Shown: positions 1 to 36,308 of the stretch, piece after piece
Position numbering within the stretch: the first letter of the stretch is position 1
Layout: every line of letters begins with the position of its first letter
Assembly: GCA_016793965.1 (NCBI GenBank)
Contig: JAEULF010000245.1
Location: forward strand, 1 to 36,308
Source: Alphaproteobacteria bacterium
Lineage (GTDB): Bacteria > Pseudomonadota > Alphaproteobacteria > JAEULF01
Direction: 5' to 3'
DNA length: 36,308 bases
Notes under the pieces: model-generated
The model's input: only the letters and a program-made list of their open reading frames with translations
What the model was told of the DNA's origin: nothing
Database searches by the model: none
Program-made: the position numbers and the translations under genes

Positions 1-1
1 T

Positions 2-805
2 TTCCAGTGCCGGCGCATCGAGCGCTTCCGGCACGGCCGCGTGATCTTCGCCGGCGACAGCGCGCATCAGGTGTCGCCGTTCGGCGCTCGGGGCGCCAAC
101 AGCGGCCTGCAGGACGTGGACAACCTCGCTTGGAAGCTCGACCTGGTCATGCGCGGCGTGGCCCCTGAGGCCTTGCTCGACAGCTATGACGCGGAGCGCG
201 TCTTCGCTGCCGACGAGAACATCAGGAACTCCACGCGCTCCACCGACTTTATCGCGCCGCAGGGCGAGGCCGAGCAGGCGCTGCGCGACGCGGCGCTCGC
301 GCTCGCCGAGCGGCATCCCTTTGCCAGGCGCTTCGTCAACAGCGGGCGCCTGTCCCTGCCGAGCACCTATCGCGACTCGCCGTTGAGCACCCCGGACGGC
401 GACGCGTTCGGCGGCGCCATGGTTCCCGGCGCTCCCTGCGCCGACGCGCCGGTGACGCGCGGCAATGGCGCCCCCTGGCTCCTCGAGCAGCTCCACGGCG
501 TGGGGTTCACGGCCGCGCTGTTCGTCGACGGAGCGCTGTCGCCGCAGGACTCGGAGAGGCTGCGCGGTCTCTCGGCGGGCCCCGTGCCGATCGCGCCGAT
601 GGTGGTCTCCGGCACGGAAGTCGAAGGCTGGCCGAGCTCCGTCGTCGATCGCGACGGGCTCGCGGCGCGGCGCTACGATGCACGTCCAGGGACGCTCTAC
701 TTGTTGCGGCCTGACCAGCACGTGGCTGCCCGCATGCGCAACTTCGACGTTGCCGCCGTCCGCGGCGCGGCGGTGCGGGCGGTCGGCATCGGCGCGGGAG
801 GATGA
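2..805 (+). CDS. FAD-dependent aromatic-type monooxygenase, C-terminal part (5' end outside window)
   Basis: The reading frame is open from the first bases of the window, so the gene starts upstream and only about 267 C-terminal residues are visible. The family (PHBH/MhpA/TfdB-type flavoprotein monooxygenases) uses NAD(P)H and O2 to hydroxylate aromatic or similar substrates in the cytoplasm. The second FAD-binding motif is clear: GDSAHQVSPFGARGANSG, followed by a Q-D-V-D-N-L-A-W-K-L segment. The Rossmann GxGxxG motif must lie outside the window. The last 120 or so residues resemble the thioredoxin-like C-terminal domain of this family (PGAPCADAP, then a segment reading YLLRPDQHVAARM). The stop is one base before the next ATG, so the DUF2783 gene is translationally coupled. 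The substrate cannot be inferred from this fragment. Confidence 0.9.
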   Translation, partial: FQCRRIERFRHGRVIFAGDSAHQVSPFGARGANSGLQDVDNLAWKLDLVMRGVAPEALLDSYDAERVFAADENIRNSTRSTDFIAPQGEAEQALRDAALALAERHPFARRFVNSGRLSLPSTYRDSPLSTPDGDAFGGAMVPGAPCADAPVTRGNGAPWLLEQLHGVGFTAALFVDGALSPQDSERLRGLSAGPVPIAPMVVSGTEVEGWPSSVVDRDGLAARRYDARPGTLYLLRPDQHVAARMRNFDVAAVRGAAVRAVGIGAGG

Positions 806-806
806 C

Positions 807-1025
807 ATGGCGGCGCTCGCTACCGATCTGCGGATCGCGGATCCGGACGAGATCTACGCGCGGCTCGTCGCGGCGCATCGGGGACTGGATGCGCGCCAGG
901 GACGCGTGTTCGACGCGAAGCTGATCCTGCTCCTCGCCAACCAGGTCGGCGACATGACGGCGATCGGCGAGGCGATCGCTGCGGCGCGCGAGGGGCTTTC
1001 TGGTGCGACCTCCGACGGTGGGTGA
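807..1025 (+). CDS. DUF2783 domain small protein
   Basis: This 72-residue cytoplasmic protein starts at an ATG one base after the stop of the FAD monooxygenase (TGA C ATG). A GGGAGGA ribosome-binding sequence lies just upstream, inside the monooxygenase end. Its composition and motifs (an N-terminal DLRIADPDEIYARLVAAHRGLD, with LLLANQVGD in the middle, quoted here as landmarks) match the DUF2783 family. That family is recurrently found next to flavoprotein monooxygenases in alphaproteobacteria. No catalytic residues or membrane segments are visible. The coupling suggests an accessory or stabilising subunit of the monooxygenase, but that is inference; the family has no established biochemical role that I know of. 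Confidence 0.8.
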   Translation: MAALATDLRIADPDEIYARLVAAHRGLDARQGRVFDAKLILLLANQVGDMTAIGEAIAAAREGLSGATSDGG

Positions 1026-1147
1026 GTCGCGAAGGCTGCGGCTGCGCGGGACTGTGACCTGAGATTCTGGCGCTGCCGGACGGCAAGTGCTGGATGTCCC
1101 GAGGAGCCGCGGCTCCGTGACGGCCGCGGCAAGCAGGAGATGTGCGC

Positions 1148-1363
1148 ATGACCACCAATCTCGCCCTTGCGGCGGTAGCGGCAAGCATGATCGCCCTGGC
1201 GCCGATCTCTGCCAGCGCCCAGTCGGCGTCCCAGAGCCAGGCCAAGGCCGTGCAGGAGAACGTTCGGTTGAAGCAGAAGTCCGAGCAGATCGGGAAAGCC
1301 GAGAGGGCCAAGGCGAAGCGCGCTGAAGCTGCGAACGAGAAAGCTCCGAAGAAGATGCAATAG
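1148..1363 (+). CDS. small exported Lys/Ala/Gln-rich protein, unknown function
   Basis: This is a 71-residue protein with an N-terminal hydrophobic stretch (LALAAVAASMIALAP) ending in a signal-peptidase I-like ASA site around residue 24. The mature part is about 45 residues, very polar, rich in Lys, Ala, Glu and Gln, and probably a single charged helix without cysteines. The ATG at 1148 is preferred because GGAGA at 1136-1140 is 7 bases away. A GTG at 1142 would sit almost on top of that site. It is not obviously co-transcribed with the upstream pair, since 122 bp separate them. I do not recognise the family. It could be a periplasmic or envelope-associated peptide. A chance reading frame is possible, but the signal peptide plus ribosome-binding site argue for a real gene. 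Confidence 0.6.
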   Translation: MTTNLALAAVAASMIALAPISASAQSASQSQAKAVQENVRLKQKSEQIGKAERAKAKRAEAANEKAPKKMQ

Positions 1364-1368
1364 GCGCT

Positions 1369-1388
1369 CTGCCGCCCTTCCGCGGCAG
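1369..1388 (+). other. short GC-rich hairpin just after small exported protein gene
   Basis: Seven-base arms CTGCCGC and GCGGCAG flank a 6-base loop, starting 5 bases after the stop at 1363. No T-tract follows, so it is not a standard intrinsic terminator. It could be a 3' stabilising or Rho-associated structure. In DNA this GC-rich such hairpins also arise by chance. Confidence 0.3.
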
Positions 1389-1520
1389 GCGGCAGGCGGC
1401 GGGAGGCATGGGCGGCTCGGGCGGCCGTCCGGTCGGCTCTGTCGCTTGCCTTGATTCTTGCTCGACCGGCGGCCATGGTGCGCGGGCTTTCGATCCCCGC
1501 GCCCAGCAGAGTTGAGCACC

Positions 1521-3554
1521 ATGGCCACGGCTGCCCCGACCACCGCGACCGCCGCTGTTCCCCTGCCGCCGCGCAAGGGCAGTCCCGAGCACCGCCGCAT
1601 GGCCGACGCGATCCGCGCGCTCGCCATGGACGCCGTCGAGGCGGCGAAGTCAGGCCATCCCGGCATGCCGATGGGCATGGCCGATGTCGCCACGGTGCTC
1701 TGGACGCGGTTCCTCAAGCATGACCCGAGCGATCCGGCTTGGCCCGATCGCGATCGCTTCGTGCTCTCGGCCGGGCATGGCTCGATGCTGCTCTACGCGC
1801 TCCTGCACCTGACCGGCTATCCGGGCATGACCATCGAGGAGCTGAAGCGCTTCCGCCAGAGCGGGTCGCGCACGCCCGGCCATCCCGAGTACGGGCACGC
1901 GCCCGGCGTCGAGACCACGACCGGGCCGCTCGGGCAGGGCCTCGCCAACGCCGTCGGCATGGCGCTCGCCGAGCGGTTGACCGCCGCGCGGTTCGGCGCC
2001 GACCTGGTGGACCACCGGACCTACGTGATCGCCGGTGACGGCTGCCTGATGGAGGGCATCAGCCAGGAAGCGATCTCGCTGGCCGGTCACCTCAAGCTCT
2101 CGAAGCTGGTCGTGCTCTTCGACGACAACGGCATCTCCATCGACGGTCCGACCAGCTTGTCGACCTCCGAGGACCAGCAGGCCCGGTTCCGCGCCGCCGG
2201 ATGGTCCGTGCAGTCCGTCGATGGCCACGATCCCGAGGCGGTGGCCAAGGCGATCGAGGCTGCGCGTGGATCCGACAAGCCCAACCTCATCGCCTGCCGC
2301 ACCATCATCGGCTACGGCGCGCCGAGCAAGGCAGGCTCCGCCTCGAGCCACGGCTCACCTTTGGGCGCCGGCGAGATCGCTGGCGCGCGCGCGGCGCTCG
2401 GCTGGACCTATGGACCGTTCGAGGTGCCTGAGGACTTGCGCAAGGCATGGCTCGATGCCGGCCAGCGCGCGCGGTCGGAGCATGCGGCCTGGTCGCGCCG
2501 CCACGCCGGAGCGAGCCAGCGCGCGGAGTTCGACCGCGCCATGGCGGGACGCCTCCCGGCCGATTGGCGCAAGAGCCTCGACGCCCTGGTCGCGAAGTGG
2601 ATCGTCGAGAAGCCGAAGCTGGCGACGCGCCAGGCGTCCGGCGACGTGCTCGAGGCGCTCAACGCATCGATCCCCGAGCTGATCGGCGGCTCCGCCGATT
2701 TGACCGGCTCGAACAACACCAAGACCAAGGCCGCCAAGGCCGTGGCCGCGGCCGACGGCTACGCGGGCCGCTACGTCTATTGGGGCGTGCGCGAGCACGG
2801 CATGGCGGCGGCGATGAACGGGATGGCGCTGCATGGCGGCGTCATTCCCTATAGCGGCACGTTCCTGGTCTTCACCGACTACTGCCGCCCGTCGATCCGC
2901 CTCGCCGCGCTGATGGGGCTGCGCGTCATCTACGTGATGACTCACGATTCGATCGGCCTCGGCGAGGACGGGCCGACGCACCAGCCGATCGAGCACCTGG
3001 CGAGCCTGCGTGCCATCCCGAACCTCCTGGTGATGCGGCCGGGCGACGCCGTGGAGACGGCGGAGTGCTGGGCGGTCGCCCTCGAGCGGCGCGACGGCCC
3101 GACCGTGCTGGCGCTGACGCGCCAGGCCCTGGCGCCGCAGCGGATCGTCGTGCTGGCCGAGAGCCCCGTCGCGCGCGGCGCCTACGTGCTCTCCGAGGCG
3201 CAGGGTAAGCGCAAGGCGACGATCGTGGCGACCGGCTCGGAGGTGGAGATCGCCGTCGCCGCACGGTCTCTGCTGCAGGCCAAGGGGATCGGCGTCCGCG
3301 TTGTGTCGATGCCCTGCACCCAGCTCTTCGATGCGCAGCCGCAGGACGAGCGCGATGCCGTGCTGCCGCCGGGCGAGCCGGTCGTCGCCGTCGAGGCGGC
3401 GATCGGCTACGGCTGGGAGCGCTACACCGGGTCGAAGGGTAGGTTCGTCGGCATGCAGGGCTTCGGCGCCTCGGCGCCGTACCAGGAGCTCTACAAGCAG
3501 TTCGGCATCACGCCGGAGGCCGTGGCCCAAGCCGTCGTCGAGGCGATCGGCTAG
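1521..3554 (+). CDS. tkt: transketolase
   Basis: Thiamine-diphosphate enzyme of the non-oxidative pentose phosphate pathway (and the Calvin cycle where present). It moves two-carbon units between ketose and aldose phosphates. The protein is 677 residues, full length for the family. Visible landmarks: [12 protein letters not shown] near residue 37, the ThDP/Mg motif GDGCLMEG with a downstream DDNGISIDG, the pyrimidine-domain [19 protein letters not shown], and [21 protein letters not shown] for sugar-phosphate binding. The ATG at 1521 gives the usual short N-terminal tail before the first helix. The longer frame beginning at 1458 has no family support. Only a weak GAG precedes the start. The gene stands alone and meets the convergent coq9 gene with 2 bp between the two stop codons. 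No other pentose-phosphate or Calvin genes are nearby. Confidence 0.97.
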
Positions 3555-3556
3555 GG

Positions 3557-4225
3557 TCAGCGAGCGCGGAACGCGCCGCGCTCGCGCAGGCCGCGCAGGA
3601 CCGCGAACGGATCGATGGCGGACAGGCGCCGCACAAGGTCGCCGGCGGAGCGACCGACGCGCAGCACCTCGGCGATCCGCCGGTCGAGGAAGGCCCAGGT
3701 GGCCGCGTTTCCGTCGCTGCGGTCGTCGAGCCAGTAGAGCAGGGTCGCCGCGTAGACGCCGGCGAGCAGCCCGCGCTTGGTGTAGTAGTTGAAGTCGACT
3801 GACGTGTCGCCGATCGTCCACCAGATCGCGTCGACCGTGCGGCAGAGCGAGGCTAGCGCGCGCGGCGCGTTGTGCGGCAACGCCCAATGCGCCAGGGCGA
3901 GGCGGACCGCCTCCTTGTGCGCCTCCGCCTGCTCCAGGCGCAGACGGATCGCCAGCGCGACTCGCTCGCGCACCTTCAGGCCAGACAGGTCGCGTGCCTC
4001 AAGCGCCGCGGTCATCTCGCGGTCGGCGCGCGCCACGAACAGGGCGATCGCGTCGTCGACGCCGCCCGGAAAGGCCATCATCAGGTGCGCAGCGTCGGCA
4101 CCAGCGTCCTCAGCGCCGGCGCGCAAGCTGCGCGCCGACCAGCCGTCGAACGCGACATGGAGGAGCGCAGCGGACAGGATCCGCTCGCGCAACGCGTCGA
4201 CAGGGTTGCCGTCGGTGTCTGCCAT
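3557..4225 (-). CDS. coq9: COQ9 family protein (ubiquinone biosynthesis accessory)
   Basis: A 222-residue protein of the COQ9 / RpsU-divergently-transcribed family. COQ9 is a TetR-fold lipid-binding protein that in eukaryotes presents the ubiquinone intermediate to the hydroxylase COQ7; a comparable role in alphaproteobacteria is inferred. Landmarks are the N-terminal helix-turn-helix-like part (LRERILSAALLHVAFDGWS), the AHKEAVRLALAHWALPHN stretch, and the C-terminal DAIWWTIGDTSVDFNYYTKR block typical of the family. The ATG at 4225 follows the def stop after a single base, with GAGGAGG just upstream inside def, so it is coupled to peptide deformylase. A COQ7 homologue lies 13 kb away in this same window (17320-17895). 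Its stop nearly touches that of transketolase. Confidence 0.88.
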   Translation of the reverse strand: MADTDGNPVDALRERILSAALLHVAFDGWSARSLRAGAEDAGADAAHLMMAFPGGVDDAIALFVARADREMTAALEARDLSGLKVRERVALAIRLRLEQAEAHKEAVRLALAHWALPHNAPRALASLCRTVDAIWWTIGDTSVDFNYYTKRGLLAGVYAATLLYWLDDRSDGNAATWAFLDRRIAEVLRVGRSAGDLVRRLSAIDPFAVLRGLRERGAFRAR

Positions 4226-4226
4226 G

Positions 4227-4811
4227 TCATTCCTCCTCGTCGCCGGCGCCGGGAGGGCCGGCCAGGGGCGGCGCGCCCTCCGGAACGCCGTGCCGGAGCT
4301 CCTCGGTGAAGAGCAGCAGCGAGAGGTCGCGCATGCGCTGAGGGTAGAGGATTCCGTCAAGATGGTCGATCTCGTGCTGAGCGACGCGAGCATGGAAGCC
4401 AGAGGCGACGCGATCGACCGACGTGCCGTTGAGGTCAAGGCCGCGGTATCGGATCCGGCGCCACCGCGGGACAACGCCGCGCAACCCGGGAACGGAGAGG
4501 CAGCCCTCCCAGCCGTCGGCCTGCGCGCCGTCCAGGGGCTCGATCGACGGATTGCAGAGGATCGTCAGCCCGGCGGCCGCGTCGTCCGCGTCATCCGGAT
4601 CTTCGGCGCGGCCGGGCGGCACGAAGAAGACGACAAGGCGCAAGGGCACGTGCACCTGAGGCGCAGCGAGGCCGGCACCCGAGGCATCGCGCATCGTCTC
4701 GATCATGTCGGCAGCGAGAGCCCGGATCTCAGGCGCCGTCGCGTCGCTCACCGGGTCGGCCGGGCGGCGCAGGACAGGATGCCCCATGCGGGCGATTTTC
4801 AAGATGGCCAT
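4227..4811 (-). CDS. def: peptide deformylase
   Basis: Metallohydrolase that removes the formyl group from the initiator methionine of nascent proteins. All three family motifs are present in the 194-residue protein: GAGLAAPQ (45-52), EGCLS (102-106, metal ligand Cys104), and QHEIDH (145-150, ligands His146 and His150, catalytic Glu147). The tail after residue 160 is slightly long and acidic (ends GDEEE). The start is chosen as ATG 4811 because MAILKIARMGHPVLR matches family N-termini. There is no Shine-Dalgarno sequence, and a hairpin abuts the ATG (see 4812-4826). An in-frame GTG at 4871 overlaps the rsmA stop as GTGA and would add 20 residues. def sits between rsmA and coq9 rather than beside fmt, its common partner. 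Confidence 0.95.
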   Translation of the reverse strand: MAILKIARMGHPVLRRPADPVSDATAPEIRALAADMIETMRDASGAGLAAPQVHVPLRLVVFFVPPGRAEDPDDADDAAAGLTILCNPSIEPLDGAQADGWEGCLSVPGLRGVVPRWRRIRYRGLDLNGTSVDRVASGFHARVAQHEIDHLDGILYPQRMRDLSLLLFTEELRHGVPEGAPPLAGPPGAGDEEE

Positions 4812-4826
4812 GCGGCAGGGTGCCGC
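4812..4826 (-). promoter_or_regulatory. hairpin directly before the def start codon
   Basis: On the minus strand GCGGCA-CCC-TGCCGC runs straight into the ATG at 4811: a perfect 6-bp stem with a 3-base loop, in the place where a ribosome-binding site would be. No purine-rich Shine-Dalgarno sequence is visible. It may reduce independent initiation and make def depend on translation arriving from rsmA. This is a structural observation; the function is inferred. Confidence 0.35.
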
Positions 4827-4867
4827 GAAGTCGCTGCTCTGCCAAGGCCCGGCGAGCCCAGGCCCGG

Positions 4868-5767
4868 TCACCGAGGCCCGGCGCGACGGGCGCGCAGCGC
4901 CGAGGCGAGCCGGTCGAACGCCGCGACATCGAGCTCTTCGGCGCGCGCGGTCTCCGGGACCCCGGCTGCCGCAAGCAGCGCGCCAGCATCGGCGCCCAAT
5001 GATTGCAGGCTCTGGCGCAGCATCTTGCGGCGCTGCCCGAAGGCGGCGGCGGTGACGTCCTGCACCGCCGCCCATTGCTCGGCGCTCGGCAAGCTGGCGT
5101 GGGGCACCAGCCGCGCGACGGCGGAATCAACCTGCGGGGGCGGCGTGAACGCCGCCGCCGGCAGGGTCATCGCCTTGGCGACAGTGGTCACGGTCTGCGC
5201 AGCGACGGAAAGGCGTCCGTAGGCCTTGCGTCGCGGCGCCGCCGCAAGGCGCTCGGCAACCTCCTTCTGGAACATCAGCAGCATTCCGACGAGGGCGGTG
5301 CCGCGGCTGGCGACGATGGCGTCGAGCCAGCCGATCAGCAGCCGCGACGCGACATTGTAGGGCAAGTTCGCCACGATGCGCCGCGGCGCCGGTCCGAGCG
5401 CGCTGACATCGACCTCGAGCGCGTCGGCCTGGATCACCGTCAGCCGTCCTGGAAATGCCGCGACCAGCTCGTCGAGCGCGACCACGCAACGTGCGTCCTT
5501 CTCGACCGCGACGACGGTCGTCGCGCCCTCGATCAGCAGGGCGCGGGTCAGGCCGCCTGGCCCTGGGCCGATCTCGATGGTCGTTCCCTCGGTGAGGCCG
5601 CCGGGAAGCTCCGCTGAGGCGACGCGCGCGATCCGGCGCGTCAGGTTGAGGTCGAGCAGGAAATGCTGGCCGAGCGCCTTGACGGCTGCGAGCCCATGTC
5701 GGGCGATGACATCGCGCAGCGGCGGCAAGTCGGGGACGGCCGGCGCGATGTCGATGGCGTCAGCCAT
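4868..5767 (-). CDS. rsmA: 16S rRNA (adenine1518/1519-N6)-dimethyltransferase
   Basis: SAM-dependent methyltransferase (KsgA/RsmA) that dimethylates two adjacent adenines in the 3' hairpin of 16S rRNA, a late step of 30S maturation. The 299-residue protein shows GQHFL (33-37), the SAM motif EIGPGPGGLT (65-74), the acidic VAVEKD strand and the catalytic NLPYNVA (134-140). A C-terminal rRNA-adenine-methylase tail contains QRRKMLRQSL. The ATG at 5767 overlaps the pdxA stop by 8 bases (ATGGCTGA). An upstream in-frame ATG at 5788 would add 7 residues and lies further inside pdxA. Being directly downstream of surA and pdxA is the classic proteobacterial arrangement. Confidence 0.96.
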   Translation of the reverse strand: MADAIDIAPAVPDLPPLRDVIARHGLAAVKALGQHFLLDLNLTRRIARVASAELPGGLTEGTTIEIGPGPGGLTRALLIEGATTVVAVEKDARCVVALDELVAAFPGRLTVIQADALEVDVSALGPAPRRIVANLPYNVASRLLIGWLDAIVASRGTALVGMLLMFQKEVAERLAAAPRRKAYGRLSVAAQTVTTVAKAMTLPAAAFTPPPQVDSAVARLVPHASLPSAEQWAAVQDVTAAAFGQRRKMLRQSLQSLGADAGALLAAAGVPETARAEELDVAAFDRLASALRARRAGPR

Positions 5768-6851
5768 GGGCGACGATGGGCTGTCCATCGCGTGTCTCCG
5801 CGCGCATCGCGGCGCGCGCAAGGTTCGCAGCCATGCGCGCGGCCATCAGGAGCGCCGCTTCGAGGCTGTCCGATCGCGCCACGCCCTTGCCGGCGATGTC
5901 GAGCGCGGTGCCATGGTCCGGCGAGGTGCGGACGAACGGGAGGCCCAGCGTCGCGTTGACCCCGCCATGGAAGTCGAGCGTCTTGAGCGGGATGAGCGCC
6001 TGGTCGTGGTACATGCCGAGCGCCGCGTCATAGGTGGCGCGCGCGTCCGCGTGGAACATGGTATCCGCCGGGAGCGGCCCCCGCGCGGCGATTCCGTCAG
6101 CCTGCAGTTGCGCCACTGCCGGCGCGATGACGGCGCCGTCCTCGCTGCCGAGCGCGCCTGCCTCGCCGGCATGCGGATTGAGGCCGGCGACCGCAAGGCG
6201 CGGCGCTGCGATGCCTTCGAGCTCCCGGAGCGCGCGGGCGACGATCCGGCCGGTCCGCACGATCAGGTCCGTCGACAAGGTGCGGGCGGCCTCTGCGAGC
6301 GGCTGGTGCACCGTGACCGGGACGACGCGGAACGCTCCGCCCTCGACGCGCTCGCTGGCGAGCATCATGACGGGGTGCGCGTCGCCGCCGGCGAGCGATG
6401 CCAGGAACTCCGTGTGTCCCGGGAAGCGGAAGCCGCAGTCGTAGAGCGCCCGCTTGTTGATGGGGTTCGTGACGACGGCGGCGGCGCGACCGGAACGGAC
6501 GAGGGCGACCGCGCGCTCGATCGCGGCGATCACGGCGGGGCCGTTGCGCGGATCGATGCGCCCGGGCACCGGAACGGCGGGAAGCGGCAGCGGCATCACC
6601 GGCAGGCGATCGAGGAAGATCGCGGCGGCGTCCTCCGGGCCGTCGACCGGCTCGATCGGAACGTCGAGGCCGATGCGATGCGCCAGCGCGGCCAGTCGCG
6701 CAGGATCGTCGATCATCAAGAAGGGCGGTAGCGTGCGCCGCCTCAGGGCCCAGGCGGCCAGGGCGATCTCGCCGCCGATGCCGGCCGGCTCCCCCATGGT
6801 CACAGCCAGGGGAAGGGCTGCGCCGATCGCTGCTGGCGCGGGCCGGCGCAT
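5760..6851 (-). CDS. pdxA: 4-hydroxythreonine-4-phosphate dehydrogenase
   Basis: NAD-dependent enzyme of the DXP-dependent pyridoxal phosphate pathway. It oxidises 4-phosphohydroxy-threonine, whose product condenses with deoxyxylulose phosphate via PdxJ. The 363-residue protein has the N-terminal TMGEPAGIGGEIAL block, VVTNPINKRAL and PGHTEF. Its three metal histidines are His182 (VTVHQPL), His227 (GLNPHAGE) and His282 (YHDQALIPLK). The spacing of 45 and 55 residues matches the E. coli metal triad. The usual GEPAGIGPE is GEPAGIGGE here, a mild variation. The start is the ATG at 6851, which shares one base with the surA stop (TGATG). A TTG one codon earlier is unlikely. Confidence 0.96.
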   Translation of the reverse strand: MRRPAPAAIGAALPLAVTMGEPAGIGGEIALAAWALRRRTLPPFLMIDDPARLAALAHRIGLDVPIEPVDGPEDAAAIFLDRLPVMPLPLPAVPVPGRIDPRNGPAVIAAIERAVALVRSGRAAAVVTNPINKRALYDCGFRFPGHTEFLASLAGGDAHPVMMLASERVEGGAFRVVPVTVHQPLAEAARTLSTDLIVRTGRIVARALRELEGIAAPRLAVAGLNPHAGEAGALGSEDGAVIAPAVAQLQADGIAARGPLPADTMFHADARATYDAALGMYHDQALIPLKTLDFHGGVNATLGLPFVRTSPDHGTALDIAGKGVARSDSLEAALLMAARMAANLARAAMRAETRDGQPIVAHG

Positions 6852-8137
6852 CAAAGCCGGATGTCGATGATGGCCTGCCGGCGCAGGTCGCGCAGGTGGC
6901 GCCGGGCGATCTGGCTGAGCCTTTCGACGCGCATGCGCTGGCCGATCTCCTCGCGTGACGGCAGGTCGCTGCGCTCCTGGAATCGGCTGCAGACCAGGAG
7001 GACCGCATAGCCATTGTGCAGCCGAAGGACAGGGCTCGGCTGCCCGACGGCCAGCGACGCCACCACTTGGCGAAGGTCGGGCGGCAAGTCGCTCTCCGGC
7101 ATCTGCCCGAGATCGCTCATGTCCTGCAGCCGCAGCTCGCGCAGGACGCGCGGCACGTCATCGCAGCCGCGCACGGCGGATGCGGCGGTCGCGGCCACGT
7201 TGCGCAGGGCGGCGAGGCGCTCCGCGTCGGCGCCGTCGTCGATGGGCACGAGAACCTGCTTGAGGCTCAGGATGGTCGGACCGGCCGCCGGCGTCTCGCC
7301 AGCGCGCCGATTGAGCAGCTTTATCAGGTAGAACCCCGCGCGCGAGCGCACGACGGGGGTGACTCCGCCTCGCGGCAGGTTGCTGATGGCGGAGATGATC
7401 TCCGGCGGGATCTGCGCGGCCTTGACCCAGCCGGCGGCGCCGCCGGCCCGTGCCGACGGCGACTCGGAGTATTGCCGCGCCACGGCGCCGAAATCGGCGC
7501 CGGACCGCAGCTCGCCCGCGATCCTGTCGATCGCTTGACGCTTGGCCGCCACGTCCTGCGGCGAATCGACGGCCAGGAAGATCTCCTGCAGCTCGAAGTC
7601 CTCGCCCACGGGCGCCTGGCGAATGCGATCGAGCTCGCTGTCGATCTCTGCCGGCGAGATCTCGCCGCGCGCGCCGAATGTGCGGACGATCACCAGCTGC
7701 CAGGCGATATCAGCCTCGACCTGCCGGCTCAGCGTCGTCATGGGGACGCCGGACTGGGCGAGCGCATCCAGGAAGCGCTCCTTCGGCATGTTGTTGCGCT
7801 GGGCTATCGACCCGATCGCGTCGTCGATCTGCTCCTGCGGCACGCGCACGTCCATGCGCTTCGCCTCTTGCAGCTGCAGCGCCTCGTTGATCAGGCCGTC
7901 GATCACGCTCGGGGCGACGCGACGCCTGTTCTCAGGGGTGTCGGGCATGCCCGTCGACGCCATGATGAGCCGCATCCGCGCGGCCAAGTCGATCATCGAG
8001 ATCGCCTCGTCGTTCACGACGGCGGCGATCCGCAACGCGTCCTGCTGCGCGATCGCCTGTGCTGCGGCTCCCAGCCAAGCGGCTGCCGCAAGCGCGGTCA
8101 TGACTGCCGTTCGCCGCATCGACCTGGTCAGCTGCAT
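6851..8137 (-). CDS. surA: SurA-type periplasmic chaperone / peptidyl-prolyl isomerase
   Basis: Periplasmic chaperone that escorts unfolded outer-membrane proteins, including LptD, to the BAM complex. The 428-residue precursor has a signal peptide (Arg-rich start, hydrophobic AVMTALAAAAWLGAAA, cleavage near AIAQ, about residue 31). A SurA N-terminal domain follows with VNDEAISMIDLAARM and VIDGLINEALQLQEAKR. A parvulin domain lies around 180-275 (FELQEIFLAV, YSESPSARAGGAAGWV, PVVRSRAGFYLIKLL). A second parvulin-like segment further on is degenerate, as is common. Its position after lptD and before pdxA matches the conserved cluster. 90 bp separate it from lptD, the largest gap within this eight-gene run, and nothing terminator-like is visible there. 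Confidence 0.93.
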   Translation of the reverse strand: MQLTRSMRRTAVMTALAAAAWLGAAAQAIAQQDALRIAAVVNDEAISMIDLAARMRLIMASTGMPDTPENRRRVAPSVIDGLINEALQLQEAKRMDVRVPQEQIDDAIGSIAQRNNMPKERFLDALAQSGVPMTTLSRQVEADIAWQLVIVRTFGARGEISPAEIDSELDRIRQAPVGEDFELQEIFLAVDSPQDVAAKRQAIDRIAGELRSGADFGAVARQYSESPSARAGGAAGWVKAAQIPPEIISAISNLPRGGVTPVVRSRAGFYLIKLLNRRAGETPAAGPTILSLKQVLVPIDDGADAERLAALRNVAATAASAVRGCDDVPRVLRELRLQDMSDLGQMPESDLPPDLRQVVASLAVGQPSPVLRLHNGYAVLLVCSRFQERSDLPSREEIGQRMRVERLSQIARRHLRDLRRQAIIDIRL

Positions 8138-8227
8138 GCATCCACCCGGCTGAGGTCCAGCGACCGCTGGGCCCCGTGAACCTGTCGCTGCGACATAGGA
8201 AATGTGGCAGCCGCGCGCAACCGAGAA

Positions 8228-10600
8228 TCAGAAGCCGCCCTGGACCGAGCCCAGGTACTTGAAGGTGACGCGCAGGAAGACAGAGGTCTCCGGGCGGATC
8301 TCGCGATCCTCGAAATAGTGGCGATTCAAGCGGGTATCGATACGGATGCACTCGTCTTGATAGGTCAGGCCGGCGATGTAGTTGAGGTCCTGCTCGTTCG
8401 TGATGTCGCGCGCATAGCCAAGCGAACCGCTCCAGTTCTTGGTGAACTTGCTGGAGAGGGTGGCGACAACCTCCTCCCGGTCCTTCGTCAGGGGATTGCG
8501 CTCGGTATCCTTGACGAAGACGTACGAGGTCTGCAGGCGCAGGCGCGGGCCGCCGAAGCTTCCGACCAACTCGTCGCGCGCGATGCGGTAGCGGTCGCTG
8601 TCGATCCTGAACCGATAGCTGCCGGTCAGCCAGGACACAGGCGCCAGGTCGAGGCGCCCGACGAAGTCCGATGCGTTCTGGTCCAGGCCGGATCCCTTCT
8701 CGAACGTGGAATCGGAGCGCAGGCGATAGGTCTGGCCGACGAAGCCCTTTGCATGGCCGAGGTCGCCGTAGTAGCCGGCGTTGATGCCGTAGCCGGCGCG
8801 GATCCCGCCTTCCATACGGTCGATGCCGGCGAAGCGGTTGCGCCTGAAGATGTTGGTGTCGGAGAGCTCGAAATCGGAGCTGTCCTCGTTCTGGATGATG
8901 TTCCCGCTCCCGACGTTCGGCGCGATCGCGACGTGCGCGACGGGCTCGATGAACTGCTGCGACGTGCCCGAGGAGCGTGCGAACGGGTAGCGCCAGTCCA
9001 GAGTCAGCTGCGGCAGGACCCGGCTCTCCCACCCGTCCACGGTGTTCTTGGGGAAAGCGCTAGTGGGCTGCGGCGCGTCGCTCACGTAGTAGAGGTCGCC
9101 GCGCAGGCTCGCCGTCGCGGTCAGGATCTGGCCGTTGCCGATCATCCACGGCTTCGCGTAGGCGGCCTCGCTCGACAGGCGGTACATGCTCGATCCCTGC
9201 TCGCGGACGAGCGACAGCGCGCCCGCGTTGAGGGTCGCCCGGCCGCCGAAGCGGTCGGGGTTGCTCATGTAGTCGTACGTCACCTGCGGCAAGATCGTGG
9301 GCGTGTCGCGCCGCCGGTCGCCCGCGCGAAGCCCTTGGAAGGCAAGCGCCCGGGCCTGGAAGTGGCTGTTCTCGTCGAACCGCTCCGTGCGCAGTTCGCT
9401 GGTCAGCACCGTCTCGCGGCCGAGGCGGAAGCGGCGCAGATAGGTCGGGTCGCTTGCCCGCTGCACATCCACCGAGGTGCGCCAGTTCTCGTCGACGTGG
9501 AATGTCGCCTTGGCGTTCACGTGCCCGCGAAACGCGCGCTCCTCCACCGTCCCGTCGCCGTTCTTGCGGTCGGCGACGCCGGCGCTGGCGGCGATCCGTG
9601 CCTCGCCGAAGCCGAAGCGCTTGCGGACCTCGCCGTTGGCGATGAGGCCGACATTCGTCAGGATGATGGGCGCGATCGTCGCGTCCAGGTCGTTGCCGAG
9701 ATCGAGGTAGTACGGTACGGAGAAGTAGACCCCAGAGTTGTCGCCGCTGCCGAATGTCGGCGCGAGGAAGCCCGACCGTCGCTCCACCGTCGGGTCGGGA
9801 TGGGTGAAGTACGGCATGTAGAAGACCGGGATGCCGAACACCTCGAGGAACGCGTTGTAGTACTTGATGTCGCGCGATTCCTGGTCATGCACGACGCGCT
9901 GCGCCTTCATCTGCCAGACGGGCGCGCGCTCCGGGTCTTCCTTGCACTCGTCGCACGGCGAGAAGATCGCCTTGCGCATGGTCGTCCGGTTGCCGCTCGA
10001 CCTCTCCGCCTCGGCGGCGGCGAAGCGGCTGTTGTCGAGGAGGCGCACCCCCATGTTGCGGATGACGCCATCCTTGAACTCGTCGCCGAGCTCGACGTAG
10101 TCGGCGAACATGACCTCGCCCGTCGGCTCATGCAGCACGACGTTGCCGGACGCCGTGACGCGGCTGGTATTGCGCTCGTAGGTCACGCGGTCGGCGATGA
10201 GGAGCCGTTCGCCCTGGGCGATCTCCACCTTGCCGGTGGCGATGACGAGGCCGAGCGCGTCGTCGTAGTTGACCTCGCTGGCTGAGAAAAGGACGGGCTG
10301 CCGCGAGTCGTCCGCATTGGGGCGCCGCGCGCCGATCGGCGGCTTGTTCCACGATTCGATCGAGCCGCTGCTCGCGTCCGGCTGCTGCCTCGCCGGGCGA
10401 GCGCGCGAGGGCTCGACGGTGACCGGCAAGGTCTGCGGCAGGGCTTGCGGGAGGCGCTCGGCTGCGCCGGGCTGCGGCGCGGCGCTCTGGGCCTGGACCG
10501 GCGCGAGCCCGACCGCCGGCCAGGCGAGAGCCAGGCCGATCGCTGTCAGGGCGCGACGGGTCGGGAGTGCTACGCGCTGCCTTGCGGCCGGCACGCGCAT
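8228..10600 (-). CDS. lptD: LPS-assembly protein LptD
   Basis: Outer-membrane beta-barrel that with LptE inserts lipopolysaccharide into the outer leaflet. The 790-residue precursor has a signal peptide (LTAIGLALAWPAVGLAPVQA, cleavage near residue 37), a proline-rich linker, an OstA/beta-jellyroll domain around 100-200 (VIATGKVEIAQGERLLIADRV and a repeat-like strand series), and a long Asp/Tyr/Arg-rich barrel. It ends in phenylalanine, as expected for a BAM substrate. Only three cysteines are visible: the SPCDECKEDP pair at the plug-barrel boundary and one near the C-terminus (YQDECIRID). E. coli LptD has four, so the disulfide pattern must differ. The ATG at 10600 shares one base with the lptG stop (TGATG). 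An upstream extension to 10666 would run into lptG and lacks a signal peptide at its start. Confidence 0.96.
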   Translation of the reverse strand: MRVPAARQRVALPTRRALTAIGLALAWPAVGLAPVQAQSAAPQPGAAERLPQALPQTLPVTVEPSRARPARQQPDASSGSIESWNKPPIGARRPNADDSRQPVLFSASEVNYDDALGLVIATGKVEIAQGERLLIADRVTYERNTSRVTASGNVVLHEPTGEVMFADYVELGDEFKDGVIRNMGVRLLDNSRFAAAEAERSSGNRTTMRKAIFSPCDECKEDPERAPVWQMKAQRVVHDQESRDIKYYNAFLEVFGIPVFYMPYFTHPDPTVERRSGFLAPTFGSGDNSGVYFSVPYYLDLGNDLDATIAPIILTNVGLIANGEVRKRFGFGEARIAASAGVADRKNGDGTVEERAFRGHVNAKATFHVDENWRTSVDVQRASDPTYLRRFRLGRETVLTSELRTERFDENSHFQARALAFQGLRAGDRRRDTPTILPQVTYDYMSNPDRFGGRATLNAGALSLVREQGSSMYRLSSEAAYAKPWMIGNGQILTATASLRGDLYYVSDAPQPTSAFPKNTVDGWESRVLPQLTLDWRYPFARSSGTSQQFIEPVAHVAIAPNVGSGNIIQNEDSSDFELSDTNIFRRNRFAGIDRMEGGIRAGYGINAGYYGDLGHAKGFVGQTYRLRSDSTFEKGSGLDQNASDFVGRLDLAPVSWLTGSYRFRIDSDRYRIARDELVGSFGGPRLRLQTSYVFVKDTERNPLTKDREEVVATLSSKFTKNWSGSLGYARDITNEQDLNYIAGLTYQDECIRIDTRLNRHYFEDREIRPETSVFLRVTFKYLGSVQGGF

Positions 10601-11688
10601 CAGCCGTCCTCCAGGTGGAACACCAGCGCCATGCCCAGCATCGCGGTGACCGATGCGGGGGTCCACGCCGCCATCACCACCGGGATGCTGTTCGAGAGGC
10701 CCAGCGCGAACACCAAGTCAGACACGAAATAGATAAGGAATCCTGACAGGACGCCGGCCGCGATCAGGGCCATGGCGCCGCCCCGCCGCTGCAGCCGCAG
10801 GGAGAACACGGCGGCAAGCAGGACCATCGCCGCCAGGAGCAGCGGGGTTGCGAGCAGGCGGTGGAAGTGCAGCCAATGACGGTGGCCCTGGAAGCCGGAC
10901 AGCTCGAGCAGGCGGACGAAGGACGGGAGCTGCCAGAAGGACATGGATTCGGGCGAAGCGAAGCTGTCCTGGATCTTCTCGACCGTCAGGTTGGTCTTGA
11001 GGGCGAGCTCGGAGGCGTACTGCGCCGGCGCCCCCGGGCTCGACCTCCAGACCTCGACCAGCGCCCAGTGCCCGGACCTGAGCTCTGCGGACTTGGCGTC
11101 GAGCCGGTCCTTGAACCGGTCGTCGCGGTCGAAGCGGAAAACGATGACGTCGTTGAGGATCATGCCGCCCGGCGCCACGGAATCGGCGCGGATCACCGAC
11201 TGGCCCTCGCTCTCGACCTGGCGCAGCCAAAGGCCCTCGGACGAGACGGCGAGCAGGCTGGACCGTCCCTTCAGGACGCGGTTCTCGATCCGCTCGAACT
11301 GGGCGAGGAGGCTCGCCGCCAGGGGGTTCACCATGGTCACGGAGACGGCGCCGATGAGGGCGGCGCTGAAGATCGCCGGGAAGAGGAACTGCCAGGCGGA
11401 GACGCCTGCTGCCCGCGCGACCACCAGTTCCTGCGTTCGCGTGAGCTTCCAGAAGGTCGCCATGGCTCCGAAGAGCACCGCGAAGACCACGAGCTTGAGC
11501 GACATGAACGGCGCCTTCAGCAGCATCATCTGCAGGACGACCGTGATCGATGCGTCGGGCTTCCCCGACGCGCGCCGCAGGAGCTCGACCATCTCGAACA
11601 GCATCGAGATGCTCGTCAGCGCGCCGAAGCACGTGGCGAACCAGACGAGGAACTGGCGCGCGATATAGAGCGACAGGGTCAATGACAT
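10600..11688 (-). CDS. lptG: LPS export ABC transporter permease LptG
   Basis: YjgP/YjgQ-family inner-membrane permease of the LptB2FG exporter that extracts LPS from the inner membrane. The 362-residue protein has an N-terminal cytoplasmic start (MSLTLSLYIARQF), three early membrane segments, a periplasmic jellyroll domain of about 150 residues (SSEGLWLRQVE, FRFDRDDRF) and three C-terminal membrane segments ending in FHLEDG, typical of LptG. Adjacency to lptD supports LptG over LptF. In most alphaproteobacteria lptF lies immediately upstream; here yajQ does (13 bp away), and no LptF homologue is visible in the window. The ATG has a poor ribosome-binding site. Confidence 0.92.
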   Translation of the reverse strand: MSLTLSLYIARQFLVWFATCFGALTSISMLFEMVELLRRASGKPDASITVVLQMMLLKAPFMSLKLVVFAVLFGAMATFWKLTRTQELVVARAAGVSAWQFLFPAIFSAALIGAVSVTMVNPLAASLLAQFERIENRVLKGRSSLLAVSSEGLWLRQVESEGQSVIRADSVAPGGMILNDVIVFRFDRDDRFKDRLDAKSAELRSGHWALVEVWRSSPGAPAQYASELALKTNLTVEKIQDSFASPESMSFWQLPSFVRLLELSGFQGHRHWLHFHRLLATPLLLAAMVLLAAVFSLRLQRRGGAMALIAAGVLSGFLIYFVSDLVFALGLSNSIPVVMAAWTPASVTAMLGMALVFHLEDG

Positions 11689-11701
11689 CGGGCGCCGCGC
11701 C

Positions 11702-12187
11702 TCAGTCGCGGAAGTTCAGGTACTGCAGGGGCTGCTCGATCTTCATCGCGCGCACCAGCTTGATGCAGTCCTGGAGGTCGTCGCGGTTCTTGCCGGAGAT
11801 CCTCAGCTCATCGCCCTGGACGGCGGCCTGCACCTTGAGCTTCGAATCCTTGATCGCCTTGACGATGGTCTTCGCGATCTCGCGATCGATGCCCTGCTTT
11901 ATGCGGATGACCTGTCGCACGCTGTTGCCGGCCGCCTTCTCGGGCTTCTGCATGTCGAGCGCCGCCGGGTCGAGCTTGCGGCGGGTGATGTGCACGCGAA
12001 GCAGCTCCTGCATCTGCTTCAGCTTGAGCTCGTCGTCGGCCGCGACGGTCAGCTCGTTCTCGTTGCGCTCGATGGAGCAGCGCGACCCCTTGAAGTCGAA
12101 GCGCTGCGCCACCTCGCGCGCCAGTCCGGCGAGGGCATTGTCGATCTCGTGGACGTCCGTCTTCGAGACGATGTCGAAGCTAGGCAT
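11702..12187 (-). CDS. yajQ: YajQ family nucleotide-binding protein
   Basis: A 161-residue cytoplasmic protein of the YajQ/UPF0234 family. It begins with the characteristic MPSFDIVSKTDVHEIDNAL and ends with an LQYLNFRD-type tail after the conserved DELRISGKNRDDLQ segment. Family members form two ferredoxin-like folds and have been reported to bind nucleotides, including cyclic-di-GMP in Xanthomonas. Whether this copy does so is unknown. GGGGA upstream of the ATG at 12187 serves as ribosome-binding site. It is the first gene of the minus-strand chain leading into lptG. The 190-bp gap to regA upstream probably contains its promoter, but I see no convincing -35/-10 pair there. Confidence 0.93.
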   Translation of the reverse strand: MPSFDIVSKTDVHEIDNALAGLAREVAQRFDFKGSRCSIERNENELTVAADDELKLKQMQELLRVHITRRKLDPAALDMQKPEKAAGNSVRQVIRIKQGIDREIAKTIVKAIKDSKLKVQAAVQGDELRISGKNRDDLQDCIKLVRAMKIEQPLQYLNFRD

Positions 12188-12377
12188 CTGCGGTCCCCAC
12201 GGCGCTCCGGCGCGGGCGCACTTTGGCGAAATCGATGGCCGGCTTCCAGGCTTGGCCGCGTCGCAAGGTCGAGGGCGGCCCCGGCCGGCGGCCAGTCATG
12301 GTCCCGCGCAGCGCATTACACCGCAGCATGGTTAACTGAACGCTTTCGCGAAGGGCCCCGTGCGCGATCGCTGTCGG

Positions 12378-12992
12378 TCAGTCGCGCGGCGCATGCTTGG
12401 CCAAGATCCGCTGCAGCGTGCGGCGATGCATCCGCAATCGGCGGGCGGTCTCGGAGACGTTCCTGTCGCATTGCTCATAGATGCGCTGGATATGCTCCCA
12501 GCGCACCCGGTCGGCCGACATGGGGTCCTGCGGCGGCGACGGCGGCGAGCCCGCGGACGCCAATAGGGCCGCCTCGATCTGGTCGGCATCGGCGGGTTTC
12601 GGCAGGTAGTCCACGGCGCCGGCCTTAACAGCGGCCACGGCAGTCGCGATGTTGCCATAGCCGGTCAGGATGATGATCCGCGTCTCCTGCCTGGCCGCGC
12701 GCAGGATCGGCACAAGGTCGATGCCGCTGCCGTCGCCCAGCCGCATGTCGATTACGGCGAAATCTGGGCAGAGCCCGGGGGCTACGCGGCGAGCCTCTGC
12801 CAAGGACTCGGCCGCGGTCACCGCGTAGCCGCGACGTTGCATGGCGCGCTCGAGGGACAGCCTGAAGGGCGCATCGTCATCGACGATGAGCATCCGCGGC
12901 TGGCCACGGGCCAGTACTGACCCGTCGAGACGGTCGCTCGACGGCATCGCAGGGGCAGGGCTGACGGCCGCTGGGTCGCTCACGCCGGTCAC
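12378..12992 (-). CDS. regA: redox response regulator RegA/PrrA/ActR
   Basis: DNA-binding response regulator of the global redox system that controls respiration, carbon and nitrogen fixation and photosynthesis genes in alphaproteobacteria. The 204-residue protein has an N-terminal extension of about 30 residues. The receiver domain follows, with acidic DDD (38-40), phosphoacceptor Asp82 (VIDMRLGDGSG) and Lys132 (LPKP), then a proline linker. The C-terminal Fis-type helix-turn-helix (RVRWEHIQRIYEQCDRNVSE and on to RRTLQRILAK) is nearly invariant in RegA/PrrA orthologues. The start is a GTG whose GTGA overlaps the regB stop by 4 bases, so translation is coupled. No SenC/PrrC gene is present in the window. 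Confidence 0.95.
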   Translation of the reverse strand: MTGVSDPAAVSPAPAMPSSDRLDGSVLARGQPRMLIVDDDAPFRLSLERAMQRRGYAVTAAESLAEARRVAPGLCPDFAVIDMRLGDGSGIDLVPILRAARQETRIIILTGYGNIATAVAAVKAGAVDYLPKPADADQIEAALLASAGSPPSPPQDPMSADRVRWEHIQRIYEQCDRNVSETARRLRMHRRTLQRILAKHAPRD

Positions 12993-14365
12993 TCCGGTTG
13001 CGCATTCACGGTGAAATGGCTCTTTGGCCAGCGAATCTCAACCTTAGCGCCCGCGCATTGCTCGGGCTGCGCTGCCTCGCGGCCCGTCCAACGCACGGCC
13101 TCCGCTCCGCTCGGAGCGACGTTCGCGAACCGGAGATGGGCCCCGGCCCTGCGCAGCAGCGTATCGGCGATGAAGATCCCGAGGCCTAGATGCCCGTCGG
13201 GGCTGGAGCGGACAGAGACATAGGGCTCGCCGAGCCTGTCGAGAACCTGGGAGGGGAATCCCGGGCCATCATCCTGGATGACGACCTCGACCGCGTCGGC
13301 GGACCAGCGCACGGTCACGTCGACGCGCGAGCGCGCGAACTGCGCGGCGTTCTGGATCAGCAGGCCGAGGGCGCGCCGGATCTCCGGCGCCTGGCGCAGC
13401 ACGACAGGCTCGCTGCCGGCGTCGTCGCCCACGGCGCTGCGCTCGCATGAGACGGCGACCGTGCCTGCGGCTTGCGCTCCGGCAGCCGCTTCCGCGATGG
13501 TCCCTAGCGTCGGCCGGACGAAGCTGTCCTCGGTTCCCGGCTCCGGCTCGCGCGCGAGGCGGGCGAGAATCTCTCGGCACCTCTCGGTCTGGGACCTCAG
13601 GAGGGCGACGTCCTCTGCAAGCAGCCCGGACGATTCGAGCGCCCGGCCGATCTCCCGCGCCGTCACCGCGATCGTGGCGAGGGGCGTGCCCAGGTCATGC
13701 GCGACCGCTGCGGCGAGCGCGCCGAGCGACGCCAAGCGCTGCTCGCGCGCCAGCGTCGCCTCGGTCGCCGCGAGGGCCGCGTGCAGCCTGCGCGCGTCCT
13801 GCGCGACGTACCAGGTGTAGGTGGCGATGAAGCCGACGGCGACGGTCAGGGCGACCCAGGACCCGACCGTGTAGAGGACCGACGCGCTCCCGGCCTCCAG
13901 CCGCACCGGCGACGGCATGTGCTCGACGGTGAGGAGACCGACGATCCCGATCGCAAAGGCGCTCAACACGGCTGTGCTGCTGCGGGAGAGCACGCTGGCG
14001 GACACAGTGACAGGGCCGAGGATCAGAACGACGAACGGGTTCTCGACACCGCCCGTCAGGAACAACAACGCCGCGAGCTGCGCCAAGTCGAAAGCGAGCA
14101 TGACGGCTGCAGTACGCTCGCCGACCATCGGCCGGCCGCGGCCGCGGACCTGCAAGGTGGCGTTCGCCACGGCCGAGAGGGCGACGATGGCGAGGCAGGC
14201 GCCGAACGGCAGCTTCATCCCGAGCGCGAGGTGCACGATCAGGAGGCTCACCGTCTGGCCGCAGATCGAGATCCAGCGGATCGCGACCAGCGTCGAGAGC
14301 CTGACGAGCCCGGCCGGCCGGCCGTCTCGGCTGGTGTCGTCGATGCTGCTCCCGTCGCCTGCCAT
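12989..14365 (-). CDS. regB: redox sensor histidine kinase RegB/PrrB/ActS
   Basis: Membrane sensor kinase that phosphorylates RegA when the quinone pool is reduced. The 458-residue protein has about six transmembrane segments (25-190). The quinone-linked motif GGVENPF is at 105-111, the H-box AVAHDLGTPLATI has His223, and Cys263 lies in SQTERCREILARL. Cys263 matches the redox-active cysteine of Rhodobacter RegB. A HATPase domain follows (LLIQNAAQFA, DDGPGFP, GHLGLGIFIA). AHDLGTPL replaces the usual AHELGTPL, a conservative change. An insertion-like stretch near the end (TGREAAQPEQCAGA) adds a second cysteine. AGGAGG lies upstream of the ATG. The gene diverges from the DNA glycosylase at 14444 across 78 bp. 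Confidence 0.95.
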   Translation of the reverse strand: MAGDGSSIDDTSRDGRPAGLVRLSTLVAIRWISICGQTVSLLIVHLALGMKLPFGACLAIVALSAVANATLQVRGRGRPMVGERTAAVMLAFDLAQLAALLFLTGGVENPFVVLILGPVTVSASVLSRSSTAVLSAFAIGIVGLLTVEHMPSPVRLEAGSASVLYTVGSWVALTVAVGFIATYTWYVAQDARRLHAALAATEATLAREQRLASLGALAAAVAHDLGTPLATIAVTAREIGRALESSGLLAEDVALLRSQTERCREILARLAREPEPGTEDSFVRPTLGTIAEAAAGAQAAGTVAVSCERSAVGDDAGSEPVVLRQAPEIRRALGLLIQNAAQFARSRVDVTVRWSADAVEVVIQDDGPGFPSQVLDRLGEPYVSVRSSPDGHLGLGIFIADTLLRRAGAHLRFANVAPSGAEAVRWTGREAAQPEQCAGAKVEIRWPKSHFTVNAQPE

Positions 14366-14408
14366 CGCTCCCTCCTGGGCGGGCCTTTATGCCTTGGGAG
14401 AGCGGGCA

Positions 14409-14437
14409 TTGACAGGTGGGCCGACCGCAGGCTCGAT
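14409..14437 (+). promoter_or_regulatory. possible promoter of the AlkA-type glycosylase gene
   Basis: A perfect TTGACA (14409-14414) is followed after 17 bases by CTCGAT, a weak -10. A transcript from here would start at or next to the ATG at 14444, which has no Shine-Dalgarno sequence, so a leaderless mRNA is possible. Only the -35 is strong. Confidence 0.27.
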
Positions 14438-14443
14438 CCGCGG

Positions 14444-15058
14444 ATGTCCCAGCGCGCCTATCGGCTTGCCATGAAGAAGCTCGCGGCGCGCGACAAGCGC
14501 ATCGCGGCCGCCCTGGCGCTCTGCGGCGCGCCGCCCGAGCGGCGCACCGAGGCCGGCTTCGCGGGCCTGCTGCGCTCGATCATCGCGCAGCAGGTCTCCT
14601 CGCATGCCGCGCGCGCGATCTGGTCGCGGCTGGCCGACTGCTGCGCTCCCTTGACGCCGGAATCGCTTCTTGCCCTCGACGAGGCCTCGATCCGCGCTGC
14701 TGGGCTGAGTCGCAGCAAGGTGCTCTATGCGCGCGGGTTGGCGGAGGCATGTGCCAGCGGCATGCTCGACTTCGCGGCGCTCGCCCGAATGCGCGATGAA
14801 GAAGCCATTGCGGCCCTGGTGCGGCTCAAGGGCATCGGGCGGTGGACGGCGGAGGTCTACCTGCTCCTGGCGCTCGACCGCCGGGACGTGTTCCCGGCGG
14901 ACGACTTGGCCCTGCAAGTGGCGGGCGGCCGCCTGCTCGGCTTGCGGTCGCGCCCGACGGGCAGCAAGCTGCGCGGGCTAGCCGAGGACTGGGCGCCATG
15001 GCGCGGCGTCATGGCGCGCTTCCTGTGGCACTACTATCGGCATCCCGGAGTCGCTTGA
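14444..15058 (+). CDS. DNA-3-methyladenine glycosylase II (AlkA/HhH-GPD type)
   Basis: Base-excision repair enzyme that removes alkylated purines. The 204-residue protein is a compact HhH-GPD glycosylase, without the N-terminal TBP-like domain of E. coli AlkA and so closer in size to the yeast MAG type. Landmarks: FAGLLRSIIAQQVSSHAA (39-56), the helix-hairpin-helix LVRLKGIGRWTAEVYL (125-140), and the catalytic aspartate, most likely Asp154 in FPADDLAL. There is no Fe-S cluster cysteine loop, which separates it from Nth/MutY. The ATG at 14444 gives the family N-terminus (AYRLAMKKLAARDKRI). No ribosome-binding site is seen. It is head-to-head with regB. Confidence 0.92.
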   Translation: MSQRAYRLAMKKLAARDKRIAAALALCGAPPERRTEAGFAGLLRSIIAQQVSSHAARAIWSRLADCCAPLTPESLLALDEASIRAAGLSRSKVLYARGLAEACASGMLDFAALARMRDEEAIAALVRLKGIGRWTAEVYLLLALDRRDVFPADDLALQVAGGRLLGLRSRPTGSKLRGLAEDWAPWRGVMARFLWHYYRHPGVA

Positions 15059-15149
15059 AACGCCGCAGGCGCGCTGTGGGGGCCATGCGTCATCGCCCAG
15101 CGGCCGATGCCGGCCGTCCGGCTCCTGCGCCATCGAAGAGGAGGCTGGC

Positions 15150-15824
15150 ATGGCCCGCTCTGCCGACGCTGACCGCCAGCTTTCAGGGCCTTCGATGCGG
15201 CCGGGCCACGGCGGACCGGCCTCGTCCCTGGTGGTGTTGCTGCACGGCGTCGGCGCGGACGGGTCGGACTTGATCGCATTGGCCCCGGTGCTCGGCGAGG
15301 TCCTGCCGGGGGCGCATTTCGCGTCGCCCCATGCGCCGTTCGCGTTCGACATGGCGCCGTTCGGCCGTCAGTGGTTCAGCCTGCGCGATCGCGGGGAGGC
15401 CGCGATGCTCGATGGCGTGCGGATCGCGGCGCCGCTGCTCGACGCATTCCTCGACTCGGAGCTGGCCAAGCTCGGCCTGGACGAATCCCGGGCGGCGCTC
15501 GTCGGCTTCTCCCAGGGCACGATGATGTCTCTGCACGTCGCACCGCGGCGCGCGCGACCTTGCGCCTGCGTGATCGGCTTCTCCGGGCACCTCGTCGGCG
15601 CGAGGCTCCTGGCCGAGGAGGCGCGCAGCAAGCCGCCGGTCCTGCTGGTCCACGGCGAGACCGATGATGTCGTTCCTGTGGCAGCCATGCGTCATGCCCA
15701 GCGGCACCTCCAGGAGGCTGGATTCGCCGTCGATGCGGTGACACGGCCGGACCTGCCTCATGCCATCGACGAAGAAGGCATCGTCATGGCGGCGCAGTTC
15801 CTCCGAGATCGCCTAGGGGATTGA
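15150..15824 (+). CDS. phospholipase/carboxylesterase family alpha/beta hydrolase
   Basis: A 224-residue serine hydrolase of the acyl-protein thioesterase/carboxylesterase family. Visible features: the oxyanion loop LHGVGADGSD (31-40), nucleophile Ser121 in GFSQG, acid Asp172 in HGETDDVVP, and His204 in LPHAID. There is no signal peptide, so it is cytoplasmic. GAGGAGG sits 6-7 bases before the ATG at 15150. It follows the DNA glycosylase by 91 bp on the same strand, with no functional link apparent. Substrates in this family range from lysophospholipids to short acyl esters and cannot be deduced here. Confidence 0.9.
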   Translation: MARSADADRQLSGPSMRPGHGGPASSLVVLLHGVGADGSDLIALAPVLGEVLPGAHFASPHAPFAFDMAPFGRQWFSLRDRGEAAMLDGVRIAAPLLDAFLDSELAKLGLDESRAALVGFSQGTMMSLHVAPRRARPCACVIGFSGHLVGARLLAEEARSKPPVLLVHGETDDVVPVAAMRHAQRHLQEAGFAVDAVTRPDLPHAIDEEGIVMAAQFLRDRLGD

Positions 15825-15848
15825 TCGGCGCGCGCTCGTCGCGAGCCG

Positions 15849-15863
15849 CAACATATTGTGTTG
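15849..15863. other. 15-bp inverted repeat CAACA-N5-TGTTG
   Basis: It lies in an AT-rich island 25 bases after the esterase stop and about 150 bases before the HNH gene. A related 13-base inverted repeat (GCAACA-T-TGTTGC) lies at 19374-19386 in the other long intergenic region. It could be an operator; two short matches are also possible by chance. Confidence 0.22.
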
Positions 15864-16010
15864 GCGCCCTTTCTGGGCTATCTCCCTGGCGACCATCGAG
15901 GCAGCGTCAAGACAGCTGCTCCCGATGCGACGCGGGCGGGATGCCCACGGCAAGTGCGATGTCGGTTGGCGCTTCCTCGCAGACCTGCGTCAGGTCGTGC
16001 GGAGGCATCA

Positions 16011-16574
16011 TTGGCCCAGGGACTGGACCACGCACCGGCACTCGTCCTGAACGCGGATTTCAGGCCGCTCAGCTATTTTCCGCTCTCGCTTTGGGGGTGG
16101 CAGGACGCGGTCCGCGCCGTCGTGATGGATCGCGTCAACATCCTCAGCAGCTACGACCGGGTCGTCCGCAGCCCGAGCTTCGAGATGAAGCTGCCGAGCG
16201 TCATCGCGCTCAAGCAATACATCCCGATGGCGCGCCGGCCGGCATTCACCCGGTTCAACGTGTTCCTGCGCGATCGCTTCGCCTGCCAGTATTGCGGCAC
16301 CGCTCTGCCCTCGCAGGAGCTGACCTTCGATCACGTGGTGCCGAAGTCGCGCGGCGGGCGGACTGTCTGGGAGAACGTCGTCACGGCTTGCACCTGCTGC
16401 AACCTGGAGAAGGGCAACCGCCTGCCGCACCAGGCGCGCATGTACCCGCGCCACCGTCCGCATCAGCCCTCCACCTTCGAGCTGCAGGACAACGGCCGCG
16501 CCTTCCCGCCGAACTTCCTGCACGAGAGCTGGCGCGACTACCTCTACTGGGACGCCGAGCTCGACCCGGCGTGA
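16011..16574 (+). CDS. HNH endonuclease family protein
   Basis: A 187-residue protein with an HNH/McrA-type zinc-associated nuclease domain: Cys92 and Cys95 (CQYCG), Asp107-His108 (TFDHVVPKSRGG), Asn122 (ENVV), then Cys127 and Cys130 (CTCCNLEKGN). The N-terminal block LVLNADFRPLSYFPLSLW is typical of a stand-alone HNH family conserved across alphaproteobacterial chromosomes, so it is probably a housekeeping nuclease rather than part of a mobile element. The start is assigned to TTG 16011: GGAGG lies 5 bases upstream and the family N-terminus (LDHAPALVLN) begins here. The frame stays open back to 15858, but the extra residues have no family resemblance. Its biological role is unknown. Confidence 0.9.
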   Translation: MAQGLDHAPALVLNADFRPLSYFPLSLWGWQDAVRAVVMDRVNILSSYDRVVRSPSFEMKLPSVIALKQYIPMARRPAFTRFNVFLRDRFACQYCGTALPSQELTFDHVVPKSRGGRTVWENVVTACTCCNLEKGNRLPHQARMYPRHRPHQPSTFELQDNGRAFPPNFLHESWRDYLYWDAELDPA

Positions 16575-16688
16575 CGCGGGCGTGCCGCGTCAGCGTTAGG
16601 AAACCTTGCCGCAGGGCAGGGGAAACGTCGTTTGCGCGCCCTGCATGCGCTGCGCGACCGTGTCGCGGTGATGCGCAGGAGGGCCGCG

Positions 16689-17303
16689 ATGCCGGTGCTG
16701 TACGACGATCCGCTGTCCGGGAACGGATACAAGGTGCGGCTGCTGATGCACCTTCTCGGCATGCCGTTCCGCTACGTCCCGGTGAGCGTCGTGGCGCGGG
16801 AGACGCGCCGGCCGGCGTTCCTTGCGAAGAACCCGAACGGCCGCATTCCCGCTCTCGAGCTCGACGACGGGCAGGTGCTGTCCGAGTCCAACGCCATCAT
16901 GGTCTACTTGGCGGAAGGCACGCCGCTTTGGCCGGCGGACCGCCTCGAGCGCGCGCAGACGCTGCAATGGATGTTCTTCGAGCAGTACGACCACGAGCCG
17001 CGCGTCGCCGTGGCGCGCTTCCTGACGTTGCACCCGGAGACGAACGACCCACGCCTGCCCGAGCTGCCAGCGCTGCGCGAGAAGGCGAGGCAGCCGCTGC
17101 AGGTCATGGAGCAGCATCTCGCGCGCGCGCCCTATTTCGTTGGCGAGCGCTTCGGCCTCGCCGACATCGCGCTCTACGCCTACACCCATGTGGCAGGCGA
17201 GGGAGGCATCTCCCTCGACGCCTTCCCGGCCATCCGCGCCTGGGTGCACCGCGTGGCGGGGCAGCCGCGCCATCAGCCGATCACCTGGGTGCCAGCTTCT
17301 TGA
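16689..17303 (+). CDS. glutathione S-transferase family protein
   Basis: A 204-residue cytoplasmic GST-fold protein. The N-terminal thioredoxin-like domain contains PLSGNGYKVRLLMHLLG and the cis-proline segment NPNGRIPALEL, then LSESNAIMVYLA, which binds the gamma-glutamyl part of glutathione. The helical C-terminal domain ends with the conserved N-capping box region YFVGERFGLADIALYAYTHV. The active-site residue is likely in the SGNG turn after strand 1. The ATG at 16689 has AGGAGGG 5-6 bases upstream; ATGs at 16632 and 16671 lack one. It converges with coq7, 16 bp away. The substrate is unknown. Confidence 0.92.
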   Translation: MPVLYDDPLSGNGYKVRLLMHLLGMPFRYVPVSVVARETRRPAFLAKNPNGRIPALELDDGQVLSESNAIMVYLAEGTPLWPADRLERAQTLQWMFFEQYDHEPRVAVARFLTLHPETNDPRLPELPALREKARQPLQVMEQHLARAPYFVGERFGLADIALYAYTHVAGEGGISLDAFPAIRAWVHRVAGQPRHQPITWVPAS

Positions 17304-17319
17304 CGCTGGCGGCAGGCGC

Positions 17320-17895
17320 TCACACCCGCTGCGACAGCCAGATCGCCAGGCGCGAGCCGGCGCCGATGACCGCGCGGAGCACAGGGAAGCCCGGCGCGTC
17401 CTCGGCGCCGTTCTCGCGCCCTATGCGCTCGTGCTCGAGCTCGTCGGCACGGAAAGCCTCGACCGTGTCGCGCAGCGGAGCCTCATTGGGCATGGAAGCA
17501 AGCGCCTCGACCTGGCGCGCGTAGTGGCGGTCGATCTCCTCCTCGACGGCCACCGTGCAGGCCATCGCTGCCTTCGGCCCGAGTAGCGCCGTCGCCGCGC
17601 CGAGTGCGTAGCCCGCGATATGCCAGAGCGGCGACAGCGCGGTCGGGCGGACGCGGCGCTCCACGATCAGGCGGTCGAAAGTCTCGAGATGCGTCCGCTC
17701 CTGCTCCGCCATCGCGCGGATCGCCGGCGCCATCGGATGCCGATCGCCGAGGACGGCGAGCTGACCCGCGTAGATGCGGACCGCGCCATGCTCCCCGGCG
17801 TGATCGACGCGCAGCATGCGCGACACCGCTTCGTCCGGCGTGAGGTCGCCTGGGAGCGGACCCTTCTCCCGAGTCTCGTTCGCAGCGCTGGTCAT
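17320..17895 (-). CDS. coq7: demethoxyubiquinone hydroxylase COQ7
   Basis: Di-iron monooxygenase that hydroxylates 2-octaprenyl-3-methyl-6-methoxy-1,4-benzoquinol in aerobic ubiquinone synthesis, on the cytoplasmic face of the membrane. The 191-residue protein shows the iron ligands: Glu35 (DHAGEHGAVRIY), Glu66 and His69 (EQERTHLETF), a central Glu in AVEEEIDRHY, and Glu152/His155 (DELEHERIG). The ATG at 17895 overlaps the dsbB stop as ATGA (4 bases). COQ9, the partner of COQ7 in mitochondria, is encoded in the window at 3557-4225. Confidence 0.95.
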   Translation of the reverse strand: MTSAANETREKGPLPGDLTPDEAVSRMLRVDHAGEHGAVRIYAGQLAVLGDRHPMAPAIRAMAEQERTHLETFDRLIVERRVRPTALSPLWHIAGYALGAATALLGPKAAMACTVAVEEEIDRHYARQVEALASMPNEAPLRDTVEAFRADELEHERIGRENGAEDAPGFPVLRAVIGAGSRLAIWLSQRV

Positions 17896-18440
17896 CGGGC
17901 CGCTCCCTGCTCTGGGCTCGACAGCAGCGCCCGCCAGGCCGCGCCGGCGGTCACGACCGTCAGGGCAGCGGCGAGCGCCAGATTGTAGCCTGCCATCGTC
18001 ACCCCGAAGAGTGACCAGGTCGGCGTGTCGCATCGCAGGATCGGGGTCCGCAGCAAGGCTGCTTTGATCTGCTCGAGCGTCTGCGCGCCCGGGAACCCGG
18101 CGGCGCCGCAAGACGCCGGGCCGAGCCACCATTTCTGCTCGACGCCGACGTGATAGAGCGCAAGGCCAGCGACGGTCGCGAAGGCCATGGCCAGCAGCAC
18201 GAGGATGGCGGCACGCCCGCGCGGCAAAGCCAGCCCCACGAGCGCCAGGGGAACTGCCGCGACGTAGGGGTAGCGCTGCCAGTGGCACAGAGCGCAGGGG
18301 CGATGCCCGCCGACGTACTGGAAGAGCAGCGCGGTCGCGATGATGGCGACGCTGGCGGCAAGAGCGAAGGCAATGGCGACCCGCGCCGTCGTCGCGGGAT
18401 CGGGCAGCCGGCGTCCGGCAGGACTGGCATCGTCGCGCAT
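17892..18440 (-). CDS. dsbB: disulfide bond formation protein B (DsbB family)
   Basis: Inner-membrane quinone reductase that reoxidises periplasmic DsbA. The 182-residue protein has four membrane segments. The first-loop CxxC is Cys49/Cys52 (RPCALCHWQRYPY), and the second periplasmic loop has Cys111 and Cys137. An arginine next to the first pair is in the position used for quinone binding. It begins 2 bp after the stop of the upstream VTT-domain gene and overlaps coq7, so the three form a tight operon. No DsbA is encoded in the window. The pairing with a ubiquinone-synthesis gene is sensible because DsbB passes electrons to ubiquinone. Confidence 0.92.
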   Translation of the reverse strand: MRDDASPAGRRLPDPATTARVAIAFALAASVAIIATALLFQYVGGHRPCALCHWQRYPYVAAVPLALVGLALPRGRAAILVLLAMAFATVAGLALYHVGVEQKWWLGPASCGAAGFPGAQTLEQIKAALLRTPILRCDTPTWSLFGVTMAGYNLALAAALTVVTAGAAWRALLSSPEQGAAR

Positions 18441-18442
18441 GG

Positions 18443-19024
18443 CTAGAGCAGATAGCGCAGGACGACGAAGCCGCCAACAAGCAACAGGGCCGAGACCGTC
18501 GTCACGAGCATCAGGCGCTCTTCGACGAAGGCGCGCACCGGCTCTCCCCAGAGCATGATCAGCAGGGCGAGAAGGTAGAAGCGCATGCCGCGCGACAGGA
18601 TCGAGGCGACGACGAAGACGGCCAGGTCGAGCTGCACCGCGCCGCTGGCGATGGTGACGATCTTGTAGGGGATGGGCGTCAGGCCCTTGATCACGACGAT
18701 CCAAAAGCCCCAGTCGCGGAACCCCTGCTGGAACGCCTCGAAGCCTTTCTCGAGACCGTAGAAGGCGACGATCGGCCGGCCGATATGCTCGTAGAGGAAG
18801 TAGCCGATCGCGTAACCGAGCATGCCGCCGAGCACCGAAGTCGCCGTCGCGACGAAGGCGATGCGCAGGGCGCGCCAGCGCTGCGCGAACATCATCGGCA
18901 GCATCATCACGTCGGGCGGGATCGGGAAGAACGAGCTCTCGATGAAGGATACGATCCCGAGAACCGTCATGGCGCGCGGGTGGGCCGCCAGCTCCATGGT
19001 CGCTTGGTACAGGCGTCGCAGCAC
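18443..19024 (-). CDS. YqaA-like VTT (SNARE-associated/DedA-type) membrane protein
   Basis: A 193-residue inner-membrane protein with the VTT/DedA domain: SFIESSFFPIPPDVMMLPMMF (first re-entrant segment), a GYAIGYFLYEHIG segment, and the second re-entrant motif FWIVVIKGLTPIPYKIVTIASGA. Several transmembrane helices follow. DedA-family members affect membrane energetics and have been linked to lipid flipping; the role of YqaA is unclear. The start is a GTG at 19024 with TGGAGT about 9 bases upstream; an ATG at 18997 would remove nine residues. It is the first gene of the operon with dsbB and coq7. Confidence 0.88.
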   Translation of the reverse strand: MLRRLYQATMELAAHPRAMTVLGIVSFIESSFFPIPPDVMMLPMMFAQRWRALRIAFVATATSVLGGMLGYAIGYFLYEHIGRPIVAFYGLEKGFEAFQQGFRDWGFWIVVIKGLTPIPYKIVTIASGAVQLDLAVFVVASILSRGMRFYLLALLIMLWGEPVRAFVEERLMLVTTVSALLLVGGFVVLRYLL

Positions 19025-19567
19025 GGCGCGGACTCCAGGTTCGGTCGGACCAGAGGAAGCGCGGCTTCGTGCCGCGCGCCTCGCGGCGTGTCAATCAGCG
19101 CGGGGGACTATCGGTGGTTGGAGGCGGCGCGCAGCGCGGCGCTCCTGCGACGCTGCATCGGGCGAGCCCGGTGCCCTCGCGTCGTGCGGCGGCGCCAGAA
19201 CGGCCGGCCGCGATCGCGGCGCGCGGGACCGGTCGGCCACAAGCGGCCGCGCGCGGCCCCGGTCGGTGCCCGGATCGTTCGGCGCGCCTCGCCGGCACGC
19301 GCGGGGACGGATCTCGGGGGGCTGCGGCGGATCGCACATGTGGCGCGGGCATTGCGGGGGCCTCGGCCGCTGCGCAACATTGTTGCTCAGAATCGATGCC
19401 AACCGCCCCAGATTTCCACGTCATCCGTGGGATGCCCGGTGGAACTTCAGGCCAATTCCCTGCATGATGGTATGGCGAAAGGTCAACATTCACCTCGCGG
19501 CAACGCGCTGCCGGGTAGGTTCCTGCCGCCTCCGCGTTGGGCGGGCCGGCAGGGCGAGGCGCAGGGG
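19025..19567. other. 543-bp divergent gene-free region
   Basis: This is the only stretch over 300 bp without a convincing gene, lying between the VTT-domain gene (minus) and the receiver-metallohydrolase gene (plus). The first 300 bp or so are extremely G+C rich, and the open frames on both strands are low-complexity Arg/Ala/Pro-rich frames of the sort random GC-rich DNA gives. From about 19370 the composition drops, and there is a 13-base inverted repeat GCAACA-T-TGTTGC (19374-19386). An in-frame ATG at 19472 could extend the downstream protein by 32 residues but has no ribosome-binding site. I see no clear sigma-70 promoter and no RNA gene. Confidence 0.5.
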
Positions 19568-20794
19568 ATGGCCCAGAGCTACAAGTTCTACGCCGTTGAC
19601 GACGATGCCTATTCGCTCGAGATCGTGTCGCGCTACCTGCGCGACGCCGGGTACGGCGTGTCGACCTCGACGTCCAGCACTCAGGCGCTCAGCGAGATCG
19701 TCGAGCAGCGTCCGGACTGCGTCATCACCGACCTGATGATGCCCGGTCTCGACGGGCTGGAGCTGTGCTCGCGCATCCGCAAGGAGCCTGCGCTCGCCAA
19801 CACCAAAGTGGTCGTGGTCTCCGGCAAGGCGTACGAGTTCGACCGGCGCCGCGCCCGGGAGATGGGGGCCAACGGCTACGTGACCAAGCCGATCAACCGC
19901 GAGGGCTTCTTGTCGAGCGTGCAGCGAATCCTTGAGGACAAGATCGTCGTCGATTTCTGGGGCGTCCGCGGAACGCTGCCGGTGCCGGGGCCAAAGACGG
20001 TGAGGTTCGGCGGCAACACGTCCTGCGTGACCATGTCCTTCCCGGACGAGAGCTACTTCATCTTCGACGCGGGCTCGGGCATCCGCACGCTCGGCGACGC
20101 GCTGATGCGCCGCGGCGGCCGCGTCACGGCGAAGATCTTCATCTCGCACCCGCATTGGGACCACATCAACGCGCTGCCCTTCTTCACGCCGCTCTACATC
20201 CGCGGCAACGAGTTCGAGATCCTCGGCGCCGCGCACGGCGACCGCTCGGTGCGCGACCTGATCAAGGCGCAGATGGACGACGTGTTCTTCCCCATCACGC
20301 TGCGCGAGTTCGGCGCCAGCCTCTCCTTCCGCGACCTGCGCGAGGAGACGATCGAGGTCGGCAGCATCCAGGTGAAGACCATGCTGCTGAGCCATCCCGG
20401 CTACTGCCTGGGATTCCGGATGACCTACAAGGGCCGCTCGGTCTGCTACATCACGGACAACGAGCTCTACCTGCCGACCATGCCGCAGTACAATCCGCAC
20501 TACGTCGAGCGCCTGATCGATTTCGTGCGCGACGCGGACGTGGTCATCACCGACACGACCTACACCGACGAGATCTACCCGCAGCGCGTCGATTTCGGGC
20601 ATTCCAGCGTCAGCCAGGTCGTCGATTTCGTGCACCGGGCCAAGGTGAAGGAACTCTATCTCTTCCATCACGACCCGAGCGAGACGGACGACGATGTCGA
20701 GCGCAAGCATGCGGCCGCCTGCAAGGCGCTCGAGAAGCTCGGATCGTCGACCCGCTGCATCGCCCCGCCCGAGGGATCGCAGATCCGGATCTGA
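19568..20794 (+). CDS. response-regulator receiver fused to metallo-beta-lactamase-fold hydrolase
   Basis: A 408-residue two-domain protein. Residues 1-125 are a receiver with Asp11-13, phosphoacceptor Asp55 (CVITDLMMPGLDG), Ser85 (VVVVSGKA) and Lys107 (VTKPIN), all the residues needed for phosphorylation. Residues 128-408 are an MBL-fold hydrolase: WGVRGTLPVPGP, FGGNTSCV, the metal motif His194-x-His196-x-Asp198-His199, a later His in LSHPGYCLG, Asp in YITDNELY and a final His in LFHHDP. All expected metal ligands seem intact. The MBL part resembles the PhnP/cyclic-phosphodiesterase branch, so a phosphodiester substrate is plausible but unproven. There is no kinase gene next door, so it is an orphan regulator. 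The start at 19568 gives the canonical receiver N-terminus. Confidence 0.92.
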   Translation: MAQSYKFYAVDDDAYSLEIVSRYLRDAGYGVSTSTSSTQALSEIVEQRPDCVITDLMMPGLDGLELCSRIRKEPALANTKVVVVSGKAYEFDRRRAREMGANGYVTKPINREGFLSSVQRILEDKIVVDFWGVRGTLPVPGPKTVRFGGNTSCVTMSFPDESYFIFDAGSGIRTLGDALMRRGGRVTAKIFISHPHWDHINALPFFTPLYIRGNEFEILGAAHGDRSVRDLIKAQMDDVFFPITLREFGASLSFRDLREETIEVGSIQVKTMLLSHPGYCLGFRMTYKGRSVCYITDNELYLPTMPQYNPHYVERLIDFVRDADVVITDTTYTDEIYPQRVDFGHSSVSQVVDFVHRAKVKELYLFHHDPSETDDDVERKHAAACKALEKLGSSTRCIAPPEGSQIRI

Positions 20795-20803
20795 GGACCG
20801 GCT

Positions 20804-21673
20804 TCAGCTTCGCTGCACGAGCGCAACGCCTGCGGCGGCGACAGCCATCCCTGCAAGCTGGAGCGGCGACAGCGTCTCGCCGAACATCGCCCAGGCGATC
20901 GCTGCCGTGCAGGGCGGCACCAGGAAGAACAGGCTGCTCACCCGTGTCGCCTCGCCGCGCCGCAGGAGCGCGAGCAGCAGCATGAAGGCGCCGATCGAGA
21001 GCACGATCACGAGCCACCCAAGGGCGAAGAGGAACTCGCCGGTCCAGGCGATCGACGGAGTCTCGACGGCCAACGACAGGACGCCCGAAGCGGCCCCGGC
21101 CGCGGCGAACTGGATCACGGAGGCCGAGCGCACGTCCTGACCCGCGGCGAAGCGCTTCTGGTAGATCGTGCCCATGGAGATGGCGAGGAGCGACGCCGCG
21201 ACGGCGACCGACGGCCAGAGCCCGACGGCGCCCAGCGCGACCTTCTCGTGCAGCAGCAGGACGAGGCCGACGATACCGAGCGCGATGCCGCACCATTGGC
21301 GCGCCCGCACGCGCTCGCCGAGCAGCGGGATCGCGGCTGCCGCCGTCACGGCCGGCTGCAGGCCGACGATCATGGCCGTGGTGCCGGACGGCATGCCCTG
21401 GCTGATCGCCCAGAAGACGCCGCCGAGATAGACGCCGTGCACCAGCACGCCGTAGACGGCCGCGTGCGCGATGGCGCGGCCGCGCGGCCAAGGCCAGCCG
21501 AGCACCAGCACGATGGGCAACAACAGGACGATCGCTGCCGCTTGCCGCACCGCGAGGAACGCAAAGGGCTCCGCATAGGGCAGGCCGAACTTCGCGCCGA
21601 TGAAGCCCGTGCTCCAGATCACCGGGAAGCAAAGAGCGAAGAACCCGGCCCGCAGGGCGGGGGACGCCGTCAC
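20804..21673 (-). CDS. EamA/DMT family transporter
   Basis: A 289-residue inner-membrane transporter of the drug/metabolite superfamily with about ten helices in two EamA repeats. The first repeat has CFPVIWSTGFIGAKFGLPYAEPF and a closing GERVRARQWCGIALG; the second has FFLVPPCTAAIAWAMFGETL with LAGMAVAAAGVALV. The start is a GTG whose GTGA overlaps the asparaginase stop by 4 bases, so the two genes are translationally coupled. Family members export amino acids, purines or other metabolites. The coupling hints at movement of asparagine, aspartate or a related compound, but that is inference. It converges with the receiver-MBL gene, with 9 bp between. Confidence 0.9.
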   Translation of the reverse strand: MTASPALRAGFFALCFPVIWSTGFIGAKFGLPYAEPFAFLAVRQAAAIVLLLPIVLVLGWPWPRGRAIAHAAVYGVLVHGVYLGGVFWAISQGMPSGTTAMIVGLQPAVTAAAAIPLLGERVRARQWCGIALGIVGLVLLLHEKVALGAVGLWPSVAVAASLLAISMGTIYQKRFAAGQDVRSASVIQFAAAGAASGVLSLAVETPSIAWTGEFLFALGWLVIVLSIGAFMLLLALLRRGEATRVSSLFFLVPPCTAAIAWAMFGETLSPLQLAGMAVAAAGVALVQRS

Positions 21674-22692
21674 GACGCTGGCCAGCCGTCGGCGGGCCGG
21701 ACCGCGCCGACCACGGCGCCGGCGCGGTTGCGCAGCGCCGGAACGAACCGGGAATGAAGGCTCGCCTCGATCTCGGGCGGCACGGCTCCGAAATGCCGGA
21801 GCAGCGCGCCCATCGCGACCTCGGCGGCGCGCTCCGCACCGTCGTCGATCTTGAGCGCGATGCCGAGCCCGCGCTCGGGCAGAGCCGCGCAGTAGACGCC
21901 CTCGGCGCCGATCTTGATCAGCGCCCGCGGCGCGATCGCACGCATCACGACGGAGCAGAACCGCTCGGTCCCGGCCACCAGCTCCGGCCGCGCCGCCATG
22001 GCGGCGCGCAGGCGCGCTGCCGCCGTCGCGCGTTTTGCCGTCATGCCGGCTCCGGTCGCCAAGCGCGCCATCGCAAGCGCCAGCCCGCGCAGCGACGTTC
22101 CGACGACGGGGATGCCGCATCCATCGATCCCGCGCGGCGCCGCGTCGGTGGATTCGCCGGCGAGCTCGGACAGCGTCTCGATCCACCGGCGCTGCGCCGG
22201 GTGGTCGGCGGCGACGTAGTCTGCGATCCTCTCGCCGCGGTGGATCGCGGTGGAGAGGAAGCCGCAATGCTTGCCCGAGCAGTTGTTGTGCAGCGGCGAA
22301 GGCTCGCTGCCGGCGCGGACCAGCTCTGCCGCAGCGCCGGCGTGGATCGGCGCGTGCGTGCCGCAGCGAAGGTCCGCCGGGCCAAGCCCGAGATGCGAAA
22401 GCCACGCGCGTGCGACCTCGACGTGGACGGGCTCGCCGTTGTGCGAGGCGCAAGCGAGAGCCAAGTGGGAATCGTCGAGTCGAAAGCGGTCCGCCGCCCC
22501 CGTCTCGACCAGCGGCAAGGCCTGGAGCGGCTTGATCGCCGAGCGCGCGTAGACCGGGCGGGCGACGTCCCCCCAGCAAGCGGCGACCCCGCCGGGCGCC
22601 GCGACGGCTGCGGCGCCGCGATGCCGGCACTCCACGAGAGTGCCGCGCAGGACCTCGACCAGGACCGGGTTGACGAACTCCGCGGCTGCCAT
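21670..22692 (-). CDS. L-asparaginase, rhizobial type II family (ReAV-like)
   Basis: A 340-residue hydrolase of the Asparaginase_II family (PF06089), unrelated to the bacterial EcAII fold and typified by Rhizobium etli ReAV. The ReAV active-site set lines up with a constant offset of three: Ser51 and Lys54 (ARSAIKPLQ), Ser83 (CASHNGE), zinc ligands Cys138 and Lys141 (NCSGKHCG) and Cys192 (IDGCGIP). A lysine near 260 (LIKIGAEG) is the likely counterpart of the second catalytic lysine. There is no signal peptide, so it is cytoplasmic. GGAGG lies 6 bases before the ATG. It is followed by a coupled EamA transporter and is divergent from yggT. Confidence 0.92.
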   Translation of the reverse strand: MAAAEFVNPVLVEVLRGTLVECRHRGAAAVAAPGGVAACWGDVARPVYARSAIKPLQALPLVETGAADRFRLDDSHLALACASHNGEPVHVEVARAWLSHLGLGPADLRCGTHAPIHAGAAAELVRAGSEPSPLHNNCSGKHCGFLSTAIHRGERIADYVAADHPAQRRWIETLSELAGESTDAAPRGIDGCGIPVVGTSLRGLALAMARLATGAGMTAKRATAAARLRAAMAARPELVAGTERFCSVVMRAIAPRALIKIGAEGVYCAALPERGLGIALKIDDGAERAAEVAMGALLRHFGAVPPEIEASLHSRFVPALRNRAGAVVGAVRPADGWPAS

Positions 22693-22950
22693 CGGTTCCT
22701 CCGGCCGCGCCAAGCCCGCGGCCTGGCGCGATGCTGTTGCAACGCGGGCCCGGCCGCAAGCGGCGGCCGCGCGGGGGAGACCTTCGGCGCGGCCGGGGAG
22801 CGGGAGGTCCCGCCCCAACCGCGCCTGCCGGCCGCGCCGCACCCTGCCGTGCTTGAACGGCCCTGAGCGCGCCGGTAGGTTCCGCTGGCGCGACGGGACC
22901 GGCAGCGTGTCGGTCCGGTTGTCGCGCGGCCATCCCGGAGGGGAAGCTCG

Positions 22951-23241
22951 ATGGACGCGGTTCTCGGCTCGCTGGTCTATGTCGTGCTCATCGCGATCGA
23001 CACCTACATGTGGATCGTGATCATCAGCGTGATCGTCAGCTGGCTGCTCGCTTTCAACGTCGTGAACCGGCACAACCGCGCCGTCTATGTCATCGCCGAT
23101 GTCCTCGCGCGCCTGACAGAGCCGGTCTTGCGGCCGATCCGCCGGTTCCTGCCGGACCTCGGGAACATCGACCTCTCGCCGCTGGTCCTGATCCTGATCC
23201 TGATCTTCACGCAGCAGCTCCTGGTCAGGCTGCGCCTGTAG
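22951..23241 (+). CDS. YggT family membrane protein
   Basis: A 96-residue protein with two hydrophobic segments ([23 protein letters not shown] is the first region; [12 protein letters not shown] the second). The diagnostic loop [19 protein letters not shown] lies between them. YggT proteins are linked to osmotic tolerance and, in some bacteria, to cell division or membrane organisation; the role here is not known. GGAGGGG precedes the ATG by 7 bases. It heads the yggT-DUF167-folD unit. The 258-bp region upstream, shared with the divergent asparaginase gene, is GC-rich and holds a CGGCCGC/GCGGCCG hairpin (22751-22769), but no promoter I can defend. Confidence 0.9.
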
Positions 23242-23249
23242 CGGGCGTC

Positions 23250-23576
23250 ATGCCGCTGCCGCCGGGACTGGCGCGCATTCGCGCGGACGGACTGACCTTG
23301 AGCGTCCAGGTGACCCCGAAGGCGCGTCGCGCCGGCATCCAGGGCGTGCGCGGCACGCCGCCCGTCCTGCGGGTCGCCGTCTCGGAGGCGCCGGAGGACG
23401 GCAAGGCGACGGCGGCCGTGGTGGCGCTCGTGGCCAAGGCGCTCGACATGCCGCGCGCGTCCGTCACGCTGCTGACGGGCCAGGCGTCGCGCGCCAAGAC
23501 CCTGCATATCGCTGGCGAGCCGGCGGCAATCGAACGGCGGCTCGCAGCGCTGCTGGCGCAGCACGCATCGAACTGA
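23250..23576 (+). CDS. DUF167 (YggU family) protein
   Basis: A 108-residue cytoplasmic protein with the DUF167 signature: [16 protein letters not shown], then [20 protein letters not shown] and a [14 protein letters not shown] segment. The fold is small and alpha/beta; the function is unknown. It starts 8 bases after the yggT stop with no good Shine-Dalgarno sequence, so it probably relies on coupling. It precedes folD by 8 bases. The trio is a common alphaproteobacterial order, which makes an incidental housekeeping operon more likely than a functional complex. Confidence 0.9.
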
Positions 23577-23584
23577 GGACGCGC

Positions 23585-24472
23585 ATGGCGGCTCGCATCA
23601 TCGATGGCAAGGCAAGCGCCGCTCGCGTGACGAGCCGAGTCGCCGCCGCCGTTTCGGCGCTGCAAGGGGCGCACGGCATCGTGCCCGGCCTGGCGGTCGT
23701 GCTCGTCGGCGACGATCCCGCGAGCGGCGTCTATGTTCGAAGCAAGGGCCGCCGGTCGGTCGAGGCCGGCATGCGATCGTTCGAGCACAGGCTTCCCGCC
23801 ACGGCCTCGCAAGTCGAGCTCCTCGGCTTGGTCGCGCGCCTCAACGCGGCGCCGGAAGTGAACGGCATCCTCGTGCAGATGCCGCTGCCCAGGGGCCTCG
23901 ACCCGGCTGCCGTGATCGAGGCGATCGACCCGGCGAAGGATGTCGACGGCTTCCACCCGATCAATGTCGGCCGACTTGCTTCCGGCGCCGACGCGCTCGT
24001 GCCCTGCACGCCGCAGGGCTGCATGATCCTGTTGGAGGAGGCTCTCGGCTCGCTCGCCGGCCGCGAGGCGCTGGTGATCGGGCGCTCGGGCATCGTCGGC
24101 AAGCCGATGGCCCAGCTCCTTTTGAAGGCCGACTGCACGGTGACGATCGCCCATTCGCGCACGCGCGACCTGCCGGGCACGTGCCGTCGGGCCGAGATCG
24201 TCGTGGCCGCCGTCGGCAAGCCGGAGTTCGTGCGCGGCGGCTGGATCGCCCCCGGCGCCGCGGTGATCGACGTCGGCATCAATCGCCTGCCGACCCCCGA
24301 CGGCAAGGGGCGCCTTGTCGGCGACGTCGCTTTCGCCGAGGCCGCGGCGGTTGCCGGCGCCATCACGCCCGTGCCGGGCGGCGTCGGGCCGATGACCATC
24401 GCTTGCCTGCTGCGCAACACCGTGATCGCCGCCTGCCGGCAGCGCCAGGTGCGCTTGCCCGACGGGCTCTGA
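23585..24472 (+). CDS. folD: bifunctional methylenetetrahydrofolate dehydrogenase / methenyltetrahydrofolate cyclohydrolase
   Basis: Cytoplasmic enzyme that interconverts 5,10-methylene-, 5,10-methenyl- and 10-formyl-tetrahydrofolate, supplying one-carbon units for purines and formyl-methionine. The 295-residue protein has Tyr50 and catalytic Lys54 (GVYVRSKG, the same numbering as E. coli FolD), [26 protein letters not shown], the Rossmann motif [16 protein letters not shown], and the C-terminal [12 protein letters not shown] block. All family landmarks are present. It is the last gene of the yggT operon and converges with the TPR-glycosyltransferase gene, 15 bp apart. Confidence 0.97.
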
Positions 24473-24487
24473 CCCGCTGCGCCCGCT

Positions 24488-26155
24488 CTAGGGCGGTCCG
24501 TCCTCGGTCCACGGATCGAAGGACATGAGGGCGGCGTTGCCCGGCGCCGGCTTCGCGAGGAGCCGTGCGCGCACGTTGAGGAGCGCGGCCCAGCGCGAGA
24601 AGTGGCTGCGCGCGACCGCGAGCGCGTCGGCTGCCGCCAGCATGGCGAAGTCGAGCAGGAACGGCAGGGGCTGAGGACCGCCAGCCACGTCCGCCGCCGT
24701 GACCGGGCCGAAGGGCCGCAGCATCGGCAGCGCCCGAGCCGGCTCGTCCGTGGCGACATAGAGCACGGGCCGATCGAGGCCCGGCCAGATGCCTTCGAGC
24801 CAGGCTGCATAGGCGCGCGGATCGACGACGTCGCTCGCGCGGTCACGCAGGAAGTCGCCGAATCGCAGATGCACGGCGACGATCGTCCGCCCGCGCGCGA
24901 GCAGGCGGCTTCGCGCCGCGTCGGCCATGGCGGACCATGGCGCGACGAGGCGGAACATCTGGCGCACGCGGTCGCGTTGCGCGGCGAGGCGCAGCGGCAC
25001 GAACGGCCCGACGATGTCGCGGCCGAGCACGGGAGCTGGTTCCAGCGGCGCCCAGCGCGCGATCGCCGCGTAGACCGGATCGTCGGGCGGGACGCGCACG
25101 TAATGGGCGGGGGGAACAGCGGCCATCGCCGCGTCGCGGATGCCGAACAGCGGCTGGCCGATCCACGGCAAGGTCATGAGTCGCAACCCGCAGGAATCCG
25201 CGTAGAGCCGGGCGAGGGCGTACTGGCCGAGCTGGTCGCCGAAGCGTCCGATCGTGCCCACGGTGCCCGCTGTGACCCACCGGTCCGGATGGACGGGAGG
25301 CTGCGCGGCGTCACCTGCCTGCACGTTGGCATGGAGCTTTGCGCGCGCCAGCGCATGCGCGGTGAATGCGGCCGTGTCGTTGTCCTGCAGGGCGAGCGCC
25401 GCGTCGTAGCGGGCCAGGGCGGTCGGCAGGTCGCCGCAGGCTTCGGCGATCCGGCCGGCGGCGACGGCCGTGGCGGGATGGGAGAGCAGGTCTCCGGCCG
25501 CGGCGAGATGGCCCAGCGCGGCATCCCTGTCGCCGGAGAGCAGCGCCGCTTCGGCGCAGGCGGCTGCGCGGACGGCGTCCTCGCCCGAGCCGGCAAAGGC
25601 GCGCCCGAAATGCGCGAGCACGGCGGCCGGATGGCGTGCCCGAAGGCGGGCCAGTCCGGCGATCATGCGTGCGCGCTCGTCGCCGGGTTGCGTGGCGAGG
25701 AGGGCCTCCGCCTGCTCCGCGGCTTGTACCCAGCATCCGCTCTCGAAGAGGGTTGCCGCGAGGGCGAGGCGCGCATCCGCGAGGGTCGGGTCCAGGCGGA
25801 GGGATTCCTCGAGAGCGCCGAGGGCGGGCACGTAGCGCAGCAGTGCCCGGTTGAGGAAGCCGAGGGTCGCCCAGCTCTGCGCGTTTCCGGGGTCGAGCCG
25901 CGTCGCCGCCTCGGCATGCGGCAGGGCCCGCCGGTGCGCGCCGGCAATGATATGGGCGTTCGCGAGCGCGATTTGGGTCCGGGCGTGGTCCGGACGCAGC
26001 GCGGCTGCGTCGGCGAGCGCCGCCAGCGCAACGGCAGGATCGCCGCGCCGCATGGCGGCCGATGCCAGGCGGAGGAGCATGTCAGGGTCGCCGGGCCGGC
26101 GGGCGAGCGCTTCGCGGATCTCGGTCTCGGTCGCAGGCGATGCGTGGTCCGTCAT
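24488..26155 (-). CDS. TPR-repeat protein with C-terminal GT11-like glycosyltransferase domain
   Basis: A 555-residue protein without a signal peptide. Residues 1-280 are degenerate tetratricopeptide repeats (for example PDHARTQIALANAHIIAGAH and LDPTLADARLALAATLFESG), suited to binding protein or peptide. Residues 295-535 resemble fucosyltransferase-type (GT11 / POFUT-like) enzymes in three places: RFGDQLGQYALAR (304-316, compare GNQLFQYAFAR), VHLRFGDF (428-435, compare HIRRGDY) and HFSRWAALLN (518-527, compare SSFSWWAAWLN). The second arginine of HxRRGD is Phe here, so donor preference may differ or activity may be lost. The acceptor is unknown. There are no other sugar genes nearby, which is unusual for a polysaccharide transferase. 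The domain call rests on motif resemblance only. Confidence 0.72.
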   Translation of the reverse strand: MTDHASPATETEIREALARRPGDPDMLLRLASAAMRRGDPAVALAALADAAALRPDHARTQIALANAHIIAGAHRRALPHAEAATRLDPGNAQSWATLGFLNRALLRYVPALGALEESLRLDPTLADARLALAATLFESGCWVQAAEQAEALLATQPGDERARMIAGLARLRARHPAAVLAHFGRAFAGSGEDAVRAAACAEAALLSGDRDAALGHLAAAGDLLSHPATAVAAGRIAEACGDLPTALARYDAALALQDNDTAAFTAHALARAKLHANVQAGDAAQPPVHPDRWVTAGTVGTIGRFGDQLGQYALARLYADSCGLRLMTLPWIGQPLFGIRDAAMAAVPPAHYVRVPPDDPVYAAIARWAPLEPAPVLGRDIVGPFVPLRLAAQRDRVRQMFRLVAPWSAMADAARSRLLARGRTIVAVHLRFGDFLRDRASDVVDPRAYAAWLEGIWPGLDRPVLYVATDEPARALPMLRPFGPVTAADVAGGPQPLPFLLDFAMLAAADALAVARSHFSRWAALLNVRARLLAKPAPGNAALMSFDPWTEDGPP

Positions 26156-26268
26156 GGCTCGGAGCTCGGCATTCGCGGCGAACGGCCCGCGACCAGCCGA
26201 GGTTTACCATGGATTCATGCCGCCGGCGCATCATCCGGGACGGGCAGCGAGGTGGCGGAGACGCGCGA

Positions 26269-26970
26269 ATGACGGCAGGATTCCTCCCGCTCGTGATCTG
26301 CGCTGCGGCATTTGTCGGGCTCCATCTCCTGATGTCCAGCGGCCTTGTCCGCCCCCGCCTGGTGCTCGCCGTGGGCGAGGGCCGTTTCGCGGCCATCTAC
26401 TCGATCGTCGCCGGGGCGTCCTTCTCCGCCATGATCGCGACCTACGCGATGAGCCCGTTCGAGGTCATCTGGACCGCTCCGGCGTGGACGGCGTGGATCA
26501 CCGTCGCGGTCATGCCGGTCGCCGTCTTCCTCGTGATCGCCGGCTACACGCAGCCGAACCCGACGGCGGTCATGCAAGGCGATGCGCTGGGCGCGCCGGA
26601 CGCGGCGGCCGGAGTCATGGCCATCACGCGGCACCCCGTGCTCTGGGGCGTCGCGCTCTTCGCCCTCGCGCATGTCCCGCCGAACGGCGACTTCGCCTCC
26701 GCGATCCTGTTCGCCGCGGTCGCCGTCCTGGCGATCGGCGGCGCATTCCACCTGGACGCGCGCAAGAGGGCGTCGGGCGGCGAGGCGTGGGCCCGGTTCG
26801 AGAGCTTGACGTCGAACCTTCCCTTCTGGGGGATCGTCACGCGAAAGACCCATCTCTCCATCCGCGAGATCGGGCTTTGGCGATGCCTGCTTGCCCTGGC
26901 TGCGCTGCTCGTCCTGATGTGGCTGCACCCCCTGGCGATCGGCGTCACGCCGCTGCCGGTCATCGAGTGA
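26269..26970 (+). CDS. NnrU family membrane protein
   Basis: A 233-residue polytopic inner-membrane protein with about six helices and the NnrU landmarks: VGLHLLMSSGLVRPRL near the start, VMAITRHPVLWGVALFALAH in the middle, and a C-terminal tail after WARFESLTSNLPF. NnrU is named from denitrifiers, where it sits in the NnrR regulon. The same family includes plant zeta-carotene isomerase, which uses a haem. Most alphaproteobacterial copies lie outside denitrification loci, as here. The ATG at 26269 has GGAG 8 bases upstream; an ATG at 26210 would add 20 residues of non-membrane, basic sequence. It forms a unit with the ridA-like gene 5 bp downstream. Confidence 0.88.
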   Translation: MTAGFLPLVICAAAFVGLHLLMSSGLVRPRLVLAVGEGRFAAIYSIVAGASFSAMIATYAMSPFEVIWTAPAWTAWITVAVMPVAVFLVIAGYTQPNPTAVMQGDALGAPDAAAGVMAITRHPVLWGVALFALAHVPPNGDFASAILFAAVAVLAIGGAFHLDARKRASGGEAWARFESLTSNLPFWGIVTRKTHLSIREIGLWRCLLALAALLVLMWLHPLAIGVTPLPVIE

Positions 26971-26975
26971 GGCCC

Positions 26976-27365
26976 ATGGCGTCGGATATCAGCCGAGTCG
27001 ACTCGCCGGAGCTGCTGGCCCCGGCATCGCCCTTCGCCCATGCCGTGATCGACCAGGACTACGTCCATCTGGCCGGGATCGTCGCCGCCGACCTGCAGGG
27101 AGGGTCCTACCTCGTCGGCAACGTCGCGAAGGAGGCGCGCGCGGTCATGGAGGCAGTGTCGCGGATCCTCGCGACGCATGGCCTGGGCATGGAGCGGGTC
27201 GTCCGCGTCCTCGTCCACCTCATCGACCTGGACGAGCTGCCGACGTTCGACGCGGCCTATGGCGAGTTCTTCGGCGGGAAGGGATTCCCGGCGCGCACGG
27301 CGGTCCAGGTCGGCAAGCTCGTGGCCGGCTGCCGCGTCGAGGTGACGGTGACCGCGCGCCGGTGA
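26976..27365 (+). CDS. RidA family protein
   Basis: A 129-residue YjgF/YER057c/UK114-family protein. Archetypal RidA hydrolyses reactive enamine/imine intermediates formed by PLP enzymes. The key arginine is Arg107 (FPARTAVQVGKL), followed by Gly-Cys-Arg-Val-Glu-Val (Glu122), as in active members. It lacks the extended N-terminal motif of the RidA subfamily proper, so it belongs to one of the Rid subfamilies (Rid1-7), whose substrates are often unknown. It begins 5 bp after the nnrU-like stop and converges with argG, with 7 bp between. Confidence 0.92.
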   Translation: MASDISRVDSPELLAPASPFAHAVIDQDYVHLAGIVAADLQGGSYLVGNVAKEARAVMEAVSRILATHGLGMERVVRVLVHLIDLDELPTFDAAYGEFFGGKGFPARTAVQVGKLVAGCRVEVTVTARR

Positions 27366-27372
27366 CCGTCGG

Positions 27373-28617
27373 TCAGTTCCCCCGCTTGCCGAGCGTGCGC
27401 AGCCGCAGCGCGTTGAGCCGGATGAAGCCGGCGGCGTCCTTCTGGTCGTAGGCGGCGCCTTCCTCGAACGTCACCAGGTTGGTGTCGTAGAGCGAGTCCG
27501 GGGACGCGCGGCCGATCACCGTGACGTTGCCCTTGTAGAGCTTGAGCCTGACGGTGCCGTTGACGCGCTTCTGGCTCTCGTCGATCGCCGCCTGCAGCAT
27601 GCGCCGCTCCGGCGCGAACCAGAAGCCGTAGTAGACGAGCTCGGCATAGCGCGGCATCAGCTCGTCCTTGAGGTGGGCGGCGCCGCGGTCGAGCGTGATC
27701 GACTCGATGGCGCGGTGCGCGACGTGGAGAATCGTGCCGCCCGGCGTCTCGTAGACGCCGCGCGACTTCATGCCGACGAAGCGATTCTCGACCAGGTCGA
27801 TCCGACCGATGCCGTTGGCCGCGCCCAGCTCGTTGAGCCGGGTCAGGAGCGCGGCAGGCGACAGCTTCTTGCCGTCGACCGAGATCGCGTCACCCTTCTC
27901 GAATCCCACCTCGACGACCATCGCCTTGTCCGGCGCCTCCTCGGGCGAGATCGTCCGCATGTAGACATAAGGCGGCGGCTCGATCGCCGGGTCCTCCAGC
28001 ACCTTTCCCTCCGACGAGGAGTGCAGCAGGTTGGCATCGACCGAGAAGGGCGCCTCCCCGCGCTTGTCCTTGGCGATCGGGATCTGGTGCTGCTCCGCGT
28101 ACTCGATGAGCCGCGTGCGGCTCGTCAGGTCCCACTCGCGCCAGGGAGCGATGACGCGGATGTCCGGGTTCAGCGCGTAGTAGGTCAGCTCGAAGCGTAC
28201 TTGGTCGTTGCCCTTGCCGGTGGCGCCGTGCGCCACGGCGTCGGCACCGACCTGCCGCGCGATCTCGATCTGCCGCTTTGCGATCAGCGGGCGCGCGATC
28301 GAGGTGCCGAGCAGGTAGACGCCCTCATAGAGCGCATTGGCGCGGAACATCGGGTAGACGAAGTCGCGCACGAACTCCTCGCGCAAGTCCTCGATGAAGA
28401 TCTGCTTGATGCCGAACATCTCGGCCTTCTTGCGCGCCGGCTCGAGCTCCTCGCCCTGGCCGAGGTCTGCGGTGAAGGTGACGACCTCGCAGCGGTACTG
28501 CTCCTGCAGCCACTTCAGGATCACAGAGGTATCGAGGCCGCCGGAATAGGCGAGGACGACCTTCTTGACGGGCTTGGCGGAGGTTGCGCCGGATGGCTGT
28601 GCGGCAGGCTTTGTCAT
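27373..28617 (-). CDS. argG: argininosuccinate synthase
   Basis: ATP-dependent ligase that joins citrulline and aspartate in arginine synthesis. The 414-residue protein has the pyrophosphatase-type ATP motif AYSGGLDTS (23-31), TADLGQGEE, the citrulline/aspartate-binding [15 protein letters not shown] block, and [19 protein letters not shown]. Length and motifs are normal. The first 15 or so residues ([13 protein letters not shown]) are a low-complexity extension. The ATG at 28617 is the first in-frame start giving a normal N-terminus, and its Shine-Dalgarno sequence is poor. The neighbouring HAD gene ends 91 bp upstream. A possible promoter lies in that gap, so argG is probably transcribed on its own. 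No other arg genes are nearby. Confidence 0.97.
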
Positions 28618-28649
28618 AGGGTGCACCGGGGTTCGAGCGCGGACGCGGC

Positions 28650-28679
28650 GGTATACAGGCGGCGCCGTCTCGCGGGCAA
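28650..28679 (-). promoter_or_regulatory. possible argG promoter
   Basis: On the minus strand TTGCCC (28679-28674) and TATACC (28655-28650, preceded by TG as in an extended -10) are 18 bases apart, giving a leader of about 25 bases before the argG ATG. It is the most promoter-like sequence in the HAD-argG gap, but both boxes are imperfect. Confidence 0.33.
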
Positions 28680-28708
28680 GCTCGGCTTTCCGGGCCTGAT
28701 GGCCCTTC

Positions 28709-29428
28709 CTATGCCGCACCGAGCTTGTCGGCGAGGTCGAGGAAGTCCTCCGCGACGACATCGAACCCGTGGTCTTGAGGCAGCACGTCCGCCGGCCGCG
28801 GCCCGTACTCTCTCGGGCGGCGCACAAAGGCGGTCCGGAATCCGCAGCCGCGCGCCGCAACGAGGTCGGAGACATGCGCCGCGACGAGCATGCACTGCTC
28901 CGGCGCAAGCCCGAGCAGCGCTGCCGTCGTCAGGTAGGCCTTGGGCAGCGGCTTGTAGGCCTGCGCCACCTCGGCGCCGAGGATCGCGTCCCAGGGCAGG
29001 CCGGCGCGGCGCGCCATGGCGACGAGCAGCGCGACGTTGCCGTTCGATAGCGTGGCCAGCGGGTAGCGGAGGCGCAGCCGCGTCATGCCGGCGACCGCGT
29101 CCGGCCAGGGGTCGAGCCGGTGCCAGGCGCGATTGAGATGGTCGATGTCGGCCTCTTCCAGCCCCTTGATCCCGTGCTGCGCGAGCACGCGGTCCAGGCT
29201 CATGCGGTGCAGCGCGTCGAGATTGGTCCACGGTGCGGCACCTGTGCGGACGCGCTCCATGGAGGGCTGGTAGAGGCCGCGCCAATCGTCGGCAAAGCGG
29301 CCCCAATCGACCGCGAGGCCGCGCGCACGGCCGAAGGCCTCGCCCTCGCGGACGAGCGAGCCGCGCCAGTCGACCACGGTGCCGAAGACGTCGAAGGTCA
29401 GGGCGCGGACGGCGTCGATCGGCGACAT
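28709..29428 (-). CDS. haloacid dehalogenase type II-like HAD hydrolase
   Basis: A 239-residue HAD-superfamily hydrolase close to L-2-haloacid dehalogenases. Motif [11 protein letters not shown] places the nucleophile at Asp13, motif II is LSNGN (Ser128, Asn129), motif III Lys159 (AYKPLPKAY), and motif [15 protein letters not shown] (Asp188). In characterised dehalogenases the S-x-N-x-x-D segment supplies Ser and Asn; here those positions read Ala and His (A-x-H-x-x-D). The dehalogenase annotation is therefore uncertain, and a phosphatase or other C-X hydrolase is possible. GAGGAGG precedes the ATG. It lies 16 bp after the iclR stop and is presumably co-transcribed with it, so it probably belongs to the divergent dioxygenase/TRAP pathway. 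Confidence 0.88.
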
Positions 29429-29444
29429 GATTCCTCCTCGGGCG

Positions 29445-30248
29445 TCAGGCGCCGCCGAGCTCGCGCGAGATCGCCGCGGCGGTCTCGGCAAGCAGCCGCT
29501 GCGCTTCGGCGACGGCGACCTCCACGTCTCGCTGCACCAGGCAGGGCGAGGTCAGCGCCGCCGCCACGCCGCCATGGGCGAAGATCGGGTAGCTCGTGTC
29601 GGTGATGCCGCGCATGGCGTCGCTGTCGCCCGTCTCGTAGCCGCGCCGGCGGATGGCGTCCAGCCGCTTCACCAGCGCGGCGCGCGACTTGCTGACCGGG
29701 CCGTTGCGCAGCATGAAGTCGACGAGAGCCTCGCGCTCTTCCGTCGGTTGGAAAGCCGCCAGCACGCGGGCCGAGATGCGCCGCTCGCGGAACGGGAAGT
29801 AGGCGCCCATGCGGACGGAGAAGCCCATCGGCTCCGGGCTCTCGACGCGCGCCACGACGAGGATCTGGCCGTCATGGTGGACGACCATGTGCGCCGACTG
29901 CCGCGCGCGCTGGGCGTAGGACTGCATCGCCGGCATGGCGACGGACAGCAGCCGCCCGGTCGGCGGGTGCCGGTGCGCCAGCTCGAACAGCTTGAGGCTC
30001 AGCGTGTAGCGACCGCCGCGGCGGTCGCGCAGGACGTAGCCGCGCCGTTCCAGCGTGTCGAGCATGCGGAAGATCTCGGCGACGGAGCGGTCGAGCCGGC
30101 GCGCCACATCGTTCTGGCTGAGCCCGTCCGGCTCGGCAGCGAGCAGCTCGACGATGTCGAGGCCCTTCTCGAGCGCCGGCGCGCGATAGCGTGCCGACTC
30201 GACGGCAACGTCCTCCTTTGGCGCCGCAGCGGCTTTCTTGACAGTCAT
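29445..30248 (-). CDS. IclR family transcriptional regulator
   Basis: A 267-residue regulator with an N-terminal winged helix-turn-helix (about residues 25-85: ALEKGLDIVELLA, LSQNDVARRLDRS, then MLDTLERRGYV and a GRYTLSLKLFELAH wing). A C-terminal IclR effector domain follows, with MPAMQSYAQRARQSAHMVV and YPIFAHGGVAAALTSP. Such proteins are usually local regulators that sense a small organic acid or aromatic metabolite. It diverges from the first dioxygenase gene across 56 bp that contain a palindrome of IclR/KdgR type (30267-30281), so it very likely controls the whole divergent locus and itself. The basic Lys/Ala-rich first 12 residues are extra. The ATG has little Shine-Dalgarno sequence, and the mRNA may be nearly leaderless. 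Confidence 0.93.
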   Translation of the reverse strand: MTVKKAAAAPKEDVAVESARYRAPALEKGLDIVELLAAEPDGLSQNDVARRLDRSVAEIFRMLDTLERRGYVLRDRRGGRYTLSLKLFELAHRHPPTGRLLSVAMPAMQSYAQRARQSAHMVVHHDGQILVVARVESPEPMGFSVRMGAYFPFRERRISARVLAAFQPTEEREALVDFMLRNGPVSKSRAALVKRLDAIRRRGYETGDSDAMRGITDTSYPIFAHGGVAAALTSPCLVQRDVEVAVAEAQRLLAETAAAISRELGGA

Positions 30249-30266
30249 GGTCGCCCATTTTACGGT
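30238..30266 (+). promoter_or_regulatory. putative promoter of the dioxygenase/TRAP operon
   Basis: A perfect TTGACA (30238-30243, inside the first codons of iclR) is 17 bases from TACGGT (30261-30266), a weak -10. Transcription would begin around 30273, inside the palindrome at 30267-30281, leaving a leader of about 32 bases that carries GGGAGGA before the ATG at 30305. The -35 is strong; the -10 match is only 3 of 6. Confidence 0.42.
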
Positions 30267-30285
30267 TGAAAAAATGTTTCACCAA
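30257..30285 (-). promoter_or_regulatory. putative iclR promoter
   Basis: On the minus strand TTGGTG (30285-30280) and TAAAAT (30262-30257, 5 of 6 to consensus) are 17 bases apart, and the palindrome lies almost entirely in the spacer. The start point would be within a few bases of the iclR ATG at 30248, consistent with its poor Shine-Dalgarno sequence. Confidence 0.38.
30267..30281. promoter_or_regulatory. putative IclR-type operator (TGAAA-N5-TTTCA)
   Basis: A perfect 5-5-5 palindrome, TGAAA AAATG TTTCA, in the 56-bp divergent region between iclR and the first dioxygenase gene. Its shape and sequence match known sites of the family (KdgR-type TGAAAN5TTTCA; E. coli IclR TGGAAATNATTTCCA). 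It is an AT-rich island in very GC-rich DNA. It overlaps the predicted start of the dioxygenase transcript and the spacer of the iclR promoter, so binding could repress both. Confidence 0.6.
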
Positions 30286-30304
30286 TGGTTTCGGGAGGAA
30301 TGCC

Positions 30305-31186
30305 ATGGTCGCGAGCGTCATGCGTCCTTCGGCGCCGGAGCGCCGGCTCAAGGCGCTGACCCCGGAAGCAGCGGCGTCATACAGGCGCGACGGCGTGCTC
30401 TTCCCGATCCGCGTCGTGAGCGAGGCGCAGGCGCTGGAGCTGCGACGGCACCTGGAATCGCACGAGGCTCGCACCGGCGGTCCCATCGCCGGCAGCATGC
30501 GCCACAAGTCCCATCTGCTGTTCACCTGGCTCTGGGACCTCGTGCACGCTCCGACGCTGCTCGACGCCGTCGAGGACGTGCTGGGACCGAACCTGCTCTG
30601 CTGGTCGACCAACTTCTTCATCAAGGAGGCTGGCGACGGGAAGTTCGTGTCCTGGCACCAGGACTCGACGTACTGGGGCCTGTCGGAGCCCGATGTGGTG
30701 ACGGCCTGGGTCGCGCTCTCCCCGGCGACGGTCGAGAACGGCGCGATGCGCATGATCCCGGGCAGCCACGGCGAGCAGGTCAAGCACCGCGACACCTACT
30801 CGAAGGACAACCTGCTGACGCGGGGCCAGGAGATCGAGGTCGATGTCGACGAATCGAGGGCCGTGAGCGTCGTGCTGCGACCCGGAGAGATGTCCCTGCA
30901 CCATGTCCGCATCGTGCACGGCTCCGAGCCGAACCGGTCCGATGACCGGCGCATCGGCTTGGCGATCCGATACGTCCCGACTTATGTGCGCCAGCTCGTG
31001 GCGCGGGAGACCGCCACCCTGGTGCGCGGCGTCGACGAGTACCGCAACTTCGACCCGGAGACCGGCCCCGAGTTCGACCTGTCGCCGCAAGCCCTGGCGC
31101 AGCACAAGGCGATCACCGAGCGGCAGGCTCAGATCCTCTACGCCGGCACCAAGACGAAGAGCTTCGACAAGGTCGTCCCGGGCTGA
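30305..31186 (+). CDS. phytanoyl-CoA dioxygenase (PhyH) family protein, copy 1
   Basis: A 293-residue non-haem Fe(II)/2-oxoglutarate oxygenase of the PhyH family, cytoplasmic. Iron ligands are His118 and Asp120 (SWHQDSTYWG) and distal His205 (RIVHGSEPNRSD). Arg216 in the following DDRRIGL segment is placed to bind 2-oxoglutarate. Relatives hydroxylate phytanoyl-CoA, ectoine or aminophosphonates, so the family name does not reveal the substrate. The start is ATG 30305 with GGGAGGA 5-6 bases upstream; a TTG at 30266 lies inside the operator and is unlikely. It is first in a run with a second PhyH gene, a TRAP transporter and an alpha/beta hydrolase, under a divergent IclR regulator. Hydroxylation of an imported organic acid is the natural guess. 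Confidence 0.9.
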   Translation: MVASVMRPSAPERRLKALTPEAAASYRRDGVLFPIRVVSEAQALELRRHLESHEARTGGPIAGSMRHKSHLLFTWLWDLVHAPTLLDAVEDVLGPNLLCWSTNFFIKEAGDGKFVSWHQDSTYWGLSEPDVVTAWVALSPATVENGAMRMIPGSHGEQVKHRDTYSKDNLLTRGQEIEVDVDESRAVSVVLRPGEMSLHHVRIVHGSEPNRSDDRRIGLAIRYVPTYVRQLVARETATLVRGVDEYRNFDPETGPEFDLSPQALAQHKAITERQAQILYAGTKTKSFDKVVPG

Positions 31187-31228
31187 CCCCGGCGCGGCGT
31201 CGGCTGGTTGACAGGGAGCAGCAAGGAC

Positions 31229-32089
31229 ATGCCCAGGAGACTGAGCGCGGCGCAGGTGGATTCCTATCGCCGCGACGGCTACGTCTTCCCCGTGCCGGCA
31301 TTCACCGGAGCCGAGGCATCGGAGATGCGCCGCCGCCTCGAAGCGCTCGCCGCCGGCGAGGGCGGCCGCCTCTCCAAGCGCACGAACCAGAAGCCGCACC
31401 TGCTTCTGCCTTGGCTCAACGACCTCATACGGCACCCGGCCTTGCTCGACGCCGTGGAGGATGTGCTCGGCCCCGACCTGCTGTGCTGGGCGTCCGGGTT
31501 CTTCTGGAAGCCGCCGCACGACAAGGGCTTCGTCTCCTGGCACCAGGACTCGACCTATTGGGGCCTGTCCAAGCCGGACGTGACGACGGTGTGGCTCGCC
31601 TTCTCGCCCTCGACGCGGGCGAGCGGCTGCATGCGCGTAGTGCCCGGGACGCACCTGCTCGACCAGGTCGCGCACAGGGACACCTTCGCCGCCGACAACC
31701 TGCTGAGCCGGGGCCAGGAGATCGAGGTCGCTGTCGACGAGTCCAAGGCCGTGGACGTGACGCTGCGGCCGGGCGAGTTCTCTCTGCATCACGTGAGGAT
31801 CGTGCACGGATCCGAGCCGAACCGCAGCGACGAGCCGCGCATCGGCTTCGCGATCCGCTACCTGCCGACCGACGTGCGGCAGCTGTCCGGCGTGCGAGAC
31901 AGCGCGACGCTGGTGCGCGGCACCGACGCGTTCGGCAACTTCGACCTGGAGCCGCGCCCGGCATCGGACTTCCACCCCGACGCGGTCGCTCTCCACGCGC
32001 AGATGCTCGAGCGGCAGACCGCCATCCTCTACGCCGGCGCGAAGGTGAAGCCGGCCTATGGCCAATCGAAGGAAATACGTGTTTCATGA
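31229..32089 (+). CDS. phytanoyl-CoA dioxygenase (PhyH) family protein, copy 2
   Basis: A 286-residue paralogue of the preceding gene with the same catalytic set: His105 and Asp107 (SWHQDSTYWGLS), His193 (RIVHGSEPNRSD) and Arg204. Shared blocks also include LLDAVEDVLGP, RGQEIEV and LHHVRIVHG. The regions between differ: FFWKPPHDKGF here against FFIKEAGDGKF in copy 1, and a divergent N-terminal third. This suggests an old tandem duplication with both copies kept active. The ATG at 31229 is preferred, with GGGAG about 10 bases upstream; a TTG at 31208 would add seven residues. The gap to copy 1 is 42 bp. The two may act on different stereoisomers or on successive intermediates. Confidence 0.9.
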   Translation: MPRRLSAAQVDSYRRDGYVFPVPAFTGAEASEMRRRLEALAAGEGGRLSKRTNQKPHLLLPWLNDLIRHPALLDAVEDVLGPDLLCWASGFFWKPPHDKGFVSWHQDSTYWGLSKPDVTTVWLAFSPSTRASGCMRVVPGTHLLDQVAHRDTFAADNLLSRGQEIEVAVDESKAVDVTLRPGEFSLHHVRIVHGSEPNRSDEPRIGFAIRYLPTDVRQLSGVRDSATLVRGTDAFGNFDLEPRPASDFHPDAVALHAQMLERQTAILYAGAKVKPAYGQSKEIRVS

Positions 32090-32166
32090 CCGTCGAGCGC
32101 GTCGAGCGGCCCGCGAAGAGGCAGCCGACGACCCAAGGCAGTGAACGATCCAACGGGAGGGGACGT

Positions 32167-33195
32167 ATGAGCATCAAGGGAACGATCGCGACGATCGTCG
32201 GAGCCGTCGCAGCGGCGGCGCTGCTGTCCGCAAGCGCGGCCGAGGCGCAGACTCACAAGTGGAAGATGCAGTCGCTCTGGCAGGCCGGCTCGGTCAACCA
32301 GAAGGTCTTCGAGGATTGGTCGGCGCGGGTGAAGACGGCGACCAACGGCCGCATCGAGATCGAGCCGCTCGCGGTCGGCACCATCGTGCCCTACACGGGC
32401 ACGCTCGACGCCATGACCAACGGCATCCTCGATTCGCACCACAGCGGCGGCCCCTATTTCGCGGGCAAGGAGCCCGCGCTGGCGCTGATCGGCGACCTGA
32501 ACGGCGGCTTCGAGAACCCGTACCAGGCGCAGATGTGGTTCGAGTACGGCGGCGGCTTGCAGCTGGCCCGCGACATCTACAAGCGCTTCAACATCTACTA
32601 TGTCGGCCCTGTCTGGTGGGGCGTCGAGTCCGTCCCGGCAAAGAAGCCGCTGCGCACTCTCGCTGACTTCAAGGGCGTCAAGATGCGGGTGCCGGAGGGT
32701 CTTGGCGCGGAGATCTGGAAGCGCGCCGGCGTCGGCGTCGTCACCTTGCCGGGCAGCGAGGTCTACACGTCGCTCGAGCGCGGCGTCATCGAGGCGACCG
32801 ACTGGGGCACGCTCGGCATGAACCAGGACCTCGGCTACCACAAGATCGCCAAGTTCCCGCTGCATCCCGGTTTCCACTCCATGCCCTCGGCCGAGGTCGC
32901 GGTGAACATGAAGAAGTGGGACGCGCTCAGCCCGGACCTCAAGGTGTTCATGGAGATCGCCGTCCGCGACTTCGCGCGCGAGATGGTCCAGCGCATCGCC
33001 ATGGAGGACATGAAGGCCGAGGCGGCTGCCAAGGGTGCGGGCGTCGAGATCGTCAACTGGTCGGCCGAGGAGCGGAAGAAGTTCCGCAAGCTGTCCCAGG
33101 AGGCATGGGCCGAGTTCGCCAAGAAGAGCCCGGACGCCCAGAAGGTGTACGAGAGCCAGGTCGCGTTCCTGAAGCGGCTGCAGCTGCTCGACTGA
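32167..33195 (+). CDS. dctP: TRAP transporter substrate-binding protein (DctP family)
   Basis: Periplasmic solute receptor of a tripartite ATP-independent transporter. The 342-residue precursor has a signal peptide (TIATIVGAVAAAALLSASA, cleavage near AEA at residue 27). The mature protein starts HKWKMQSLWQAGS, and the conserved region GVKMRVPEGLGAEIWKRAG carries the arginine that normally binds the substrate carboxylate. IEATDWGTLGMNQDLGYHKI is a segment reminiscent of the 2-oxo-acid-binding (TakP-like) branch. The substrate is therefore probably a small carboxylate. GGGAGGGG lies 4-5 bases before the ATG. It follows the PhyH genes by 77 bp and is followed by a strong hairpin. Confidence 0.94.
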   Translation: MSIKGTIATIVGAVAAAALLSASAAEAQTHKWKMQSLWQAGSVNQKVFEDWSARVKTATNGRIEIEPLAVGTIVPYTGTLDAMTNGILDSHHSGGPYFAGKEPALALIGDLNGGFENPYQAQMWFEYGGGLQLARDIYKRFNIYYVGPVWWGVESVPAKKPLRTLADFKGVKMRVPEGLGAEIWKRAGVGVVTLPGSEVYTSLERGVIEATDWGTLGMNQDLGYHKIAKFPLHPGFHSMPSAEVAVNMKKWDALSPDLKVFMEIAVRDFAREMVQRIAMEDMKAEAAAKGAGVEIVNWSAEERKKFRKLSQEAWAEFAKKSPDAQKVYESQVAFLKRLQLLD

Positions 33196-33220
33196 CGGCT
33201 GCGGTTCGACGTATTGCTCG

Positions 33221-33249
33221 GCGGCGGGCCCTGACGCGGGGCCCGCCGC
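33221..33249 (+). promoter_or_regulatory. strong intercistronic hairpin between dctP and dctQ
   Basis: Perfect 11-bp arms, GCGGCGGGCCC and GGGCCCGCCGC, flank the 7-base loop TGACGCG, starting 25 bases after the dctP stop and ending 19 bases before the dctQ ATG. No T-tract follows. Such structures after abundant binding-protein genes stabilise the upstream mRNA or attenuate downstream transcription, giving more receptor than membrane subunits. The stem is seen directly; the role is inferred. Confidence 0.65.
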
Positions 33250-33268
33250 TGTTCCTGCGGGGACGTTC

Positions 33269-33775
33269 ATGGACAACGCCAATCCGCTCGATCGCCTGGC
33301 GCGGCGGCTGGGCGAGAGCCTCTGTTGGCTCTTCGCGGTAGCCGTCGTCCTCACGGCCTTCGAGGTCGTGATGCGCTACGTGGCCAACAGCCCGACGATC
33401 TGGGTGCACGACACCGTCATCCTCCTTACGGCGATCTGCTTCGTTGCAGGCGGTTCCTACGCGCTGGAGCGCAGGTCGCACATCCAGATCACGAGCGTCT
33501 ACGGCACGCTTTCGCCGCGCGCGCGGGGCATGCTCGACGTGCTGATCGCGCTGGCTGCGGCCTTCTTCCTCGGCGCCCTGGCGTATGGTGCGACGCTGCA
33601 ATCGGTGGAGGCCCTCGGCCTCACCGGCGGCCGGCTGGAGACGAGCGGGCGCGCCTGGGACGTGCCGATCCCGGCCGTCCTGAAGACCGTCCTCGCGATC
33701 GGCGTCATCCTGATGACCGCGCAGTCCCTGCTGCATGCTGCGCAAGCCTGGCGCAGGTGGACGTCAGCGCCATGA
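33269..33775 (+). CDS. dctQ: TRAP transporter small permease (DctQ family)
   Basis: A 168-residue inner-membrane protein with four helices (LCWLFAVAVVLTAFEVVMRYV; a second after WVHDTVILL; VLIALAAAFFLGALAYG; VLKTVLAIGVILMTAQSLLHA). The family landmark E-V-x-x-R-Y follows the first helix, and RRSHIQITSVY comes after the second. DctQ bridges the receptor and the large permease. A GGGGA sequence precedes the ATG at 33269. The stop overlaps the dctM start as ATGA, so the membrane subunits are made in step. Confidence 0.92.
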   Translation: MDNANPLDRLARRLGESLCWLFAVAVVLTAFEVVMRYVANSPTIWVHDTVILLTAICFVAGGSYALERRSHIQITSVYGTLSPRARGMLDVLIALAAAFFLGALAYGATLQSVEALGLTGGRLETSGRAWDVPIPAVLKTVLAIGVILMTAQSLLHAAQAWRRWTSAP

Positions 33776-35082
33776 GCATCGAGCTGATCACGGTGCTGAT
33801 GTTCGGCGGGATGATCGTCCTCCTCCTTCTCGGGCTTCCCCTCGCCTTCGTCACCGGCCTCATCGCCGTCGTCTTCGGCCTGAGCCTGTTCGGCACGGGC
33901 AGCCTGCTGCTGATCCAGCAGCGCGTCTACGCCTTCATGAACGAGTACGTCCTGGTCTCCGTGCCGATGTTCATCATGATGGCGTCCCTGCTCGAGCGCT
34001 CGGGGGTGGCGCGCGACCTGTTCAACGCCATGCGGGTATGGGCCGGCGGCCTGAAAGGCGGCGTCGCCGTGATGACGATCGTCGCCGCCACCATCATGGG
34101 CGCGATGACCGGCATCATCGGCGGCGAGATCGTGCTGCTCGGCCTCGTGGCCCTGCCGCAGATGCTGCGGCTCGGCTACGACCGCAAGCTGGCGATCGGC
34201 GTGATCTGCGCCGGCGGCTCGCTCGGCACGATGATCCCGCCCTCGATCGTGTTGGTGATCTACGGCCTGACGGTGAACGTCTCGATCGGCGACCTCTTCG
34301 CCGCCAATACGATCCCAGGATTGATCCTGGCCGGGATCTACATGGCCTATGCGCTGATCCGCTGCCATCTCGATCCGCGGATGGGACCGCCGGCGCCTGC
34401 CGAGGAGCGCAACATCCCGTTGCGCGAGAAGCTGGCGATGCTGCAGAGCCTGGCGCTCCCGATGCTCATCGCGTTCTCGGTGCTCGGCGTCATCTATTTT
34501 GGCGTCGCTTCCGTGACCGAGGCCGCCGGCTGCGGCGTCGTCGGCACGGCCTTCGCAGCGTGGCTGCGCAGGGAGCTCAAGTTCGCGATGGTCCGGGATT
34601 GCCTGATCCAGACCATGAACGCCTGCGGGCTGCTGCTCTGGGTGTCGTTCGGCGCCACGGCAATGATCGGCGTCTACAACCTCGCCGGCGGCCCCGGCTT
34701 CATCAACAAGCTGATGACCGGCCTGCCGGTCGCTCCGATCGTCATCATCTTCATCATGATGGCGATCCTCGTCGTGCTCGGCTGCCTGATGGACTGGGTC
34801 GGCATATGCCTGTTGACGATGCCGATCTTCGTGCCGATCATCAAGGCGCTCGGCTACGACCCGATCTGGTTCGGAGTGCTGTTCTGCATGAACATGCAGA
34901 TCTCCTACCTGTCGCCGCCCTTCGGCCCGGCCGCCTTCTACCTGAAGGGAGTCGCGCCGCCGGACGTCACGCTCGACGAGATCTTCTCCGGCCTGTGGCC
35001 GTTCATGGGACTGCAGATCTTCGGGCTGTCCCTCGTCATCCTCTTTCCGCAGCTGGCCCTCTGGCTGCCCTCGCTGAACTGA
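33772..35082 (+). CDS. dctM: TRAP transporter large permease (DctM family)
   Basis: A 436-residue, roughly 12-helix membrane protein that forms the sodium-coupled transport channel of the TRAP system. Family landmarks are GLPLAFVTGLIAVVFG near the start, YVLVSVPMFIMMASLLERSG, ICAGGSLGTMIPPSIVLVIYG in the first half, and GCLMDWVGICLLTMPIFVPI with SYLSPPFGPAAFYLKG in the second. The start overlaps the dctQ stop by 4 bases. Length and motifs are normal. Its stop is 4 bases before a GTG and 13 bases before the ATG of the next gene, so the alpha/beta hydrolase is part of the same transcript. Confidence 0.95.
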   Translation: MSIELITVLMFGGMIVLLLLGLPLAFVTGLIAVVFGLSLFGTGSLLLIQQRVYAFMNEYVLVSVPMFIMMASLLERSGVARDLFNAMRVWAGGLKGGVAVMTIVAATIMGAMTGIIGGEIVLLGLVALPQMLRLGYDRKLAIGVICAGGSLGTMIPPSIVLVIYGLTVNVSIGDLFAANTIPGLILAGIYMAYALIRCHLDPRMGPPAPAEERNIPLREKLAMLQSLALPMLIAFSVLGVIYFGVASVTEAAGCGVVGTAFAAWLRRELKFAMVRDCLIQTMNACGLLLWVSFGATAMIGVYNLAGGPGFINKLMTGLPVAPIVIIFIMMAILVVLGCLMDWVGICLLTMPIFVPIIKALGYDPIWFGVLFCMNMQISYLSPPFGPAAFYLKGVAPPDVTLDEIFSGLWPFMGLQIFGLSLVILFPQLALWLPSLN

Positions 35083-35095
35083 GCCGGTGCCGGGG

Positions 35096-36115
35096 ATGCG
35101 CCATCCCCAGATGCAGCCCGGCTGGATCGACCGGCCGCACGAGACCCTGTCGCTCGGCAAGTTCCCGCTGGAGAGCGGGGCATCGATCAGCGACTTCCAC
35201 GTCAGCTACGTCACGCACGGCGTGCTGGACGCGGCGCGCGGCAACGCGGTGCTCGCGCTCTCGGCGGTGGGCAGCACGCATCACCGGCTTGACGCGTGGA
35301 TCGGCCCGGGCAAGGCGCTCGACACCGACCGGTTCTGCGTCATCGCCGTCGACGCCATCGGCAACGGGCTGACCACCTCTCCGAGCACCAGCGAGCTGCA
35401 GCCGGGGATCAAGTTCCCGCGCTTCGCGATCCGCGACATGGTGGAGAGCCAGCGCTGCCTGATGGCGTCGCTCGGCATCGCGCGCTGGGCGGCCGTCGTC
35501 GGCGCATCCATGGGCGGGATGCAGGCGCTGCAGTGGGGCGTCAGCCACCCGGATGCGATGGCGCGCATCGTGGCAATGGTGCCCATGGCGCGGACGGCGC
35601 CCTGGTCGGTCGCCGTCAACGAGGCGTCGCGCCGGGCGCTGATGGCCGATCCGGCATGGCCTGACGGCGAGCCGGCGATCGGCTGGCACGCCTGGACGGC
35701 GATCATGCATGTCCTCGCCGGCCGCACGCCGGAGGCGCTGGCGCGGCAGTTCGACGACCCTCAGGCCGTTCCCGGGTTCATCGTCGACCGGTTCCTCGCG
35801 CAGCGCGGCACGCATCTCCGCGCGGTGGACTGGATCTACCAGACTTGGGCTTATGATGCGCACGACGTGGGCGCGACGCCGGGCTGCGACGGCAGCCTGG
35901 AGCAGGCGCTCGGCCGGGTGAAGGCGCCGACATTGGTGATCGGAGCGCCCTTGGACCTCTACAATCCGGTCGAGGCAGCGCGCGAGGCCGCTGCGCTGAT
36001 CCCGCGCGCCGCCTATGCCGAGGTGCCGTCGCCCGAAGGTCACCAGGTGGCGAGCGGCGGCAGGCCGGAGGACGCGGCATTCATCGACAAGGCCGTCGCC
36101 GCGTTCCTGGCGTAG
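35096..36115 (+). CDS. MetX-like alpha/beta hydrolase (not a typical homoserine acetyltransferase)
   Basis: A 339-residue alpha/beta-fold protein of the homoserine O-acetyltransferase superfamily. The catalytic triad appears intact: Ser138 in GASMGGMQALQW, Asp287 in APLDLYNP and His316 in PEGHQVA. The family's substrate signature (a GG...GSTGP/GSSGP segment after the second strand) is absent; the corresponding region reads DAIGNGLTTSPSTS. The protein is therefore more likely an esterase or acyl hydrolase acting on the pathway substrate or a CoA/ester intermediate than a methionine-synthesis enzyme. The start is uncertain: GTG 35087, ATG 35096 or ATG 35111, none with a good ribosome-binding site. 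Coupling from dctM fits the first two. Confidence 0.82.
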   Translation: MRHPQMQPGWIDRPHETLSLGKFPLESGASISDFHVSYVTHGVLDAARGNAVLALSAVGSTHHRLDAWIGPGKALDTDRFCVIAVDAIGNGLTTSPSTSELQPGIKFPRFAIRDMVESQRCLMASLGIARWAAVVGASMGGMQALQWGVSHPDAMARIVAMVPMARTAPWSVAVNEASRRALMADPAWPDGEPAIGWHAWTAIMHVLAGRTPEALARQFDDPQAVPGFIVDRFLAQRGTHLRAVDWIYQTWAYDAHDVGATPGCDGSLEQALGRVKAPTLVIGAPLDLYNPVEAAREAAALIPRAAYAEVPSPEGHQVASGGRPEDAAFIDKAVAAFLA

Positions 36116-36119
36116 CTGC

Positions 36120-36308
36120 CTAGACCCTGCGCAGCGTCATCACGCGCGACATGAAGGCGCGCTCGACGCTCTCGACCCGGAACCCCGCCGCGGCGAAGAG
36201 CGCCGGCAGGTCGGAGCGCACGAAGTCTGCGTAGTACGGCTCGTGAAACTGGATCGGGAAGGCGTCCAGCAAGGCGTCGAAAGGCGCGTGGTCGCCCTTC
36301 TGGATCGA
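36120..36308 (-). CDS. methyltransferase-like protein, C-terminal end (rest outside window)
   Basis: An open frame on the minus strand enters at the window edge and ends with TAG at 36122-36120, giving 62 residues. The fragment contains FHEPYYADFVRSDLPALFAA followed by AGFRVESVERAFMSRVMTLRRV. The AGF-(6-10 residues)-strand pattern at the very C-terminus is that of class I SAM-dependent methyltransferases (the region after motif III). The SAM-binding motifs lie outside the window, so the call is tentative. It converges with the MetX-like gene, with 4 bp between stops. Confidence 0.6.
   Translation of the reverse strand, partial: SIQKGDHAPFDALLDAFPIQFHEPYYADFVRSDLPALFAAAGFRVESVERAFMSRVMTLRRV

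Follow-up and report, generated by a model that had tools for sequence, protein, structure and literature searches.

The window, a stretch of 36,308 nucleotides of alphaproteobacterial DNA, carries on its plus strand a complete gene for a protein of 408 residues (P0001). The gene opens with an ATG at 19568, ends with a stop codon at 20792-20794, and joins a receiver (REC) domain to a hydrolase domain of the metallo-beta-lactamase (MBL) fold in one chain. A longer form of 669 residues starting at 18785, given by the ORF caller, was rejected. The relatives of the protein begin near residue 1 of P0001 and their longer upstream versions are extensions or artefacts of the ORF caller, thus the 18785 start is unsupported. 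The genes upstream of the fusion lie on the minus strand and encode COQ7, DsbB and a VTT-domain protein, which we take to be of the DedA type. Downstream, an EamA transporter and an L-asparaginase II are encoded on the minus strand, followed by YggT on the plus strand. All of these assignments come from Pfam, including those of two minus-strand neighbours that received no name from NCBIfam. The coordinates of the features are collected in Table 1.

Table 1. Features of the fusion gene and of the nearest two-component pair, in window coordinates.
Feature	Position	Strand	Evidence
REC-MBL fusion, complete gene, 408 aa (P0001)	19568..20794	+	Translation, Pfam, full-length conservation
Receiver (REC), residues 1-123; phospho-acceptor D55, acidic D12/D13, S85, K107	19568..19936	+	PF00072
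Junction of fixed length, residues 124-131, alpha-5 into MBL beta-1	19937..19960	+	Alignment, model
MBL-fold hydrolase domain (RNase Z/PhnP/YhfI-like), residues 124-408	19937..20791	+	PF12706, profile and fold matches
HPHWDH metal motif, residues 194-199	20147..20164	+	Sequence; H194, H196, W197, D198, H199 invariant in 80/80
H276, metal ligand	20393..20395	+	Residue check; kept in 80/80
D297, metal ligand; invariant E299 two residues further	20456..20458	+	Kept in 80/80
H345-S346, RNase Z HST position	20600..20605	+	Alignment to RNase Z; kept in 80/80
H367-H368, final metal ligand	20666..20671	+	Residue check; kept in 80/80
Histidine kinase (HATPase_c, weak HisKA)	12989-14365	-	Pfam; part of nearest two-component pair
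Response regulator with Fis-type HTH	12378-12992	-	Pfam; same pair as the kinase

Both domains are recognised by Pfam above the curated cut-offs. Response_reg (PF00072) covers residues 9-117 (E 1.9e-26, 92.8 bits against a cut-off of 30.2) and Lactamase_B_2 (PF12706) covers residues 165-368 (E 1.1e-15, 58.2 bits against a cut-off of 27). The receiver signature is complete in the window protein: D11-D12-D13, D55, S85 and K107-P108 supply the acidic pair, the phospho-accepting Asp, the Ser/Thr and the Lys of the REC superfamily. The MBL part shows the HxHxDH motif and the further His, Asp and His ligands of a PF12706 hydrolase. Its di-metal site is complete with H194, H196, D198, H199, H276, D297 and H367/H368, to which H345-S346 can be added, and W197 is present within the motif; D297 presumably serves as the bridging metal ligand. 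The first-pass annotation had read Asp55, Ser85 and Lys107 as intact, together with the ligands of HPHWDH and the later His/Asp/His in the same chain, and our residue check agrees with it exactly. Its view that the output is enzymatic rather than DNA-binding also holds, as no DNA-binding (HTH) family is found in the fusion protein by the Pfam search and the structure model gives two domains with high confidence. This model was computed from an alignment of 57 of the 80 GTDB loci plus the window, chosen mostly for clean coordinates, and is confident throughout (mean pLDDT 92.2, pTM 0.88). Response regulators with enzymatic outputs include PleD, CheB, RpfG and PorX, whose outputs are GGDEF, methylesterase, HD-GYP and PglZ-type domains. 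PleD and PorX are among the REC matches of the fusion. Like these proteins, the fusion combines REC and an enzyme in one chain, but its output is an MBL-fold hydrolase instead.

No kinase gene adjoins the fusion, as had been noted at first. The closest one in the window belongs to a self-contained kinase/regulator pair on the minus strand (12378-14365), about 5 kb away, which is presumably of the RegB/RegA (PrrB/PrrA) type. Cross-talk from this kinase to the fusion is a candidate only. The orphan status extends to the relatives: a kinase-like motif is present in flanking ORFs of 8 of the 79 fusion loci and in none at the other 71, by a regular-expression count that may miss kinases and with flanks that are short at many loci. 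A conserved partner kinase beside the fusion was rejected on this count. At one locus (L103) the overlong ORF of the fusion is preceded, at a distance of about 100 bp, by the end of a hybrid kinase. The source genome (4.28 Mb in 481 contigs) contains 70 receiver and 57 HATPase matches, so that elimination cannot single out the partner kinase. In a subset of Alphaproteobacteria (for example L088 and L096) the fusion gene is found after a B12-dependent class II ribonucleotide reductase (27/79) and before a RidA-family gene (29/79), an arrangement that is absent around the window gene.

The full-length fusion is present in 13 of the 385 class genomes, and one of these 13 has two copies. The GTDB species collection, scanned with two peptide patterns derived from the fusions, yielded 192 relatives, and the best 80, which were retained, are all receiver-MBL fusions by match range. 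These 80 are assigned to Rhodospirillales, other Alphaproteobacteria, Desulfobacterales, Myxococcaceae, Neomarinimicrobiota, Nitrospirae, Nitrospinales, Gamma- and Betaproteobacteria and others, mostly as metagenome bins whose taxon labels may be wrong. Identity of 49-59% is kept across distant genomes, which is beyond a chance fusion. The first-pass annotation had proposed to check the conservation of the architecture and had considered that a fusion found only in this organism would speak against its reading; the carriers in the class and in several phyla settle this point in its favour. An assembly error or a one-off fusion was likewise rejected, the architecture being present at 80/80 listed loci of the species scan as well as in the class genomes. 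Plasmid carriage was rejected too, since the plasmid matches are all less than 60% identical and 2 of 3577 records contain a match that spans 80% of the query at a single place. At 3475-4962 of an Agrobacterium plasmid typed as conjugative (L121, CP129669.1), an MBL hydrolase that matches the query stands directly after a NYN-domain gene and no fusion is found. At another locus (L046:9587-11605) separate receiver matches immediately precede and follow the fusion, forming a three-receiver array.

The majority of the MBL relatives carry no receiver. These REC-less sisters are 35-41% identical to the MBL part of the fusion and have identical metal residues (16 REC-less rows aligned with 14 of the 80 fusion loci and the window). 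A sister copy in the source genome itself (G000 C143, ~39-41% identical) lies directly behind an OmpR-type regulator, and 7 of 31 REC-less MBLs are preceded within 1.5 kb by a receiver encoded on their own strand. Apart from the missing receiver, the sister family differs from the fusion in its gene order, which is MBL, often another gene, and then a cyclase. A query with this class III cyclase, whose membrane type was judged by eye, gave 71 matches in 69 genomes at E 1e-70 in the 385-genome sample. The sister MBL lies within 1.5 kb of the cyclase in at least 42 of the 71 matches, and all 42 pairs are on the same strand with the cyclase downstream. The cluster is found in at least 25 of the 39 family codes in which this cyclase occurs. 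Among the matches listed, the cyclase occurs without a sister partner in 27 genomes, 13 of which have no sister MBL at all. The fixed order of MBL and cyclase is far beyond chance in multi-megabase genomes, with the related genomes not being independent of each other. Examples are L151, L159, L165, L167 and L169, at times behind an OmpR-type regulator. The gene between MBL and cyclase encodes a methyltransferase (Methyltransf_24) in L165, and a similar ORF is seen by eye in L169.

The fusion does not share this setting. No cyclase adjoins the window gene, which is not part of a sister-type cluster. A cyclase domain is encoded in the flanks of 4 of the 80 GTDB fusion loci, about what is expected from an estimate of cyclase density, and an enrichment of cyclases beside the fusion was rejected. 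Cyclase domains are present in all 13 fusion genomes (5-33 per genome) and in 23 of 25 comparison genomes, which were hand-picked as fusion-less relatives of at least 2.8 Mb; the medians are 10 for fusion genomes versus 6 (p 0.06), and co-occurrence of fusion and cyclases was rejected as weak. In a quick tree without outgroup (28 of the 80 fusion loci plus the window, three long rows included) the fusions form a single clade on a long branch of 1.56 with SH-aLRT 99. With such a branch the substrate may have changed, and the function of the sister need not carry over to the fusion.

The MBL part had been described as resembling phosphodiesterase-type members of the fold, and the profile and fold matches point the same way. 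Its model matches E. coli ZipD (2cbn, labelled ribonuclease Z; Z 29.3, rmsd 2.3, 249 residues aligned), B. subtilis RNase Z (Z 28.4, rmsd 2.4, 245 aligned), B. subtilis YhfI (6kns_B; Z 27.6, rmsd 2.3, 236 aligned), PhnP (Z 23.8, rmsd 2.9, 235 aligned), yeast PDE1 (Z 23.8, rmsd 3.3, 268 aligned) and Brucella MBL proteins with GMP or AMP in the crystal (Z 23.0 and 22.8), where gaps of a few Z units are not decisive and RNase Z is within about 2 units of YhfI. A PhnP-family diphosphatase (6b9v, Z 24.0), PqqB and an arylsulfatase (8gyg) have the same fold at similar Z. Foldseek ranks YhfI first, and a profile of 31 MBL domains matches RNase Z (E 4e-16) and PhnP (1e-4). Fold likeness by itself is no evidence of function.

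More specific indications come from the YhfI-type enzymes. One study describes them as two-zinc homodimers with an HxHxDH motif, in which the partner protomer adds catalytic residues (E74 and Y112 of Apyc1), and reports that YhfI prefers cAMP and cGMP (PMC9117128). Another proposes a group of atypical class II phosphodiesterases that comprises Rv1339, YhfI and C. glutamicum CpdA and has the motif [T/S]HXHXDH, in which X is mostly hydrophobic or small; it reports that Rv1339 in extracts hydrolyses several cyclic nucleotides but not c-di-GMP or ATP (PMC9293780). The window protein fits the signature of these cyclic-nucleotide phosphodiesterases with SHPHWDH at residues 193-199. By fold and profile comparison it shares with YhfI, M. 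tuberculosis Rv1339 and CpdA the MBL fold, PF12706 and [T/S]HxHxDH. It differs from YhfI, whose chains have one domain of 240-246 residues, in the phospho-receiver in front, and its W197 is larger than most of the X residues described for the motif. As substrates, both RNA and cyclic nucleotides had been suggested in the first-pass annotation. The latter guess gains from the cyclase cluster of the sister and from the published activities of YhfI and Rv1339, which together favour a phospho-controlled cyclic-nucleotide phosphodiesterase; the former loses ground, because the arm insertion of RNase Z is missing.

A phospho-regulated phosphodiesterase or phosphatase may instead act on another small molecule, such as a PhnP-like cyclic ribose phosphate, a dinucleotide, a nucleotide sugar, or a sulfate or phosphate ester. 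This would agree with the similar Z values of PhnP, 6b9v, PqqB and 8gyg and with the length of the branch leading to the fusions, which permits an altered substrate. However, no recurrent linked pathway gene is found among the 79 loci beyond housekeeping neighbours, namely the ribonucleotide reductase and RidA genes, and the genes surrounding them in the alphaproteobacterial subset, and we regard this reading as rather unlikely.

Improbable, to a higher degree, is a phospho-regulated RNA or oligonucleotide nuclease which would have kept an RNase Z-like activity, with the receiver gating access. Ribonuclease Z/ElaC does give the best profile match and the top Z scores, H345-S346 aligns at its HS[T/S] position (the HST motif), and some alphaproteobacterial copies lie between the ribonucleotide reductase and RidA genes. 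But the score for RNase Z is 73.7 bits against an NCBIfam cut-off of 292.95. Furthermore, the tRNA-binding arm of RNase Z sits between motifs III and IV. This interval spans 63 residues in RNase Z (chain 150-213) versus 18 in the MBL profile (164-182), which is about 45 extra residues, and H276 and D297 of the window protein are only 21 residues apart. With the arm insertion missing, a tRNase role of the fusion is unlikely, and RNase Z proper was rejected on the sub-cut-off score and the missing insertion. The clustering of the sister family with a cyclase also stands against a nuclease.

The conservation within the fusion family is consistent with a working enzyme under receiver control. In 80 aligned copies (79 loci plus the window; L044, where the gene is split across two ORFs, was omitted) the metal residues, E299 and H345-S346 are invariant. 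In the receiver, 76 copies retain D55, 79 retain D12 and 79 retain K107, with R in place of K107 in one, and the spacing from K107 to W131 is identical in 79. The receiver part is the more variable one (mean majority 0.57 vs 0.71). Within it, alpha-4/beta-5 (0.67/0.78) are the best conserved elements and alpha-1 (0.40) is the least conserved, which suggests a fixed output face and a variable side towards the kinase. Four copies (L058, L060, L104 and L107) have E, G, N and N at the position of D55 and retain every metal residue; judged from their sequences, they are possibly phosphorylation-independent or locked forms. Alternatively, the MBL domain might serve for binding or protein interaction and have no relevant catalysis, or the receiver might work independently of phosphorylation. 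This reading would accommodate the four copies without D55 and the one with R for K107, but is very improbable against metal residues kept in 80/80 copies and a receiver part that varies more.

We return to the cyclic-nucleotide reading, in which the fusion is an orphan response regulator and its MBL output most likely a cyclic mononucleotide phosphodiesterase; taken as a whole, this explanation is about evenly balanced between right and wrong. A histidine kinase encoded elsewhere would phosphorylate D55. Through the alpha-4/beta-5 face, which is conserved, and the rigid junction of alpha-5 with beta-1, the phospho-signal would then reach the predicted two-metal phosphodiesterase, an MBL-fold enzyme of the RNase Z/PhnP/YhfI branch. 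The predicted reaction is the hydrolysis of 3',5'-cyclic mononucleotides (cAMP or cGMP), by which the second-messenger level would be set by a two-component signal; phosphorylation, hydrolysis, the substrate, and the coupling with its sign are what we infer here. The analysis itself shows the domain make-up, the intact sites, the conservation, the predicted fold, the single fusion clade and the clustering of the sister with a cyclase.

Among titles and abstracts of the open-access literature no description of a receiver-MBL fusion was found; an earlier mention in a review is possible, and subscription papers and database annotation are outside this scope. Enzyme-output response regulators are a known kind, and so are MBL phosphodiesterases; it is their combination that was not met in the open-access literature, nor was the sister's cyclase cluster encountered there, in searches directed at other subjects. 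For c-di-GMP, enzymes switched by a receiver are well known. More tentatively, the fusions may represent a widespread and hitherto undescribed class of response regulators acting as phosphorylation-gated cyclic-nucleotide phosphodiesterases which remove or spare cAMP or cGMP, with the REC-less sister running a dedicated cyclase-phosphodiesterase cluster, in some cases under an OmpR-type regulator. If true, two-component sensing would be linked directly to cyclic mononucleotides in bacteria with many cyclases of unknown control. The sister cluster, in turn, gives many proteins annotated only as 'MBL fold metallo-hydrolase' an assignment that is easy to test.
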